Source: Sulfuriroseicoccus oceanibius (GTDB lineage Bacteria > Verrucomicrobiota > Verrucomicrobiia > Verrucomicrobiales > SLCJ01). From it: DNA of 64,000 nucleotides. The stretch covers positions 558,001 to 622,000 of the forward strand of contig NZ_CP066776.1 in assembly GCF_010681825.2 (NCBI RefSeq), written 5' to 3'. Under the pieces are notes generated by a model. The model made no database searches. It was not told the origin of the DNA and saw only the letters and a list, made by a program, of their open reading frames with translations. The translations under genes and the position numbers were made by a program. Below, in pieces: positions 1 to 64,000 of this stretch (position 1 is its first letter; every line of letters starts with the position of its first letter).

Positions 1-759
1 TACATGGCGCTGACCGGGGCGATTTTCGCCGGTTGGAGCGGTGCGGTGCTGATCGGTGGTCTGTATTGGAAACGAGGCACGACGCTGGCGGCGTGGACCT
101 CCGGGATTGTTGGCGTGGTTTGGACGCTGGCGATGTTTGTTTTGACCCAGTTGCGGGATGCGATGTCGGGCAAGACCGAAGGCGTTTCGAGCTGGGGGAT
201 CTGGCTGGCCGAGAACCTACCGCACGGGGAATGGATTGCCGCCCATTTGCCGAACGGTCAGTGGGTGTGGGGCCTGAGTATGGCAATTTGCTCGGTCACC
301 TATGTCGTTGTCTCGCTGGTGGTGCCGAATGAGTTCGATCTGCCGTACTTGTTGGGGCGGGCCGAGCGTGCGGGTGAGGTGCTGGACGAATCGACGCTTG
401 AGCGGCGGGCCGAGCGCTCGCGGATCTGGCGCTGGTTGGGAATCTCCGAGAAGTTCTCGCGCGGTGACATCGCGATCGCGTTGATCACCTATGTTTGGAA
501 CGCATTGTGGGTTTTGGTTTTCGTGGGCGTCACCGGGTTTGTCGTGATCCACCGTCTGGTTACGGGGGCGTGGTTCGACTTCGGCTCGTTCTGGATCGAG
601 TATTGGCACGTCGTGTTCTGGATCCGAATTGTGGTGGCGGCCATGCTCACGGTGTGGCTGGCTATTGGTGGCTTCGGCGACCTGGGCCGGATGATGGGGC
701 GCCTGCGCAACCGCACGCAGGATGACGAAGACGATGGCTTCGTGCGGGACGGTGATTAG
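1..759 (+). CDS. Sodium:solute symporter, C-terminal part (5' end outside window)
   Basis: Inner-membrane secondary transporter of the sodium:solute symporter (SSS) type; the reading frame is open from the first base, so the gene begins before the window. What is seen is about 252 residues with five or so hydrophobic segments, including a Gly-rich helix followed by LYWKRGTTLAAW, which is typical of the late helices of SSS proteins, a hydrophilic loop (about residues 115-155), then two more helices and a short acidic tail ending DDEDDGFVRDGD. The ligand cannot be told from this fragment. It is followed by a long repeat-filled gap, so it is probably the last gene of its transcript. Confidence 0.75.
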   Translation, partial: YMALTGAIFAGWSGAVLIGGLYWKRGTTLAAWTSGIVGVVWTLAMFVLTQLRDAMSGKTEGVSSWGIWLAENLPHGEWIAAHLPNGQWVWGLSMAICSVTYVVVSLVVPNEFDLPYLLGRAERAGEVLDESTLERRAERSRIWRWLGISEKFSRGDIAIALITYVWNALWVLVFVGVTGFVVIHRLVTGAWFDFGSFWIEYWHVVFWIRIVVAAMLTVWLAIGGFGDLGRMMGRLRNRTQDDEDDGFVRDGD

Positions 760-870
760 ATAGAACCGCACTGACTAAAAGCGTCTTGGCGTGTCGGGAT
801 CGGCCATCGGGTGGGTGGTGCGCTTCGGCGGTGTCGTAGGCTTGGCCTAGACTGCGTCGGCGCGGAATAT

Positions 871-908
871 CCCAGGGTGTGGTCGCCTGAGGCTCCCGTC
901 ACCCTGGG
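871..908. repeat. 38-bp nested palindrome module, copy 1
   Basis: The ends CCCAGGGT and ACCCTGGG are perfect inverted repeats and enclose a smaller inverted core (GCCTGAGGC). Three further 38-bp copies occur at 3785, 21444 and 39917. A second small hairpin, TCGCTTTCAGCGA (about 921-933), lies just beyond and has a counterpart next to copy 2. Confidence 0.75.
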
Positions 909-951
909 CTGGTTTGCGTCTCGCTTTCAGCGAGGAATTGATGCGGCTTAA

Positions 952-1151
952 AACCAAATGAACGGTCACCTTGGCGTGTCCGATGGGATTGACTGAGAAG
1001 GATCAGAGATGAAGAAAGTGATCTTGGCGGGATCTCTTTGAGTGATGCAGGGGTGCCCACCGCTCAGGTAGCCCGCTAGCATTGCGGTTTGCGCCTTGCC
1101 TCACCCGAGAAAGCTCTCCGCCATTCCGCCGATTGGAACGTTCAGTTGGTA
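952..1151. repeat. MITE-like element, copy 1 (about 200 bp, decayed ends)
   Basis: This non-coding stretch is homologous along its length to 27948-28148: both share AAGAAAGTGATCTTGGCGGG, a run on AGCTCTCCGCCATTCCGCC and imperfect terminal inverted repeats related to TACCATTTGAACGGTCA. The left end here has drifted (AACCAAATGAACGGTCA). No protein is encoded. It looks like a non-autonomous element in need of a transposase from elsewhere. Confidence 0.6.
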
Positions 1152-1164
1152 TTGGTAGTCGAAG

Positions 1165-1366
1165 TCGTCGTGAAGCGACAGATTACCGGTTAGCCGGAGG
1201 TTTCAACCTCCGGATATCAGTGCTCGGATGCAGCGTCCCGTAGGGACGGTTTACAGGAGTCAGGGGGAGCAGCGAGGTAAACCGCACCTCCGGCGCGAAT
1301 TGATTAGAGCGACCAGACCAGCGGATGAATCCGCTGGCTAACCGGTAAGTCATCGCTTCGCGATGG
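1165..1366. repeat. Composite nested-hairpin element, copy A (about 200 bp)
   Basis: A run of short perfect hairpins: CCGGAGGTTTCAACCTCCGG, CGTCCCGTAGGGACG, a CCAGCGGATGAATCCGCTGG hairpin and CATCGCTTCGCGATG. The flanks TTACCGGTTAGCC and GGCTAACCGGTAA are inverted relative to each other, and so are CGGTTTAC and GTAAACCG further in, so the element could fold into one long stem with side arms. Related copies are at 3573, 24031-24925 (tandem) and 41586. It sits between two MITE-like copies. Confidence 0.7.
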
Positions 1367-1400
1367 AGAGTGAGCTGGTTTGTCAGCGTCCGGCAATGGG

Positions 1401-1576
1401 TACTAAACGAACGGTCACCCAAGCGTAAACTATGAGGATCGAGCAACAGGGGGATCAATTCCGGCAGGTCATCCCTGGGTGATCATTTCGTGTGGTGCAT
1501 CGTTGCCCACCGATTAGGTAGCGCGCTAGCATCGCGGGCGAAAAAGCTCTCCGCCAATTTGACCGTTCAATTGGTA
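1401..1576. repeat. MITE-like element, copy 2 (about 176 bp)
   Basis: It begins TACTAAACGAACGGTCACC and ends TTTGACCGTTCAATTGGTA, imperfect inverted ends of the family seen at 952 and 27948, and shares the GAAAAAGCTCTCCGCC block near its right end. The middle has diverged. No clear target-site duplication is visible, suggesting an old copy. With copies 1 and A it fills the gap between the symporter gene and the DUF2007 gene. Confidence 0.5.
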
Positions 1577-1624
1577 TGCATCGCGCTTTCAGCGCGGAAT
1601 GAACGCCGCTGGGGCCAGATCCAT

Positions 1625-1960
1625 CTAATTCCCGCCCACCACGTCGTCGATCAGCTTGCCGCAGCTCCAGCAGGACTGGAAGTTGGCGGGGTTGGGTTCG
1701 TGGCAATGGGGGCAATGGATTTCGTGGTCCGAGTTCACGGGTTCGGCTGCGAGGTGTTGTTGGATGATTTCCACGGCGCGTGGATAATCATCGTCGTTGA
1801 TCACGCAGAGTGCGGGGAAGAACTCGGGGATCGGGATTTCCGACAGTCCGGACATGGTCAAATATTTGTTCCGGATCATGGTCGGGATGCCTTCCCCTTT
1901 GAGGATGGTCTCAAAATAACTGACACGTGTCAGGTCGGCTTCGCGGAACAACTCCTTCAT
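1625..1960 (-). CDS. DUF2007 domain protein with C-terminal zinc ribbon
   Basis: A 111-residue soluble protein. Residues 1-70 look like the DUF2007 fold, described as a putative signal-transducing domain (MKELFREADLTRVSYFETIL..., then a VINDDDYPRAVEII segment). The C-terminus carries two Cys pairs, CPHC and CWSC, spaced like a zinc ribbon. An ATG at 1960 is preferred; a GTG one codon upstream (1963) is equally possible. It is transcribed divergently from the aldehyde dehydrogenase about 100 bp away. Its molecular role is unknown; the assignment rests on pattern recognition. Confidence 0.7.
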   Translation of the reverse strand: MKELFREADLTRVSYFETILKGEGIPTMIRNKYLTMSGLSEIPIPEFFPALCVINDDDYPRAVEIIQQHLAAEPVNSDHEIHCPHCHEPNPANFQSCWSCGKLIDDVVGGN

Positions 1961-2061
1961 CACTGGTGGGCGTTACGTCAGAGCGTAGGCAATGGCTTCA
2001 CTTGATTCCAAGGAAATTTCCGCTGTGCTCCGGGCATTGGCTATGGTTCCATCGCCTCGAG

Positions 2062-3537
2062 ATGATCACTGGATATTCATGGATTGGTGGGCGCCGTGGC
2101 GCGGGTGGTGGGGAATCCTGGCAGGCGCGGAACCCAGCCACAGGAGATTGTTTGGAGCCGATCTTTCACAGCGAACAATCCGTGGATGCGGCCGTGGCCT
2201 GCGCCGACGCGGCTTTCTCTGAGTATTCGGCGGTGTCGGATGCGTCGCGTGCTGTGTTCTTGCGTACGATTGCCACGCATTTGCGGGCGGCGGAGGTGGC
2301 TCTGGTCGAGCGGGTTGGGTTGGAGACGGCTTTGCCACCCGATCGAGTGCGGGGTGAGATGGCGCGTACCTGCCATCAGCTCGAGCTTTTTGCGTCGGCG
2401 ATTGAGGATGGCAGCTGGCGCCAGCGGTCCGAGGATGCGGCCGAGCCCGGGCGTCAGCCGCAGCCCAAGCCGAGGTTGGTTTCCGAGCGGCGTCCGCTTG
2501 GCCCGGTGGCGGTCTTTTGTGCGTCCAACTTTCCGCTGGCGTATTCGGTGATCGGTGGGGACACGGCGTCGGCTTTGGCGGTTGGGTGTCCGGTGGTGGT
2601 GATGGCGCATTGGGCGCATCCCGGCACGGCGGGGATCGTGGCGCAGGCGGTGCGTGCTGCGGTGGACGAATGCGGAATGCCCGAAGGTGTGTTTTCGATG
2701 CTGTATGGACGCGGCAATGAGTTGGGTGGGCAATTGGTCGCGCATCCGGCAATCCGCGCGGTCGGGTTCACCGGATCGCGTCGAGGCGGACGGGCGTTGA
2801 TGGATATCGCCGCCGCACGTGCGGAGCCGATTCCGGTGTATGCCGAGATGAGCGCGATCAACCCGATCTTTTTCCAACGGGGAGCGACGGGGGATGACGC
2901 AATGCTCGATGGATTGGTGGCGTCGCTGACTGGCGGAATCGGGCAGTTTTGCACCAACCCGGGGCTGCTGGTATGTCTCGCCGGGCGGGATGAGGAGGCG
3001 TTGACCGACGGGCTGAGGGCGCGGCTGAAAGATGCCGAACCCGGGGTGATGTTGCACCGGGGGATCTGGGAAAATTATGCGGAGGGCGTGGCGCGGATGG
3101 AGAAGCTGGCGCGTGACGTGGTTCGGCATCCGTTGTCGGACGGGCGCGGGTGTCAGCAGGTGTTTGCTTGTGATGCTGAGACGTTTCTAGCAGACAAGGC
3201 TCTGCACGAGGAGGTGTTCGGGCCGTCGACTTTGATCGTGGTGTGCCGGGACGAGGACGCGATGCTGGCGGTGGCGCGGGGATTGGAGGGACAACTCACC
3301 GCGAGCATTCATGGCGAGGCGACGGATTTTTCTCGTCGGTTGGTGGCGGTGCTCGAGACCAAGGCGGGGCGCTTGGTGTGGAATGGGTTTCCGACCGGTG
3401 TCGAAGTGTGCGCGAGTATGGTGCACGGCGGGCCCTATCCGGCGACCTCCGATGGACGCTCGACCGCCGTCGGTCCGTACGCGATGGACCGATTTACCCG
3501 CCGCGTTTGTTGGCAGGGAGAGGGGTGGTGGATTTGA
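2062..3537 (+). CDS. Alpha-ketoglutaric semialdehyde (2,5-dioxovalerate)-type aldehyde dehydrogenase
   Basis: A 491-residue ALDH-superfamily protein, most like the NADP-dependent 2,5-dioxopentanoate dehydrogenases that finish pentose and uronate oxidation to 2-oxoglutarate. Visible landmarks are the oxyanion Asn in ASNFP (N156), the general-base Glu in YAEMSAINP (E262) and the nucleophile Cys in GQFCTNPG (C297). The cofactor-contacting Lys, usual in a VVVKAHPAHPGT-like segment of this subgroup, appears as Met (VVVMAHWAHPGT, M181), which could weaken NADP binding. The ATG at 2062 (MITGYSWIGG) is chosen because the frame upstream lacks ALDH-like sequence. No sugar-acid catabolic neighbours are present, so the substrate is inferred from family resemblance only. 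Confidence 0.8.
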   Translation: MITGYSWIGGRRGAGGGESWQARNPATGDCLEPIFHSEQSVDAAVACADAAFSEYSAVSDASRAVFLRTIATHLRAAEVALVERVGLETALPPDRVRGEMARTCHQLELFASAIEDGSWRQRSEDAAEPGRQPQPKPRLVSERRPLGPVAVFCASNFPLAYSVIGGDTASALAVGCPVVVMAHWAHPGTAGIVAQAVRAAVDECGMPEGVFSMLYGRGNELGGQLVAHPAIRAVGFTGSRRGGRALMDIAAARAEPIPVYAEMSAINPIFFQRGATGDDAMLDGLVASLTGGIGQFCTNPGLLVCLAGRDEEALTDGLRARLKDAEPGVMLHRGIWENYAEGVARMEKLARDVVRHPLSDGRGCQQVFACDAETFLADKALHEEVFGPSTLIVVCRDEDAMLAVARGLEGQLTASIHGEATDFSRRLVAVLETKAGRLVWNGFPTGVEVCASMVHGGPYPATSDGRSTAVGPYAMDRFTRRVCWQGEGWWI

Positions 3538-3572
3538 TATCGGAAATCCGCGGAGGCGGCGTTGTGTGTGGG

Positions 3573-3671
3573 GAGGGTAAACCGTCCCTACGGGACGAGA
3601 GCCATCTTGGGGGCGGATCCTGCGGTTGAAACCGCAGGCTAGCCGGTAAGTCGTCGCGTTGCGACGGGTTA
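3573..3671. repeat. Composite nested-hairpin element, partial copy B
   Basis: It contains GTAAACCGTCCCTACGGGACG, then the hairpin CCTGCGGTTGAAACCGCAGG (3619-3638), GCTAGCCGGTAA and CGTCGCGTTGCGACG. Relative to CCGGAGGTTGAAACCTCCGG in the other copies, two positions in each arm have changed together so pairing is kept. This is the clearest compensatory change in the family. The uronate-side half of the 200-bp element is absent here. Confidence 0.65.
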
Positions 3672-3751
3672 GTGCAGGGCGTCAGATTCACCGTCTGCAT
3701 CAGCATCGGAATCGGAATCGGTAGGCAGTGGCACTAAGTTAAGCTTCGGCG

Positions 3752-3822
3752 TCAATTCCGCGCTGAAAGTGCCTCTCATACCTGCCTGGGATCAGTGAGC
3801 CTTCGGCGAGCGCCACCCCAGG
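3752..3822. repeat. 38-bp nested palindrome module, copy 2, with adjacent small hairpin
   Basis: The module (3785-3822) has outer arms CCTGGG and CCCAGG around GAGCCTTCGGCGAGC. The neighbouring TTCCGCGCTGAAAGTGC (about 3755-3771) corresponds to the CGCTTTCAGCG hairpin beside copy 1, here in the opposite orientation. A short run GGAATCGGAATCGG lies just before, at about 3706. The rest of the 3538-3960 gap shows nothing else. Confidence 0.6.
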
Positions 3823-3960
3823 TAAATCCGTCTACCAATGGTCGGCCGCGCGTACGATGCCGCCAAGGCGCCGCTCCCTCCCGATGGCCGCCCCTAAAAC
3901 GACAGGACACCTTGAGTTAGTCTCATCCTCATCAGACCTCTTGCCCCGTGCCATCAGCCC

Positions 3961-4482
3961 TCACAGCCAGAGGCAGTCGACGAGGAAGACGACGACCATA
4001 AGCAGGGCGCAGATGGCCTTGGCGACCATGCCGCCGATGGTGCCCCAGAAGGCACCGTGGGATGAGCGGGCGGAGTCTTTTAGTGACTGTTTCGCAATCA
4101 GGAGCTCGGCGACGAAGGCACCGATGAATGGTCCGAGCAAAAGCCCCGGAATGTTGAAGAACATGCCGACCACGCCACCGATGAGCGCGCCGATGATGCC
4201 CCATTTCGTGCTCCCGAACTGCTTAGCCCCTGCGGCCGACGCCATGCTTTCCAAGATGTAGGAAAGCGCCAGCAGGATGCCAAGAATGACGAATCCGGTG
4301 ACGCCCGGACGTTGGTCTGCGTCTGCGATGAAGTAATGAATCACCGCGGTGACCATCAGGATCAGCGTGCCCGGAAGGATCGGAAGCACCGAGCCCACCA
4401 GACCGATCACCAACAACAGTCCGGTCAATGTCCAGACGCCAATGTCGCCGGCGATGTCGAGTACTTCAGGTGGGATCGTCAT
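3961..4482 (-). CDS. DUF456 family membrane protein
   Basis: A 173-residue inner-membrane protein of the DUF456 family, whose function is unknown. Four or five hydrophobic helices are visible, with LPILPGTLILM near the N-terminus and Gly-rich, closely packed helices (GIIGALIGGVVGMFFNIPGLLLGPFIGAFVAELL split across residues about 95-130) typical of the family. The ATG at 4482 is preferred; a TTG at 4494 would add four residues but overlaps a terminator-like hairpin. It lies downstream of avtA on the same strand, separated by that hairpin, so it may have its own promoter or be reached by read-through. Confidence 0.75.
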   Translation of the reverse strand: MTIPPEVLDIAGDIGVWTLTGLLLVIGLVGSVLPILPGTLILMVTAVIHYFIADADQRPGVTGFVILGILLALSYILESMASAAGAKQFGSTKWGIIGALIGGVVGMFFNIPGLLLGPFIGAFVAELLIAKQSLKDSARSSHGAFWGTIGGMVAKAICALLMVVVFLVDCLWL

Positions 4483-4492
4483 AGTGGACGAC

Positions 4493-4517
4493 AAAGCGCC
4501 GCACGGAGCGGCGCTTT
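4493..4517. terminator. Hairpin between avtA and the DUF456 gene
   Basis: The arms AAAGCGCCGC and GCGGCGCTTT are perfect complements round a short loop. It lies immediately after the avtA stop (leftward transcription). The T-tract is short on either strand, so it may be a weak or bidirectional terminator. Confidence 0.6.
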
Positions 4518-4528
4518 GTTTGGGTCAA

Positions 4529-5818
4529 TTACTTGGTGACTGGCGCGTAGGCGGCGGCGACTTCCTCCGCGATGATGCGAAGACCTTCGCGCACGGTGGC
4601 TTCCGGCATGGCGAACGAGACGCGGATGCACTCGTGGCGGTGGCGCCATGGATCGTCGGCTTCCACCGGCAGGCCGAAGAAGAACGGCTCGCCCGGAACA
4701 ACCAGCACGTCGCGCTTTTTCAACCGCTGGTACAACTCCTGCGAGCTGATTGGCAGGCCCTCGAACCAGAACCAGAGGAACAACGCCCCCTCGCTGACGT
4801 GGATGTGGTACGGCAGGTCATCGGCGAAGAACTCATCGGCGCAGGCCAGGGCGAAGTCCGACTGCTTCTTGTAGTGCGGTCGGATCACATCGTTGCTGAG
4901 CTTGAGCACGTCGCCGGTTTCGATCAACGGGCGCATGATGGCTTGGCCGACGTTGCCGTTGCTGAGTCCGATGATGGCGGTTTCCGAGCGGACCGAGGAA
5001 GCGATCTTCTGGTTGGCGATGACGAAGGCCGTACGGGTGCCCGGAAGGCCGATTTTGGAAAGGCTGAGGGTGAGGATGATGTGGTCGTCCCACACTGGGT
5101 TCGCCTCGTTGAACATGATGTTCGGGAATGGTGTGCCGTAGGCGCCGTCGATGATCAGCGGAATGCCTGCCTCTTTACACAGGGCTGACAGGTGCGCGAT
5201 CTCCTCGTCGGTGACGACGTTTCCGGTTGGGTTGGTCGGGCGTGAGAGGCAGACCGCGGCGTGGCGTTGTGGGTCGAGGTTGAGGTTGTCGAAATCGATG
5301 CCGTACTTGAAGCGGTGAGGAGCCGGGTGGGTGATTTTCGGGTGCCGTGCTTCGAAGATATCGCCATTGGCGCCCTGGTTGGCGTAGCCGATGTACTCGG
5401 GCACGACTGGGAGCAGTATGCGCTTGCGGGTTCCGTCCGGCATGTCGCCGGCGAGCATGTTGAAGAGGAAGAAGAACGCGGTCTGGCCACCGGCGGTGAC
5501 GGCGATGTTGTCGGCGCTGATATCCCAGCCGTATTCGCGTCCGAGCATGGCGGCGAGGGCTTCGAGGAACTTATCGTTGCCGCCCGGTGGGTCGTAGTTG
5601 CCGACCATGCGGTCGAACTGGTCGCCATTTTCGAGAATTTCCTGCATGCGCTGGCGCCATAGTGCATCGACCGCTGGGATGTGGGCGGGGTTGCCGCCAC
5701 CGAGCATCTTCACGTTCTCACCGCCTTCGGCCATTGCCTTGCCTAGGTCGTCCATGAGGATCTCGATCCCACTGGTCGATGACAAACGGCTGCCCAATGC
5801 TGACTTCTCGATATTCAT
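4529..5818 (-). CDS. avtA: Valine--pyruvate aminotransferase
   Basis: A 429-residue fold-type I PLP aminotransferase close to AvtA, which transfers the amino group between valine and pyruvate to link branched-chain amino acid and alanine pools. Seen: NYDPPGG (about 74-80) and the TAGGQTA segment binding the cofactor phosphate, SRPTNPTGN (about 192-200), IIDGAYG with Asp 224 that pairs with the PLP ring nitrogen, and the Schiff-base Lys 255 in LSLSKIGLPGTR. Length matches the AvtA family. ATG at 5818 is the only good start. A terminator-like hairpin follows. The 295 bp upstream to the peroxiredoxin gene contain no further gene that I can support. Confidence 0.88.
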   Translation of the reverse strand: MNIEKSALGSRLSSTSGIEILMDDLGKAMAEGGENVKMLGGGNPAHIPAVDALWRQRMQEILENGDQFDRMVGNYDPPGGNDKFLEALAAMLGREYGWDISADNIAVTAGGQTAFFFLFNMLAGDMPDGTRKRILLPVVPEYIGYANQGANGDIFEARHPKITHPAPHRFKYGIDFDNLNLDPQRHAAVCLSRPTNPTGNVVTDEEIAHLSALCKEAGIPLIIDGAYGTPFPNIMFNEANPVWDDHIILTLSLSKIGLPGTRTAFVIANQKIASSVRSETAIIGLSNGNVGQAIMRPLIETGDVLKLSNDVIRPHYKKQSDFALACADEFFADDLPYHIHVSEGALFLWFWFEGLPISSQELYQRLKKRDVLVVPGEPFFFGLPVEADDPWRHRHECIRVSFAMPEATVREGLRIIAEEVAAAYAPVTK

Positions 5819-6113
5819 AGGCGGCCAACATCAGACCAATTTCGGACAATGAAAAGCGAAGAATTGGCATTGGTCGGAGATGAAGAGGTCGCTGTGATTT
5901 CCCGGGGATGGAGCGTGAGACGAGGGATCCCGGATGGTTAGCGCCCCGTCATCCGCAGCTGCGTTGGAAGTTTTTGGAACAAGGTGTCGCCGCAGGGACT
6001 CGGGACAGATGCGGAAGTTGTGGGTTTTGCTCGATTTTGAATCCGAAATCCGCACAAAGTAGCCGCAATGGGCAAATGACTGCCCGGAACCAACCTGAAA
6101 ACTTACCAGAACT

Positions 6114-6611
6114 ATGAGTGTGATTACCGCAGGAGCGATCGCCCCGGACTTTGAATTGGTGACCATGGGGGCGAACGGCCCTGAGTTGGTCTCGCTTTCC
6201 GCCACCCTGGCCAATGGGCCGGTGGTTTTGTTGTTTGTGCCGGCGGCGTTCACCGGCGTTTGCACGACCGAGCTTTGCGAGATTTCGGCGGACTACGCGG
6301 CTTATGAGTCGCTCGGGGCCACTGTGTTCGGCATCAGCGGCGACAGCCCATTCGCGCAAGCGGCGTGGGCGGAGAAAGAAGGCATCAAGCTGCCATTGCT
6401 CAGCGACTACGATCACGCGGTCGCACGTGCTTACGGCATCGCCTACGACAGCTTCCTGCCTGAGAAGAACCTGCCGCTCTCCGGTGTGGCGAAGCGCTCC
6501 GCGTTCGTCATCGGCGAAGACGGTGTGGTCGCTCACGCCGAGGTGCTCGAGTCGCCAGGCGACGTGCCTAACTTCGACGACGTGAAGAGCGCGCTCGAAG
6601 GGTTGGCCTAG
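6114..6611 (+). CDS. Peroxiredoxin (AhpC/TSA family)
   Basis: A 165-residue thiol peroxidase that reduces hydroperoxides in the cytoplasm. The active site PAAFTGVCTTELC (43-55) carries the conserved Pro, Thr and the peroxidatic Cys 50; Cys 55 sits five residues later, while no later resolving Cys is present in the C-terminal half. This places it near the AhpE-like or 1-Cys/atypical group, and it probably relies on an external thiol. The rest matches the thioredoxin fold (GISGDSPFAQAAW, KLPLLSDYDHAVARAYG). A strong rho-independent terminator follows 25 bp downstream, so it is likely monocistronic. Confidence 0.88.
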   Translation: MSVITAGAIAPDFELVTMGANGPELVSLSATLANGPVVLLFVPAAFTGVCTTELCEISADYAAYESLGATVFGISGDSPFAQAAWAEKEGIKLPLLSDYDHAVARAYGIAYDSFLPEKNLPLSGVAKRSAFVIGEDGVVAHAEVLESPGDVPNFDDVKSALEGLA

Positions 6612-6636
6612 TATTCAGCCAATGATTTGTGCGAAT

Positions 6637-6674
6637 GCCCGGTTCTGCAGGTGATGCGGAGCCGGGCGTTTTTT
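6637..6674 (+). terminator. Rho-independent terminator of the peroxiredoxin gene
   Basis: Stem GCCCGGTTC / GAGCCGGGC followed by GTTTTTT, about 25 bp after the stop codon. Confidence 0.85.
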
Positions 6675-6805
6675 GTGGGCGGGGTGGAAGTTGCTTGGTG
6701 CCACAGATGGGGGTCTTGCGGCTACGCCGGTGGGTGACGGATTGCCAAGGCGAGGCTTGGCGTTCCAGAGGGAGGCCGGGTCATTCGTTCCTGCGGGACG
6801 GGGGC

Positions 6806-7939
6806 TTAGAGGATTCGCTCGAAGAACCACCAGAGGGCGACGAGGGCGAGGAGGCCGTTGGCGACGGTGCGGGTGTGGGTGAAGGCATTGGTGTCGTGCC
6901 AGCGGATGGTGAGGACCCATGCGGCGGCGAGGATGGCGATTTGGGCGGTTTCGACACCGAGGTTGATCGAGATGAGGGCGGTGAGGAAGCCATCGCCGGG
7001 CTGCAGGTAGGCGGAGAGGGCAGATGCAAAGCCGAGTCCGTGGATGAGCCCGAAGCCGAAGATGATCAACATCCTCCGGGTGGTGGCTTCTTTGAGGAAG
7101 AAGTTTTCGATCGCGACTGCGGCGATGCTCAGGGCGATCAGCGGTTCCACCCAGTTGCCGGAAACCTTCACGACTCCGGCGGCGGCGAGGCCGAGGGTGA
7201 TGGTGTGCGAGATGGTGAAGGCAATGGACTGGAGCGCAAGTGGCTTCCAACGTCGCTGCAGCAGGAAGATGCCGAGGATGAAGAGAATGTGGTCGAGCCC
7301 CGCGGGGACGACGTGGATCACGCCTTGGACGAAGGCATGCCAGGCGAGCGAGCGGCCGACGGGATCCGCATTGGCACCGGCGACTGTGATTTGGCCTCCG
7401 GGTTTGAGTACGGCGTAGCGCGAGGTGGCATCAGAGTCAGCGGCCTCGGCCAGGTGGGCGTCGTGGGCGGGGAGACGGATGACGAAGTCGGGATGCGGAC
7501 CGGCTTGGCAGTGGATCGTGACTTCTTCCCGGATGCCCTTGAGCTGAGGGGTGAGCAGGACGTGGAAATACGCGCCGTCGTTGAGATGGACGGGAAATGC
7601 GGGCGGATCGTGGTCGAAGTCGGGGAAGCTGACCTCGACCGGAATGAGCTTGCCGCCGGCCTCCAGTGTCAGCAGCTCGGTGAGGTAGCGTTTGGCTTCG
7701 GCCTTGAGGGAGGCGTGTTCGTCCGGACTGAGGGCGACCAACCAATCGCGGGTGGGCTGGGGGATGTCGGGATCGTTGCGGGTTTCTGGGATTGCGTAGC
7801 CGGCATCGAAGAACGATTGCAGCGCCCAACCTTTGTCGGTCTCGACCTTTTCCACGTACAACTGCTGAACGACGTGGGCGCTGGAGGTGATGAGCGTAAT
7901 GACGAAGCTAACGAGCGCGATGAGAAATGAGCGATACAT
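6806..7939 (-). CDS. HupE/UreJ_2-type membrane protein
   Basis: A 377-residue protein. A hydrophobic N-terminus (MYRSFLIALVSFVITLITSS) looks like a signal peptide, then about 180 residues of exported soluble domain, then a C-terminal membrane half with roughly six helices. The membrane half carries the HupE/UreJ_2 signature: a HxxxAGxDHILFILG motif (about 208-223) and FTISHTITLGLA. Relatives are thought to move nickel or cobalt or to be of unknown function; there is no hydrogenase or urease gene nearby, so the metal role is only inferred. ATG at 7939 is chosen for the signal peptide; no strong ribosome-binding site is seen. Confidence 0.75.
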   Translation of the reverse strand: MYRSFLIALVSFVITLITSSAHVVQQLYVEKVETDKGWALQSFFDAGYAIPETRNDPDIPQPTRDWLVALSPDEHASLKAEAKRYLTELLTLEAGGKLIPVEVSFPDFDHDPPAFPVHLNDGAYFHVLLTPQLKGIREEVTIHCQAGPHPDFVIRLPAHDAHLAEAADSDATSRYAVLKPGGQITVAGANADPVGRSLAWHAFVQGVIHVVPAGLDHILFILGIFLLQRRWKPLALQSIAFTISHTITLGLAAAGVVKVSGNWVEPLIALSIAAVAIENFFLKEATTRRMLIIFGFGLIHGLGFASALSAYLQPGDGFLTALISINLGVETAQIAILAAAWVLTIRWHDTNAFTHTRTVANGLLALVALWWFFERIL

Positions 7940-8098
7940 CTGGTTGAGGAAAGGGGGGCACCTGGGCATGAGGCCTGAAACAACAGACAACAAAGCGCAG
8001 AGTCTTTGGATCTGAGTTTGGATTCTACAGTGAAAATTCAATCTGACAGGAGGCGGATGTCATGTCGATTTTCGCGCTGCGCGACAAGTGCCCTTTCC

Positions 8099-8176
8099 TG
8101 CACCCCGACAGGGTGCGTGCAGGGCCTGACCGTACGTTCACAGGGCTGAAGCCCTGTGCTTCGATCCAGCCTCCTT
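8099..8176. repeat. Mosaic of short palindromes at the IS110 insertion point
   Basis: It contains CACCCCGACAGGGTG, then CACAGGGCTGAAGCCCTGTG (8139-8158) and TCCAGCCTCCTT, which stops at the IS110 element. The same CACAGGGCTGAAGCCCTGTG hairpin followed by CAGCCTCCTT occurs uninterrupted at 44886-44932, where the last part closes into a hairpin GCCTCC-TTGCT-GGAGGC. Confidence 0.65.
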
Positions 8177-8191
8177 TCAGCAACTCTGTTT

Positions 8192-9142
8192 CTAATTTTG
8201 TTTTATCGGCTCGAAATTGGGGTCGGAAAGAAGGCGGTTTACGAGTCTGACAAGCTTTCGGATCACGGCGGTGATGGCGACATGATGAGGTTTTCCTTTG
8301 GCGATCAGACGGCCATAAAATTCCTTCAAAATCGGGTTGTGGTTCGTGGCGCATAGAGCAGGCATGTAGAGGCTGCGCCGGAGTAAATGCCTTCCTCCGC
8401 GGACGTGCCTCTTGCCGCTATGAGTGCCGGTGTCTTTGTTGAATGGCGCAACTCCAACTAAAGCCGAAGCCTGGTTGTCGGTGATTGCGCCCAGTTCTGG
8501 CATTTCAGACAAGAAGACCGTGGATGCAGCCAGACCAAGTCCTTTGATCGACTCGATTTTGCGCTTCTTCTCACGCAGCACGGCGTCTTTCGCAATGAGT
8601 GTGTCGAGTTGCTTTTGGCAACGAGCAATCGCTCGCTCAAGGCTTTGGATTTGGGTCTTGAGCTCCTTCTTCACAAAGCTGTCGGTGACCTTTTGAAGGG
8701 CCGTTTTCTGAGCTGCAGCTTGGCGGGTGAAACGATCCTTAATCCTGGCGATCGCTGACATCTTCTCCTGCAGAGCTGTAGGTTTTACGCGGGATGCCGG
8801 GGTGATCGACTCTCCGAAGCGAGACAAGACCGTGGCATCCATCGCGTCAGTTTTCGCTGAGATTCCCATGGCCTCGGCAAATGCTCGTGCTCGCTTTGGA
8901 TTAACCAGGCTGATGGGAATGTTTAGCTCCAATGCTTGAGCGAGGAGGCACTTTTCATAGCCACCGGTAGGCTCACAGATGATGTGGATTTCGTCCTGTT
9001 GTTTGGATAGCTTGAGGAGCTCCGATTTTACCTTTGATGGAGTGTTGGGAACGGTCCAGGAGCGCTTTGTTTTGGGGTGATAAAAGTCGAGTTTATCTTT
9101 GCTGACATCGACGCCGATATAGTGTTTGTTCTGAGTGTTCAT
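8192..9142 (-). CDS. IS110-family transposase (DEDD recombinase)
   Basis: A 316-residue transposase with the N-terminal RuvC-like DEDD_Tnp_IS110 domain and C-terminal Transposase_20 domain. Candidate catalytic acids are D12 (GVDVSKDK), E57 (CEPTGGYE), D99 and D102 (KTDAMDA). The C-terminal serine is S242 in DTGTHSGKR, within GLAPFN-like context (GVAPFNKDTG). A helix-hairpin-helix-like KIESIKGLGLAAS precedes it. The gene is full length and has no stop or frameshift, so the element may still be active. IS110 enzymes cut and join DNA guided by a bridge RNA encoded in the same element. Confidence 0.92.
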   Translation of the reverse strand: MNTQNKHYIGVDVSKDKLDFYHPKTKRSWTVPNTPSKVKSELLKLSKQQDEIHIICEPTGGYEKCLLAQALELNIPISLVNPKRARAFAEAMGISAKTDAMDATVLSRFGESITPASRVKPTALQEKMSAIARIKDRFTRQAAAQKTALQKVTDSFVKKELKTQIQSLERAIARCQKQLDTLIAKDAVLREKKRKIESIKGLGLAASTVFLSEMPELGAITDNQASALVGVAPFNKDTGTHSGKRHVRGGRHLLRRSLYMPALCATNHNPILKEFYGRLIAKGKPHHVAITAVIRKLVRLVNRLLSDPNFEPIKQN

Positions 9143-9385
9143 CTGTATTTCAACCTTGGATCTACGAGCTCTCGGGCTCTTGCAACTCTACGAACTGCAG
9201 ATGGATTTGAGGGAAACAGGCCTCCTTGCTGAAAGACGAGTTCAAGGACTCGAGGAGGAACGGAGTGACTGTTTCAGCGATCGAGGTGGGGGTGGCCACC
9301 CCCACCTTGATCAACCTCCGGTTTCGTATGAAACCGATGGAGCTAGGAATAGCTCAAATTGACCAACCAAGGAGGGCATCGAGTT
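9143..9385 (-). ncRNA. Candidate IS110 bridge RNA region upstream of the transposase
   Basis: In IS621-like IS110 elements the bridge RNA is made from the non-coding end upstream of the transposase gene. This stretch has the right place and size and is rich in hairpins: a 24-bp perfect palindrome centred between 9295 and 9296, CGGTTTCGTATGAAACCG (9319-9336), and GAGCTAGGAATAGCTC just after. It also holds GCCTCCTTGCTG (9220-9231), identical to the uninterrupted hairpin at 44916, overlapping TTGCTGAAAG (9226-9235), the reverse complement of the element's own end at 8174-8183. The RNA itself and its limits are inferred. Confidence 0.45.
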
Positions 9386-9426
9386 CTGGAGGATGCGCTA
9401 TCTGCGACGATGCACGGGCGATTTGG

Positions 9427-10257
9427 TTAGGAATAATCGACCGAAACCAGGGTCAGGCCATCGGCTGGTGCGCAGAGTGGGGATTTTTCAACTCCGCCGG
9501 CGGCGTGTTGGGCGGCGAGGCGCTCGCGGTCGAGCATGGCTGTGAGCTCGGTGGTGGTGAGCTTGTGTTGGCCGCAGCGGACGATGGCGCCGGTCATCAG
9601 CCGCACCATTTTGTAGAGGAAGCCATTGCCGCGGAAGTCGAGCGTGATGCGTGTGCCGGGCAGATGGTCGAGCGCGGACTCGAGCGGTGTGATGGAGGTG
9701 ACGTGGCGCACGTTGTCGCCGCTGCCGGGGACGCGGTCGGTGCCGTCGTTGCGGTTGGCGCAGAATGCGGAGAAATCGTGTTCGCCGGTGAGGATGCGGC
9801 AAGCCTCGTGCATCGCGGCCAGGTCGAGTGGCCCGCGCTGGTGCCAGGCCCGCAGGTGGTCAAAGGGGGGGAGCACATCGGCGACGACGATCTCGTAGCG
9901 GTAGTGCTTTCCAGTGGCGGAAAAGCGGGCGTGGAAATCCGTGTCGACCACCGCGGCATCGACGATGCGGATTTGCCGCGGCAGTTTTGTGTTCAGCGCC
10001 CGCAGCCAGGCACCGCCGTCCATGCGGTGCGTGGGCGGGAGGTCGAAATGAGCTACCTGGCCGAGAGCGTGGACTCCGGCATCGGTGCGTCCCGAGCCGT
10101 GGAGCGCGCTGGGTTTGCCGAGGATGGCGGCAATGGCGCGCTGGACGTGGTCCTGCACCGCGTCACCGGCAGGCTGGGATTGCCATCCGGAGAACCCGCT
10201 GCCCTCGTAGGCGATGGTCAGGCGGATTCTGCGCGGTGTCTGGTCGTGATCGATCAA
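9427..10257 (-). CDS. truA: tRNA pseudouridine(38-40) synthase TruA
   Basis: A 276-residue TruA-family enzyme that isomerises uridines 38-40 in the tRNA anticodon arm. Catalytic Asp 59 lies in GSGRTDAGVHALGQ; FHARFSATGKHYRY and the C-terminal FLYKMVRLMTGAI segment match the family. The only in-frame start upstream of the domain is TTG at 10257, which overlaps the stop codon of yqgF as TTGA, so the two genes are likely translationally coupled. The IS110 element lies about 40 bp beyond the stop codon and does not disrupt the gene. Confidence 0.92.
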   Translation of the reverse strand: MIDHDQTPRRIRLTIAYEGSGFSGWQSQPAGDAVQDHVQRAIAAILGKPSALHGSGRTDAGVHALGQVAHFDLPPTHRMDGGAWLRALNTKLPRQIRIVDAAVVDTDFHARFSATGKHYRYEIVVADVLPPFDHLRAWHQRGPLDLAAMHEACRILTGEHDFSAFCANRNDGTDRVPGSGDNVRHVTSITPLESALDHLPGTRITLDFRGNGFLYKMVRLMTGAIVRCGQHKLTTTELTAMLDRERLAAQHAAGGVEKSPLCAPADGLTLVSVDYS

Positions 10258-10790
10258 AAGAAATTATCGTCGTCGTCGTCGTCTCCACCGAAGCCGAGCC
10301 AGTCGTCGTCGTCGTCGTCGAGCATGCCGGCGCGGAAGTCATCGTCGTTGTCGCTGCTGTCCTCGCGGTTGTCGAGCCAATCCTGAAGGATGACGGTCGC
10401 GGCGACTTGGTCGATGACCTGCTTGCTGTCCTTGGCTTTGCGGCCCGAGGCCTTGAGCTGGCTTTGGGCTTCGACAGTCGAGAGACGTTCGTCGATCTCC
10501 TCGATCTCCACACCATCTGGTAGCACGGCTTGCAACTTCTCGATGAAATTACGCACTTTGGCGGTCGCGTCGCCTTCGCTGCCATCCATGCGGAAGGGCA
10601 TCCCGATCACCACCATGTCGACTTTGCGCTCGGCGACAAGGTCGGCGATGCGGTCTTCCGGGCGGTTTTTCGGATCGTCGTTGGCAATGGTTTCCACAGG
10701 GTGGGCCATCATGCCGAGGTCATCCGAGACCGCTACGCCGATGCGGGCGTCGCCATAGTCGATTCCGAGAGCTTTGATCGTGTCCTTCAT
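10254..10790 (-). CDS. yqgF: YqgF/RuvX-type putative Holliday junction resolvase with acidic C-terminal tail
   Basis: A 178-residue RNase H-like protein of the YqgF/RuvX family, implicated in pre-16S rRNA 5' processing and possibly Holliday junction resolution. The core is residues 1-142: GIDYGDARIGVA (Asp 11), VIGMPFRMDG (61-70), IDERLST (99-105) and DSKQVIDQVAATVIL with the C-terminal acidic residue. Family members usually stop near residue 140-150; this one adds about 36 residues with two poly-Asp runs and ends GDDDDDDNFF. The runs are encoded by repeated GAC/GAT codons. The reading frame stays open through to truA, so this is not a frameshift artefact. Confidence 0.88.
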   Translation of the reverse strand: MKDTIKALGIDYGDARIGVAVSDDLGMMAHPVETIANDDPKNRPEDRIADLVAERKVDMVVIGMPFRMDGSEGDATAKVRNFIEKLQAVLPDGVEIEEIDERLSTVEAQSQLKASGRKAKDSKQVIDQVAATVILQDWLDNREDSSDNDDDFRAGMLDDDDDDWLGFGGDDDDDDNFF

Positions 10791-10820
10791 ACAGGTGGTG
10801 TGGTGGGATCAGTCGTGTCC

Positions 10821-11903
10821 TTAATGTAGAGCGCTTGGCAGCAATTCAATGAGCTTTTTGATGTCATCGGCGGAGTGCCGGTTGGCCACCAAAGTTGCCG
10901 TGCGGGTGCGCACTATGATGAGATCTTGGACGCCGACAAGTGAGATGTTGGTCGGGTCGGCATTTTCTGAAAATACGATATTATTGCGGCTATCGACGCT
11001 GGTAATTTCGATATTGCTGCGGTTGCCGTTGGCATCGGCTTCGAGGTAGGCCGCGACCGAGATCCAGCTGCCGACATCGTCCCAGTCGAAGGTGGCTTCG
11101 ACGTTCATGACGCGGCTTGCTTTTTCCATCAATGCGAAGTCGATCGAGATCTTCGGCAGCGTGCGGAAACTCGATTCCAGGGTGTCGAGTGGGTTGGTGG
11201 CCTGGGCGGTTTCGTCGATGAATGCGGCGAGTTCCGGGCAATGCTCGGAGAGTTCGTTGCGGGCGGTTGCGACCGACCAGATGAACATGCCGGCATTCCA
11301 GACAAAGCCGCCGTCGGCGAGGAACTGCTCGGCAACTTCGGTGGTTGGTTTTTCGCGGAATCGGACGACGTCGCGCACGATGGCATCGCCTTCGGTGTTG
11401 GCGACGGTTTCTCCCACTTCGATGTAGCCGTAGCCCGGGCAGGCCCAGGTTGGCTTGATGCCGATGGTGAGGATCGCCGGTTCAGCGGCGGCGGTTGCCA
11501 CGGCGGTGCCCAGAACCGATTGGAATGCGGCACGGTCGGCGATGCGTTGGTCCGATGGCAACACGGCCATCACTGCGTTCGGATCTTTGGCGGCAACCCA
11601 GCCGGTGGCAAATGCGATGGCCGGTGCGGTGTCGCGGCGCTCGGGTTCGGCGACGACGTTTTCGGCAGGCACTCCGCAGGCCGAGGCGATCTCGATGGCG
11701 GCCGGCTGTTGCACTGCGTTGGTCACGATGAGCACGCGCTCAGGTGGCACGATGCCGTCGAGTCGGCGGATGGTGTCTTCGAGTAGTGTGGTGTCGCCGA
11801 AGAGGTTGAGGAGCTGCTTCGGACGGTTGTTACGGCTCAATGGCCAAAAGCGCTGGCCGCTTCCACCCGCGAGGATCACTGCGTAGACGTTGGGAGTATT
11901 CAT
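10821..11903 (-). CDS. manC: Mannose-1-phosphate guanylyltransferase
   Basis: A 360-residue nucleotidyltransferase that makes GDP-mannose from GTP and mannose 1-phosphate. Signature loop LAGGSGQRFWPLSR (11-24) with the PKQLL segment following; VLPSDQRI and PGYGYIEVGE match the GMP family, as does FVWNAGMFIW. The fused phosphomannose isomerase domain of long ManC proteins is missing, so this is the short form. It starts at ATG 11903 and ends 31 bp before yqgF, so the three genes manC-yqgF-truA could be one transcript. GDP-mannose could feed the glycan genes at 53-63 kb. Confidence 0.9.
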   Translation of the reverse strand: MNTPNVYAVILAGGSGQRFWPLSRNNRPKQLLNLFGDTTLLEDTIRRLDGIVPPERVLIVTNAVQQPAAIEIASACGVPAENVVAEPERRDTAPAIAFATGWVAAKDPNAVMAVLPSDQRIADRAAFQSVLGTAVATAAAEPAILTIGIKPTWACPGYGYIEVGETVANTEGDAIVRDVVRFREKPTTEVAEQFLADGGFVWNAGMFIWSVATARNELSEHCPELAAFIDETAQATNPLDTLESSFRTLPKISIDFALMEKASRVMNVEATFDWDDVGSWISVAAYLEADANGNRSNIEITSVDSRNNIVFSENADPTNISLVGVQDLIIVRTRTATLVANRHSADDIKKLIELLPSALH

Positions 11904-12045
11904 GGCGCGTAACTTGCGGAGGGATTTCGGCGTGGCAAGGGAAGCTACGGTGAAAATGAGCGACGTTTGAGTCGCGCGGGCCGGCGCAAGAATTCCGTGT
12001 TTTCCATTTCACCTGCGCATTGCAGCTGCGTATAGTGATCCAGCT

Positions 12046-12354
12046 ATGGAAGAACCTATCAATACCTCAACCAATCCGGTTGCCACCAACGTGGCGGTTT
12101 CTGTCGGCCCAGCTGCGGTTGGTGCCGCTGTGGGATTGTTAGTCGCTGAGGCGCTGGACAAAAAGGCACGTCGCAACACGGCCGCCGGATTGTTGGCAGT
12201 TGGCGCACTGTCCGCCCTGCCAATGGTGGTGAGCATGGTAGCGAACAAGATCAACCATCCTGCAAACCGCCGTGGTAACGAGCGCACGCTCGCCGCTATA
12301 CGCGAAGGCGCCGGTGTGTTTGACGAGGAAGGTTTCGAGTCGTTCGATTCCTAA
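12046..12354 (+). CDS. Small membrane protein of unknown function
   Basis: A 102-residue protein that I do not recognise. It has a hydrophilic N-terminus, an Ala/Gly/Val-rich helix (about 15-36), a basic KKARRN turn, a second hydrophobic helix (about 46-66) and a charged C-terminus ending EEGFESFDS. Two transmembrane helices are likely. It is divergent from manC with 142 bp between them and is followed by a strong terminator, so it seems to be a real monocistronic gene. Confidence 0.65.
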   Translation: MEEPINTSTNPVATNVAVSVGPAAVGAAVGLLVAEALDKKARRNTAAGLLAVGALSALPMVVSMVANKINHPANRRGNERTLAAIREGAGVFDEEGFESFDS

Positions 12355-12382
12355 TCTGCTCGTCCGCTAGAAGTTATTTTCA

Positions 12383-12426
12383 CCCCGCACGATGCGCTCC
12401 GGCGTGTCGTGCGGGGTCTTTTTTTG
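12383..12426 (+). terminator. Rho-independent terminator
   Basis: Arms CCCCGCACGA and TCGTGCGGGG, then TCTTTTTTT, 29 bp after the small membrane protein gene. Confidence 0.88.
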
Positions 12427-12503
12427 AGTTGGGCACGGGGGGCAAGGATGCTGCCAAGAACTTTCGTTTTAGCCGTACTCTGGTTTTGTCTCACGCAGAG
12501 GGG

Positions 12504-12765
12504 GACGGAGCTCTTCGGGCAACGACAGGAGTGTCGTTGGTCCATCGGGGAATGGTGGTCTCGCGTGTTGCGATGGAGCAACCACACTCCTGTGGTTGGG
12601 AGCGGTTCTCGTCATTCCTAGCGATTCACCACAACCTATCATCAATCCCTCCCCATCCTGTCATCTGTGGAAAAGAACATCGCGACCATCGGTGACCGAC
12701 GTGCCCCATCCCCGCCGCCGGAGCTGCACCCGCTTTGCGTCTTCGCGTCTCTGCGTGAGCTTTCC
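12504..12765. repeat. Long direct repeat DR1 upstream of the MFS gene
   Basis: About 262 bp, a near match of 14306-14557 in the same orientation. It contains the hairpins AACGACAGGAGTGTCGTT and AACCACACTCCTGTGGTT and ends in a CTCTGCGTGAGCTTTCC motif. DR1 has a small internal duplication (CTTCGCGTCT) that DR2 lacks. No protein-coding signal is seen in it. It fills most of the 12355-12869 gap. Confidence 0.8.
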
Positions 12766-12869
12766 CATCGGCGCCGCGCCGGCATTGTGCGGAGATCTGT
12801 TGGCGATGTTGAGGAATGATTTCCCCTCGTCCACATGACGCGGAGGGGTGGCACGGCTATGGTGGGGCT

Positions 12870-14129
12870 ATGACATCGGCTCCATCTCAGATGCGTACGC
12901 AGCGCACGTTCACGCTCGATTTGTTGCGGGCGGTGCCTGCCGGTGTGTTGCTGACGGTGGTGACCACCTTTGCAATCCTGATTGCCAACCAGGCGTTTGC
13001 CGCGCCGGATTGGGCAAAGGGCGTGCTGCTGGCGGCCTCGCCGTTGGGGATGTTGCTGGGGGTGAGTGCGGTCACGTTTGTGAGGCGCTCCGGGCTGACG
13101 GTGAACCAAGGAGGGGCGGTGATCAACGCGGTGGAATGTGGCGGCTTTTTGTTGGCGGCAGCGAGCGGATGGGGCGATGGACCACCGGTTCTTTGGATGT
13201 TCGTGCTCGGTTTGAGTGTGGCGATGTTTTGTATGTCGGTGAGTTTGCCGTTGGTGGCGCAGATCTATCGGAGCCAGTATCCGGATGAGAAACGCGGGCG
13301 GTTGTTTTCGCTCGCTGCGATGGTGCGGGCCGGAGCGTCGATTGCCGGGGCCACGGTGGTGGGGAAGTTCTTGGCCGGGGATATGAACGCGTATCCGGTG
13401 GCATTGGTGTGTTTTGCCGTGGCGTCGCTGATGGTAGCTGCCTGTGTGCTGGGGATGGGGAAAGTGGAAATCCAGCAGGCCAAGCGCGCCAAGTTGTTGG
13501 ATGCCTTCCGTCACGTGAAGGACGACAAGCCGTTTCTCAAATTGCTGACGTCGTGGATGATCCTCGGGTTCGGCAACCTGATGGCGATGGCGATGTTTGT
13601 CGAAGCCGTGGCCAACCCGAAGTACGGCTACGCTTACGATGCGGACAAGGTGACGTCGTTGACGACGGTGATTCCGCAGGTCGCGTTCATTCTCTTTGTT
13701 TACAGTTGGGGGCGCTTGTTTGACCGCTGGAATTTCTACGTCCTGCGGGCGGGGATCAACGTGGTGTTTATCGCGGGGGTGATCGTTTATTACTGCGTCG
13801 GTGGCTGGTGGGGGCTGTGCATCGGCATTGCGTTGCACGGGATTGCGCGATCGGGGGGGAATGTGGCGTGGTCGTTGTGGACGACGAAGTTTGCCGAGCC
13901 GGACCGGGTGGTGGACTACATGGCGGTGCATACCTTTGCGACAGGGATCCGCGGGACGCTGGCTCCCTTTGTCGCGCTGGCGGTGGCGGGTCAGTTTTCG
14001 CTGGCTACGGTGGGTGCAATTAGTGCCGGGATGATGACCATCGCGACCTTGATGATCGTGCCGGACATCAAGCTGGCGCACGCGCGGAGGAAGTCGCAAA
14101 TGGTGGTGCCACCGAAGGTGGGGAGCTGA
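12870..14129 (+). CDS. MFS-type transporter
   Basis: A 419-residue inner-membrane protein with about 12 hydrophobic segments in two halves separated by a central basic loop (KVEIQQAKRAKLLDAFRHVK). A loop IYRSQYPDEKRGRLFSL resembles the conserved intracellular loop of major facilitator transporters. ATG at 12870 (MTSAPSQM) is chosen over an earlier frame extension that lies in repeat-like sequence. The substrate is unknown. It is the only gene between two 255-bp direct repeats, and has no partner genes. Confidence 0.8.
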   Translation: MTSAPSQMRTQRTFTLDLLRAVPAGVLLTVVTTFAILIANQAFAAPDWAKGVLLAASPLGMLLGVSAVTFVRRSGLTVNQGGAVINAVECGGFLLAAASGWGDGPPVLWMFVLGLSVAMFCMSVSLPLVAQIYRSQYPDEKRGRLFSLAAMVRAGASIAGATVVGKFLAGDMNAYPVALVCFAVASLMVAACVLGMGKVEIQQAKRAKLLDAFRHVKDDKPFLKLLTSWMILGFGNLMAMAMFVEAVANPKYGYAYDADKVTSLTTVIPQVAFILFVYSWGRLFDRWNFYVLRAGINVVFIAGVIVYYCVGGWWGLCIGIALHGIARSGGNVAWSLWTTKFAEPDRVVDYMAVHTFATGIRGTLAPFVALAVAGQFSLATVGAISAGMMTIATLMIVPDIKLAHARRKSQMVVPPKVGS

Positions 14130-14305
14130 CAGGGAAATATGCGATCGGTCGGGTAGCGGCTTTTTGGGGAGTGCAGTGAGAATCACTGCTTTTGATTGCA
14201 GGCGGAGCCGGTGGGTTTTCAACCACGAAGCGCACGAAGGGCGCTCGACGGCAGGAATGTCGTCCCCCCAGCGCTGCGCGTGCGTGGCTTGCACGCTGAG
14301 ATCGT

Positions 14306-14557
14306 GACGGAGCTCTTCGAGCAACGACAGGAGTGTCGTTGGTCCATCGGGGAATGGTGGTTTTGCGGGGGGCAATGGAGCAACCACACTCCTGTGGTTG
14401 GGAGTGGTTCTCGCCATTCTGAGTGATTTGCATCACCCCACTCCAAAATCCGACCCATCCTGTCATCTGCGGAAGAAAACCGCGACCATAGGTGACCGAC
14501 TTGCCCCATCCCCGCCGCCGGAGCTTTCCCCGCTTTGCGTCTCTGCGTGAGCTTTCC
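14306..14557. repeat. Long direct repeat DR2 downstream of the MFS gene
   Basis: About 252 bp, same orientation and same internal hairpins as DR1. Just before it (14217-14245) lies CCACGAAGCGCACGAAGG, a low-complexity type common in such intergenic regions. The rest of the 14130-14775 gap shows no gene. Confidence 0.8.
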
Positions 14558-14775
14558 TCGAATTGCGGAGCAGTGCGATCAAACGAGTGAGGAATAACAA
14601 CCGAAAGTGCTTCGGTTCTTGTCATGTGGGTGCGGCTGGGGGCACGATCATCGGGCTCGTGCTGCGGGGAGAAAAACTTCCAAGGATTCTGGAGGTGGTG
14701 TGTCACACCCATTGCCGGCGGCGCGTGGATGCGTTGCCGCTGCTGTGATTTTCCGATTCACCAACTCCCAAAGCT

Positions 14776-17700
14776 ATGAAATCCGTCCGATCCGTTGCCT
14801 CGTCCTGTCTTGCTCTTTCCGCGCTTCTATCCGCTGCGCCGCCGTTGTTGGCGAATGAAGTTCCCGCAGTGGAATCCTACGTGCTGGCGACCGACCGCGA
14901 GGCGGAGTTGGCCAAGCTGGTGCCGGGGACGGTCGATTACTACCGGCTGCATTTGATCCATTTTGAGAACACCGGGCAGTGGGGAAAGCAGGAGGCAATG
15001 ATCGCCGACATGCGGGCGCAGATGAAGCGGGGCGCGCTGAGCGGGATCGGCGAAAGCGAACTGCAAACGTTTGAGCTGCGCCGGGCGGTGATGCGGTTCC
15101 AGGACGATACCGCGGCGTCGGGGGCGTCGATCGCGCGCATCCTCGGGCTGAGCTTGAGCCATTCCCAGCCGCTGCGGGAGAACGAGCAATCGCTGCCGAG
15201 TGCGTTGCATGGTGGGGTTTTCGAGCGCCGCCAGTGGTTGCGCAGTGCGTTGAAGGCATCGGGTAACTCGCTCCGCAATGTCAGCGACCATCAATTGCCG
15301 TATCTGCTGAGCGAGCGGATCCAGCTTACGGCCGAGCAGCGTGAGCAGTTTTTGCGTCGCTACCAGAATGCGCAGTCTCCGGGCGTGGTGGACCTGGTGG
15401 TCGCGCATTTCACTGACAAGCGGACGGCGTCGTGGGGTGAGTTTGAGATTCACCAGTTCCTGACGCTGGAGCAGATGGATAAAGTGCGGAAGCGGGTGAC
15501 GCGGCTGCGTGACGATTCGCGCTTCACTGCGGCCTATCTGTCCAAATTGATGCCGGGCGACGACGTCGAGCTGTGGGTGGATCGGGACGAGACGATGGCG
15601 TACCTTGAGCGGGTGTGGGCGTACGTTTCCACCCTGCCGGAGAACCAGAATGCGTTGCGCGGGCAGGTGCTCTACCGCTTGCTCGAGTGGGAGCGGATGA
15701 CCGGGCGTGTGAACCGTGAGCACTTGCAGGAGTACCTGAAGCTGCCGCGGCCAGTGGCTTACCAGACCCGTGAACTGCGTCGTAACCGCCAGCCGATGAC
15801 CTTTGGCAATGAGTTCACTCAGATTTCCGGCGTGCGCCAGATCCTGCCTCCGGTCGAGGAGGAACTCGTGCGCGAGCTGGTCATGGACCAACTGGTGGCG
15901 GATGGCAATGACGCCGCATTCCGTGGATTGATCCTGGAAAAGACACTCCAGCAGTGGCTGGCCGAGGCGATGATCGTGGCGGGCAAGGGCGAGCGGGACC
16001 GCTGGTCGCGGGTGCTCGGGCCGGATCAGTTCACCGCGCTGCGAGATCGAGTCGACATCGACTTTGCTCCGACCAACCCGGCGAGGTTTGCAGTGGACGA
16101 GCCGGTGTCGCTGGAAGTGATGACGAAAAATGCCGGCGCGATGGAGGTGAAGATTTACCAGATCAACACGCTGGCATTCCACGAGCAGAATGCGGGTGAG
16201 ATCGATGGTACGCTGGACCTCGATGGCCTGGTGGCAAACCACAGCCGCGTGATCGAAACCGGTGACAATCCGTTTGTGCGCAAGCCGCTGCGGGTCGAGC
16301 TGCCCGAGATCGACGGGCGCGGGGTGTGGGTGGTTGAGATGATCGGCAATGGCCGCAGCAACCGTGCGATCGTGCGCCGTGGCGACTTACGGGTGGTCAC
16401 CCAGCCGCATCCGCTGGGCCAGCAGGCATTGGTTTTAGACGAGTCCGGAAAACCTTTTGCCGGCGCGGAGGTGCGGCTCGGCGGGCATGTCTTCCCGGCC
16501 GATGAGAACGGGCTTTGTGTGTTGCCGTTTTCCGAGAACGAGGAGGCGCTGGATGTCGTCCTGCACGACCCGATGAGCGGGCTGGCGCGTCCGGCGAAGG
16601 TGGATGCCGTGCGGGAAGAGTATGTGTTGGACGTCAGTCACGTGGTGCCGAGGGAATCGCTGATTGCGGGCAAGGAAACGACGCTGGCTGTGCGGTGGAC
16701 GGCGTTGCTCAATGGTCAGCCGGTGAACCCGGAGCAACTGGTGCGGCCGAAGCTCAGCTTGCGCTTGGTCGATGCCGATGGTGTGGCGTCGGTGAAGCGG
16801 GTGCCGGTGGAGTCGTTGCAGTTCTACCGCGACCTGACGATCGACTTTGTCGTGCCGGAGCGCTTGGTTTCGTTGGAGGTCGTGTTGAGCGCGGAGGTGG
16901 AGCAGGTGCGCACCGGGGAGATGGTGACGTTGGAGGCCCGGAGCCATCAGGAAGTGAACGACGGAGCCGCCACCGATGCCGAGGGCTTTGTTTATTGGTT
17001 GCCAACTGAGAAAGGGCTGGTGGCCGAGCTGCGCGGACGCAATGGCGAACTGCTCGCCGGACACGATGTGCGGGTGAGCGTGCGCGATGAGCAGTTCCAG
17101 GCGGTGGGCAATCAACTGATGCGCAGCGACGAACGCGGGCGGGTGATGCTCGGCGGTGTCCCGCGGTGGGCGGTGGTGGAAATCAGCGGGGCGGGGCGCG
17201 GTAAGGACATGGTTTCCTCGCGAGCGGTCCAGCGGTTTGTCCAATCCAACGACGACCGAGTGATGCTCGGCGTGGACGGGGTGACGCTCAAGGCGGGTGA
17301 GGCGCGGGCGGTGCCGATGACAGTGACCGCTGCGGATCTCGAGCAGCGGCGGGTGAGTCTGGTGGAAATCCGGCGCGGTGCGGTGGTGCGTGATGTGACC
17401 GACCAATTGACGCTGACTGATGGCGGCTTGGTGATTGGCAGCGGGCTTGCGGCGGGATCGTACGAGCTCCGCACTGAGAGCGATCAGTTCGCCGTGGAAG
17501 TGGTGGACGGCGACTGGCACGGGCTGTGGTTGTTGGGCGAACGCATCGCGGTGCGTGACCCGCACCAGACCCTGCCGCGCCTGACCCAGGCGGAGGTGGC
17601 CGGCGATGCGGTGAAGGTGCAAGTGGCCGATGCTTCGGACCGCACCCGGCTTTATGTGGTGGCGTCGCGCTACCGATCCGACCAGCTGCGGCGGCCAGGC

Positions 17701-20700
17701 ATGGGGATTTTCCCGATGAATTTCGACCAATTGGTGACGTCGTTCCGCGGTGCGCCGACGACGGATCTGCTGGGTGGGCGCCGCATCAGTGACGAATACC
17801 GCTACGTGCTCGAGCGGCGGTTGGCGAAGCACTTCCCGGGCAACCTGTTGGGACGCCCTGAATTGATCCTCAATCCATGGGACGTGGACCAGGCATCGGC
17901 GAAGGACCGTAACTTCAAGCCGGGGGATGATCTGAAGAAGGGGGCGGCGAAACCTCTGATGTCCCGTCGACGAAACAAATTAGATAGGGGCCGAGTCAGC
18001 TATGATGCCTTTTCCAGCGAGGCTTCGGTGATCGCGCACCCGGTGTACGATTTCCTCGCCGACCAGCCGGGCTTCCTCATCAGCGTGCCGTTGGACGAGA
18101 ATGGCGGGGCGTCGATCAATTTGAAGAACCTGCCGGAGGGGCGCGATGCCCTGCGGATCGTCGTGGTGGACGATGGCGTGGTGATCGACCGCAACCTGGT
18201 GACCGGCGATGCCGCCGAGCCCGCGCTGTGCGACCGCAGGACCCAGCCGGTGAAGGACGCCAGTCTGGCTCTGGCGTTGGAGGACTCGGTGACGGCGGTG
18301 CCCGCGGGTGGGACGCTCGAGTTGCAAAAACAAGAGGGCACACGGGTGGCGAGGATTGCCACGGTGGACGACTTGGCTGGGTTCTTTGACTCGGTCGGCG
18401 ATCTGCCGGACTGGCGGAAGTTCAGCTTTGTCCGCAATTGGCAGAAGCTGGGCGATGACGATAAACGCGAGCGCTACGATGACTTCGCCTGCCATGGATT
18501 GCATCTCTTCCTGGCGAAGTACGATCCTGAGTTCTTCAACGCTGTGGTGAAGCCGGGCTTGGAAAGCAAGCTGGAGAAGTCGTTGGTGGACGAGTTCCTG
18601 CTGGGGCGTGATCTGACGGGGTATTTGGCACCGCAGGTTTACCAAACTCTCAACGCGCTTGAGTTGGCGTTGTTGGCGCGCGGGTTGCCGCAGGGCGCGG
18701 ATCGCGACAGCGTGGCCGCGGATCTGGCGACGCGGGCGTCGATGTTGCCACCGAACCCAGTGGAGCGCACCGAATGGGTGCTCACCGCATTGGGGACGTC
18801 GATGGGCGGCGCGGAAGGGGATCCTTTCGCCTCGGACAAGAGCGAGGAGCCCGAGGTGGCCGCCGGAGGAGGTAGCTTTGGTAGGAGGGAAGGGGTGCTC
18901 GGGTTTTCCATGATGGATGAGGATTCGTTCGCCGACAATCGGGACGCACCCGCCGCACCGTCGGCCGCGTTGGAGCCGCAACCCGAGGGGATGGACATCA
19001 TGAAGGAAAAACAGCGCCAGCTCTATCGCGAGCTTGGGCTGACCAAGATCTACGCCGAGTCCAATTACTACCGTGTCCGCAGGGCGGCGCAGGGCCCCGG
19101 ATTGATCCCGGTCAATCCATTCTGGGCGGCGCTGGGTGCGTGGGACGGCGACGCGGCATTCGCGAGCTCGGAGATCGTGCGCCAGCCGGTGAATGTGTCC
19201 GAAGCGCTGGCCATGCTGGCATTCTCCGGGCTGCCGCTTGAGGCGGAGGAAGCCGAAGTGGAGTCCTCCGATACGGCGAGCAAGCTGACCGCGAAGTCGC
19301 CGCTGATTGTGGTGTCGCGCCAGACTGTTCCGGCGAAAAAGCAGGACGCCCAGGCGGGTCAGATGATCTGGATGGACCATCAGGTCTTTCGTGCTGACGA
19401 CCGGTTCGTGATTGTGAACGGCCAGCGCGAGCCAAAGGCGGTGGGGGATACCCTGGAGACCGGGATTGCGTATGGCATGACGGTTTCGCCGATGAACATG
19501 AGCGGCCGCGATCTGGTGGTGGACCTGCATTCGGTGATCCCGAGTGGTGCGGTTCCATTGCAGAATGGCCAGGCGATGATCGGAGGCAGTCTGTTCCTCG
19601 GGCATTTTGAATCGACCACGAGGGAGGTGCAGTTCTACTTCCCGGAGGCGGGAACGTTCACGATGCCGGCTGCGCAGGTCACCAGTGACGGGGTGTTGTT
19701 GGTGTCGAGTGCGCCGCGCACATTCGAGGTGGTGGAAAAGATCGACCAGGTCGACAAGACGAGCTGGCCGTGGATCGCGGCGTACGGCTCGAATGCGGAG
19801 GTGCTGGAGTTCCTCAAGAACGAGAACTTACACGTGGTAGGATTGCCGGCGGTGGCTTGGCGGATGAAAGACAAAGCGTTCTTCAAACAAGTGACGGATT
19901 TGTTGCGTAGCCGCCGCATGTTTGACGCGCAGCTGTGGGCGTACGGCGTGAAGCATGGTGACGTGGTGACGACCGGTGAGTTGTTGTCGATGAACCAGCG
20001 GGCGAGCCAAATGTTCTATCCGTTCCTGGATTCGGATGTGGTGGACTACGACCCTATTGAACGCGGGCAGTTCGAGCATCTGGACTTCCGGCCGTTTGTG
20101 AATGCACGGGCGCACCAACTCGGTGGCAAGGCGTGGATCGGTAACGACAAGATGCATGGCCAGTACACCAGAATGTTGGAGATCCTGGCGCGCAAAGCGG
20201 AGTTCGATGCGGGTGACCGCCTGAGGGTGAGCTACTATTTGCTGATGCAGGACCGCATCGACGAAGGGCTCACGTGGTTTGACTCGATCGACCGCGACGC
20301 GGTGGATGCGAAGATGCAGTACGATTACCTGGCATGTTATGCGGCGTTCTTCCGCAGCGAGCCGGAGCAGGCGAAGGCGATTGCATCGCACTACGCCGGG
20401 ACTGCAGGCGACCACTGGCGGGATAAGTTCGCCCAGGTGGTGGCTCAGGCCGATGAAATTGCTTCCGGCGTGACGGCCGAGGGGGCTGGGGATTCGCGCG
20501 AAGCAACCCACGAACGCGAAGCGAGCGCCGAAGTGACGCTGGCTTTGCGCCAGGCCGGACCGGGGGCGCTGGAGTTGCGCCACGCGAATGCGGACACGGT
20601 GGAGCTGGCATTCTATGAGGTGGATCTGGAGTTGTTGTTCAGTCGTACGCCGTTCCTGAACGCGGACAGCGATCGTTTCCGCATCGTCCAGCCAACGCAG

Positions 20701-21108
20701 ACGATGGATGTGAAACTGAACCAGGCATCTGGCGAGTCGACTCTTGCGATCCCGGATGCGCTGAAAGGGCGCAACCTCCTGGTAGAAGTGCGGGCCGGCG
20801 GGAAGTCGGTGCACGCCATGGTTTCCGACCACCGGATGAATGTCGCCGTCGCCGAAAACTATGGATTGGTAACGGTTCGCGGACAGCAGAACGGCAAGCC
20901 GGTGCCTGCGGCTTATGTCAAAGTCTACGCCCGGATGAAGAACGGTCAGGTGGAGTTCTACAAAGACGGTTACACCGATCTGCGCGGTAAGTTCGACTAC
21001 AGCAGTCTCAATGAGGACAAGCTTCCCGGGGTTGAGCGGTTTGCCTTGCTGATCGCCGACGATGAACTAGGCACTACGATCCGCGAAGTGGCGCCACCGG
21101 CGAGGTAG
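14776..21108 (+). CDS. Giant secreted macroglobulin-like protein (2110 aa)
   Basis: Signal peptide at residues 1-27 (hydrophobic core LALSALLSAAPPLLA), then a helical N-terminal region (about 30-420). From about residue 437 (RFAVDEPVSLEV) the text reads like the beta-sandwich MG domains of bacterial alpha-2-macroglobulins, including GVWVVEMIGNGRSNRAIVRRGD. An acidic, Gly-rich linker (about 1340-1412) separates a helical tract; a beta-rich stretch (FYFPEAGTFTMPA, about 1625) and a TPR-like or solenoid region follow. The C-terminus ends in a transthyretin-like module (GKPVPAAYVKVYARMKNGQ, about 2041-2059). The CxEQ thioester of trapping macroglobulins is not seen. It is probably periplasmic or at the surface. 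Function unknown; the family link is inference. Confidence 0.6.
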   Translation: MKSVRSVASSCLALSALLSAAPPLLANEVPAVESYVLATDREAELAKLVPGTVDYYRLHLIHFENTGQWGKQEAMIADMRAQMKRGALSGIGESELQTFELRRAVMRFQDDTAASGASIARILGLSLSHSQPLRENEQSLPSALHGGVFERRQWLRSALKASGNSLRNVSDHQLPYLLSERIQLTAEQREQFLRRYQNAQSPGVVDLVVAHFTDKRTASWGEFEIHQFLTLEQMDKVRKRVTRLRDDSRFTAAYLSKLMPGDDVELWVDRDETMAYLERVWAYVSTLPENQNALRGQVLYRLLEWERMTGRVNREHLQEYLKLPRPVAYQTRELRRNRQPMTFGNEFTQISGVRQILPPVEEELVRELVMDQLVADGNDAAFRGLILEKTLQQWLAEAMIVAGKGERDRWSRVLGPDQFTALRDRVDIDFAPTNPARFAVDEPVSLEVMTKNAGAMEVKIYQINTLAFHEQNAGEIDGTLDLDGLVANHSRVIETGDNPFVRKPLRVELPEIDGRGVWVVEMIGNGRSNRAIVRRGDLRVVTQPHPLGQQALVLDESGKPFAGAEVRLGGHVFPADENGLCVLPFSENEEALDVVLHDPMSGLARPAKVDAVREEYVLDVSHVVPRESLIAGKETTLAVRWTALLNGQPVNPEQLVRPKLSLRLVDADGVASVKRVPVESLQFYRDLTIDFVVPERLVSLEVVLSAEVEQVRTGEMVTLEARSHQEVNDGAATDAEGFVYWLPTEKGLVAELRGRNGELLAGHDVRVSVRDEQFQAVGNQLMRSDERGRVMLGGVPRWAVVEISGAGRGKDMVSSRAVQRFVQSNDDRVMLGVDGVTLKAGEARAVPMTVTAADLEQRRVSLVEIRRGAVVRDVTDQLTLTDGGLVIGSGLAAGSYELRTESDQFAVEVVDGDWHGLWLLGERIAVRDPHQTLPRLTQAEVAGDAVKVQVADASDRTRLYVVASRYRSDQLRRPGMGIFPMNFDQLVTSFRGAPTTDLLGGRRISDEYRYVLERRLAKHFPGNLLGRPELILNPWDVDQASAKDRNFKPGDDLKKGAAKPLMSRRRNKLDRGRVSYDAFSSEASVIAHPVYDFLADQPGFLISVPLDENGGASINLKNLPEGRDALRIVVVDDGVVIDRNLVTGDAAEPALCDRRTQPVKDASLALALEDSVTAVPAGGTLELQKQEGTRVARIATVDDLAGFFDSVGDLPDWRKFSFVRNWQKLGDDDKRERYDDFACHGLHLFLAKYDPEFFNAVVKPGLESKLEKSLVDEFLLGRDLTGYLAPQVYQTLNALELALLARGLPQGADRDSVAADLATRASMLPPNPVERTEWVLTALGTSMGGAEGDPFASDKSEEPEVAAGGGSFGRREGVLGFSMMDEDSFADNRDAPAAPSAALEPQPEGMDIMKEKQRQLYRELGLTKIYAESNYYRVRRAAQGPGLIPVNPFWAALGAWDGDAAFASSEIVRQPVNVSEALAMLAFSGLPLEAEEAEVESSDTASKLTAKSPLIVVSRQTVPAKKQDAQAGQMIWMDHQVFRADDRFVIVNGQREPKAVGDTLETGIAYGMTVSPMNMSGRDLVVDLHSVIPSGAVPLQNGQAMIGGSLFLGHFESTTREVQFYFPEAGTFTMPAAQVTSDGVLLVSSAPRTFEVVEKIDQVDKTSWPWIAAYGSNAEVLEFLKNENLHVVGLPAVAWRMKDKAFFKQVTDLLRSRRMFDAQLWAYGVKHGDVVTTGELLSMNQRASQMFYPFLDSDVVDYDPIERGQFEHLDFRPFVNARAHQLGGKAWIGNDKMHGQYTRMLEILARKAEFDAGDRLRVSYYLLMQDRIDEGLTWFDSIDRDAVDAKMQYDYLACYAAFFRSEPEQAKAIASHYAGTAGDHWRDKFAQVVAQADEIASGVTAEGAGDSREATHEREASAEVTLALRQAGPGALELRHANADTVELAFYEVDLELLFSRTPFLNADSDRFRIVQPTQTMDVKLNQASGESTLAIPDALKGRNLLVEVRAGGKSVHAMVSDHRMNVAVAENYGLVTVRGQQNGKPVPAAYVKVYARMKNGQVEFYKDGYTDLRGKFDYSSLNEDKLPGVERFALLIADDELGTTIREVAPPAR

Positions 21109-21443
21109 GCTGGAGATTGCACATCACGCCGCCGTCCATGGGCAATGGGCGGCGGCCACAGATGGGCACAGATCCTCACAGATGAATTGGTTTGTCGGGG
21201 GATCCTGATCGGTATCGGTATCCCAATCGATGGTTAAGGATAACGAAGAGGATAAAGATAAGGAGTGGGATGCTTTAGGCGAAGCGGAGGCCTTCAGGTA
21301 GGCCGGAGTCTCTCAAGCAGAAATGAGCTCCCTGTTCATTCGATCGGTCATTGGGGATAACCCGGTTCGCAATAAGTGATCAACGCACCGCGGCACCAAC
21401 CAACTCCGCCGATCCCGCTCCCTGCATGGGAGCCGCAAACCAG

Positions 21444-21481
21444 CCCGGGGTGAACGGAGCCTCCGGCGACGCCACCCTGGG
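21444..21481. repeat. 38-bp nested palindrome module, copy 3
   Basis: Arms CCCGGGGT and ACCCTGGG enclose GGAGCCTCCGGCGACGCC. One arm has diverged. The remainder of the 21109-21527 gap has only low-complexity CACAGATGGGCACAGAT, GGTATCGGTATCC and GGATAAAGATAAGG stretches and a CACCCTGAAGGGGTG hairpin. Confidence 0.7.
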
Positions 21482-21527
21482 AAACCAGGCATCACATGCA
21501 TCGCACCCTGAAGGGGTGCTGGACGAA

Positions 21528-22169
21528 TCAGATCAAATGCGCGCTGTAGCCGGCGGCGACGAGATTTTGGTAGGCGGCCCGGGAATCGGGGGGTATGGGT
21601 TGTTCGCTGGCGAATCCTTTGGCGGGGTATTCGACGATGCGTTGGAAGTCGCCGACCATGGCGGCGATGACGACATCCTGTGGTAGGTCATCGGTGCAGT
21701 AGGCGTCGAACGGCAGGGGTGGGGACGACGCGATGGCATTGAGCTCAGGCCATTGGACGTCGAGCGCGGCTATGGTACGGCGCTCCATGTAGGGCTTTTG
21801 AACGACGATGGCGTTGTCGACTGTGAGGTTCCGGTCCGCGAGTAGCTCGCGGCTGAAGCGGATGTTTTCTCCCGTGTTAGTCGCGCGGTTCTCGATCAGG
21901 ATGGCGGATTCTGGAACTCCGGCGGCAAGAGCTACCGCAGCCATGGCCTCGGCTTCGGTCTGGTCCCAATGGCCGGTCATGCGGCCGCGGGCACCGGAGA
22001 AAAGCAACCAGGGGGCGAGTCCGTCCATGACGAGGCGGGCGGCATGTTCCGCCACCCGCAGGTCGTTGCTACCAAAGACGAGTACCGCGTCGGCGGGGGA
22101 GACTGTGTGGTTCAGCTGGTGGTAGGCCCAAAGGGATTCCACGCTGGCTTTAAGTTCCGGGGCAAGCAT
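21528..22169 (-). CDS. YdcF-like DUF218 family protein
   Basis: A 213-residue protein of the DUF218 (YdcF/SanA/ElyC) group. Conserved elements are ADAVLVFGSNDLRVAEHAARL (26-46), WLLFSGARGRMTGHW (54-68) with TEAEAMAAVALAAGVP, the family-typical ENRATNTGENI (92-102) and the IVVQKPYMERRT segment. No signal peptide or membrane helix is present, so it resembles cytoplasmic E. coli YdcF, reported to bind S-adenosylmethionine, rather than the membrane-bound ElyC/SanA. Its reaction is unknown. Confidence 0.82.
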   Translation of the reverse strand: MLAPELKASVESLWAYHQLNHTVSPADAVLVFGSNDLRVAEHAARLVMDGLAPWLLFSGARGRMTGHWDQTEAEAMAAVALAAGVPESAILIENRATNTGENIRFSRELLADRNLTVDNAIVVQKPYMERRTIAALDVQWPELNAIASSPPLPFDAYCTDDLPQDVVIAAMVGDFQRIVEYPAKGFASEQPIPPDSRAAYQNLVAAGYSAHLI

Positions 22170-22452
22170 GGAGGCAGCGTAGCCGGAGTGTGGTGGGAAT
22201 CGATGCGAAAATCGGGCGTGGTACTGGTCGCATTACCCGACAAACAAATGTGTCATTTTCGGTGCTTGTGAATTACTCCCTACTTTTTTAATAAAAAAGC
22301 ATTGCCTGATTATCACGGGCTCTATAACAACATTGATCTGTCTACATTGTAAGCGTGCGTTAGGAGAGCTTTTTCTTCAAACGTGATTCGGAATCCGGGG
22401 GGATTCACACAGAACGAATCAACTTATGATAGCGACATTAGAGACGATGGAC

Positions 22453-22562
22453 CGGGCATCTTTACCGATGCCCGTCCAGGGCCGTCTGCTGGGCAGGGGT
22501 TGTTGCGGCAGGCGGCTTTTTTTGCTCCGGCGGTTGTATTACCGCCGGAGCAAATTTGTTTC
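22453..22562 (+). terminator. Two strong hairpins in an AT-rich intergenic region
   Basis: CGGGCATCTTTACCGATGCCCG-type hairpin at 22453-22474 and a longer perfect one at 22524-22551 (arms GCTCCGGCGGT and ACCGCCGGAGC) followed by AAATTTGTTT. Either could end a short upstream transcript. The 22170-22774 gap also holds an AT-rich patch (22260-22400) with CTACTTTTTTAATAAAAAAGC, and a CACGCAGAGACGCCAAGACGC low-complexity repeat at about 22598. I see no convincing gene. Confidence 0.4.
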
Positions 22563-22774
22563 TGAGGCGGGCACCGCTGTCGCGAGATCTAAGGTTTCAC
22601 GCAGAGACGCCAAGACGCTAAGGCCCTACCACGTCAGCGCCGGTGCCGACTACCATGGGAGATTCATAGCTTCAAATTTGTGAGCACACCGCTCCCCTAA
22701 TAACGGGAATCATGCACGTTGACCTCACGAGGCGGGTGTCTAACTTACAGCTCCAATTTCCAGATGATGCCCCC

Positions 22775-23998
22775 ATGCTAAAACGACTTCTTCTCCAAAT
22801 CTCGGTTTTCGTCCTCCTCTGCACGAACATTCACGGTCAAACCCGGACTTGGACAGAGGAGAGCACGGGACGAACAATCACTGCCACATTGGTGGAGAGA
22901 AATGGAGACTCTGTCGTGCTTAGAAACCTAAACGGCAAAAGGTTCACCGTTGCGATAGAGCGTTTTACCAAAGCGGATCAGACCTACATCGATGAAGCAT
23001 CCGCCAAAGAAGACAAAGTTGAGCATCAGGCGGCTTCCGACAGGGGCAATCGATTGAAGCCGTCCCCAAAACCAGTCAATGTCGGCGGATTGAAACTGAA
23101 GGCTGAGCTCCTTGATGCGGGGCCGCCAATCACCAGTGACGACGCCTTTGGAGAACTCACACAGATCCTCGCCGTGAAAGATCAAGTCGTGGTCGGAGGA
23201 AAGGACGGTACCATCACTGGATTCAAGACAAACGAAGGAGCCAGCCTCCAAGTCAATCGAGCATTTGGAGACTCGGGTGTGATCGAAACCGGCTCTGAAG
23301 TGGAGCGTTTGCTCCGTATTACCGACAACCAGGTTGCTGCCAGACTTCGCTCTGGCAAGGGCCTTTTGATCGAGAGCGGACAGATCAAATCAGATATAGC
23401 AACTCCAAACGAATCTACCTCACTCGATCGAAGCGGCACATGGGGCGTTTCAGTGGAGACCGGATCGAGTAGTGCGAAGGGATTCAGCCGCGTTAGCATG
23501 CTAAGTTTCAACAGTGGTGAATTGGAAAAGACCCACTGGATCACCTCAAAAGATCCAAGCGCAGTTCCCGCAGGGTACACGATGAAGAATGCGTCCTGTG
23601 CCGCTGTGATCGGGGGGGACATCTGGATTGCCGGACTAAACGAGGAAGGTGTGCAAGAAATCGTATGTCTGGATCGCGATCGGAAGGTCCAGTTCAGACT
23701 CGGCAACAAGAACGCCTTTGCTTCCGACGGATTTGGAAATTTCACAGCGATCGAAGAGACGCCGCGGGGCGCGGTGGTTTTGGATTCTAATATGCGCGAT
23801 CTGAAAGTCGTCTCCTTGGATGGTTCGGTTACCGCAGTTGTCGACGTCAAACCCTTCCTCGGTCTCTCCTATCCGTGGATCATCGATGCCTCCTACAACC
23901 CGTCCGACGGGTATCTCTACCTTCTGGTCGCGCAAGCCCGCGAGAAGTCAGAAGTTAGAGAGAACCTGATCTATCGGATTTCGGGCTTCGCAAAGTAG
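22775..23998 (+). CDS. SHD1-domain secreted protein
   Basis: A 407-residue protein. A signal peptide (MLKRLLLQISVFVLLCTNIHG) is followed by an SLA1 homology domain 1-like module (about residues 24-75): RTWTEESTGRTITATLVE, then GDSVVLRNLNGKRFTVAIERFTK split by two residues. This domain is frequent in secreted planctomycete and verrucomicrobial proteins. The rest (about 100-405) is beta-rich and may form a propeller-like fold, but I do not recognise it. The base composition is visibly lower in G+C than its neighbours, which together with the AT-rich leader hints at transfer. ATG at 22775 is chosen for the signal peptide. Confidence 0.65.
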   Translation: MLKRLLLQISVFVLLCTNIHGQTRTWTEESTGRTITATLVERNGDSVVLRNLNGKRFTVAIERFTKADQTYIDEASAKEDKVEHQAASDRGNRLKPSPKPVNVGGLKLKAELLDAGPPITSDDAFGELTQILAVKDQVVVGGKDGTITGFKTNEGASLQVNRAFGDSGVIETGSEVERLLRITDNQVAARLRSGKGLLIESGQIKSDIATPNESTSLDRSGTWGVSVETGSSSAKGFSRVSMLSFNSGELEKTHWITSKDPSAVPAGYTMKNASCAAVIGGDIWIAGLNEEGVQEIVCLDRDRKVQFRLGNKNAFASDGFGNFTAIEETPRGAVVLDSNMRDLKVVSLDGSVTAVVDVKPFLGLSYPWIIDASYNPSDGYLYLLVAQAREKSEVRENLIYRISGFAK

Positions 23999-24030
23999 CG
24001 GAGAATTGCCCAGGGGGATCCCATCCCTGC

Positions 24031-24925
24031 TGTAAACCGTCCCTACGGGACGTCTCATGCTTGCACTCATATCCGGAGGTTGAAACCTCCGGCTAACCGG
24101 TAACCTGTCGCTTCGCGACGACCTCAATCACGTTGCATCCTAGCAACCAAAGCCGTTGCGGGAGCCCAATCCCCATCGCTGAAAACAAAAGCGAGAAATG
24201 GCACCCGTTGAATACCATTGGAACGGTTAAATTGGCGGAATTGCGGAGAGCTTTTTCGAGTGAGGCAAAGCACGAACCGCGATACTACCGGGCTACCTGA
24301 GCGGTGAGCGACAACGCCCCATCGCAGCGCGATGACTTACTGGTTAGCCAGCGGATTCATCCGCTGGTGCGGCCACTCCAAGCTACTCGCGCCGGAGGTG
24401 CGGTTTACCTCGGTGATCCCGCCCCCCCCTGTAAACCGTCCAAACGGGACGCCTCATGCTTGCACTCATATCCGGAGGTTGAAACCTCCGGCTAACCGGT
24501 AACCTGTCGCTTCGCGACGACCTCAATCACGTTGCATCCTGGCAACCAAAGCCGTTGCGGGAGCCCAATCCCCATCGCTGAAAACAAAAGCGAGAAATGG
24601 CACCCGTTGAATACCATTTGAACGGTCAAATTGGCGGAATTGCGGAGAGATTCTTCGAGTGAGGCAAGGCACGAACCGCGATACTACCGGGTTACCTGAG
24701 CGGTGAGCGACAACGCCCCATCGCAGCGCGATGACTTACTGGTTAGCCAGCGGATTCATCCGCTGGTGCGGCCACTCCAAGCTACTCGCGCCGGAGGTGC
24801 GGTTTACCTCGGTGATCCCGCCCCCCTGTAAACCGTCCAAACGGGACGCCTCATGCTTGCATTCATATCCGGAGGTTGAAACCTCCGGCTAACCGGTCAT
24901 CTGTCGCTACGCGACGGCCTCGATT
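24031..24925. repeat. Tandem array of a 398-bp composite hairpin unit (2.2 copies)
   Basis: Units start at 24031, 24430 and 24827 with TGTAAACCGTCC; spacings are 399 and 397 bp, the two-base difference falling in a run of C. Each full unit holds the hairpins of the composite element (CCGGAGGTTGAAACCTCCGG, TGTCGCTTCGCGACG, CAGCGGATTCATCCGCTG) and the right half of the MITE-like element (from TACCATTTGAACGG at 24213 and 24612). The third copy stays alike to about 24900 and then drifts to about 24980. No gene is seen across 23999-25107. Confidence 0.85.
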
Positions 24926-25041
24926 ACTCGGAGTTGTCCTCTGGCGACCAAAGTCGTCGTTACGGGTTCCCAATCTCCAACGGTTGCGACCAGGGGGCGT
25001 GCAGCGTGTATTGCTCGTTGAGCGGGAGAGATAAGAGCCAC

Positions 25042-25087
25042 AAAAAAGCCGCCTGCCGGCCGATGAGGATCGGCTGGCAGGCGGCTG
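25042..25087 (-). terminator. Rho-independent terminator of ppc
   Basis: On the minus strand a long stem (arms GCCGCCTGCC and GGCAGGCGGC with a further GATCGGC/GCCGATG part) is followed by TTTTTTG, 20 bp beyond the ppc stop codon. Confidence 0.88.
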
Positions 25088-25107
25088 GATTTGATTTGTG
25101 TTGCTGA

Positions 25108-27903
25108 TCAACCGGTGGTGCGCAGGCCGGAGGAGATCGCGTTGATGGAGATCTGCAGCTGCGAGAGCACTTGTTCGGCGCGCTTGGTGGCCTCAGGTGA
25201 GTTGTCCGCTTTGAGCGAGCGCCATTCGCGCAGCAGTTCGATCTGCTGGAGGTGGAGCACGCGCAGTGGAGCCTCACGGATTTCGAGGGTTTTCATCAAG
25301 CGTGGGCGACGGCTTTGCATGTCGCTCTGGAAGATGTCGGTCAGGTGCTGGGTGGCGAGTCGGTGCTCGTCCAGGATCATGCCGAGGAACTTGTTACGCA
25401 CGGCTTCGTCGCCGACGAGTGACGCGTAGCCGGTCATGAGTTCTTCGTTGGCTGATGCCAGCGAGCCTTCGACGTTGGTCAGCACGTAGCGGGCGAAGAC
25501 CGACTGGCGAGCCTGCTCGGCGAACTTGGCGTAGCCTTCCGGGTTTTCCTTCGACAAGCGCTCAAGAGCGGAGCCGATTCCGTACCAGCCCGGCAGGAAG
25601 AAGCGGGCCTGGGTCCAGGAGAACACCCATGGGATGGCGCGCAAGTCTTCCAGCGATGCCTGACCGGTACGACGTGCCGGACGGCTGCCGATACGCGAGT
25701 GCTCGAGGGCGTCGATCGGCGTGGCTTCGCGGTAGAAGGTCATGAAGCCGGGTTCGTGGAGGAACGCTTTGTAGGCCTCGCGGCTGAAGTTGGTGAGTTG
25801 CTCCATCAAGTCGGCATCCACCGTGAACTCCGACTTGGCCTCGGCCGAGGCGGCGCGGTGGTTGGCGGTGGTGTGGGTGAGCGACGAGGCGAGCACCTCG
25901 AGGTTGTGGGAGGCCGGTCCGAGGTGGGCGTACTTCTGGGCGATGGTCTCGCCTTGCTCCGTGACACGGAAGCTGCCGCTGAGCGCACCGACGGGCAGGG
26001 CGCCGAGGAACCAGTTGATTGGGCCCGCGCCGCGTCCGACGGTTCCGCCACGGCCGTGGAAGAACGTGATGTCAACGCCGTGGTTCTCACCGATATTGGT
26101 GAGTTCGCGCTGGGCTTTGTGCAGTGCCCACTGGCTTGAGAGGATGCCGCAGTCCTTGTTGGAGTCCGAGTAGCCGAGCATGATCTGCATCGCGGCGCGG
26201 CGCACGCGGTGGGCGCTGATGGCGCTGAGGCTGCGCTGGGTCATCGGGTGCGAGAGGAACTCGTCGACGATGCCTGGTGCGTTGGTGAGGTCGTCGATGG
26301 TTTCGAACAACGGCACGATTTGCTGGCCCATGGTGAGGCCGTCTTCGGTGACCTCACAGAGACCGGCTTCGCGGCAGAGTGTGTAGACGACGAGGAGGTC
26401 GGACACTTGGCGGGTCATCGAGACGATGAGCGCGCCGAGCCCGTCGCGGCCGAAGTGTTTGACGTGTTTTGCCACCACGCGGTAGCAGTCGAGCACGGCG
26501 TCGGCTTCCGGGCCGGCGGACGTTCCTGCGGTGAGGAAAGGGCGAGGCGACTGGAGTTCCTGGTTGAGGAAGTCGATGCGCTGTTGTTCCGGCCAGCTTG
26601 CGAAGTTGGCACCGTCTTCTACACCGGCGAGCGTGAGCAGTTGGCTCATGGCGGTGTCGTGGAAGGCGGAGTTCTGGCGGATGTCGATTTTTGCCAGGTG
26701 GAAGCCGAAGGTGTCGATCGCGCGCAGGGTTGGGGCGAGGACTTCTTCGGCGAGAGGACCGGCTCCGACTTCGATCAGCGAATCACGCAGCAGTTCCACG
26801 TCGGCGAGCAGTTGCTCGACGTCGGTGTAGGCAGCGGCGTCGGTTGGCGAGTTGGCTGTGATGCGGAGTTTTTCTTCGACGAGCAGGGCGAACGCACGCC
26901 ATGGATCGTCCGCGTTTTTGGTGAAGATCTCTTTGATCTCGGAGACGCGTGATTCGCTGTCGAGGGTCCGCGCGAAACGGGTGAGCCCGTCGGCCAGCGA
27001 GTCCGGCACTTTTTGGAAGTACTTGCTCAGTGGCAGGTTGAATGCGACCTCGGCCATGGCGTCGGCGTGCATTTCCACTGCGTTGCGGCGGAGTTCGACG
27101 AGTACCTCGGCGGTGACATCGCTGGTGACAAATGGGTGGCCGTCGCGGTCACCACCGATCCACGTTCCAAAGTGGAACTGCGGGTATGGGCGCTCGCGGT
27201 CGAAGAGCTCCATGTCGAGACCGGCGTCGAGCCAAGCGCTGCGCAGGTTCTGGTTGCCGCGCTCAACGGCGATCGGGAATACATGACGCAGGTAGAAGAG
27301 CGCGTTGCGGAACTCCTGGGAAATCTGCGGACGGTGAACGTGGATCTCACCGGTGCGCCAGAGGATTTCGAGTTCGTTGACGATCTGGTCGCGCAGGCGT
27401 GTGTTTTCGCGATCGGTGAGACCGTGGCGTTCGCGCTTGCGCACGAGGTGGTAGATCTGGCGGTGGCGTTCGCGCACGGTCGAGCGCTTGGCCTCGGTTG
27501 GGTGGGCGGTGAGGACGGGCTCGATGCGGACGCGCTTCAGAGCGGCGATGATTTCGTCCTGGCTGCGGCCTTCCTCGAGCATTTTCTTGAGGGCTTCCGA
27601 CCATGACCCGCGGGCGGCGGAGGCGCCGTGGTCGATGACCTGTTGGCGGCGCACGCGCGATCCGACGCGGTCCTCGACGATGTTGAGGAGCTGGAAGGCG
27701 ATCGAGTAGGACTGGCCTACCGAGGCTGGATCCTGTTTGGTGGTCGACTCGGATTGGTTGTCGGATTTCCAGGGCAGGAAATTGGCGACATCACCTGCGT
27801 CGATGCGATCCAGTACGTCGCGGAAGCAGTCGATGAGGAAGTCGAGCTCGATGTCGATCATCGAGAAGCTGGTCAATTTGGCTGTATCTAGGCTGTCAGT
27901 CAT
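25108..27903 (-). CDS. ppc: Phosphoenolpyruvate carboxylase
   Basis: A 931-residue enzyme that carboxylates PEP with bicarbonate to oxaloacetate, refilling the TCA cycle. Active-site segments are VLTAHPTEAKRSTVRERH, GGDRDGHPFVT, LGYSDSNKDCGILSS and the mobile loop FHGRGGTVGRGAGP. Length fits bacterial Ppc. The extreme C-terminus reads SSGLRTTG; the family is usually strict about Asn-Thr-Gly at the end, so Thr in the Asn position is odd. ATG at 27903 is used; an internal Met (MIDIELDFL) 14 residues in is also possible. A strong terminator follows. It supplies oxaloacetate for the citrate synthase encoded at 48.4 kb. Confidence 0.95.
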   Translation of the reverse strand: MTDSLDTAKLTSFSMIDIELDFLIDCFRDVLDRIDAGDVANFLPWKSDNQSESTTKQDPASVGQSYSIAFQLLNIVEDRVGSRVRRQQVIDHGASAARGSWSEALKKMLEEGRSQDEIIAALKRVRIEPVLTAHPTEAKRSTVRERHRQIYHLVRKRERHGLTDRENTRLRDQIVNELEILWRTGEIHVHRPQISQEFRNALFYLRHVFPIAVERGNQNLRSAWLDAGLDMELFDRERPYPQFHFGTWIGGDRDGHPFVTSDVTAEVLVELRRNAVEMHADAMAEVAFNLPLSKYFQKVPDSLADGLTRFARTLDSESRVSEIKEIFTKNADDPWRAFALLVEEKLRITANSPTDAAAYTDVEQLLADVELLRDSLIEVGAGPLAEEVLAPTLRAIDTFGFHLAKIDIRQNSAFHDTAMSQLLTLAGVEDGANFASWPEQQRIDFLNQELQSPRPFLTAGTSAGPEADAVLDCYRVVAKHVKHFGRDGLGALIVSMTRQVSDLLVVYTLCREAGLCEVTEDGLTMGQQIVPLFETIDDLTNAPGIVDEFLSHPMTQRSLSAISAHRVRRAAMQIMLGYSDSNKDCGILSSQWALHKAQRELTNIGENHGVDITFFHGRGGTVGRGAGPINWFLGALPVGALSGSFRVTEQGETIAQKYAHLGPASHNLEVLASSLTHTTANHRAASAEAKSEFTVDADLMEQLTNFSREAYKAFLHEPGFMTFYREATPIDALEHSRIGSRPARRTGQASLEDLRAIPWVFSWTQARFFLPGWYGIGSALERLSKENPEGYAKFAEQARQSVFARYVLTNVEGSLASANEELMTGYASLVGDEAVRNKFLGMILDEHRLATQHLTDIFQSDMQSRRPRLMKTLEIREAPLRVLHLQQIELLREWRSLKADNSPEATKRAEQVLSQLQISINAISSGLRTTG

Positions 27904-27947
27904 GGGTCTGTGAAAGTGGGAATGGGAGGAATGTGCGTGTGCGCTTA

Positions 27948-28148
27948 TACCATTTAAACGGTCACCTTGTCGGAACCGATGGGAATTGGAATGGTGGGAG
28001 ATAGTGTGAAGAAAGTGATCTTGGCGGGATCTTTTTGAGTGATGCGGTGTTGCTCACAGCTCAGGTAGCTCGCTAGCATCGGGGTTCGCGCCTTGCCTCA
28101 CTCGAAAAAGCTCTCCGCCATTCCGCCAATTTGACCGCTCAAATGGTA
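27948..28148. mobile_element. MITE (201 bp) flanked by TTA, abutting the hemB stop codon
   Basis: Ends TACCATTTAAACGGTCA and TGACCGCTCAAATGGTA are inverted repeats matching at 15 of 17 positions. TTA flanks both sides (27945-27947 and 28149-28151), consistent with a 3-bp target duplication. The right-hand TTA is the hemB stop codon (TAA on the minus strand). The interior has no open frame of note. Related full or partial copies lie at 952, 1401, 24213 and 24612. Confidence 0.75.
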
Positions 28149-29141
28149 TTAGTCATTACGCAGCCAACCGGCGGCCTGCTTGGCAAAGTAAGTGAGGATG
28201 AAATCGGCACCGGCGCGTTTGATGGCGGTGAGCGATTCGAGCACGGCGGCCTGTTCGTCGATCCAGCCGGCATCGGCGGCGGATTTGAGCATCAAGTACT
28301 CGCCGCTGACTTGGTAGGCGGCGAGTGGCAAAACCGTTGCCTCGCGCACGGCGGAGATGACGTCGAGGTAGGCTCCGGCGGGTTTGACCATCACCATGTC
28401 GGCGCCCTCTTCTTCGTCGAGGACGACTTCGCGCAGGGCTTCGCGGCGGTTGGCCGGATCCATCTGGTAGGTCTTTTTGTCGCCTTCTTTTGGTGCGGAA
28501 TCGAGTGCGCCGCGGAATGGTCCGTAGAATGCAGACGCGTACTTCACCGAGTACGAGAGGACGGATACGTTTTCGAAGCCTTCTTCGTCGAGCACCGCAC
28601 GGATTTCGCCGATACGGCCGTCCATCATATCACTTGGCGAAACGATGTCGGCCCCGGCGCGGGCGTGGCAGAGCGCCTGCTCGCACAGGATGTCGACGGT
28701 TTCGTCGTTGAGGATGTGTTGGTTGCCGTGCTCGTCGGTGGTGACGATGCCGTCGTGGCCGTCGGAGTTGTAGGGGTCGAGCGCGATGTCGGTGATCACG
28801 GTGAGCGCTGGCACTGCGGCCTTTAGAGCGCGAACCGCCCGTGGCACCAAGCCGTCGTCGTTGTAGCACTCGTCACCTTTTGGTGATTTCTGCTCGTCCG
28901 GGATTTTCGGGAAAAGCACGACTGCCGGGATGCCGAGCTCGAATGCCTGTTTGGCTTCTTCGACCAAGCCGTCGAGAGACCAGCGGGTGACGCCCGGCAT
29001 TGAGTCGATTGGCGTGTTTTCGGCATCTTCGTGGAGGAAGAGCGGCAGCACGAAGTCAGCCGGGCTAAGTGAATTTTCACGCACCAGCGAGCGGATGGCT
29101 GGTGATTTACGGTTCCTGCGTGGGCGATGTCCGAGGTTCAT
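28149..29141 (-). CDS. hemB: Delta-aminolevulinic acid dehydratase (porphobilinogen synthase)
   Basis: A 330-residue enzyme that condenses two 5-aminolevulinate molecules to porphobilinogen for haem synthesis. Schiff-base lysines are K200 (SYSVKYAS) and K253 (MVKPAGAYLD). The region that carries three Cys ligands in zinc enzymes reads DIALDPYNSDGHDG, so this is the Asp-rich type expected to use magnesium or potassium instead. ATG at 29141 (MNLGHRPRRNR) fits the family start better than the longer frame. The stop codon is formed by the flank of a MITE, so any native terminator has been displaced to the far side of it. Confidence 0.93.
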   Translation of the reverse strand: MNLGHRPRRNRKSPAIRSLVRENSLSPADFVLPLFLHEDAENTPIDSMPGVTRWSLDGLVEEAKQAFELGIPAVVLFPKIPDEQKSPKGDECYNDDGLVPRAVRALKAAVPALTVITDIALDPYNSDGHDGIVTTDEHGNQHILNDETVDILCEQALCHARAGADIVSPSDMMDGRIGEIRAVLDEEGFENVSVLSYSVKYASAFYGPFRGALDSAPKEGDKKTYQMDPANRREALREVVLDEEEGADMVMVKPAGAYLDVISAVREATVLPLAAYQVSGEYLMLKSAADAGWIDEQAAVLESLTAIKRAGADFILTYFAKQAAGWLRND

Positions 29142-29257
29142 GGAAAGATTGGGCTGATTCAGGCGTCTATTGCCCGAACATAGCAGAGGGAACCCTTGTC
29201 TCAACTGAAGACGCTTGATTGCCCTATGGGTGATTCTCTGCATTGTGCCGCCTCGCT

Positions 29258-30331
29258 ATGGACCGTCCGCACTCTTCTTACTTATTGATGGCAGTTGTTC
29301 TGCTCGCCGCGGTGGTCTGCGGTGGGCGTGCGAGTGCGCAGTTCATGCCCAACCCGGAAGTGGAGGCGCTTTTGCGTGAGAATGCGCGTCTGCGGGAGGA
29401 GGTATTCCGTCTGCGGCTGGAGCTGAACCGCCGTCACTTGAGCAAGCGGGTGGTCGAGCATGCGCAAGAAAAGCCGGATCCTCGCGACGAAACACAGGAG
29501 GTCCCTGATCCGGACGATGTGGAAGAGCAACTCGAGGCGTTCACCGAGGAGCGGATCGTCGATCATGCCTCTGCGGATCATTCCACCGCGAACCCGCGCC
29601 CAGAGGCGAGGAAGACGGAGGAGCTGGGTGATGAGGCGGTAGTGGAGGCGGAGGAATTGATCGAGCCGAAGAAGCCCAAGGCTCGGTGGTCGACCCGTGT
29701 GGCGGTTGGCGGTAACTTGACCGGTGGCAATGTCGACAGCTATCGGGTGAATGGAGACCTCCGTAGTACGCGCCAGTCAGAGAAGCACCGGACGTCGCTG
29801 GTGCTCAATGGTGACGTCGGTCAGAGCGAGGGGCGGCAGACATCCGAGCGGATGTTCTCGTCGGCGGATCATCGCAGTGACTTTACGCCGTATTGGTTCA
29901 CGACATTTGGTGGAGGCTATCAGCGCAACCCATTGGCGGGCCTGGACCACCACGTGCGTGGATCGATCGGTATCGGGTATTACTTCTTCAAGAGCGAGCG
30001 GGTGGAGTGGGCACTGGATGTGGGGCCGGCGTATGTGTTCGAGCAGCGAGCTGGGTTTGATGACTCTCATAGGCCGAGCGCTCGTTTGGGCCAGGAGTTT
30101 GAGATTCGCATTCACGACCATCTGAAGTTCTTCCAGAATGCGGAGGTTCTGACATCGATCAACAATGGCAGCTATTGGCGGCTGCACAGTGAGGCGGGGA
30201 TAGAAACCGACATCACCCGAAACCTGAGTCTGCGCTTCACCGGCCGCAACCGCTATGACGCCCAGCCGTCGGCAGAGCGCCGCAACAACGACTTCACGCT
30301 CGGCGCCTCGATGGTCATCCGCTTGGAATAG
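29258..30331 (+). CDS. DUF481-type outer-membrane protein with N-terminal coiled coil
   Basis: A 357-residue protein with a signal peptide (about 1-28, ending ASAQ), a short coiled coil (about 32-60, ENARLREEVFRLRLELNRR), an acidic low-complexity linker (about 65-145) and a C-terminal beta-barrel (about 150-357) of the DUF481 or salt-induced outer-membrane type: RVAVGGNLTGGNVDSYRV, repeated alternating strands and a terminal hydrophobic-aromatic strand FTLGASMVIRLE. An upstream TTG (29243) is also open. It is divergent from hemB. The role of DUF481 barrels is unknown. Confidence 0.75.
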   Translation: MDRPHSSYLLMAVVLLAAVVCGGRASAQFMPNPEVEALLRENARLREEVFRLRLELNRRHLSKRVVEHAQEKPDPRDETQEVPDPDDVEEQLEAFTEERIVDHASADHSTANPRPEARKTEELGDEAVVEAEELIEPKKPKARWSTRVAVGGNLTGGNVDSYRVNGDLRSTRQSEKHRTSLVLNGDVGQSEGRQTSERMFSSADHRSDFTPYWFTTFGGGYQRNPLAGLDHHVRGSIGIGYYFFKSERVEWALDVGPAYVFEQRAGFDDSHRPSARLGQEFEIRIHDHLKFFQNAEVLTSINNGSYWRLHSEAGIETDITRNLSLRFTGRNRYDAQPSAERRNNDFTLGASMVIRLE

Positions 30332-30431
30332 CCCGAGGGCGATCCACCGGTGACTGGTGGCCTGCGCCGCCACGACTGCGAACGGGAAATCGGCTCGACA
30401 ATCACGGAGCGGGCGCGATGGTAGCAGCTCC

Positions 30432-31055
30432 ATGAGCAGCAACGACCCGACCCAGGAAAATATTTTCTCAGAAAGCCACCGCATGGTCACCCGTGGTGAG
30501 CGTGAATCCGCTCTCGGCCAGAAGGGCGGCGTGTTTTGGTTCTACGGATTGTCCGGATCCGGCAAGTCGACCCTCGCCATCGCGCTGCAGCACCAGCTTC
30601 ACCAGGCTGGCAAAACCGTCCAGGTGCTCGATGGGGACACTATTCGCACCGGGCTCAACAAAGACCTTGGATTCACCGATGACGACCGCCGCGAGAATAT
30701 CCGCCGCATCGCAGAAGTGGCCAAGCTCTTCGCCAATGCGGGGATCATCACCTTGGTGTCGTTCATCACGCCGAAGCGCGAGCTGCGGGAGTCGGCCCGT
30801 GAGATCATCGGCGAGCAGGATTTCCACGAGATCTACGTCAAAGCCAGCTTCGAAGAGTGCGCCAAGCGCGACGTGAAAGGGCTTTATGCCAAAGCCGCAG
30901 CGGGTGGGGTGAAGCACTTCACCGGCAAGGATTCGGGCTTCGAAGAACCGGATGCAGGCGTTGCGAGTTTGGTAGTGGATACCGAAGGGCAGAGCTTTGC
31001 TGATTCCTTGGCGGAGCTCTCAGGATACGTGCTGCCGCGTGTGGACGCGCAGTGA
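30432..31055 (+). CDS. cysC: Adenylylsulfate kinase
   Basis: A 207-residue APS kinase that phosphorylates adenylylsulfate to PAPS. Walker A GLSGSGKST (39-47), LDGDTIRTGLNKDLGF, the FTDDDRRENIRR motif and LVSFITPKRELR are typical; GLYAKAAAGGVKHFTG marks the mobile lid. ATG at 30432 begins MSSNDPTQEN, in frame with all domain sequence. It is followed by cysD and cysN on the same strand, but with a 230-bp gap that may hold a separate promoter. Confidence 0.93.
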   Translation: MSSNDPTQENIFSESHRMVTRGERESALGQKGGVFWFYGLSGSGKSTLAIALQHQLHQAGKTVQVLDGDTIRTGLNKDLGFTDDDRRENIRRIAEVAKLFANAGIITLVSFITPKRELRESAREIIGEQDFHEIYVKASFEECAKRDVKGLYAKAAAGGVKHFTGKDSGFEEPDAGVASLVVDTEGQSFADSLAELSGYVLPRVDAQ

Positions 31056-31285
31056 GCGCGGCCGATCCGGAAGTGGGTAAGCACTTCAGCTCCAGTGCAT
31101 GGGACAATGTCCGGCTTTGGTGGGGCAGTGGAAAGTATAAATCCTCACAAAACTACTCAAGTTTGTAAGGTTTTTGAGATTTCCTCTTGATGATGAGGGG
31201 AAAGCGCGTCAATGGTGCGGTGTTTTCCGAGCGCCGGACCGGATAATCTCCGCTGGGCGCGCCCAAGAATTACCACTGACATCCC

Positions 31286-32191
31286 ATGCCAGACTATAGC
31301 CTGACCCACCTTAAACAGCTCGAGTCCGAGGCCATTTATGTGCTTCGCGAAACCGCGGCTCAGTTCCAGAATCCGGGCCTCCTTTTCTCCGGCGGCAAAG
31401 ACTCGATCGTGATGGCCTACCTGGCCTACAAGGCGTTCCACCCGTCGCGTCTGCCATTCCCGCTTGTCCACGTCGACACCGGCCACAACTTTGATGAAAC
31501 GATGGCGTACCGCGACAAGTTCGTGGCGGACATCAACGCCCGCCTGATTGTGGGATCGGTCCAGCAGTCGATCGACGAAGGGAAAGTGGTTGAAGAGAAG
31601 GGGATCAACGCCTCACGCAACTCGCTTCAGACCGTGACCTTGCTTGACACGATTGCCGAGCATCAGTTCGACGCCTGCCTGGGTGGTGGTCGTCGTGACG
31701 AGGAAAAGGCCCGCGCCAAAGAGCGCTTCTTCTCGCACCGCGACGACTTTGGTCAGTGGGACCCGAAGAACCAGCGTCCGGAGTTGTGGAACATTTTTAA
31801 CGGCCGCAAGCACAACGGTGAGCACTTCCGTGTGTTCCCTCTCTCCAACTGGACCGAGATGGACATCTGGCAGTACATCAAGCTGGAGAACATCGAGCTG
31901 CCATCGCTCTACTTCGCTCACGAGCGGGAAGTGGTGAACCGCAACGGCAGCTGGCTCGCGGCGCACGAGTTCATCAACGTGCAGCCGGAAGAAAAGGTGG
32001 AGAAGAAGCTCGTCCGCTTCCGCACCATTGGTGACATCACCTGCACCGGCGCAGTGGAAAGCTCCGCCGCCACTCTCGACGACATCATCGCTGAAGTCGC
32101 CGCAGCCCGCCAGACCGAGCGCGGCACCCGCGCCGATGACAAGCGCTCCGAAACCGCCATGGAGGACCGCAAGAAGGAAGGATATTTCTAA
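31286..32191 (+). CDS. cysD: Sulfate adenylyltransferase subunit 2
   Basis: A 301-residue PP-loop ATP pyrophosphatase subunit that adenylates sulfate with CysN. PP-loop SGGKDS at 35-40, VHVDTGHNFDETMAYRD next, LGGGRRDEEKARAKER and the C-terminal KKEGYF are diagnostic. It is 125 bp upstream of cysN. Together with cysC it gives a complete sulfate-to-PAPS route; no PAPS reductase gene (cysH) is seen in the window, which leaves sulfation as a plausible use. Confidence 0.95.
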   Translation: MPDYSLTHLKQLESEAIYVLRETAAQFQNPGLLFSGGKDSIVMAYLAYKAFHPSRLPFPLVHVDTGHNFDETMAYRDKFVADINARLIVGSVQQSIDEGKVVEEKGINASRNSLQTVTLLDTIAEHQFDACLGGGRRDEEKARAKERFFSHRDDFGQWDPKNQRPELWNIFNGRKHNGEHFRVFPLSNWTEMDIWQYIKLENIELPSLYFAHEREVVNRNGSWLAAHEFINVQPEEKVEKKLVRFRTIGDITCTGAVESSAATLDDIIAEVAAARQTERGTRADDKRSETAMEDRKKEGYF

Positions 32192-32316
32192 GAGCCAAGA
32201 TGCAAGAAGGAGAGAGGCAAGACTTCGGGTTCTGAAAACTGAACCCTGAAAACTAGCAACCTTTCTCCGCCAATTCCTTCCCCTCCCAACCTCTCCAAAC
32301 TTTAGATTTTATAACT

Positions 32317-33579
32317 ATGTCCTATCTCGATATGGATCTCCTCCGCTTCACCACTGCGGGAAGCGTTGACGACGGAAAATCGACTCTGATCGGCCGTCTC
32401 CTTTACGATTCAAAAAACATTTTCGAAGACCAGCTCGAAGCGGTCGAAGCATCATCACGCAAGCGCGGCGATGAAAACGTGAACCTGGCACTGCTCACCG
32501 ACGGTCTCCGCTCGGAGCGTGAACAAGGCATCACCATCGATGTCGCTTACCGCTACTTCGCCACGCCAAAGCGTAAATTCATCATCGCTGACACTCCGGG
32601 TCACATCCAGTACACCCGCAACATGGTCACCGGTGCCTCGACCGCCAACCTGGCGATCGTGCTCGTCGATGCCCGTAAAGGGGTGATCGAGCAGACCATG
32701 CGCCATGCGTTCATCGCCAACCTGCTGCGCATTCAGCACGTGGTGATCGCGGTGAACAAGATGGATCTGGTGGACTACAGCGAAGATGTCTTCAACAACA
32801 TCCGTGCGGAGTTCCAGAAGTTCGCATCGCGTCTCGACAACCTGATCGACGTCAGCTTCATCCCACTCTCGGCTCTCAAAGGCGACAACGTCGTCGATAA
32901 GTCGGAGAACATGCCGTGGTACCAGGGGCCGACCCTTCTCTACCATTTGGAGACCGTCTATGTTGGTGCGCAGGAAAACCACGTCGACGCGCGCTTCCCA
33001 GTGCAGTGGGTGATCCGCCCGCAGAGCGACAAGTGGCATGATTTCCGCGGCTATGCTGGTCGTGTTGCGGGTGGTGTGTTCAAGCCGGGCGACGAAGTCA
33101 CGGTGTTCCCATCCGGGTTCAAATCGAAGATCAAGTCGATTCACTCGCCGGACGGTGAGCTCAAAGAGGCGTTCGCTCCGATTTCGACCACCATCACACT
33201 CGAGGATGAGATCGACATCTCGCGTGGTGACATGATCGTCAAAGGCAACAACCCGCCGAAGTCCGGTCAGGACATCGAGGCGATGATCTGCTGGTTCTCC
33301 AGCACCAAGACGCTCAACCCACGTGGTCGTTACGTGATCCGTCACACCACCAAAGAGGCGAAAGCCGTGGTGAGCGAGATCCGCTACAAGGTGGACATCA
33401 ACACGCTGCACAAGATCGAAGGAGATCCGCAATTCACGCTCAACGAGATCGGTCGTATCTCGCTGCGTACCTCGTCGCCGTTGTTCTACGATTCATACCG
33501 CCGCAACCGCAACACCGGCTCGTTCATCCTCATCGATGAAGGAACCAACGAGACCGTGGCTGCAGGCATGATTGTTTAA
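32317..33579 (+). CDS. cysN: Sulfate adenylyltransferase subunit 1 (GTPase)
   Basis: A 420-residue EF-Tu-like GTPase whose GTP hydrolysis drives APS formation by CysD. G1 loop GSVDDGKST (15-23), DTPGH (G3), NKMDLVDYS (G4) and the switch region EREQGITIDVAYRYF are clear. It lacks a fused APS kinase domain, in keeping with the separate cysC. A strong terminator follows, ending the cys set. Confidence 0.95.
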   Translation: MSYLDMDLLRFTTAGSVDDGKSTLIGRLLYDSKNIFEDQLEAVEASSRKRGDENVNLALLTDGLRSEREQGITIDVAYRYFATPKRKFIIADTPGHIQYTRNMVTGASTANLAIVLVDARKGVIEQTMRHAFIANLLRIQHVVIAVNKMDLVDYSEDVFNNIRAEFQKFASRLDNLIDVSFIPLSALKGDNVVDKSENMPWYQGPTLLYHLETVYVGAQENHVDARFPVQWVIRPQSDKWHDFRGYAGRVAGGVFKPGDEVTVFPSGFKSKIKSIHSPDGELKEAFAPISTTITLEDEIDISRGDMIVKGNNPPKSGQDIEAMICWFSSTKTLNPRGRYVIRHTTKEAKAVVSEIRYKVDINTLHKIEGDPQFTLNEIGRISLRTSSPLFYDSYRRNRNTGSFILIDEGTNETVAAGMIV

Positions 33580-33597
33580 TTGGTCGTTTTACAAATT

Positions 33598-33649
33598 ACG
33601 GGCGTCTTCCCCAGTCAGTCATGGCTGCTGGGAGGGCGCCCGTTTTTTG
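33598..33649 (+). terminator. Rho-independent terminator of cysN
   Basis: Arms ACGGGCG..TTCCCCAG and CTGGGAGGGCGCCCGT, then TTTTTTGTTTTG. Confidence 0.85.
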
Positions 33650-33705
33650 TTTTGTGGGGGGGGAAATGTGGCCGCTGTGGGTTGGTAGGCATCCCTGGCT
33701 AGCTG

Positions 33706-33969
33706 ATGGCCGTAGTTTGCGTTGTTATGGATGATCCAAAAATTGCTGATACCAAGCCGGTCGGAGTAGAGCTCGAAGAGGGAAAGGCGTACTTCTTCTG
33801 TAGTTGCGGCCATTCGTCGTCACAGCCTTTCTGTGATGGTTCCCACAAGGGGACCGGGTTCGCGCCGATGAAGTTTGTCGCCGAGAAGAGCGGCAAGCAG
33901 TTCCTTTGCCAGTGCAAGCGGACAGGGAATGCGCCGTTCTGCGACGGATCCCACAAAGCGTTGGGCTAG
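33706..33969 (+). CDS. CDGSH iron-sulfur domain protein
   Basis: A small protein (87 residues, or 80 from the internal ATG at 33727) with two CDGSH-type [2Fe-2S] motifs: CSCGHSSSQPFCDGSH and CQCKRTGNAPFCDGSH, each with three Cys and one His ligand. Tandem-CDGSH proteins of this kind are soluble and bind two clusters; their role in bacteria is not settled (iron or redox handling). The start MDDPKIADTK at 33727 is as likely as the one at 33706. It lies upstream of the manganese locus but is probably separate from it. Confidence 0.88.
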   Translation: MAVVCVVMDDPKIADTKPVGVELEEGKAYFFCSCGHSSSQPFCDGSHKGTGFAPMKFVAEKSGKQFLCQCKRTGNAPFCDGSHKALG

Positions 33970-34111
33970 AGTGCTCGGCAGGAATGCGGAGAGTTGAAGG
34001 GGTGCGTTCGATCGACTGTTGATTCGATCGAAGCGGCGGCTTGGTATTGTTTCGGGGAGGCGCACCTGCCTTGCTGATGGCAGTGCTTCGTGATGCCAAA
34101 CAGGGTTCAAA

Positions 34112-34125
34112 TTAGCTTCGGTTAA
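34112..34125. promoter_or_regulatory. Possible metalloregulator operator upstream of the manganese locus
   Basis: TTAGCTTCGGTTAA is an imperfect inverted repeat (TTAGC/GTTAA, 4 of 5 pairs) about 45 bp before the binding-protein start. DtxR/MntR-family operators are palindromes with TTA/TAA ends, and an MntR gene closes this locus. This is a weak match from sequence shape alone. Confidence 0.25.
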
Positions 34126-34168
34126 CTTTTCTGGTTGCGGTGAACAAAAGTTGCCCGATGAATACCCT

Positions 34169-35125
34169 ATGGTTTCTATTTTTCGTTCTTTGATGGTGCT
34201 GGTCGCAGGAGTGGCTGCGGTGGCGTTTTTCTCCAGTTGTGGCGGTGGCTCGGGCGCGTCGGATGAGACGTCCGGCAAGCTGCAGGTGGTCGCGACGACG
34301 ACGATGGTTGGCGACATGGTGCGTGTGGTGGGCGGTGATGCGGTGGATTTGACTGTGTTGATGGGGCCAGGGGTGGACCCGCACCTTTACAAGGCGCGTC
34401 CGTCGGATGCGGCGGCGATTACCAGCGCGGATTTGATTTTCTACAATGGTCTGATGCTCGAGGGGCAGTTGGCGGACTTGTTCAACAAAGCCAGCCAGCG
34501 GGGCAAGGCAGTGGTGGCGGTGGCCGAGGTCGTCGATCAAAAGGAACTGATGGCGGATCCGGAAGCGGAGAACCATCCGGACCCCCACGTGTGGGGCGAT
34601 GTGGCTTTGTGGCGTCAGTCGCTTGCATTGGTGATCGACGAGTTGGTCCGTGCGTTGCCGGAGCAAGCGGATGCGATCCGCGAGCGCGGTGCCGCCTATG
34701 ACAACGAGTTGGAGCAACTCGACGCCTGGGCCGCCGCCCGCATGGCCGAGGTGCCGGAAGAACACCGCCTGCTCGTGACCAGCCACGATGCATTCGCTTA
34801 CTTCGGCCGCGCTTATGGCTTCGAGGTGGTGGGCATCCAAGGCATCAGCACCGCGACCCAGGCCGGGATGGCGGACGTTGCCAACACAGTCGACCTCGTG
34901 AAGTCACGCGGCATCAAGGCCATCTTCACCGAGAACAGCGTGGCTCCGGGCTTGATCGAGAGCGTGAAGCGCGACGCCGGCGTGATTGTGGGTGGTGAGC
35001 TTTTCTCCGATTCCACAGGTGCCGCAGGAGTGGTCGAAACCGCTCATGGCGAAAGCTACGACGTTTCGACCTACATCGGCATGATCAAGCACAACGTGAA
35101 CACGATCGTCGACAACCTGAAGTAA
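34169..35125 (+). CDS. Manganese/zinc ABC transporter substrate-binding lipoprotein
   Basis: A 318-residue cluster A-I solute-binding protein. Lipobox FFSSC gives a lipid-anchored mature protein. Metal ligands expected from TroA/PsaA relatives are the His in GVDPHLYKARPSD, the His in HPDPHVWGD, the Glu in IFTENSVAP and a late Asp (ELFSDSTG). The sequence lacks the His-rich loop of ZnuA and GVDPHLYK fits the manganese-type members; the MntR gene in the locus supports manganese. ATG at 34169 is preferred over an upstream TTG. Confidence 0.88.
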   Translation: MVSIFRSLMVLVAGVAAVAFFSSCGGGSGASDETSGKLQVVATTTMVGDMVRVVGGDAVDLTVLMGPGVDPHLYKARPSDAAAITSADLIFYNGLMLEGQLADLFNKASQRGKAVVAVAEVVDQKELMADPEAENHPDPHVWGDVALWRQSLALVIDELVRALPEQADAIRERGAAYDNELEQLDAWAAARMAEVPEEHRLLVTSHDAFAYFGRAYGFEVVGIQGISTATQAGMADVANTVDLVKSRGIKAIFTENSVAPGLIESVKRDAGVIVGGELFSDSTGAAGVVETAHGESYDVSTYIGMIKHNVNTIVDNLK

Positions 35126-35169
35126 GCCTCAGAGCCACTTTCCAACCTTCTGAATTTCCTCAACACACT

Positions 35170-35976
35170 ATGACAAAACCATCCATCCTCCTTGCATTGG
35201 GACTGACATCAGCGGCTGCGATCGCTGGCGAGGCTCCTGTAATTGCCGTAGCACAAGCCGACGTGCGTGAAGTCCGCCCATTGGAAGCGGACCGCCCGGA
35301 TGTCACCGAGAGTCCGATCACCGTCGACAAAGGGTTCTGGCAGCTGGAAATGACCACCGCCGAGTGGACCCAGGACAAAGCGGACGGCGTGACCACCCGC
35401 GGCTGGGGCTTCGGTCTCGCCAACCTCAAGTACGGTATCAGTCAGCGCGACGACCTTCAGCTTGGCTTCGACAGCTACTCGACGGAAAAGAGCGGCGGCA
35501 CCAAGACTGATGGCTTCGGTGATATCGTCGTGCGCTGGAAGCACAATGTGCTGGGCATCGACGACGGATCCGATCTGGCATTGGCAGTGATGCCTTATGT
35601 CAAAGTGCCGACCGGTACCGACCTCTCCAACGACGAGTGGGAGGGTGGCTTTGTGGTCCCTGTGGGTGTGCCGCTTTGCGAGCGCGTCGGCCTCGGGCTG
35701 CAAGTCGAGCCGGCATATGTTTTCAACGAAGACACGGCCGGGCATGAGTTCGCGGTCGGTCACACGGTGGCGCTTGCCGCTGACCTGGGTGGCGCGTTCG
35801 GTGGATATGTCGAATACGTAGGTGTGGCTGCGGAAAGCGATTACCTGGCTGCAATTTCCGGCGGGCTTACTTATGATGTGAACCTGCACTTTCGTCTCGA
35901 CTTGGGAACCCAGATCGGGCTGAACGACGCAGCGGAGGATGCTAGAGTGTTCACCGGGCTGACTTACCGATTCTAA
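35170..35976 (+). CDS. MetA-like outer-membrane beta-barrel protein in the manganese locus
   Basis: A 268-residue protein with a signal peptide (MTKPSILLALGLTSAAAIAG) and alternating beta-strand pattern throughout, ending in the aromatic strand VFTGLTYRF that typically terminates outer-membrane barrels. It resembles the phenol-degradation MetA/transporter barrel family (RPLEADRPDVTESPITVDKG, a run common to these). It lies 44 bp after the binding-protein gene and before the ATPase. Placement suggests an outer-membrane pore for the metal; this is inference. Confidence 0.7.
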   Translation: MTKPSILLALGLTSAAAIAGEAPVIAVAQADVREVRPLEADRPDVTESPITVDKGFWQLEMTTAEWTQDKADGVTTRGWGFGLANLKYGISQRDDLQLGFDSYSTEKSGGTKTDGFGDIVVRWKHNVLGIDDGSDLALAVMPYVKVPTGTDLSNDEWEGGFVVPVGVPLCERVGLGLQVEPAYVFNEDTAGHEFAVGHTVALAADLGGAFGGYVEYVGVAAESDYLAAISGGLTYDVNLHFRLDLGTQIGLNDAAEDARVFTGLTYRF

Positions 35977-35980
35977 TCTT

Positions 35981-36019
35981 AAAGCGCGTCGCTCCGCTGG
36001 TCGGGCGGCGCGCTTTTCT
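35981..36019 (+). terminator. Terminator or attenuator hairpin inside the manganese locus
   Basis: Arms AAAGCGCG-TCGC and GCGG-CGCGCTTTT followed by CTTCTTC, between the barrel gene and the ATPase gene. It could lower transcription of the inner-membrane part relative to the first two genes. Confidence 0.6.
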
Positions 36020-36034
36020 TCTTCTGACCGCGCC

Positions 36035-36811
36035 ATGACAAGCACATCCACAAACGAGGAGATCCCGCTGGAGATTCACGATCTCACCGTGGCTTACCAC
36101 AGCAAGCCGGTGATCTACGGCATCGATGTCGAAGTGCCACCCGGTCAGTTGGTGGGAATCGTTGGTCCCAATGGGGCGGGAAAGTCGACTTTGCTCAAGT
36201 CGGTGATGGGCGCGCTGACGCCGACCGCCGGGTGGGTGAAGATTTTCGGCAAGGAGGCAAAGAAGAACCGATGCCGCGTGGGCTACGTGCCGCAGCGCGA
36301 GTCGGTCGACTGGGATTTCCCGGTGTCGGTGATGGATGTGGTTTTGATGGGGCGCTACGGCCATCACAAGTGGTTTGGCTGGCCGACAAAGGCAGACCGC
36401 GAACTGGCGCGCGAATGTCTCGACAAGGTGGCGATGTTGCCGTTTGCCGACCGCCAGATTTCCAACCTCAGCGGTGGGCAGCAGCAGCGTGTCTTCCTTG
36501 CCCGGGCGTTGGCTCAGCAAGCCGACCTCTACCTGATGGACGAGCCATTTGCCGGCGTGGATGCGGCCACCGAGCGGGCGATCATGAAGCTGCTGCATGA
36601 GATGCGCGACGCGGGCAAAACGATTCTAGTGGTGCACCACGACTTGCCGACCGCGCAGACGTATTTCGACATGCTGCTGTTGCTCAACATGCGTCTGGTG
36701 GCGTTTGGCAAGACCGAGGACGTCTTCAACCAGGAGCTGTTGCAGAAAACCTATGGCGGGCGGCTGACGATCCTCAGTGAGGTGGCGGACGCGGTGGCCA
36801 AGGAATCATAA
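36035..36811 (+). CDS. Manganese/zinc ABC transporter ATP-binding protein
   Basis: A 258-residue ATPase of the metal-uptake ABC group. Walker A GPNGAGKST (44-52), Q-loop YVPQRESVDWDFPVSV with the DWDFP element typical of Mn/Zn/Fe importers, signature NLSGGQQQR, Walker B LYLMDEPFAGVD and switch His in VVHHDL. It is followed within 57 bp by two permease genes. Confidence 0.92.
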   Translation: MTSTSTNEEIPLEIHDLTVAYHSKPVIYGIDVEVPPGQLVGIVGPNGAGKSTLLKSVMGALTPTAGWVKIFGKEAKKNRCRVGYVPQRESVDWDFPVSVMDVVLMGRYGHHKWFGWPTKADRELARECLDKVAMLPFADRQISNLSGGQQQRVFLARALAQQADLYLMDEPFAGVDAATERAIMKLLHEMRDAGKTILVVHHDLPTAQTYFDMLLLLNMRLVAFGKTEDVFNQELLQKTYGGRLTILSEVADAVAKES

Positions 36812-36868
36812 GGTATTTTCGAAAGAAGCTGCCGCCGTACTCGCGGCGGCGCCCCAATCCTGACTGTC

Positions 36869-38311
36869 ATGTCAATCCTGTCCAAATATCAGCAAAGGCT
36901 CATGCGAACCACGTGGTGCCTGTTGCCGGTGTTGTTACTGATGTGTCTGCCTTCGGTGGCGCATGCCGCGCGGCCGTCCGACATGGTCGAGGTCAATGCG
37001 TGGGATCAACTGCTGCGTTTCGTGTCACTGCGCGACGAGGGGGTGCGCTATTTGTTGGGGGGAAGCCTGCTTTTGGGGCTGGGCTGCGGGGTGCTGGGTA
37101 GTTTCATGGTCGTGCGCAAGCTGGCGCTGGCGGGCGATGCGTTGGCGCACAGCGTGCTGCCCGGGGTGGTGCTTGGCTTTTTGTTCACGCTGACCAAGGA
37201 CCCGCTGAACCTATTCATCGGCGCGGTGGTGGCGGGGATGATTTCGATGGGCGCGGTGACCGCGTTGCGCAACACAACCAAGCTCAAGCAGGACGCGGTG
37301 CTGGGGATTGTGCTTTCCGGATTTTTTGCCATCGGTATTTGTTTGCTCACGATGGTGCAGGGGATCCCGCACGCGGACATGGCGGGGCTCGACCACATTC
37401 TCTTCGGGCAGGCTGCGGCGCTTGGGCCGGCGGACCTGCGGGCGATGGCTTGGTCGACGGGCATCAGCGTGGTCTTGATTGTAGTGCTGTACCCGAAGTT
37501 CCTCGTCTTGAGCTTCGACACGGCGTTTGCGCAGTCGCTGGGGTTGCCGGTGCGGTTGCTGCATCACTTGCTGATGTTGCTGCTGACGTTTTCGGTGGTG
37601 GTGGCGATGCAAGCGGTCGGGGTGGTGTTGGTTTCGGCCATGTTGATCACACCGGCGGCGGCGGCGTATCTGATCACGCAGCGGTTCCACCGGATGTTGG
37701 TTTGGGCGGCGTTGTTCGGAATGGTGTCCGGGGCGCTGGGGGCATTGCTTTCATTCCTCGATACCGACTTGCCAACGGGTCCGCTGATGGTGCTTGCGGC
37801 GAGTGCCATTTTTGCGGGTGCGTTTCTGTTCAGTCCGCGTGAAGGGGTGGTGGTGAAGTGGCGACGTGCCCGTCATCGCAGTGCGCGGGTTCATCGGGAG
37901 AACCTACTCAAAGCGGTCTATCACATTCACGAGCGCGAGAACTTCTCGCTCGAAGGGGTGACTCTGCTGGAGTTGGCAGCCGTGCGCCGCCAGACGATTG
38001 ATGAAGTCCAGCAACTGGTGAAAAAGCTCGAGCAGCGCGAGCTCGCCACCCGGAGCCCCGACGGGGGGATGCTCTTTCTGACCGATGCCGGCATGGCGCG
38101 TGCCGCCCAGCTCGTGCGCAACCACCGACTGTGGGAGCTCTACCTCACCAATGCCGCGGACTACGCTCCTGACCACGTTCACGACGACGCCGAGCGGATC
38201 GAACACGTGCTCGGTGAACCCATTGTGCGCGAACTCGAAAAACGTCTCGATTTCCCACAACTCGACCCGCACGGCAAGCCGATCCCAGCCGTTGCCAGCA
38301 AACCTGCGTGA
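36869..38311 (+). CDS. Metal ABC transporter permease fused to a DtxR/MntR-like regulator domain
   Basis: A 480-residue two-part protein. Residues about 55-322 are an ABC-3 family permease with eight or so helices (KLALAGDALAHSVLPGVV, KLKQDAVLGIVLSGFFA). Residues about 342-473 look like an iron/manganese-dependent repressor: a winged helix (LLKAVYHIHERENFSLEG, VQQLVKKLEQRELATR) then a dimerisation and metal-site part with H419 (RNHRLWE), H438, E442, E445 and H446 (VHDDAERIEHVLG). The metal ligands appear intact. The N-terminal stretch 1-34 looks like a signal sequence. Its regulatory domain should lie in the cytoplasm. Whether it binds DNA is unknown. Confidence 0.88.
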   Translation: MSILSKYQQRLMRTTWCLLPVLLLMCLPSVAHAARPSDMVEVNAWDQLLRFVSLRDEGVRYLLGGSLLLGLGCGVLGSFMVVRKLALAGDALAHSVLPGVVLGFLFTLTKDPLNLFIGAVVAGMISMGAVTALRNTTKLKQDAVLGIVLSGFFAIGICLLTMVQGIPHADMAGLDHILFGQAAALGPADLRAMAWSTGISVVLIVVLYPKFLVLSFDTAFAQSLGLPVRLLHHLLMLLLTFSVVVAMQAVGVVLVSAMLITPAAAAYLITQRFHRMLVWAALFGMVSGALGALLSFLDTDLPTGPLMVLAASAIFAGAFLFSPREGVVVKWRRARHRSARVHRENLLKAVYHIHERENFSLEGVTLLELAAVRRQTIDEVQQLVKKLEQRELATRSPDGGMLFLTDAGMARAAQLVRNHRLWELYLTNAADYAPDHVHDDAERIEHVLGEPIVRELEKRLDFPQLDPHGKPIPAVASKPA

Positions 38312-38330
38312 GCCCCATCTCTCATTCCCT

Positions 38331-39350
38331 ATGTGGCAAAACTTCAAACATCTCGTCCCGCCATTCGACTGGTATCATGTCGTCACTGAGGCGTGGACCG
38401 GCAGCGCGCTCGAAGACACTCTCTGGGTCACCGGCATGGGCACACTGGTGGCGTGGGCGTGCGGGCTGGTCGGTTGTTTTCTGATTCTGCGCCGGATGGC
38501 GATGGTGGGCGATGCGATCTCGCACACGGTGCTGCCCGGGCTGGTGGTGGCGTTCCTGATTGCTGGAACACGAGGAGGCTGGGTGATGTTTGCCGGGGCG
38601 ATTGTCGCCGGGTTGATCACGATTTGGCTGATCGAGATGGTTCACGGCCGCAGCTTGATCAAGCAGGACGCGGCGATTGGGATCTGCTTCTCGTCGTTGT
38701 TCGCTGTCGGGGTGCTGTTGGTCACGCGTTATGCGTCCAAGATTGATCTCGACGCGGATTGTGTGCTTTACGGGGAGATTGGATTCACTGCGTTTGCCGT
38801 GCCAGTGGCGGGGATTCCTGAGCCGGTGTTCTACATGGGAATTGTGACCGCGTTGGTGTTTGTGTTGCTGGCGGTTTTCTACCGGCGCCTGCTGGTGACC
38901 ACTTTTGATCCAGGGTTGGCGCGTTCGTTGGGGATCCGCACCGGCTTGTATCACTACGGGCTGATGGCAATGCTTGCGGTGGTGGTGGTGGCGGCGTTCA
39001 AGGCAGTGGGCGCGATCCTGGTGGTGGCGATGTTGATCATTCCGGGAGCCACGGCTTATCTGCTGAGCACGCGTTTGCCTACGATGCTGGGACTGACGCT
39101 GGTGCATGGGCTGCTCAGCAGTGTCGGCGGATTTCACCTCGCTCGGTGGTTGAACTGTTCGACTGGAGCCGCAATGGTAGTCTTCGCGACCGGATTGTTC
39201 GTTTTGGCATGGATCGGGGTCGTGGCAATGCGCTCCATTCAGAGGGCCCGCAGCCGCCACCATCACGATACGTCCGACGATCCCACCGTGTTTACGCGCC
39301 CGCCCCAGCCTGCTGCCGACCCGCATCCGGTACGGGGCACCGAACGTTGA
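38331..39350 (+). CDS. Metal ABC transporter permease (second)
   Basis: A 339-residue ABC-3 family permease with about eight helices (RMAMVGDAISHTVLPGLV, LIKQDAAIGICFSSLFA, AVGAILVVAMLIIPGATAYLL split by context). Paralogous to the preceding permease but without a regulator domain; the C-terminus is a His-rich, Pro-rich cytoplasmic tail (RARSRHHHDTSDDP). ATG at 38331 is chosen; the longer frame overlaps the previous gene. The pair probably forms a heterodimeric pore. Confidence 0.88.
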   Translation: MWQNFKHLVPPFDWYHVVTEAWTGSALEDTLWVTGMGTLVAWACGLVGCFLILRRMAMVGDAISHTVLPGLVVAFLIAGTRGGWVMFAGAIVAGLITIWLIEMVHGRSLIKQDAAIGICFSSLFAVGVLLVTRYASKIDLDADCVLYGEIGFTAFAVPVAGIPEPVFYMGIVTALVFVLLAVFYRRLLVTTFDPGLARSLGIRTGLYHYGLMAMLAVVVVAAFKAVGAILVVAMLIIPGATAYLLSTRLPTMLGLTLVHGLLSSVGGFHLARWLNCSTGAAMVVFATGLFVLAWIGVVAMRSIQRARSRHHHDTSDDPTVFTRPPQPAADPHPVRGTER

Positions 39351-39374
39351 TCCCATTTCCTGCCATTCCGATTC

Positions 39375-39824
39375 ATGCCTCAGTCCTCGCCATCCAATGA
39401 ACCTGCCCGCGTCGGCTCGACGGCGATGGAGGATTATCTTGAGCAGATCGCCGGACTGATTGAGGAAAAGGGCTATGCTCGCGTGGTCGATATCGCAGCG
39501 AATCTGGAAGTCTCCCAAGCCAGCGTCACCAACATGGTGAAGCGCCTGGATGCTGAAGGGCTGGTCAACCGTGAGCGCTATCGCGGCATGACTTTGACCG
39601 TGCGTGGTGAGGAAGTGGCCGCCTACATCCGCCGCCGCCACCAGGTGCTGACCGATTTCCTTGAGCTTTTCGGGCTGGACGACGACACGATCTATTCCGA
39701 CGTCGAGGGAATGGAACACCATATCAGTGGCGCGACCCTCGGGGTTTTCGACGCACTGGTCAGCGAGCTCTCCGCATCACCAGAGATGGTGACGCGCATC
39801 CGCAAGCAGCTGAAGAAATCCTGA
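39375..39824 (+). CDS. mntR: Manganese-responsive transcriptional regulator MntR
   Basis: A 149-residue DtxR-family repressor, very like Bacillus MntR. The metal residues can be matched: D20 and E23 in MEDYLEQI, H89 in RRRHQVL, E111, E114 and H115 in DVEGMEHHIS. The Asp at the first position is the hallmark of Mn-selective members. The winged helix is residues about 25-80 (EKGYARVVDIAANLEVSQAS). It ends the locus 25 bp after the second permease and is expected to repress it when manganese is plentiful. Confidence 0.92.
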   Translation: MPQSSPSNEPARVGSTAMEDYLEQIAGLIEEKGYARVVDIAANLEVSQASVTNMVKRLDAEGLVNRERYRGMTLTVRGEEVAAYIRRRHQVLTDFLELFGLDDDTIYSDVEGMEHHISGATLGVFDALVSELSASPEMVTRIRKQLKKS

Positions 39825-39916
39825 GAGGTTCTTAGACAGGATTCACATGATGTTCTTCCCCGTCGATCGAGTGGCTTTCCAGAGTGTGGTTTCCCTGAAG
39901 GGGATTTTCATAACAG

Positions 39917-39954
39917 CCCAGGGTCAGCGAGCCTCCGGCGAGCGCCACCCTGGG
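39917..39954. repeat. 38-bp nested palindrome module, copy 4
   Basis: Arms CCCAGGGT and ACCCTGGG enclose GAGCCTCCGGCGAGC; this is the cleanest copy. It lies between mntR and dtd. Confidence 0.8.
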
Positions 39955-40076
39955 TACAGATGCCCAGATGTCGGCTGAGCGTGCGGCTCCAACAAAGCGA
40001 AAAGCAATCTCGATAGCCGTTCATAGCGCTTCGATACATCCAGCAATTCCATCATCCCAATCTTCTAATCCATATT

Positions 40077-40529
40077 ATGCGGGTAGTTGTTCAACGAGTA
40101 AGTGAGGCGTCGGTGAAGATCGACGGTGATGTGTCCGGAGCCATTGGTGCCGGATTGTTGGTGTTGTTGGGAATTGAAGACGCCGACACTCAGGCCGATG
40201 TCGATTGGTTGGTCGGAAAGCTGGTCAAGATGCGCATCTTCAGTGACGACGAGGGGAAGATGAACCGCTCGCTACAGGATATCGGCGGTGGCTTGCTCGT
40301 GGTCAGTCAGTTCACTCTCCACGCCAGCACCAAGAAGGGGAACCGCCCGTCGTTTATCAAAGCCGCCCGCCCCGATCACGCGATCCCATTGTACGAATCG
40401 TTCATTGCCACCGCGCAGAAGGAACTGGAGACCGAGGTGCAGTCCGGTGAGTTTGGCGCCGAGATGGCCGTCTCACTGGTGAATGACGGACCGGTGACCA
40501 TTACCATCGACAGCCAGGCGAAGGAGTGA
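40077..40529 (+). CDS. dtd: D-aminoacyl-tRNA deacylase
   Basis: A 150-residue DTD-family proofreader that hydrolyses D-aminoacyl-tRNA and glycyl-tRNA(Ala). The two signature motifs are SQFTLHAST (about 78-86) and NDGPVTITID, the latter holding the cross-subunit Gly-Pro loop. Length and start (MRVVVQRVSEASVKI) fit exactly. It is followed 87 bp later by a methyltransferase gene. Confidence 0.95.
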   Translation: MRVVVQRVSEASVKIDGDVSGAIGAGLLVLLGIEDADTQADVDWLVGKLVKMRIFSDDEGKMNRSLQDIGGGLLVVSQFTLHASTKKGNRPSFIKAARPDHAIPLYESFIATAQKELETEVQSGEFGAEMAVSLVNDGPVTITIDSQAKE

Positions 40530-40616
40530 TTGGCCGTTTGGCCGCCGTCGCTGATCGAATCCACGCCGGAGCAACTTTCCGCATGCCGCTTGGGCCAATG
40601 CTGCTAGGGTAGGGGC

Positions 40617-41444
40617 ATGGCCAGCATCCCGATCCAAGCCGACGGCATTTACCGCGGACTCGAAGCATCGCTCTACGATTTGTTCTGGGCGCATGCGGAC
40701 GATGACGCCGAAGTCACCAGCGCGACCGCCGCGTTCATTGTCGACCAACTGGGTGGCAGTGACCTGCGTGTGCTCGAGGCGGGGTGTGGTTCGGGACGAA
40801 TTCTCGCGCAACTGATCGACCAGGGCGTCGATGCGATCGGGGTGGACCTCTCCGAGCCGATGGTCGCTGCTGCCCGCCGGTTGGTGGGCGCGGAGCGCTG
40901 TTTTGCGCGCGATATCACGGACACGCAATTTGATGCGGCCTCGTTCGACGCGGTGGTCGCCCCCGGCTTCACCATGATGTTGGTGAGCGATGAGGTGTTT
41001 GAGCGCTTTTTGCTCGAAGCCAAGCGTCTGCTGAAGCCGGGCGGAAAGTTGATTTTCGATTGGTTCATCCCGTGGGATGAGATTGCCGACGTCTCGCTGA
41101 CCAACGACGAAGATGATTGGTCGCCCTGGGTGGCGGCGAAGGACATTACGCTGGAGAACGGTGAGCTCGGAGCGGAAGCAACCGGTGCCCGTTACGAAGT
41201 GCGCACGCGCATCGATCGCTTGCGCCAAGTCGTGACCCGTAACCAGCGCTTCTCGTTGATGAAGAAAAAGAAGGTGGTTCAGAGCGAGGAGAACATTCAA
41301 GCCCAGCGCTGGTTCCTGCCGATCGAGCTCAAGCTGCGGCTGGAGAATGCGGGCCTGAAGCTCGACCGCATCATTGGCGACTACGAAGACGATCCGGCCG
41401 GCGATTGGAACACCTTGCTCACCGCCGTAGTGTCGGTGAAGTGA
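40617..41444 (+). CDS. Class I SAM-dependent methyltransferase
   Basis: A 275-residue protein with a Rossmann methyltransferase fold: motif I VLEAGCGSGRILAQL (about 50-64), acidic loop GVDLSEPMV, motif II-like FDAVVAPGF and the post-motif KRLLKPGGKLIFDW. The C-terminal third (EVRTRIDRLRQVV onward) is of the UbiE/Methyltransf_25 lid type. The substrate is unknown and neighbours do not help. Confidence 0.82.
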   Translation: MASIPIQADGIYRGLEASLYDLFWAHADDDAEVTSATAAFIVDQLGGSDLRVLEAGCGSGRILAQLIDQGVDAIGVDLSEPMVAAARRLVGAERCFARDITDTQFDAASFDAVVAPGFTMMLVSDEVFERFLLEAKRLLKPGGKLIFDWFIPWDEIADVSLTNDEDDWSPWVAAKDITLENGELGAEATGARYEVRTRIDRLRQVVTRNQRFSLMKKKKVVQSEENIQAQRWFLPIELKLRLENAGLKLDRIIGDYEDDPAGDWNTLLTAVVSVK

Positions 41445-41514
41445 TCGTCGTTCGGTAGAAGGTAGAGAGGACTTTCCCGAGCGAGCGCTGGAGAGGTCTC
41501 TCGATGCGAAACAA

Positions 41515-41550
41515 AAAATGACCCCGCCGCGGACTGTTCCGTGACGGGGT
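41515..41550 (-). terminator. Terminator for the DUF5069 transcript (minus strand)
   Basis: On the minus strand, arms ACCCCG..CACGG and CCGCG..CGGGGT are followed by CATTTTTTGTTT. The convergent methyltransferase gene may use it weakly from the other side. Confidence 0.65.
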
Positions 41551-41585
41551 GGGTCGCCAGGATGCAATTCCTGGTGATCGTGATT

Positions 41586-41790
41586 GGGGTCGTCGCGAAG
41601 CGACGGGTTACCGGTTAGCCGGAGGTTTCAACCTCCGGACATGAGTGCCAGTGCGAGGCGTCCCGTAGGGACGGTTTACTGGCGGGTGGGATCACCGGGG
41701 TAAACCGCACCTCCGGCGCGAGCTGATTGGATTGGCCGCACCAGCGGATGAATCCGCTGGCTAACCAGTAAGTCATCGCGTTGCGATGGA
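41586..41790. repeat. Composite nested-hairpin element, copy D
   Basis: Same order as copy A: CGTCGCGAAGCGACG, TTACCGGTTAGCC, CCGGAGGTTTCAACCTCCGG, CGTCCCGTAGGGACG with CGGTTTAC, then GTAAACCGCACC, CCAGCGGATGAATCCGCTGG, GGCTAACCAGTAA and CATCGCGTTGCGATG. Its right edge runs into the 3' end of the DUF5069 gene and supplies its last codons and stop. The whole lies in that gene's transcript ahead of its terminator. Confidence 0.8.
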
Positions 41791-42228
41791 GCGTTCCATC
41801 GGGGGCGAGAGCCGGCCTTCGTCGGCGTCGATGAAGTCGAAGAATGTTTGGATGTCGGAGCGGTCGGTGATGCCTGCCTCATCTTTGCGGAACGCGAGCT
41901 TCTCGGCGAAGTCGTCGCGGAACCCGCGGTTGCGCATGTAGGAGTTCCACCAGCTGATTTCTTCATCCGACGGCTTATAGCCGTGGGTGGTGCACCAGTT
42001 GAGCATGCCTTCGTCGTCGAGGCCGGTTTCGATCAACTTGACCAGGTCGTTGTACTCGACGCGCAGCAATTGGCAGGTCCAGAGGTCCATCGCACGGCCA
42101 AGGTTGGCATGGTAGTCGGGGTGCAGCTTGCCCGCCGCGTGGAGGCGGATCTTATCGCAGAGGCGGGGGAAGTAGACTAGTCCGCCGATTTCTTCACGAG
42201 GGCTGCATGGGGATTGGTAATCGCTCAT
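41773..42228 (-). CDS. DUF5069 family protein
   Basis: A 151-residue soluble protein of a family common in Verrucomicrobiota; function unknown. Recognisable parts are IGGLVYFPRLCDKIRLHAAGK (14-34, read in two pieces), NLGRAMDLWTCQLLRVEY and the WWNSYMRNRGFRDD segment. The last residues, MERSIATR, and the stop codon lie within a hairpin-repeat element, so the native C-terminus has probably been replaced. ATG at 42228 (MSDYQSPCSPREE) is chosen. Confidence 0.72.
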   Translation of the reverse strand: MSDYQSPCSPREEIGGLVYFPRLCDKIRLHAAGKLHPDYHANLGRAMDLWTCQLLRVEYNDLVKLIETGLDDEGMLNWCTTHGYKPSDEEISWWNSYMRNRGFRDDFAEKLAFRKDEAGITDRSDIQTFFDFIDADEGRLSPPMERSIATR

Positions 42229-42455
42229 AGGGTCTGGGATTTTTGCAGATTTTCTACCGCTGGCTAGCGGAGTGGCGCGAACCCTACACAGAGGTTGGCT
42301 GCGATTACAAACCCCGTTTGAGAGAAATTTCACGCGGAGGGGGGGGATAATGCTGCCGCCCGTCGTTGCGGGTGGGCATGGCTTTACTCGCCGCGGAAGT
42401 CCCCGGCGCTTTGGCTCACGAGCCGCGTGTCTGCCCTGGAGAACGTCCCAGCCGC

Positions 42456-43238
42456 TTAGCGGATGATGCCACGCTGGCTCGAGCGGGCGAACCCGACGAG
42501 GAACGCGACGTGCTCGTTGGAGATCAGACCGGCATCGGCTTCGATCGAGTCGAGTGCCTGGTTGACGTTGAGTTTGCGCATGTAGATGGCCTTGTAGGCG
42601 CTGCGCAGGGCCTTGGTGTCGGCTTCTTCGAATCCGCGGCGTTGGAGGCCTACGGTGTTGATGCCGCGTACCGCGACGGGATTGCCGTCGGCGATGGTGA
42701 ATGGAGGCACGTCCTGGACGATTTTGGTGCAGCCACCGGTGATGGCGTGTTTGCCGATGCGGCAGAACTGATGAACCGCCGAGAATCCGCCGAGGATGGC
42801 GTGGTCGCCAACTTCCACGTGACCGGCAAGGGTGCCGTTGTTGGAGAAAATGACGTGGTCGCCGACGATGCAGTCGTGGGCGATGTGGGTGTAGGCGAGG
42901 AAGTTGCCGTGGCTGCCTACGATGGTGAAGTCACCGGGATCCGTGGCGCGGTGAACGGTCGAGAACTCTCGGAAGGTATTGTGGCTTCCGATGCGCAGGC
43001 CGGTGGGTTCTTCCTTGTACTTCAGATCCTGGCTGCGCTGACCGATGCAGGCGTACGGGTAGAATGTGTTGTCCGTCCCGACTTCCGTGCGCTCGCCGAT
43101 GGTGACGTGCTGCTTGAGGGTGCAACGATCGCCGATGATGGCGTGTGCTTCGATCACGCAATACGGGCCAATCTCGACGTCGGTACCGATTTGCGCGGAG
43201 GAGTCGACGATTGCCGTGGGGTGGATCTGGGTTGCCAT
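42456..43238 (-). CDS. lpxA: Acyl-ACP--UDP-N-acetylglucosamine O-acyltransferase
   Basis: A 260-residue left-handed beta-helix acyltransferase for the first step of lipid A synthesis. Hexapeptide repeats run from about residue 3 (IHPTAIVDSSAQIG) to 185; the catalytic His lies in HIAHDCIVGDH, and FSNNGTLAGHVEVGD follows. The C-terminal helical part (RGFEEADTKALRSAYKAIY) matches LpxA. It is downstream of lpxC-fabZ with 79 bp between, which include a large hairpin. Confidence 0.93.
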   Translation of the reverse strand: MATQIHPTAIVDSSAQIGTDVEIGPYCVIEAHAIIGDRCTLKQHVTIGERTEVGTDNTFYPYACIGQRSQDLKYKEEPTGLRIGSHNTFREFSTVHRATDPGDFTIVGSHGNFLAYTHIAHDCIVGDHVIFSNNGTLAGHVEVGDHAILGGFSAVHQFCRIGKHAITGGCTKIVQDVPPFTIADGNPVAVRGINTVGLQRRGFEEADTKALRSAYKAIYMRKLNVNQALDSIEADAGLISNEHVAFLVGFARSSQRGIIR

Positions 43239-43272
43239 GGGGCCGGACGGGGATGGGGATGCGGGAAAGGGC

Positions 43273-43307
43273 AATGCGGCGCCCCGGATCAGGCGGAGCG
43301 CCGCATT
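43273..43307 (-). promoter_or_regulatory. Intercistronic hairpin between lpxC-fabZ and lpxA
   Basis: Arms AATGCGGCGC and GCGCCGCATT are perfect complements with a 15-nt loop. There is no T-run after it on the minus strand, so it looks more like an mRNA stability or processing element than a terminator. Confidence 0.5.
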
Positions 43308-43317
43308 GGATATTGGG

Positions 43318-44631
43318 TTAGGCGTTGACGAGGCTGAACTTGAGCTCGCCCTCGGAAACGACGGTGCCGTTGACCAGACAGCGGCAGTACGACTGGCCGA
43401 TGCTGCCGCGGATCTTGAGTACTTCGGCTTCGATGATCAGTGTGTCTCCAGGAAGCACCGGCTTGCGGAACTTCACTTTGTCCGCGCTCATGAAGTAGCC
43501 GATCTTGCCTTGGTTCTCAGGCTTGCGCAGCATCAGGATGCTGCCGACCTGCGCCATGGCTTCCACTTGAAGCACGCCTGGCATGATCGGGTGGCCAGGG
43601 AAGTGGCCCGGGAAGAATGGCTCGTTGATGGTCACGTTCTTCACGCCGACGCACTTCTGGTCGCCTTCGAACTTGATGATGCGGTCGACCAACAGGAACG
43701 GATAACGGTGCGGAAGCATCTTCATCACGTCGTTGATGTCGAGCACGGCCTCGCCGGTTGGGAGGTTCACCGGTGGCAGCATCGAGCGCATGCGGGCGTA
43801 TTCCTTGGCGATGGTTTTTGCCATCTGTGTGTTCGGGCCGTGGCCCGGCTTCACAGCGATGACGTGGCCGAGGATGCGCTTCCCGCTGAGCATCAGGTCA
43901 CCAATGATGTCGAGAATCTTGTGGCGGACGAACTCGTCTTCGAAGCGCATTGGCTCCTTGCTCATGACGGAGTCGTCACGGATGACCACGGCGTTCTCGA
44001 GGGATCCGCCTTTGATCAGGCCCTTGTCGAGGAGCGGTTTGACGTCCTCGTAGAAGACGAACGTACGGGCCGGAGCGATCTCCTTCTCGTAGGTCTCCGG
44101 GGTGATCTCGGTGGAGAAATACTGGCACATGCGGCCGTCCGGGCCTGCCTGTGTGCAGGAAATGCGGAACTTACGGTCCGGCACGATGGTCAACATGCTA
44201 CCGTCCTTGGTTTCCATGTGGATTGGCTCGCGGATCTCGTAAACCGAGCGCAACTCGCTCTGCTGTTCGATGCCCGCTTGCTTGATACAATCCACGTATG
44301 GCTGGGCCGATCCGTCACCGATTGGTGGCTCGTTGGCGTCCATCTCAATCAGTGCGTTGTCCACACCCATGCCGGTGAGAGCTGAGATCACGTGCTCGAC
44401 GGTGTGCACCTTCACCGAGCCTTCGGCCAATGTGGTGGCGCGCTCGACCTTCTGCACTTTGGCGACGTCGGCAGCGATGAATGGCTGGTCGTCCAAGTCG
44501 ACACGGCGGAATTTGATGCCGTGGTTCACCGGCGCAGGACGCAGGGTAAGCGTGACTTTCTCTCCAGTGTGAAGGGAGGTGCCGGTGACCGACGCCGTGC
44601 CGGCCAGGGTGTGTTGGTATTCCAAAGACAT
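43318..44631 (-). CDS. lpxC/fabZ: Bifunctional UDP-3-O-acyl-N-acetylglucosamine deacetylase / 3-hydroxyacyl-ACP dehydratase
   Basis: A 437-residue fusion. Residues about 1-285 are LpxC, the zinc deacetylase that commits to lipid [20 protein letters not shown] with a Zn His, and [16 protein letters not shown] then a further [10 protein letters not shown]. Residues about 300-437 are Fab[14 protein letters not shown] and [21 protein letters not shown] with the catalytic His and, further on, Glu. LpxC-FabZ fusions are known from Bacteroidota and related groups. It likely forms one transcript with lpxA. It indicates that the cell makes lipid A. Confidence 0.95.
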
Positions 44632-44839
44632 AGGTTCGAGTTAGGTAAGTGGGTCCGGCGTGAGGTCGGGAGGCACGTGCGATTGGCCCGCCAGCCCTTA
44701 AAGATCAAGGGGCGCCGGATGTGATCGCTTAACTTAGTGCGAACCCCCCGCTTCGCAAGTCCCCATCTCGGGCGGGAGTGGGGCGTCCGGGGAGGTTGTC
44801 GGGCAGGGATTGGGATGTGGAATTTGGTGGGGGTCCGGG

Positions 44840-45115
44840 CAGTGCCAGCATCCTTCCAGGATGCGCCGATGAGAGGTCCCGCGATCACAGGGCTGAAGCC
44901 CTGTGCTTTGGTACAGCCTCCTTGCTGGAGGCGATGGGTGATGAGGTGAGCGGTGGTATCGGTATCGGGATAAGGATAAGGATAAGGATAAGGATAAGGG
45001 GTGGTTGCAGCGGGATGGGGGGTCCTGAAAGGAACCGGGATCAAAGCCCAATGGCTTTGGCCTTGGGGCATGAGTTGCCCTGTGACGGTGCTACCCTGAC
45101 AGGGTGGGCGGATCA
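44840..45115. repeat. Mosaic of short palindromes with a hexanucleotide run
   Basis: In order: GCATCCTTCCAGGATGC, CACAGGGCTGAAGCCCTGTG (44886-44905), GCCTCCTTGCTGGAGGC (44916-44932), GGTATCGGTATCGG, a run of five ATAAGG units (44968-44999), then CCCAATGGCTTTGG and CTACCCTGACAGGGTGG. The gap 44632-45203 between lpxC-fabZ and the RluA-type gene holds nothing else recognised. Confidence 0.7.
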
Positions 45116-45203
45116 GTCGCGGGCGTGTACTTCTGGTGAATCGTGGGGTACTAGTGCGCCGTGTGGGGATTGGCATTCCCGTTTCCCGTTTCGATTTTCC
45201 CAA

Positions 45204-46013
45204 ATGCATCCACCCGGCAAATACGCGCACTTTGATGTGATTGAAGAGACTCCCGAGTTCATCGTGGTCTCCAAACCGGCGCATTTGTTGATCCACCCCA
45301 CGCGGCCGGGAGGGCATACGACGCTTTTTCATGGACTGCAGACGCTGCTTGGGTTCGAGCTGGCGAATGGTGGTCAGATCTCGATCATCAACCGGCTCGA
45401 CCGCGAGACCAGCGGGTTGGTGCTGGTGGCGAAAACCTCAAAGGAGGCTCGCCGTTTTGCCAAGGCCATGATGCGGCGTGAGATGAGCAAGGGCTATCAA
45501 GCGATCGTCTTTGGCTGGCCGGAGCAGGATCGCTTCACGGTCGATGGTCCGATTTTGCGGGAGGGGGATGTGAGGGACTGCCCTGTCTATGTGAAGCAAT
45601 GCGTGCACGACGACGGCAAGCCCTGCTCGACTGAGTTTGAGGTGATTGAGCGCTTCACCTCACCGGAGCCGATGGGGGTGGGGGACTTTCGCACGGACCG
45701 GTTCGCATTGCTCGCCTGCAAGCCACACACCGGACGGATGCACCAGATCCGCGTCCATCTGGCCCACGTCGGGTATCCGATTATCGGCGACAAAATCTAC
45801 GGTCCCAGCGAACAGCTGTACCTCGAGTTTATCGAGACCGGGTGGACTCCGCAGCTTCAGCGGTCCTTGGTGTTAGACAGGCATGCGCTGCACAGTGCGT
45901 CGCTGTCGTGTGATGATGGAAACCACTCCTGGACCGCGCCGTTGGCAACCGATTTGTGTGACTGGTTGCGGATGCATGGAGCCGCTTTTAGACCGGGGCA
46001 TGAAGGTGCGTAA
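45204..46013 (+). CDS. RluA-family pseudouridine synthase
   Basis: A 269-residue RNA pseudouridine synthase without an S4 domain. The catalytic Asp lies in INRLDRETSGLVLVAKT; KPHTGRMHQIRVHLAHVGYPIIGD is the C-terminal family signature (seen in two adjoining stretches). The RNA target is not clear; length and layout fit single-domain RluA or TruC-like enzymes. ATG at 45204 (MHPPGKYAHF) is used, as the upstream frame is repeat sequence. Confidence 0.88.
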   Translation: MHPPGKYAHFDVIEETPEFIVVSKPAHLLIHPTRPGGHTTLFHGLQTLLGFELANGGQISIINRLDRETSGLVLVAKTSKEARRFAKAMMRREMSKGYQAIVFGWPEQDRFTVDGPILREGDVRDCPVYVKQCVHDDGKPCSTEFEVIERFTSPEPMGVGDFRTDRFALLACKPHTGRMHQIRVHLAHVGYPIIGDKIYGPSEQLYLEFIETGWTPQLQRSLVLDRHALHSASLSCDDGNHSWTAPLATDLCDWLRMHGAAFRPGHEGA

Positions 46014-46157
46014 GATTCGCCTGAATCTGCCGGGTTTACTCCTTGACGGTTCGCGCCCCCGTTCCTAACGTGCGCTCCCAAACCTCGTTCAAGAACCGCA
46101 AAAAGTCACCTTGCGGCAGGCGGAATGGGCAAATTTTCCAGAAAATTCTTACCCTCT

Positions 46158-47339
46158 ATGAACATTCACGAATACCAGGCCAAAGAACTCTTCGAGCGCT
46201 TCGGCGTCCCAAGCCCTAACGGCAAGGTCGCATCGACCGCCGACGAGGCACTCGCCGCCGCCCAGGAAATTGGTCCAGACAATCTGGTTATCAAAGCACA
46301 GGTTCACGCCGGTGGGCGTGGCAAAGGTCACTTCAAGAATGGCTTCCAAGGTGGGGTTCATCTTTGCAGTTCGCCGGAGCAGGTGCAGGAAATCGCGGGC
46401 AAAATGCTCGGTGAGGTTTTGGTCACGCACCAGACCGGTGAAGCGGGTCGTCTCGTGCGCAAGGTGATGGTCGCCGAGTCGGTGGACATCGATAAAGAGT
46501 ACTACCTCGCGATTTTGATGGACCGTGAGTCCGGTGCGCCGGTCATCGTGGCATCGACCGAAGGCGGTATGGACATCGAGGAGGTCGCCGAGTCGACTCC
46601 TGAGAAGATTTTGCGTGAAGGCGTGCACCCGCTTGCAGGACTTCAGGCCTACCAGATCCGCAAGCTGGCCTCGAAGCTCGGCTTTGCCGGTGACCAGGCC
46701 AAGGCATTCGCCAAGCTCCTTAGCTCGCTTTACAAGCTTTTCATCTCGCTCGACTGCTCGATGGTCGAGATCAACCCACTCGTTGTGACTCCGGACGGTC
46801 GCGTGCTCGCACTCGACGCCAAGTTCAACTTCGACGACAACGCGCTCTACCGTCACCCTGAGGTGAAGGCGATGCGCGACACCGAAGAAGAAGATCCACG
46901 TGAAGTGGAAGCTTCTGAGTACGATCTCAACTACATCGGCCTCGACGGAAATATCGCCTGCCTGGTGAACGGCGCAGGTCTCGCCATGGCCACCATGGAC
47001 ATCATCAAGCACTTCGGTGGTGATCCTGCCAACTTCCTCGACGTGGGAGGTGGTGCTTCGAAAGAGCAGGTCGCCGCTGCGTTCAAGATCATCCTCAGTG
47101 ATCCAAACGTGAAGGGCATCCTGATCAACATCTTCGGCGGTATCATGGACTGCAACGTGATCGCTGAAGGCGTGGTCGCAGCGGCCCGCGAAACCGGACT
47201 CGAGCTTCCTCTGGTCGTGCGTCTCGAAGGCAACAACGTCGAAGCTGGCAAAGCAACCCTCGCAGCGAGCGGACTCGACATCGTGGCCGCATCCACATTG
47301 GCCGACGGCGCGGAGAAGATCGTCGCCGCTCTCAAATAA
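46158..47339 (+). CDS. sucC: Succinyl-CoA synthetase, beta subunit
   Basis: A 393-residue ATP-grasp subunit of succinyl-CoA synthetase (TCA cycle, substrate-level phosphorylation). Start [18 protein letters not shown] is the typical one; [17 protein letters not shown], the [15 protein letters not shown] segment and [16 protein letters not shown] match SucC. It is 75 bp upstream of sucD. Confidence 0.96.
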
Positions 47340-47414
47340 CCCATCCATTCAGGCAAACGAGCGGTATCGCAACGCGACCGCCCCTGCCGAAGAATCCCAA
47401 ACTTTCTTTTCATC

Positions 47415-48314
47415 ATGTCCATTCTCGTTGACGAAAACACCAAGATCCTGGTCCAGGGCATCACCGGCGCATTCGGCGCACGCCACGCCAAGCTCAGCCT
47501 CGAATACGGCACCCAGCTCGTTGCTGGTGTGACCCCGGGCAAAGGCGGCCAGACTTTCGAAAACAACGTCCCGATCTTTGATACCGTGAGCGAAGCGGTT
47601 GAAGCCACCGGCGCTACCGTTTCCTGCATTTTTGTTCCTCCTCCGTTTGCCGCGGACGCCATCCTCGAAGCTGTCGACGCTGGTGTCGACCTCGTGGTTT
47701 GCATCACCGAAGGCATCCCAGTGATGGACATGATGCGCGTGAAAGCCGCCATGGAAGGCAGCAAGACCCGTCTCATCGGGCCAAACTGCCCAGGTATCGT
47801 GACCCCGGGTCACGGCGAGAAGTCCCAGGGTGGGTGCCGCATTGGCATCGCACCGGGATACATCCACAAGCGCGGCAACGTGGGCGTGGTTTCGCGTTCT
47901 GGAACCCTGACCTACGAGGCCGTCTGGCAGCTTACCGAGCGCGGATACGGTCAGTCGACCTGCGTCGGCATCGGTGGTGACCCAATCAACGGCACCTCGC
48001 ACCTCGACGTGCTCAAAATGTTCAACGATGACCCGGAGACCGAGGCCATCATTATGATCGGTGAGATCGGCGGCAACGCTGAAGCCGAAGCTGCCCGTTG
48101 GGCAAAAGACCACTGCAAGAAGCCAATCGCTGGCTTCATCGCCGGAGCCACAGCGCCTCCGGGACGTCGTATGGGCCACGCTGGTGCCATCGTGGGCGGA
48201 GCGGATGATACCGCAGAGGCTAAGAAGCGCATTTTGCGCGAGTGTGGCATCGCAGTGGCCGAGACTCCATCGGAGCTCGCTGACACACTATTGAAACACT
48301 GGGGCAAAGCCTGA
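47415..48314 (+). CDS. sucD: Succinyl-CoA synthetase, alpha subunit
   Basis: A 299-residue CoA-binding subunit that carries the phospho-histidine. [13 protein letters not shown] near the N-terminus binds Co[13 protein letters not shown] lies mid-protein, and the active-site His is in [13 protein letters not shown]. It sits between sucC and gltA; the 51-bp gap to gltA fits one transcript. Confidence 0.96.
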
Positions 48315-48365
48315 TATACAGGACCGCCTCAATTTGCAAAAACACCCTCAAACCAACTTATTTGT

Positions 48366-49493
48366 ATGCCAGTAATTTCACGAGGATTGGAAGGAATTGT
48401 CGCCGCGGAATCCCGTCTCGGGAACGTGAACGGCGCAGAAGGAAGCCTGCATTACTGCGGGTACAGCATCGATGAACTGGTGGAGCACTGCTGCTACGAG
48501 GAGGTGGTTTACCTTCTGTGGCACAACCGTCTGCCGAAGCTTTCGGAGCTGAAGGAACTCAAGACCGGCCTGCGTGCCGAACGTGAACTGCCAGCCGGCG
48601 TGATTGATTTCATCAAGAGCGCCCCACGCAACGCACGCCCGATCGACGTGATGCGTACCGCGGTCTCGATGCTGGGTTGCTACGACACCGTGCGCGGCGA
48701 CCTCCTCAGCATGACTGAGAACGAGCAGATCGCGATCAAGCTGACTTCGCAGATCGGTGTGATCGCAGCGTATTTCCACCGCGCCCGCCGCGGATTGGAG
48801 CTGCCACCTGTGCGTAAGGACTTGGGCGAGGCCGCTCACTTCCTCTACTTGCTCACCGGCGAGGAGCCAACGCCAGACGCCGAGAAGACTCTCGACGTGG
48901 CTTACATCCTCCACGCTGAACACGGATTCAACGCATCGACCTTCACTGCCCGCGTCGTGTCGTCGACTCTCAGTGACATGTACTCCGCCATCAGCGCCGC
49001 CATCGGTGCGCTCAAGGGGCCACTTCACGGTGGTGCCAACGAAGGCGTGATCCACATGTTGGAGGAGATCGGTAGCCTCGACCAGGTGGACCGCTGGGTC
49101 GAAGACGCACTTGCCAACAAGCGCAAGATCATGGGCATCGGTCACCGCGTTTACAAAGTGCTCGACCCACGTGCGCCGCACCTCAAGAAGATGGCGGTGA
49201 AGCTTTCCGACGAACTCGGTGAAGCCAAGTGGATCATGATGTCCGAGCGTATCGCCGAGATGATGAGCGAGCGCAAGGGCCTCAACGCCAACGTCGACTT
49301 CTACTCGGCAACCGTGTACCACTCACTTGGTATTCCGACCGATCTCTTCACGCCGATCTTCGCGATTTCTCGCATGAGTGGCTGGACCGCGCACGTGCTT
49401 GAGCAGAATGCGGACAACCGTTTGTTCCGCCCGCTTTCCGAGTACATCGGCCGCAGCTTGGGAACTCCGGTTCCTCCTATCAACGAACGCTAA
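48366..49493 (+). CDS. gltA: Citrate synthase
   Basis: A 375-residue short (type I-like) citrate synthase. Active-site residues appear in GPLHGGANEGV (His), GIGHRVYKVLDPRAPHLK (His) and FYSATVYHSLGIP with NADV-like Asp (NVDFYS). Length is that of Gram-positive or thermophile-type enzymes and 2-methylcitrate synthases; with sucCD next door, citrate synthase is preferred. A strong terminator follows. Confidence 0.92.
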   Translation: MPVISRGLEGIVAAESRLGNVNGAEGSLHYCGYSIDELVEHCCYEEVVYLLWHNRLPKLSELKELKTGLRAERELPAGVIDFIKSAPRNARPIDVMRTAVSMLGCYDTVRGDLLSMTENEQIAIKLTSQIGVIAAYFHRARRGLELPPVRKDLGEAAHFLYLLTGEEPTPDAEKTLDVAYILHAEHGFNASTFTARVVSSTLSDMYSAISAAIGALKGPLHGGANEGVIHMLEEIGSLDQVDRWVEDALANKRKIMGIGHRVYKVLDPRAPHLKKMAVKLSDELGEAKWIMMSERIAEMMSERKGLNANVDFYSATVYHSLGIPTDLFTPIFAISRMSGWTAHVLEQNADNRLFRPLSEYIGRSLGTPVPPINER

Positions 49494-49520
49494 GCCGTTC
49501 TCAGAATCGTTGTTTTCATG

Positions 49521-49560
49521 TCCGCCCGCTCGCCACCCCTGGCGACGGGCGGATTTTTTT
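49521..49560 (+). terminator. Rho-independent terminator of sucC-sucD-gltA
   Basis: Arms TCCGCCCG-CTCGCC and TGGCGA-CGGGCGGA then TTTTTTT. Confidence 0.9.
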
Positions 49561-49685
49561 GTGGCCGAGTTGGGTCTGAGGCGGAGGGGGGGAGGGTGAA
49601 CGTTCAAGTCTATCCGCCGCTGACTCAAGCAACCAGTCCGCTACAGTGCGGCCGGATGCGATGTCTTGTTCGCTGGCTCTATGAT

Positions 49686-50036
49686 TCAATGGCCGTATTG
49701 AGCAACCCTAAACCATAGGATCTCAGAGTCCTCCTTCGTAACCTGTACTAAAACCCACCAGTAAGGCAGGCCTTCCATACTGTACTGCCGAACCTCCGTT
49801 CCCTCACGAATCTTAAACCCATCAATGCTATTCACGAACTCCGGAACTTCGCTAGCTGGATATTCGTGAGTCGATGTTCCGATAGCTTCTTCCAGGTCCT
49901 CAACTGAGCCGCCCGAATTGAGAATCTGCTGGGCCGTTTGCATCTGCTTCTTGGTGTCGAAGTGCAGTGAAACGAACACCCAGCCAACAATAACAATGCC
50001 CCCAAGCAGAATCGCAATGAGGGTCTTGTGTTTCAT
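49686..50036 (-). CDS. Small membrane-anchored protein of unknown function
   Basis: A 116-residue protein with an N-terminal hydrophobic helix (MKHKTLIAILLGGIVIVGWVF, read to residue 20) and a polar C-terminal domain; I do not recognise it. Base composition is lower in G+C than the flanking genes. It follows the family 9 glycosyltransferase gene by 21 bp on the same strand. Confidence 0.6.
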   Translation of the reverse strand: MKHKTLIAILLGGIVIVGWVFVSLHFDTKKQMQTAQQILNSGGSVEDLEEAIGTSTHEYPASEVPEFVNSIDGFKIREGTEVRQYSMEGLPYWWVLVQVTKEDSEILWFRVAQYGH

Positions 50037-50057
50037 TTTTTGAAGTGAGCAGGTTGG

Positions 50058-51125
50058 CTACCCGACCCAAAGCGGGTACTCCGGGGTAGCCCATGCGGCG
50101 ATTGCGTCGATGGCATCGTCATCGAGTGCCATGTTTTGTTCGCAGGCTCGCGGGTCGAGTTCGTCCATGCGCATGATCTTGCCCGCTTTCCAGACCGATG
50201 CGTCCGGGCGGTACGGGCCGACTTTGCGTGGGTCCGACCAGGTGTGGATGCTGAGCAACGGGCCACCGAGAGCGGCCGCCAAGTGCATGGGACCGGAGTC
50301 GACACTGATGACCATCCCCGCCCGACGCAGCAGGTGAATCAGCTGGGGTATGGTGGTGCGGTTGAGCAAATTGATCACGCGATCGCTGCTCGAGATGGCG
50401 CAGGCCTCGGCGTCGTCACATTTGCCGATGAGAACGACGGGAGCAGGTGACAGCCGCTCGATCAATCGTTCGAGCTGCGCGGTGGTCATGCTCTTGCCTT
50501 CGCCCCGCGAGTAGGGGTGAAGCATGATTGGAGAATCCGGCAACGTGACTCCATCGGGGAGTTTGACGGGATCACCCTCGGGGAGCGGGGTCACGATGTG
50601 GTTGCGGTTGATCTGAACACCACAGCTAGCGACCAGCTCGAGGTAGCGGTCGACGGCGTGGATGCACTCGCGGGTGTCCACTTTGAAATCGTAGAACCAT
50701 CCCGAGCCCTCGCGGGCGTCGCGCAGGCCGATGATATGGCGAGCGTGGCTGAAGCGCGAAATCAGGGCGCTGCGCAGCAAGCCTTGGAAGTCCAGGGCGA
50801 CCTCTGGTGGGTTCGGGCGGTGCAGTAGTTGAGCCCAGCGGGCAAAGCGTACCGGAGCCATCGGTCCGCCGAGATGACGGCGCGGGAACTCGACGACGCC
50901 CGCGAGATCCGGGTTGTCCGCCAGCAGCGATGCCCATTCCGGGTTGACCACCCAGGTGATCTCCAAATGCGGGAATGCCTGCTTGAGTGCGTTGACCGCA
51001 GGGAGGGTGTGGACCACGTCGCCCATCGAGCTGGGCTTGACTACCAGGACACGCTGAATCGACGAAAAGTCCACTCCGCAGAGGGAGTCGGCAGGTTGGT
51101 CGATCGGGCGGATGGGAGCGCTCAT
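50058..51125 (-). CDS. Glycosyltransferase family 9 (heptosyltransferase-like)
   Basis: A 355-residue GT-B enzyme of the ADP-heptose:LPS heptosyltransferase family. VLVVKPSSMGDVVHTLPAVNAL (26-47, in two pieces) is the N-terminal signature; the nucleotide-binding half shows LHPYSRGEGKSMT and SVDSGPMHLAAALGGP with ISIHTWSDPRKVGPY-like ending. It likely adds heptose or a similar sugar to the LPS core, which fits lpxA/lpxC in the same region. It has no helix, so acts at the cytoplasmic face. Confidence 0.87.
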   Translation of the reverse strand: MSAPIRPIDQPADSLCGVDFSSIQRVLVVKPSSMGDVVHTLPAVNALKQAFPHLEITWVVNPEWASLLADNPDLAGVVEFPRRHLGGPMAPVRFARWAQLLHRPNPPEVALDFQGLLRSALISRFSHARHIIGLRDAREGSGWFYDFKVDTRECIHAVDRYLELVASCGVQINRNHIVTPLPEGDPVKLPDGVTLPDSPIMLHPYSRGEGKSMTTAQLERLIERLSPAPVVLIGKCDDAEACAISSSDRVINLLNRTTIPQLIHLLRRAGMVISVDSGPMHLAAALGGPLLSIHTWSDPRKVGPYRPDASVWKAGKIMRMDELDPRACEQNMALDDDAIDAIAAWATPEYPLWVG

Positions 51126-51230
51126 GAATGGTGGAGGAATGCGGTGACGTGATCAGTATGCGCTGATACGGCGCATTGGACAGAGGTCTTTGCAGAGTAT
51201 GCACAGATTTACCAGACCAAATCGCGTCTG

Positions 51231-52022
51231 TTAGGGCTCGACGATATCCTGGATGCGCTCGATTGAGTTGGCGAGTCCGGTTTCCGGGTTGATGTCGATG
51301 ACGGCACCGCAGAGGCGGACGCGGCCGCTGGCGACGGGGAAGCGCACGGGCATCTGTGTTTTAAAGCGCTCGACGATCGGTTCGATCTTGCGGCCAAGGA
51401 TGGATTCGTCTGGCCCGCACATGCCGGAGTCAGTGAGGTAGGCGGTGCCGTTGGGGAAGACGCGTTCGTCTGCGGTTTGGACGTGGGTGTGGGTGCCGAC
51501 CATGGCGGAGATGCGGCCATCGAAGCAGCGGCCGAAGCCAATTTTTTCCGACGTGGTTTCGGCGTGGAAGTCGACGAAGATAATTTTCACTCCGAGCTCG
51601 TCGCGCAGGCGGGTGACTTCTTTGTCGACAACGGTGAATGGGTTCTCCAGCGGTGGTTGGACGAACGTGCGGCCTTGAGCGTTGATTACGGCGACTTTGC
51701 CGAACTCGGTCTCGAGCACGACGCTTCCGGCTCCCGGTGTGCCTTCCGGCCAGTTGATCGGGCGCAGCAGACGCGGCTCGCTGGCGAAGTGTGCGACGAT
51801 TTCTTTTTGATCCCAGACGTGGTCGCCTGTGGTGATCACGGCGGCTCCGGCACGCAGGAGTTCGGTGCAGATTTTCGGCGTGATGCCGCGACCGCCGGCG
51901 GAGTTCTCGCCATTGATGACGATGAAGTCTGCCTGGTACTGCTCTTTGAGGATTGGCAGGCGTTTCTTGACCGCTTTGCGGCCGGGCTCGCCCACCACAT
52001 CGCCGAGGAAGAGAATGCGCAT
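51231..52022 (-). CDS. YmdB-like metallophosphoesterase
   Basis: A 263-residue protein of the TIGR00282/YmdB family, phosphodiesterases that hydrolyse 2',3'-cyclic nucleotides in Bacillus. Metal and catalytic residues: D in FLGDVVGEPGR, GENSAGG, TTGDHVWDQKE and GTHTHVQTADERVFPNGTA (read in two parts). ATG at 52022 gives the classical start MRILFLGDVVG. It is divergent from the amidase gene. Confidence 0.9.
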   Translation of the reverse strand: MRILFLGDVVGEPGRKAVKKRLPILKEQYQADFIVINGENSAGGRGITPKICTELLRAGAAVITTGDHVWDQKEIVAHFASEPRLLRPINWPEGTPGAGSVVLETEFGKVAVINAQGRTFVQPPLENPFTVVDKEVTRLRDELGVKIIFVDFHAETTSEKIGFGRCFDGRISAMVGTHTHVQTADERVFPNGTAYLTDSGMCGPDESILGRKIEPIVERFKTQMPVRFPVASGRVRLCGAVIDINPETGLANSIERIQDIVEP

Positions 52023-52135
52023 CGTATTGATTGAGTAGATGTGAAAATTGTATGCAACGCGAGGAGGTCGGTGACGGTATGGTAGGCATTCCGTTTGCCA
52101 ACTGCTCGAGCGTTGAGGCTCGGTCACTTCATGCC

Positions 52136-53443
52136 ATGATTCCACGTTATCTCCAACTGCTTTTCCTCGCACTGCTGTGGCTTGCGCTCGACATCAGCCA
52201 CGCCCAGCGGTCGCCGCGCGATTTGCCGGATGAGCAGTCGCGCCACCTGGCGGCGTTGGGCCATCCCCCGGATTGGAAGGAGATGGAGGCCTACCACGGG
52301 ACCATTACGGCCGACCGCTTTCGCCAGCAGTTGGAGGACATCTACGTTGAAAAGGGGAAATCGTGGGAGCCGTGGATCGTGATAGGTGAAGAGAATGGTC
52401 AACCGGTTGCCAGGATCCGCACTTCAGCGGGCGATCCCGAGGCACCGGAGAAGGTCTTGCGCCTGGCTCGGACCGGCATGGTGAATCCACCGCCGCGCTA
52501 CTGGACGCCCGCCGCGCTGCAACCCCGCACCCGTTATCCAAACCGTCCGCTAACCGGTGTGCATATTGCTCTGGATCCCGGGCACATCGGTGGTGCCTAT
52601 GCCCGGTTGGAGGGGCGCTGGTTTGTGATTGGCAGCGCTCCGCCGGTGATGGAAGGGGAAATGGCGCTGAGGGTTGCTTATGTGTTACGCGATCGTCTCG
52701 AGGCGCTGGGAGCCGAAGTCACATTGGTGCGTGCGCGCAATGTGCCGGTCACCCGTGTGAGGCCGGTGCATCTGCGCGAGCTCGCGAAGCAAAACTTCAT
52801 CAACCAAGGGGTGCGTAATCCCCCCCGCAGCAAAGTCAGTGCGTTGGCCAACCATTGGTTCTGCGTGAGTGCCGAGATTCGTGCCCGCGCTGAGTTGGTC
52901 AACCGCATCATCAAGCCGGACTTGGTGGTTTGTTTGCACTTCAATGCGGAGGCGTGGGGGAACCCAGCCCGGCCGTCGCTCCACGATGGTAACCACTTGC
53001 ATATCCTCACTACCGGCTGTCTGTCACCGGAGGAATTGGCAATGGACGACCAGCGGCTGGAGATGCTCCATAAGTTGATCCAAGGAAGTGCTGACGAAGA
53101 AATTGCGCTGTCCTCGGCGGTGGCCAGACGTTTTGTCGCGGCCAACCCAATGCGTGCCTTCGAGTACAACAAAGGCAACGCGCGGCGAGTGAATAGTAAC
53201 CCTTACGTGTGGGCCCGCAACCTTCTCGCCAGCCGGCTTTATCAATGCCCGGTCGTCTACATGGAGCCCTATGTGATGAACACGCGGGAAACCTTCAAAC
53301 GCGTGCAAGCCGGTGCCTACTCCGGAAAACGAAAAATCCACGGCAAACTGCGCCCCAACATATTTGTCGAGTACGCGGATGCCGTGGCCAATGGGATCGC
53401 AGATCACTACCGCGTTGAGCGGGGGAGCCTGCGCCGGCGGTAA
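52136..53443 (+). CDS. N-acetylmuramoyl-L-alanine amidase, secreted
   Basis: A 435-residue zinc amidase that cleaves the peptide from the glycan strand of murein. A signal peptide (MIPRYLQLLFLALLWLALDI) is followed by a 100-residue region of unknown role and an Amidase_3 domain: first Zn His in HIALDPGHIGG, Glu in VMEGEMAL, second His in VVCLHFNAEAWG and catalytic Glu in VVYMEPYVMN. ATG at 52136 is chosen for the signal peptide. Inserted loops make it longer than AmiC. Its stop lies 3 bp from the convergent yqaE-like gene. Confidence 0.82.
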   Translation: MIPRYLQLLFLALLWLALDISHAQRSPRDLPDEQSRHLAALGHPPDWKEMEAYHGTITADRFRQQLEDIYVEKGKSWEPWIVIGEENGQPVARIRTSAGDPEAPEKVLRLARTGMVNPPPRYWTPAALQPRTRYPNRPLTGVHIALDPGHIGGAYARLEGRWFVIGSAPPVMEGEMALRVAYVLRDRLEALGAEVTLVRARNVPVTRVRPVHLRELAKQNFINQGVRNPPRSKVSALANHWFCVSAEIRARAELVNRIIKPDLVVCLHFNAEAWGNPARPSLHDGNHLHILTTGCLSPEELAMDDQRLEMLHKLIQGSADEEIALSSAVARRFVAANPMRAFEYNKGNARRVNSNPYVWARNLLASRLYQCPVVYMEPYVMNTRETFKRVQAGAYSGKRKIHGKLRPNIFVEYADAVANGIADHYRVERGSLRRR

Positions 53444-53446
53444 TCT

Positions 53447-53614
53447 CTACGCCTGCTTGTCTTTGACGATCAGCCACAGCGCGTGGACCACACCAGGGAG
53501 GGCGCCGCAAATAGTTCCCAGGATATTGAGCCAGAAGTGCTTCGAAAGGCCAACCTGGAGAAACGCGGCGACGGGTGGAAGAAATAGTGCGAGAATGATT
53601 TTAACGATTTGCAT
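53447..53614 (-). CDS. YqaE/Pmp3 family small membrane protein
   Basis: A 55-residue protein beginning MQIVKIILALFLPPVAAFLQ, then VGLSKHFWLNILGTICGALP and GVVHALWLIVKDKQA. The PPVAAFLQVG and NILGT segments with two helices are diagnostic of the YqaE/Pmp3 family, linked to membrane potential under stress in yeast. The gene is easily missed owing to its size. It is convergent with the amidase gene. Confidence 0.85.
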   Translation of the reverse strand: MQIVKIILALFLPPVAAFLQVGLSKHFWLNILGTICGALPGVVHALWLIVKDKQA

Positions 53615-53721
53615 AACTTGTTTGTTCTTCTGAACGCTGGGACTCTTTCAAGAGATCCAGCGCCCGGCAATTGCAAACAAGCCTGCGTTTTCCCCCGCCG
53701 CAGCGAGTGAGCGCTACTAGA

Positions 53722-55044
53722 TTACGCTTTTGTGAGCTGCCCGTCCTTCGGTTCGATGCCGGACTTCGCCAACGCATTACGGGTGTCGACGATGATATCC
53801 GCCCAGTCGACCAACTGTTGGAGGTCGAAGGCTTTGTGGTGGGTTGAGATCAGAACCGCGTCGTAGCCGCGGATGGCTTGTTCGTTCCACTCGATCGATT
53901 GGGTGCCGGTCCATTCCGCGTGCTCGCGGGTCGGGGTGATGACAGGCAGGTGGGGGTCGTAGTAATCGACTTCCGCACCTTGCTCTTTCAGCAGGTCCAT
54001 CAGCTCGAAGGCTGGCGACTCGCGCATGTCGTCGACGTCCTCTTTGTATGCCAAGCCCATGAGTAAGATCTTGCTACCGTTGACTGCTTTCTTGCGGCGG
54101 TTGAGGGCATCGGATGTGGCGCGGACAACGTACTGCGGCATGCTGCGGTTGATCTGGCCAGCGAGCTCGATGAAACGTGTGTGTACTCCGTACTCGCGCG
54201 CCTTCCACGTGAGGTAGAATGGATCGATTGGAATGCAGTGCCCGCCGAGGCCTGGTCCTGGATAGAATGCTTTGAAGCCGAACGGCTTGGTTGCAGCGGC
54301 GTTGATCACTTCCCAGATGTCGATGCCCATTTTGTCGGCAGCGATCTTGAGTTCATTGACGAGACCGATGTTTACCGCGCGGTAGATATTTTCCAGAAGT
54401 TTGGTGAACTCGGCGACCTGAGTTGAGCTGACTGGGACCACTGAGGCGATGGCCGCCTCGTAGAGGGCTTTGCCGACTTCCGCGCAGGCTGGAGTGGTTC
54501 CACCGACGACTTTTGGAATGTTCTTACTGGAGAATTCCGGGTTGCCCGGATCTTCGCGTTCCGGCGAGTAGACGAGAAAGACATCAGTTCCAACCGTGAG
54601 GCCCTGGGCTTCGATGCGCGGTTTGAGTTCTTCTTCTGTGGTACCCGGGTAGGTTGTGGACTCGAGCGATACCACCTGGCCGGAGCGGAGGTATGGGGCT
54701 ACGGCGTCCATTGTGTTGGTGACGTAGCTGAGGTCAGGCTCCAAGTGTTCGTCCAATGGAGTAGGCACGCACATGATAATGGCGTCCACTTCAGCGATGC
54801 GCGAAAAGTCGGTGGTGGCGTCGATCAATCCGTTCGAAACCCCGGTGCCAAGTGGAGCTGAGTCGATATGATCGATATAGCTCTCGCCGGCTTTGATGGA
54901 ATCCACCTTGGATTGGTCGATATCAAAACCAACGGAATGGTAGCCTTTGGCGGAGAATGCCAACATCAAAGGCAGTCCGACATAGCCGAGGCCGACGATG
55001 CCGATGACGGCGTCCTTGGATTGGATTTTTTCGAGTAGTTGCAT
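53722..55044 (-). CDS. Nucleotide-sugar dehydrogenase (UDP-sugar 6-dehydrogenase, WbpA-like)
   Basis: A 440-residue enzyme that oxidises C6 of a UDP-sugar to an acid. The Rossmann motif VGLGYVGLP (about 18-26), [27 protein letters not shown] and [16 protein letters not shown] with the catalytic Cys are typical of UDP-GlcNAc or UDP-ManNAc dehydrogenases rather than UDP-glucose ones. ATG at 55044 ([10 protein letters not shown]) is preferred; the longer frame would add eight residues. Last gene of the minus-strand glycan locus, 120 bp after the Stf0 gene. Confidence 0.9.
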
Positions 55045-55164
55045 GGCCAGAAATGAATAGGAGAGCATTGGGCTCCCAAGAGTGTGCTGTGCTTGCTTCG
55101 CCTGTCAGGCATTCCGTGTCAATGCCGCCGTGGCATGGATTTCAGGATGTGGCGGATTCGTGCG

Positions 55165-56148
55165 CTATTTGGTTGGATTTGCCGGGCCGGTTTGGCGCAG
55201 GGATTTGGGCAGGAACCAACGGCGGATCGGATGGCGGAGTGCTTTTTCCACGCTGCGTTCGATCTTGTCCAGCTGTTTGCGCGCGGGCTTGAGCTCGGCG
55301 TTGAGTCGTTTGGCTTCCGCGAGTTGTTGCTTCACTGCCGCGAGTTTGCCTTGCTTGGCTTCGAGTTCCGTTTCCAAGGCACGCATGACATCTCCGTTGC
55401 CACTGCGGGTGATCAGTTGGTCTTCCTCGTACTCATCGAGGAAACGGTTGACCCAGCTGTCGTTCAACTCGTTGCCCTGTTTTTTGGTGGCGTGTTCATT
55501 GGTGAGGGACGAGGCATCAACATCAATGCCGGCGAACTTGGCGATACGGCCGACCACATCGACGAGGTCATTTTTCACTTCGTCGAAGCTCACTTCGATG
55601 TAGGGCAGGGCGGCAGCTTCCAACGTGTAGCGCCACGAGGCATTGTCCAAAACCAGCTCACGCAAGCAGTGGTTGATCTGGTCGAAGTCGTAGGTCGGGT
55701 TGGAGTTCCTGGCTTCCATTCCCGAGATCCAGACGCCGGTCTGACGGGCCACCGCGAGGGAGACCGCCTGACGTACGAGGTCTTTACGGGTGAGGATCAC
55801 GTAGTGAGCGTTGGGGAGAAGCCGCTCGATCCTGCGGATACCACCGTGATGCCGCACGTGGGAATAGTGAAGTTTGATCCCGAAGACCCCATTCGGTGCC
55901 GTGCGACGATTCTGGATCTCGTGCAGGGTGTCCTCCACACCGGAAGTATCAAACCTGCGCTCCCACTCGGTGAAGTTGGTCGGGTTGGCATACTCAAGTG
56001 GGTAGCCGAAGGCACCGGTGCGGTGCAATGCATGGCCTAGCATGTGGCTGCCGCTTCGTCCGGTCGATGCGATGACCAAGGTTTTGGTTGGCGGCGCGTT
56101 GCCTGGCGTATCGTGGTTGGACGAGAACTGATCGGTGTAGAGAGCCAT
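55165..56148 (-). CDS. Stf0-type sulfotransferase with C-terminal coiled coil and basic tail
   Basis: A 327-residue protein. Residues about 22-250 resemble Stf0, the trehalose 2-sulfotransferase fold: the PAPS loop reads ASTGRSGSHML (28-38), followed by GYPLEYANPTNF, and IKLHYSHVRHHGG and LTRKDLVRQAVSLAVARQTG are conserved. A heptad-rich helix (about 252-305) leads to LRHPIRRWFLPKSLR (306-320 or so), nearly the same tail as in the next gene. It should transfer sulfate from PAPS (see cysC/cysD/cysN) to a sugar; the acceptor is unknown. Confidence 0.8.
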   Translation of the reverse strand: MALYTDQFSSNHDTPGNAPPTKTLVIASTGRSGSHMLGHALHRTGAFGYPLEYANPTNFTEWERRFDTSGVEDTLHEIQNRRTAPNGVFGIKLHYSHVRHHGGIRRIERLLPNAHYVILTRKDLVRQAVSLAVARQTGVWISGMEARNSNPTYDFDQINHCLRELVLDNASWRYTLEAAALPYIEVSFDEVKNDLVDVVGRIAKFAGIDVDASSLTNEHATKKQGNELNDSWVNRFLDEYEEDQLITRSGNGDVMRALETELEAKQGKLAAVKQQLAEAKRLNAELKPARKQLDKIERSVEKALRHPIRRWFLPKSLRQTGPANPTK

Positions 56149-56186
56149 GAAGGGAGGATGAAAGACCGGTAGGTCAGAGTGGAATA

Positions 56187-57299
56187 TTAACGGGATGCCC
56201 TTTTCAACGACTTGGGGAGAAAGAGCGAGCGGAGCGGGTGACGCTGCACCTTTTCGAGATCGGCGTTCAACTGCCGGAGCTTTTTGGCGCTGGCCTTGGT
56301 GTCGTCCAATTTCGCCTTGAGCGACTGAACCTTTGCTGATTGTTCGGAGGCTTTTGTTTTGAGTGAGGTGAGCTTTTCGGTGCTCGAGGCGAGCTTCTTT
56401 TCGAGTGTCGAAACGTAGCCGGTCGGTCCGTAAGCTTCTGCCACGAAGCGCTCAAGACGCTCCAAGTCCTGACGCACGAGTTGCTCGGGGGACGGCTGGC
56501 TGAGGGATGGCCAGAGGTCGGAAGGGAAGGCGTCGATCAATGCCTGGGCATCCCATTGCGGAGTCATCAACGCGCATCGTTCCAGCACATCCTCCAGAGC
56601 GGGATAGTGCTCTGCGGATGAGAGGTCAAGGGCTTGCCAATTCTCAAGTCCCGCTCCCGAAGCGTAGTCACGGTATTTGAAGTCGCCACCGATGATGCGA
56701 TCCGAGAGCACCAACTGACAGCGCGGGACTCCGTAAACATCAGCCGCAATCAATCCATGCAAACTGGTCGAGACAATGGCTTCACACGCCGCGACCTGAT
56801 CGGCGAAGTCTGTGATCCCCGATGCGACATTCAACACGGTGACATCAGGGAGGCTCGCCAATTGCTGCACTACCGGATGATCCCGGTCTACGAAATGTGG
56901 AATGACTCCAAGACGGTAGTGTTTCGGGACGTTGGGTTGGTAGAACCGAGACATCAGCAAGGCAGGATCGCCGAACGCGGTGGGCGGTGTGATGCCCCGT
57001 TTTTCCAACTCTGCAGCAGTGAGCTTGCCGCGCACTGCCCTGAACGACGCCTTGGTGCTGCCCAGTTGATCAGGGCTGATCATTCCGCTGCCCCAAACCA
57101 CACTGTGGTCATCCGCCGATTGTAACACACTGCCGATAGCCATCAGGTTTTGTGGCCCATTTGCAGCAGATGAGAGATCGGCGCCAAGTGCCACCTCGTG
57201 AATCGTGCCGCCCATGCGGGAAACGATCCAGCCACTCAATCGGTCACCCCAATTTGGAACTCGGATGAACGTGCGTAAGGGAATGCTCATAGTGGTCAT
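56187..57299 (-). CDS. Polysaccharide pyruvyl transferase family protein with C-terminal coiled coil and basic tail
   Basis: A 370-residue protein of the PS_pyruv_trans family, which puts pyruvate ketals on sugars. Features: NWGDRLSGWIVSRMGG near the N-terminus, GDPALLMSRF, LGVIPHFVDRDHP and the ISTSLHGLIAADVYGVP signature (VSTSLHGLIAADVYGVP here). Residues about 285-350 form a coiled coil, ending VQRHPLRSLFLPKSLKRASR, close to the tail of the Stf0 protein. Gene order: 9 bp after the GT2 gene, 38 bp before Stf0. Confidence 0.83.
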   Translation of the reverse strand: MTTMSIPLRTFIRVPNWGDRLSGWIVSRMGGTIHEVALGADLSSAANGPQNLMAIGSVLQSADDHSVVWGSGMISPDQLGSTKASFRAVRGKLTAAELEKRGITPPTAFGDPALLMSRFYQPNVPKHYRLGVIPHFVDRDHPVVQQLASLPDVTVLNVASGITDFADQVAACEAIVSTSLHGLIAADVYGVPRCQLVLSDRIIGGDFKYRDYASGAGLENWQALDLSSAEHYPALEDVLERCALMTPQWDAQALIDAFPSDLWPSLSQPSPEQLVRQDLERLERFVAEAYGPTGYVSTLEKKLASSTEKLTSLKTKASEQSAKVQSLKAKLDDTKASAKKLRQLNADLEKVQRHPLRSLFLPKSLKRASR

Positions 57300-57308
57300 G
57301 GTTGGCGG

Positions 57309-59372
57309 TTATTTTCCGAACAGTCGGGAGAGCCAGTTGGGGCGTTCGCGTGGTGTCGATTCCGTGGCAGCCTTTGGCTCGTCTTGAGTAGACGGCTTTG
57401 AGAGCTTTTTGCTCTTTTTGCGCTCAGGGATGATGGGGACCCATGCTGACGGTAGGCTGTTGTAGACTTCGGGATGAGTGGATTTCAACCATCCGATGTA
57501 GGGCACCAACAAGGATGGGGTCTCCTGCTCTAGCAACTGAATAACCCTGGTCAGGTAGTGAGAGTCTCCTTGAGTCAAAGCTATGTGAGTGGCGCGGCAA
57601 AGCCAGGTCAGGTCCACGGCGGCTCTGAAGCGCTCCGGATAGTCCATCAACGGCGTCCGCCACGTGTTGGTCAGCATTGCCAATTCATCTTCGATCGCAG
57701 ACAAAGCAATTTTCGCTGCGGGGGGAGTTGGTGCGGGCAGCGATGGGTCGAGAATGCCGCATGCTCTATATTTGTGGAAGAAGTCGATTAGAAACTTTTC
57801 GATTCCGAATTCTACGAATGTGTTGTCGATCCCACCCATCGCAAGAAAGGCATCGCGTGTTACCATTAATGTCTTGGCACACGAGATTCCGCATGGGCTT
57901 TGGAGAAAGATCTCCCGGGACAAGTTTCCGAGCGGAGCCTGTTTTTGCTTCTTGTATTCCGGGGGCATCGCGTAGACGGCGCTGCATCCGTTTTTGTGAG
58001 CGGCTGATACCATCTCCTCGAATTGGAGTTCTGGCAGCGGATCCCCACAATGCACGATGCGGATCCAGTCGCCCATGGCGCCCTGAGCGGTTTGATTGAT
58101 GAGTGTTGGTAGCTCTTCCGGGCTGGCTGTGGTCACCATCTTGGTTGGCAAACCCTTTGGTAGTGGCCTCGTGGCGAGCGAGGAATCTGCGCCAACGATC
58201 GTCACATCGACCGGGCGTCGTGATTGATCTGCGATCTGGTGCAGAGTGTGCGCGAGATCGTCTGTGGTGTGTGACTTCGGGTTACACAATACGATCACGC
58301 TGACCTGATTCAATGAGGTGAGATCAGCGTTCTCTGGTTCGTTGCTGTTCGGGGCTATTGCTAATCCGTGTAGCCCCCCCGGATGACCGCTCTCTCTCAG
58401 CAGCGGGTCCACTAGCATTTCCCGTTCGTTTGGTTTCGCCCACTTTGCCAGGCAGTCTCCTAGTAACTGGAAGGCGGTCTTTTGATCATCCTTGTCGGCG
58501 ATCTTGTCGATCATGGACAGGATCAATCGCACTTTGGAATAGATCAGTTTGAGAACATCCGCGGGAAGTGACGACTTATCGTAGCATTCTAGAAACAACT
58601 GGATCAGCCGAATCCGATCCTTTGCGGTCTTTAGCGTGAAAGTTTGCATCACGCTGAGGTTGGCGGGGTCGTCCCTTTCGGTGCGCCAATATACGATATG
58701 GTCGATGATGCGGATGTCTCTGGCGCGATCGACGACCGCCATGGCAAACGCTGCGTCCTCACCGGTAATCGGAGGGAACAGCAACTGGTTCGCTTTTAAA
58801 AAGGCCAATGAGTAGATCTTGGCGACGGGGATGGGGTGGGTCAGTGCGAGTTCGGGCTTTCGCCGCACATTGCGTCCGCAGTTCTCCCCGGCGTACCAAT
58901 GGTCCAAATAACCGAAAGGATCCTCGCTGCCGTCGTCGCGTTTCCACATTGGCCGGCCGAGCACCAGGTCGGCCTTGGTGTTGATTATCTCGCGCAGCAA
59001 TGCTTCGCATGCGTCTGGCGGCATGCGATCGTCGGAATCGAGGAAGATGACATAAGGTGCAGAGGTCAATGACATGCCGAGGTTTCTGGCGACCCCTTGT
59101 CCTTCGTTTTCCTTTTCCTTGTAGATGATATTGGAGTGGCGTCTTGCGAACTCATCTGCAATCGCGCCGCTGCCGTCGGTTGATCCGTCGTTAATGACAA
59201 TGAGCTGAATGCGATCGGCAATCGTTTGGGAAAGGATAGAGTCCAAACAATTTTCCAGATAGCGCTCCACGTTGTACACCGGAATAATCACGGCGATGTC
59301 GTACGTGGTGTCTGTTGGAGTGGCGCCTTCGCGGACCATCCAATCATCGCGCAATTTGGAAAAGAGATTCAT
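57309..59372 (-). CDS. Glycosyltransferase family 2, two-domain
   Basis: A 687-residue protein. The N-terminal GT2 domain (about 25-280) is complete: VIIPVYNVERYLENCLDSIL, VINDGSTDGSG, FLDSDDRMPPDACEAL. A second GT-A-like region (about 353-560: VSVIVLCNPK, VTIVGADSS, WIRIVHCGDPLPEL) lacks a clear DxD and may be inactive or structural. The C-terminus (about 640-687) is basic and Pro-rich and ends NWLSRLFGK, a short amphipathic tail. It has no membrane helix. Confidence 0.85.
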   Translation of the reverse strand: MNLFSKLRDDWMVREGATPTDTTYDIAVIIPVYNVERYLENCLDSILSQTIADRIQLIVINDGSTDGSGAIADEFARRHSNIIYKEKENEGQGVARNLGMSLTSAPYVIFLDSDDRMPPDACEALLREIINTKADLVLGRPMWKRDDGSEDPFGYLDHWYAGENCGRNVRRKPELALTHPIPVAKIYSLAFLKANQLLFPPITGEDAAFAMAVVDRARDIRIIDHIVYWRTERDDPANLSVMQTFTLKTAKDRIRLIQLFLECYDKSSLPADVLKLIYSKVRLILSMIDKIADKDDQKTAFQLLGDCLAKWAKPNEREMLVDPLLRESGHPGGLHGLAIAPNSNEPENADLTSLNQVSVIVLCNPKSHTTDDLAHTLHQIADQSRRPVDVTIVGADSSLATRPLPKGLPTKMVTTASPEELPTLINQTAQGAMGDWIRIVHCGDPLPELQFEEMVSAAHKNGCSAVYAMPPEYKKQKQAPLGNLSREIFLQSPCGISCAKTLMVTRDAFLAMGGIDNTFVEFGIEKFLIDFFHKYRACGILDPSLPAPTPPAAKIALSAIEDELAMLTNTWRTPLMDYPERFRAAVDLTWLCRATHIALTQGDSHYLTRVIQLLEQETPSLLVPYIGWLKSTHPEVYNSLPSAWVPIIPERKKSKKLSKPSTQDEPKAATESTPRERPNWLSRLFGK

Positions 59373-59411
59373 TCAGGAAGGAAATGGAAAGGTTTGCGGA
59401 TTTGGCAGGTG

Positions 59412-60161
59412 CTAGAGGTTTATCGCCGGGGAGACACCTAGTTTGGCGCATGCCAACTGGTAGAGGTGAATGTCCAGGTCGCAGTGACGGCGCAGCGCCT
59501 CGAGATCCTCGTGGGTGAGTTCCAGGTTTGATGGAGCTTTGAACGGAGGAGGTGAGCCTTCGTTGAGGCGCCATCCCTTGAGTTCCGATTGGAATATAGA
59601 CTCCATGGCCTGTAGCGACGCGGCTTCTTGGTCTTCAAGCCCGACCCAGCGGACTGACTGAGAGAACCATGAGTCAATCGCCGTGCTTGAGTCCAAGTTG
59701 AGGAAGTGGGCTTGGCGGTTGTGGAGAGGGGACGATATCTGGTGGTTCAGGAACTCGCCCAGAGTCATATCGCATGCGATCTCGCGTTCGCTGGATACGG
59801 GATGATTCTTTTGAAAATTGCGGAACGAGCTGACCATTCGCCACGCTGGGTTTCCTAACCACAGCCAATAGCGTACATCGCGAGCGGTATCTGCGGTTTC
59901 CCAGCGGCGGGCTGAGGGCCCGTAGATGAAGCGGATAGCAGGCGCGTTGTCCAGAAAGTGGGACTGGTTGCGCTGGACTGCGCCCTTTTGTTTGGTGATT
60001 TGGCAGCAATACAGGTCGGCAGGCGGGTGGATACGCTCGAACCATTTCAGTGCCTTTGGCATCTTCAGGCCTGGAGGGATGAGGCCGATGTCGAGAGGCT
60101 CGCCTGCGGCAGACGGGCGGAATTGGGGGTGCTGATCGCTGAGAAAAGTCGGGCGGTTCAT
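59412..60161 (-). CDS. Sulfotransferase-like protein
   Basis: A 249-residue protein. WLWLGNPAWRMVSSFRNFQKN (about 98-118, in two pieces) resembles the 3'-phosphate motif (RxPxxRxxSxxxxF) of sulfotransfer_2-type enzymes, and LEALRRHCDLDIHLYQLACAKL resembles their C-terminus. The usual N-terminal PAPS-binding loop (PKTGGTS-like) is not apparent, the start being diverged. Start ATG 60161; a TTG at 60182, overlapping the preceding stop, is possible. Sulfotransferase assignment is tentative. Confidence 0.5.
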   Translation of the reverse strand: MNRPTFLSDQHPQFRPSAAGEPLDIGLIPPGLKMPKALKWFERIHPPADLYCCQITKQKGAVQRNQSHFLDNAPAIRFIYGPSARRWETADTARDVRYWLWLGNPAWRMVSSFRNFQKNHPVSSEREIACDMTLGEFLNHQISSPLHNRQAHFLNLDSSTAIDSWFSQSVRWVGLEDQEAASLQAMESIFQSELKGWRLNEGSPPPFKAPSNLELTHEDLEALRRHCDLDIHLYQLACAKLGVSPAINL

Positions 60162-60178
60162 GGGGAGATCGAGTGGGC

Positions 60179-61837
60179 TCAACGACGCAACAAGCGGGCG
60201 ATCAAGCTCGGCTTGGGGGCTGGGGCGGCTGACGCTTTTTCAGTGCGTGGCGTCGGCTTTTCACTGGATGGCGGTTTTGGGAATGAGGAAACGATAGAGT
60301 CGATGGTGCGTCGCGCCTGGTCCTCGCTCCAGTTGGCAAGAGGGGTGCCGGAAAAGGCTTGGTACGCCGAGGAATCTGCAGCTGGTAGATTCAGGGCTGC
60401 GCGTGTGTGGTCAAGCCATGTGCCCCGCAGATCTGGAAAGGCATAGGCGACAGGGCTTGGAGATTGTTGGCCGCTGACCTTCGCGTCGGCGAGGAGCAAG
60501 AGCGACAACAAGATGGGATCCGGGCGTGCGGCTCCTTTGTGGAGCGCTTGCTGGACGAAGCGGTTGGCCTCGATATAGGCAGCCTCTCCCGTGGACTTCG
60601 GATCGAGCAAATCCAGCAATGTGTGGGCCATGAGTAGGTCGGGAGTGCCCTTGTAATAAACACATGCCTGATCGAACTGCTTGCGGGCCTCGGGTAAATC
60701 GAAGGCGTCTGGAGTCAGCGCGTGGAAACAGCGGTTCACGCAGCGGGAGAATGGTGAGTTTGCCGAGTAGTGCGGCAGCTCCTCCGCACCTGCCTGGACG
60801 TAGGTCGGGGCGGAGAGGATCGATGGCTGGTGAAGGCGCATCTGGATACGTTCGTCGGCAGTGAGCGATTGCCATGTCCGCAGCCAATCTGCGATGTGGG
60901 CGCGTGCCTCGATGCTGTGCTGTTGTTGTACCAGCTCTTGCCCAGCGCGGGTGATGCGGTCAATGCGGTCTGGATCGGCAAACAAAGCGGTGAGCTTCTC
61001 TACTGCGTTGGATGCATCCGCCATGACGCAGTTTTCCATGTCGACGAAGCCCATTTGTTCGATCACGGGGATGCGCTCGGCGATCATGCAGCACCCGGAT
61101 GCGGGGATCTCCAAGGCTTTCTTGGTGATCACGTGGAAAGACGCGCCGCAGTTCAGAGCGAACTGCGAGCGGTTTAGCAATTTGGCGTACTCGGCTCCGA
61201 CGTATTTGTGGAAGCTTTGGGCTTTCGGGCGCGGGGCGGAAAATGAGGGGAAATGGCGGCGGATCACCGGTGCGATCGCGCGGCGCCATGGGTAGCGGTT
61301 GGAATGGCCGTCGTCGTCGAAACCATCTCCCAGGATGGCGATTGGGATGGATTTCTCCAAGCCGTAGTCTTTGAACACACCCTTCGATGCGAACGGAGGA
61401 ACAATAGCGGTCTTCGCGCCCCACTTGCCGAGCATCTCGCGCTTGTTGGTGAGCTTGGCGAAGATGATGTCTGGCTGCAGAAGTTCCAGCGTGTGGATGA
61501 AATCGGTACGGGCTGGTTCGTGGCCATCGGCAAGCGTGACGACAGCGATCGGGATGCCGGCGGCGGTGGCGGTGGCGCGTAGCACTTCCGGGTTGCAGCG
61601 GATTCTGATCCCGTTGTTGAAATCGACTGCTAGAATAATTTCGGGTGCGTGGGTCTCCACTGTCTCGCGGACCTCCTCGTCACCTACCGGTGAGACAGTG
61701 TGCAGGTCGAAAAAGTGGTCCAGCCATCCGAGGAATGGGCGCACCGCCGACTCCATGTAGTATTCCTGGATTTCATCAAAACCGGAGAGGAATAGAAGCC
61801 CGTGGGGACGCTGGGCGGGAGGGGTACTGGATGACAT
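60179..61837 (-). CDS. GT1-like (CgeB-type) glycosyltransferase with basic C-terminal tail
   Basis: A 552-residue GT-B-like protein. The C-terminal nucleotide-sugar half (about 200-310) follows the Glyco_trans_1_2 pattern: NRSQFALNCGASFHVITKKALEIPASGCCMIAER (read as two stretches), MGFVDMENCVMAD, then DRIDRITRAGQELV. The remaining part (about 370-500) is helical. The protein ends SLIARLLRR after an Ala/Pro/Lys linker, again an amphipathic basic tail. ATG at 61837 (MSSSTPPAQR) is chosen. First gene of the leftward glycan operon, 178 bp from the divergent GT4 gene. Confidence 0.75.
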   Translation of the reverse strand: MSSSTPPAQRPHGLLFLSGFDEIQEYYMESAVRPFLGWLDHFFDLHTVSPVGDEEVRETVETHAPEIILAVDFNNGIRIRCNPEVLRATATAAGIPIAVVTLADGHEPARTDFIHTLELLQPDIIFAKLTNKREMLGKWGAKTAIVPPFASKGVFKDYGLEKSIPIAILGDGFDDDGHSNRYPWRRAIAPVIRRHFPSFSAPRPKAQSFHKYVGAEYAKLLNRSQFALNCGASFHVITKKALEIPASGCCMIAERIPVIEQMGFVDMENCVMADASNAVEKLTALFADPDRIDRITRAGQELVQQQHSIEARAHIADWLRTWQSLTADERIQMRLHQPSILSAPTYVQAGAEELPHYSANSPFSRCVNRCFHALTPDAFDLPEARKQFDQACVYYKGTPDLLMAHTLLDLLDPKSTGEAAYIEANRFVQQALHKGAARPDPILLSLLLLADAKVSGQQSPSPVAYAFPDLRGTWLDHTRAALNLPAADSSAYQAFSGTPLANWSEDQARRTIDSIVSSFPKPPSSEKPTPRTEKASAAPAPKPSLIARLLRR

Positions 61838-62015
61838 AGTGGATAGCGGGGAATGCGCGAATATGCGTAGCGGAGATCGCATGAGCAATCAACCCTAGGG
61901 TCGGCCCTGTGATGAACGGATAAGGTCACGGGGCTTGTCCAGGGCCAAGATCCGGCAGATACGGCAATCGGATGCTGGACAAGCTGCGGCCGATCGCGAA
62001 CCGTGGAGCACGATC

Positions 62016-63188
62016 ATGAGCAGCCCATTGCACATCCTTTTCACCAATAACGCCCTGATGTACCCGGCAGGAACCGAGATCGCCGTGCGCGAGGTCGGCC
62101 GCAACCTGATCGCTCGCGGCCATCGGGTCACCGCCTATTCTCCAATGGTCGGAAGTTTTGCCGACGATCTCAGGGCACTTGGGGTCGAGGTGGTGAGTTC
62201 GTTGGATGCAATGACGGACCGGCCGGATGTGATCCACGGCCACCACGAGTGGGAGACGTCGTTGGCGGCAATGCATTGGCCGGATGTGCCGGTGGTCTCG
62301 TTTGTGCGTGGCGCCCGGGTTTGGCAGGAAGCTCCGTGTTTTGCTCCGAATGTCGTGCGCTATGCCGCGGTGGATCAAGGATGTGTGCAACGGGCCCTCG
62401 CCTGTGGAGTGGAGGAATCCAAGCTGCAACTCGTGCTCAATGCCGTGGACATGCAGCGCTTCGCCACCGTGCGCAAGCCGCGCCGCAAGCCGAAGCGAGC
62501 GCTGATCTTCAGCAACTACGCCCAGCCGGGGAACTACATGGACGCCGTGATGGAGGGCTGTAAAAAGGCCGGTGTGAAGTGCGACGTGATCGGTAATGGC
62601 ATGGGTAACTGCCGCCCGGACCCCGAGGCCTTTCTGCCTGAGTACGATCTCGTTTTTGCCAAATCCAAAGCGGTGCTCGAAGCGCTGGCGTGTGGGTGTG
62701 GGGTGATCGTCTGCTGTGAACCCGGGCTCGGACCGGTCGTGACGCGTGAGAACTTCGAAGCACTCCGTCGCGAAAGTTTCTTTTACGACTGCATGAGCGA
62801 TGAGATCACGCCGGACGCCATCGCTGGCCGCATCCGTGAATGGGATCCGGCTCAGGCTCCGGAGCTGACGGCTCACGTGCGTGAGGTTTGTTCGTTCGAC
62901 CGTCATGTGGCGGAGCTTGAAGCGCTGTACCGCGAGGCGGCGGCGACTGAGATCACGCCGGACCCTGTGGCGATCGGGCGCTTTGCCGCTGCGTTGGCAG
63001 AACCAAAGACCACGGCCTTCAAAGCCGGACGCCAGATGCTCGAATACCTGCGCGATGCCGAAAACCGCGAAGTGCCACAAGACGCCGCCACCGCCGCCAA
63101 AGAACACGACAGCCTCCTTGACCGCTATCGCAAAGGCCGCAAAGCCGTGGCGGAGCTCAAGAAACTTAAGAAGCAGTTGGGGAAGTAG
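62016..63188 (+). CDS. GT4-like glycosyltransferase
   Basis: A 390-residue GT-B protein. N-terminal half: ILFTNNALMYPAGTEIAVRE (8-27), RNLIARGHRVTAYSP and VIHGHHEWE. C-terminal half: ALIFSNYAQPG, FAKSKAVLEALACGCGVIVC with a Glu-containing ECEP-like CCEPGLGPVVT. The last 30 residues are Lys-rich (AVAELKKLKKQLGK), resembling the basic tails of the divergent operon. ATG at 62016 is used. It ends 36 bp before recG (convergent). Confidence 0.8.
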   Translation: MSSPLHILFTNNALMYPAGTEIAVREVGRNLIARGHRVTAYSPMVGSFADDLRALGVEVVSSLDAMTDRPDVIHGHHEWETSLAAMHWPDVPVVSFVRGARVWQEAPCFAPNVVRYAAVDQGCVQRALACGVEESKLQLVLNAVDMQRFATVRKPRRKPKRALIFSNYAQPGNYMDAVMEGCKKAGVKCDVIGNGMGNCRPDPEAFLPEYDLVFAKSKAVLEALACGCGVIVCCEPGLGPVVTRENFEALRRESFFYDCMSDEITPDAIAGRIREWDPAQAPELTAHVREVCSFDRHVAELEALYREAAATEITPDPVAIGRFAAALAEPKTTAFKAGRQMLEYLRDAENREVPQDAATAAKEHDSLLDRYRKGRKAVAELKKLKKQLGK

Positions 63189-63224
63189 GAGGGGGCACTC
63201 CGACTGCCGCCGCACCCGCAACCC

Positions 63225-64000
63225 TCACCCCACATTGGCGAAGCGGCTGCCGAGTGGGTCGGCGTCGCGGGTGAGGTGGGTGCGGAGGTGGGCGTGGGCT
63301 GGATCGGCGAGCTCCGGGTCGCGGGTGAGGACGCGTTCCGCCAGCTCGCGGGCGTGGACGAGGAGCCGGGTGTCGCCAATGAATGCACGGGCGGCTGGTG
63401 AGAGATCAGGCAGCCCGGATTGGGCGGTGCCGAGTGCGTCGCCGGGGCCGCGTTGGCGCAGGTCTTCTTCGGCGATGCGGAAGCCGTCGCGGGTTTCTTC
63501 CAGAATGGCGAGCTTGGTGGCGGAGTCGGCGTCCTTTTTATCCAAGGCCAGCACACAGAATGATTGGTGCTCGCCGCGGCCGATGCGCCCGCGCAACTGA
63601 TGGAGCTGCGCCAGGCCGAAGCGGTTGGCATTGTGAATGATCATCACCGACGCATTCGGCACGTCGACTCCGACTTCAATCACCGTCGTGCTGACGAGAA
63701 CGTCGATGTGGCCGTCGCGGAAACGTTTCATCACCGCTTCCTTTTCGTCGTTCGGGGTGCGGCCGGTGAGCAGGCCGACCTCAAAGTTCGACAGCCGCTT
63801 CGCCCACTTTTCAAACTCCGCCACCGCCGACTGGGCTGTGAGCTTCTCGGATTCCTCGACCAGCGGGAACACAAGATAAGCCTGACGGCCGGCGTCGAGC
63901 TGGCCTTTGAGGAACTTGACCACGTCTGGAATCTTCGGCGCCACGCGGATGCCGGTGGTGATCGCCCCGCGGCCGGCGGGAAGCTCGTCGATCACCGACA
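63225..64000 (-). CDS. recG: ATP-dependent DNA helicase RecG, C-terminal part (5' end outside window)
   Basis: About 258 residues of the helicase C-terminal domain. SVIDELPAGR at the edge, FPLVEESEKLTAQSA, LTGRTPNDEKEAVMKRF, VSTTVIEVGVDVPNASVMIIHNA (read in two pieces), LHQLRGRIGRGEHQSFCVL and DLRQRGPGDALGTAQSG are RecG motifs IV-VI and the TRG region. RecG remodels stalled forks. The gene continues beyond the window. Confidence 0.93.
   Translation of the reverse strand, partial: SVIDELPAGRGAITTGIRVAPKIPDVVKFLKGQLDAGRQAYLVFPLVEESEKLTAQSAVAEFEKWAKRLSNFEVGLLTGRTPNDEKEAVMKRFRDGHIDVLVSTTVIEVGVDVPNASVMIIHNANRFGLAQLHQLRGRIGRGEHQSFCVLALDKKDADSATKLAILEETRDGFRIAEEDLRQRGPGDALGTAQSGLPDLSPAARAFIGDTRLLVHARELAERVLTRDPELADPAHAHLRTHLTRDADPLGSRFANVG

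Follow-up and report, generated by a model that had tools for sequence, protein, structure and literature searches.

Two adjacent genes of Sulfuriroseicoccus oceanibius encode enzymes with unrelated catalytic folds, a Stf0-family sulfotransferase and a polysaccharide pyruvyl transferase (PvT), which both end in a predicted coiled coil followed by the same short basic tail. As far as sequence searches tell, this tail is a private, local feature that was found nowhere else. We give roughly an even chance to the reading that it is a localisation module, which would dock these two glycan-decorating enzymes at the inner membrane or at a membrane partner that both have in common. The genes are arranged head to tail within a minus-strand operon of envelope-glycan enzymes, at 61888-53722 of the 64,000-nucleotide stretch of DNA analyzed here (the window; Table 1), with gaps of 38 (Stf0/PvT) and 9 bases between genes. 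Stf0 passed the gathering score of PF09037 (93.4 bits vs. 22) and PvT that of PF04230 (39.9 bits vs. 25.3), and the cut-off of the trehalose 2-sulfotransferase equivalog NF047724 was not reached by Stf0 (80.7 vs. 400 bits). The three glycosyltransferases between 57309 and 63188 have basic or hydrophobic-basic C-termini as well (WLSRLFGK, LIARLLRR and LKKLKKQLGK), which are preceded by low-complexity linkers in two of the three.

Table 1. Features of the Stf0/PvT region, in window positions.
Feature	Position	Strand	Evidence
Sulfotransferase of the Stf0 family (327 aa), coiled coil and tail at the C-terminus	55165..56148	-	PF09037 E 2e-26; PDB 1tex E 2e-9
Stf0 catalytic domain, residues 25-237	55438..56076	-	Pfam
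Stf0 coiled-coil helix, residues 251-304	55237..55398	-	heptad test p 0.001; predicted helix 251-305
Stf0 tail motif RHPIRRWFLPKSLR, residues 305-318	55195..55236	-	sequence and alignment
Polysaccharide pyruvyl transferase (PvT; 370 aa), coiled coil and tail at the C-terminus	56187..57299	-	PF04230 E 6e-10
PvT core (Pfam-matched part), residues 83-192	56724..57053	-	Pfam
PvT coiled-coil helix, residues 290-352	56244..56432	-	heptad test 0/5000 shuffles; predicted helix 271-352
PvT tail motif RHPLRSLFLPKSLK, residues 353-366	56202..56243	-	sequence and alignment
GT2 glycosyltransferase; charged linker, then NWLSRLFGK at the end	57309..59372	-	context
Possible second sulfotransferase, 256 aa	59412..60182	-	likeness by eye only; without family match
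Glycosyltransferase (Glyco_trans_1_2); C-terminus KPSLIARLLRR	60179..61888	-	context
GT4-type glycosyltransferase; C-terminus AVAELKKLKKQLGK	61935..63188	+	context
Nucleotide-sugar dehydrogenase	53722..55068	-	TIGR03026 E 9e-130

In both proteins the motif RHPxRxxFLPKSL[RK] follows a predicted long heptad helix, with isoleucine or leucine at the variable position 4 (RHP[IL]R..FLPKSL[RK]). The tail is not exactly C-terminal, as nine residues (QTGPANPTK) in Stf0 and four (RASR) in PvT lie beyond the motif. A degenerate FLPKSL pattern matched twice in the window, against 0.01 matches expected. Local alignment of the C-terminal 65-70 residues reached a score of 102, compared with 31 ± 5.7 for shuffled sequences (maximum 71, n = 5000), and the score of 28 for the catalytic parts equals the background, which confirms the preliminary description of two unrelated catalytic folds with one common coiled coil and tail. 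Most of the tail-alignment signal stems from the motif, and the coils alone are mildly similar (47 vs. 30 ± 5.5, p = 0.008).

Heptad periodicity is significant in both coils, and AlphaFold2 models, calculated from single sequences without an alignment and of low confidence outside the coils, predict long helices with pLDDT values of 82-88 across residues 261-300 of Stf0 and 76-87 across residues 301-350 of PvT. Both predicted helices stop at the RHP motif or at most one residue into it; the motif itself contains two prolines, and the models show just short helices inside it. The last 30 residues of both enzymes have a high helical moment, and their net charges of +7 and +6 rank among the highest of 108 ORFs from the surrounding DNA, whose mean is -0.2 (sd 3.7); this sample is non-random and includes spurious ORFs.

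The coil-plus-motif end is absent from all 23 PvT homologues examined (about 28-42% identity, several phyla and the paralogue of the same genome included) and from 10 of 10 Stf0 homologues. The catalytic domains are homologous to those of the PF04230 family and of the Stf0 sulfotransferases (PDB 1tex; PF09037), and the lack of the coil-plus-motif end in the examined members of both families identifies the tail as an add-on; the alternative of the preliminary description, that whole-length homologues of each family carry it independently, does not apply to the homologues examined. A literature search for Stf0 proteins with a coiled coil found no report. The three closest Stf0 homologues (53, 45, and 37% identical; loci L020, L037, and L045) have short basic amphipathic ends without a coil, which suggests that the tail may elaborate an already existing habit of basic ends in the closest Stf0 subgroup; homologues with at most 33% identity end shortly past the catalytic domain.

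The motif is equally confined at the level of genomes. Allowing up to three mismatches, it occurs in the own genome in these two genes alone, and a third site, which has three mismatches, falls within a frame of 96 aa that shows no credible gene end. The exact degenerate pattern, which requires exact residues and was applied to 84,980 species genomes, yielded seven sites, and none of those re-read was a credible gene end; the sites recovered by the motif regular expression lie in frames of at most 98 aa, and this expression did not recover two of the seven (L028 and L034). A profile of the two tails run against 387 genomes of the phylum, the kind of search for tail and coil that had been proposed earlier, gave no further carriers; the matches re-read were all either generic coils or frames that contain no gene. 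With a looser pattern only chance sites were detected in 387 genomes of the order; these matches, one of them from another genome of the genus (G002), lie in short frames that mostly overlap longer genes in other frames. The window's own family is represented by three genomes in the collection searched. Viral contigs contained no motif match, and a tblastn search of plasmids with the last 32 aa, a weak search due to the short query, found none either. The suggestion that the tail has been spread as a module is therefore not borne out, since the own-genome, phylum, order, and 84,980-genome searches all restrict the motif to two adjacent genes, and among the matches re-read it belonged to these two proteins only. 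This distribution also argues against a widespread C-terminal sorting module that is attached to several domain types in many genomes.

Within these limits, the proposal of the preliminary description that the tail places the enzymes on the inner membrane or a scaffold is plausible, and the basic amphipathic C-termini of the two enzymes and of their neighbours lend support to it. In the localisation reading, the coiled coil, which is probably oligomeric, would space each catalytic domain from the cationic amphipathic end RHPxRxxFLPKSL, and this end would dock either on the inner membrane, from its cytoplasmic side, or on a membrane-bound partner common to both enzymes; pyruvylation and sulfation would thereby be co-located on the same lipid-linked glycan intermediate. 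As 10 of the 13 motif residues are identical, which exceeds the needs of a bare lipid-binding helix, we lean toward docking on a protein partner more than on lipid. The module probably arose once, by an ancient copy from one gene to its neighbour (we infer both direction and date), and afterwards the coil would have drifted and the end motif would have been kept. More tentatively, the tail could be a genome-private address tag, a short sequence-specific peptide on a coiled-coil spacer that moved between neighbours of unrelated fold and recruits both enzymes to one membrane-bound assembly partner. If this were true, unrelated enzymes would be gathered into one envelope-glycan assembly line via a short end piece copied from gene to gene, and the tail would offer a compact tag, with a reach limited to one pair in one genome. 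Docking is in line with WbdD, which has the same arrangement of catalytic domain, coil and amphipathic end and for which the function has been demonstrated (PMC11231755). A C-terminal appendage is also known to tether the envelope glycosyltransferase TagA peripherally to the membrane (PMC6493773). The appendage of the WecB-TagA-CpsF family resembles the proposed role of the tail in being required for peripheral membrane association (PMC6493773), but it belongs to the conserved family fold and feeds the active site, whereas the tail described here is an add-on absent from homologues.

A possible, though rather doubtful, alternative is that coils and tails pair Stf0 and PvT directly into a two-enzyme complex, with the motif as a homo- or heterotypic interaction element and not as a membrane anchor. 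This would be in line with two adjacent genes that encode the same coil-plus-motif and a motif that is kept at the sequence level. Functional coupling is also suggested by other Stf0/PvT neighbours. A second pair in reversed gene order is present in the same genome (C1:846598-848345; L037 10598-12345), 45% (Stf0) and 42% (PvT) identical to the window enzymes, and a Jannaschia plasmid carries Stf0 and PvT genes close to each other, together with those of a further sulfotransferase and a glycosyltransferase. However, both of these pairs are without the tail, which indicates that the Stf0/PvT pairing recurs and the tail does not, and little specific sequence is common to the coils. The second pair of the own genome is part of a larger cluster of polysaccharide genes, some of which are flippase-like and WecB/TagA-like.

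Glycans can carry sulfate and pyruvate as terminal groups, and it is conceivable, yet unlikely, that the coil acts as a molecular ruler which fixes the distance from a chain-capping active site to the membrane and thereby limits glycan length. The model for such a mechanism is WbdD of E. coli O9a and Klebsiella O3 and O5, in which the coil is the ruler and the C-terminal end binds both the membrane and the polymerase (PMC11231755). Both window enzymes are predicted to have the WbdD-type layout with a coiled coil between the catalytic domain and a C-terminal basic segment, and the order of an N-terminal glycan-modifying catalytic part, a coiled coil, and a C-terminal amphipathic end, which in WbdD serves as membrane-associated helix and recruitment site, is the same (PMC11231755). 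In contrast, WbdD combines a methyltransferase (with a kinase in O3) with an extended ruler coil and an ABC exporter, whereas the two window enzymes transfer sulfate and pyruvyl groups, have short coils (about 54-63 residues) and carry one and the same tail; one ruler for two different caps would be odd. A search for Wzt_C (PF14524), a domain that the exporters of some pathways lack, gave no match in the genome, and the window cluster contains no O-antigen ABC exporter. The missing Wzt_C protein and the short coils make a WbdD-type ruler less likely than docking of the tail as a localisation module.

We regard it as very unlikely that generic basic amphipathic ends arose by chance or convergence on two membrane-associated enzymes. 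Basic C-termini are indeed common in this cluster, but the motif alone scores 57, compared with 17 ± 3.8 and a maximum of 39 in 20,000 shuffles, its position relative to the coil end is the same in the two proteins, and a looser form of it matched no further protein among those sampled. A recent and functionless 3'-end duplication or gene conversion, for which the adjacency of the genes and the absence of the tail elsewhere could be quoted, is the least probable explanation and is largely contradicted by the strongly diverged coils and by synonymous differences in 7 of the 10 identical motif codons (8 of 12 with the preceding EK included), in a comparison of two sequences. These codon differences argue that the tail is not a recent copy and that the motif is kept at the protein level; judged from the two sequences, the amino-acid sequence of the motif is retained while the coil drifted.
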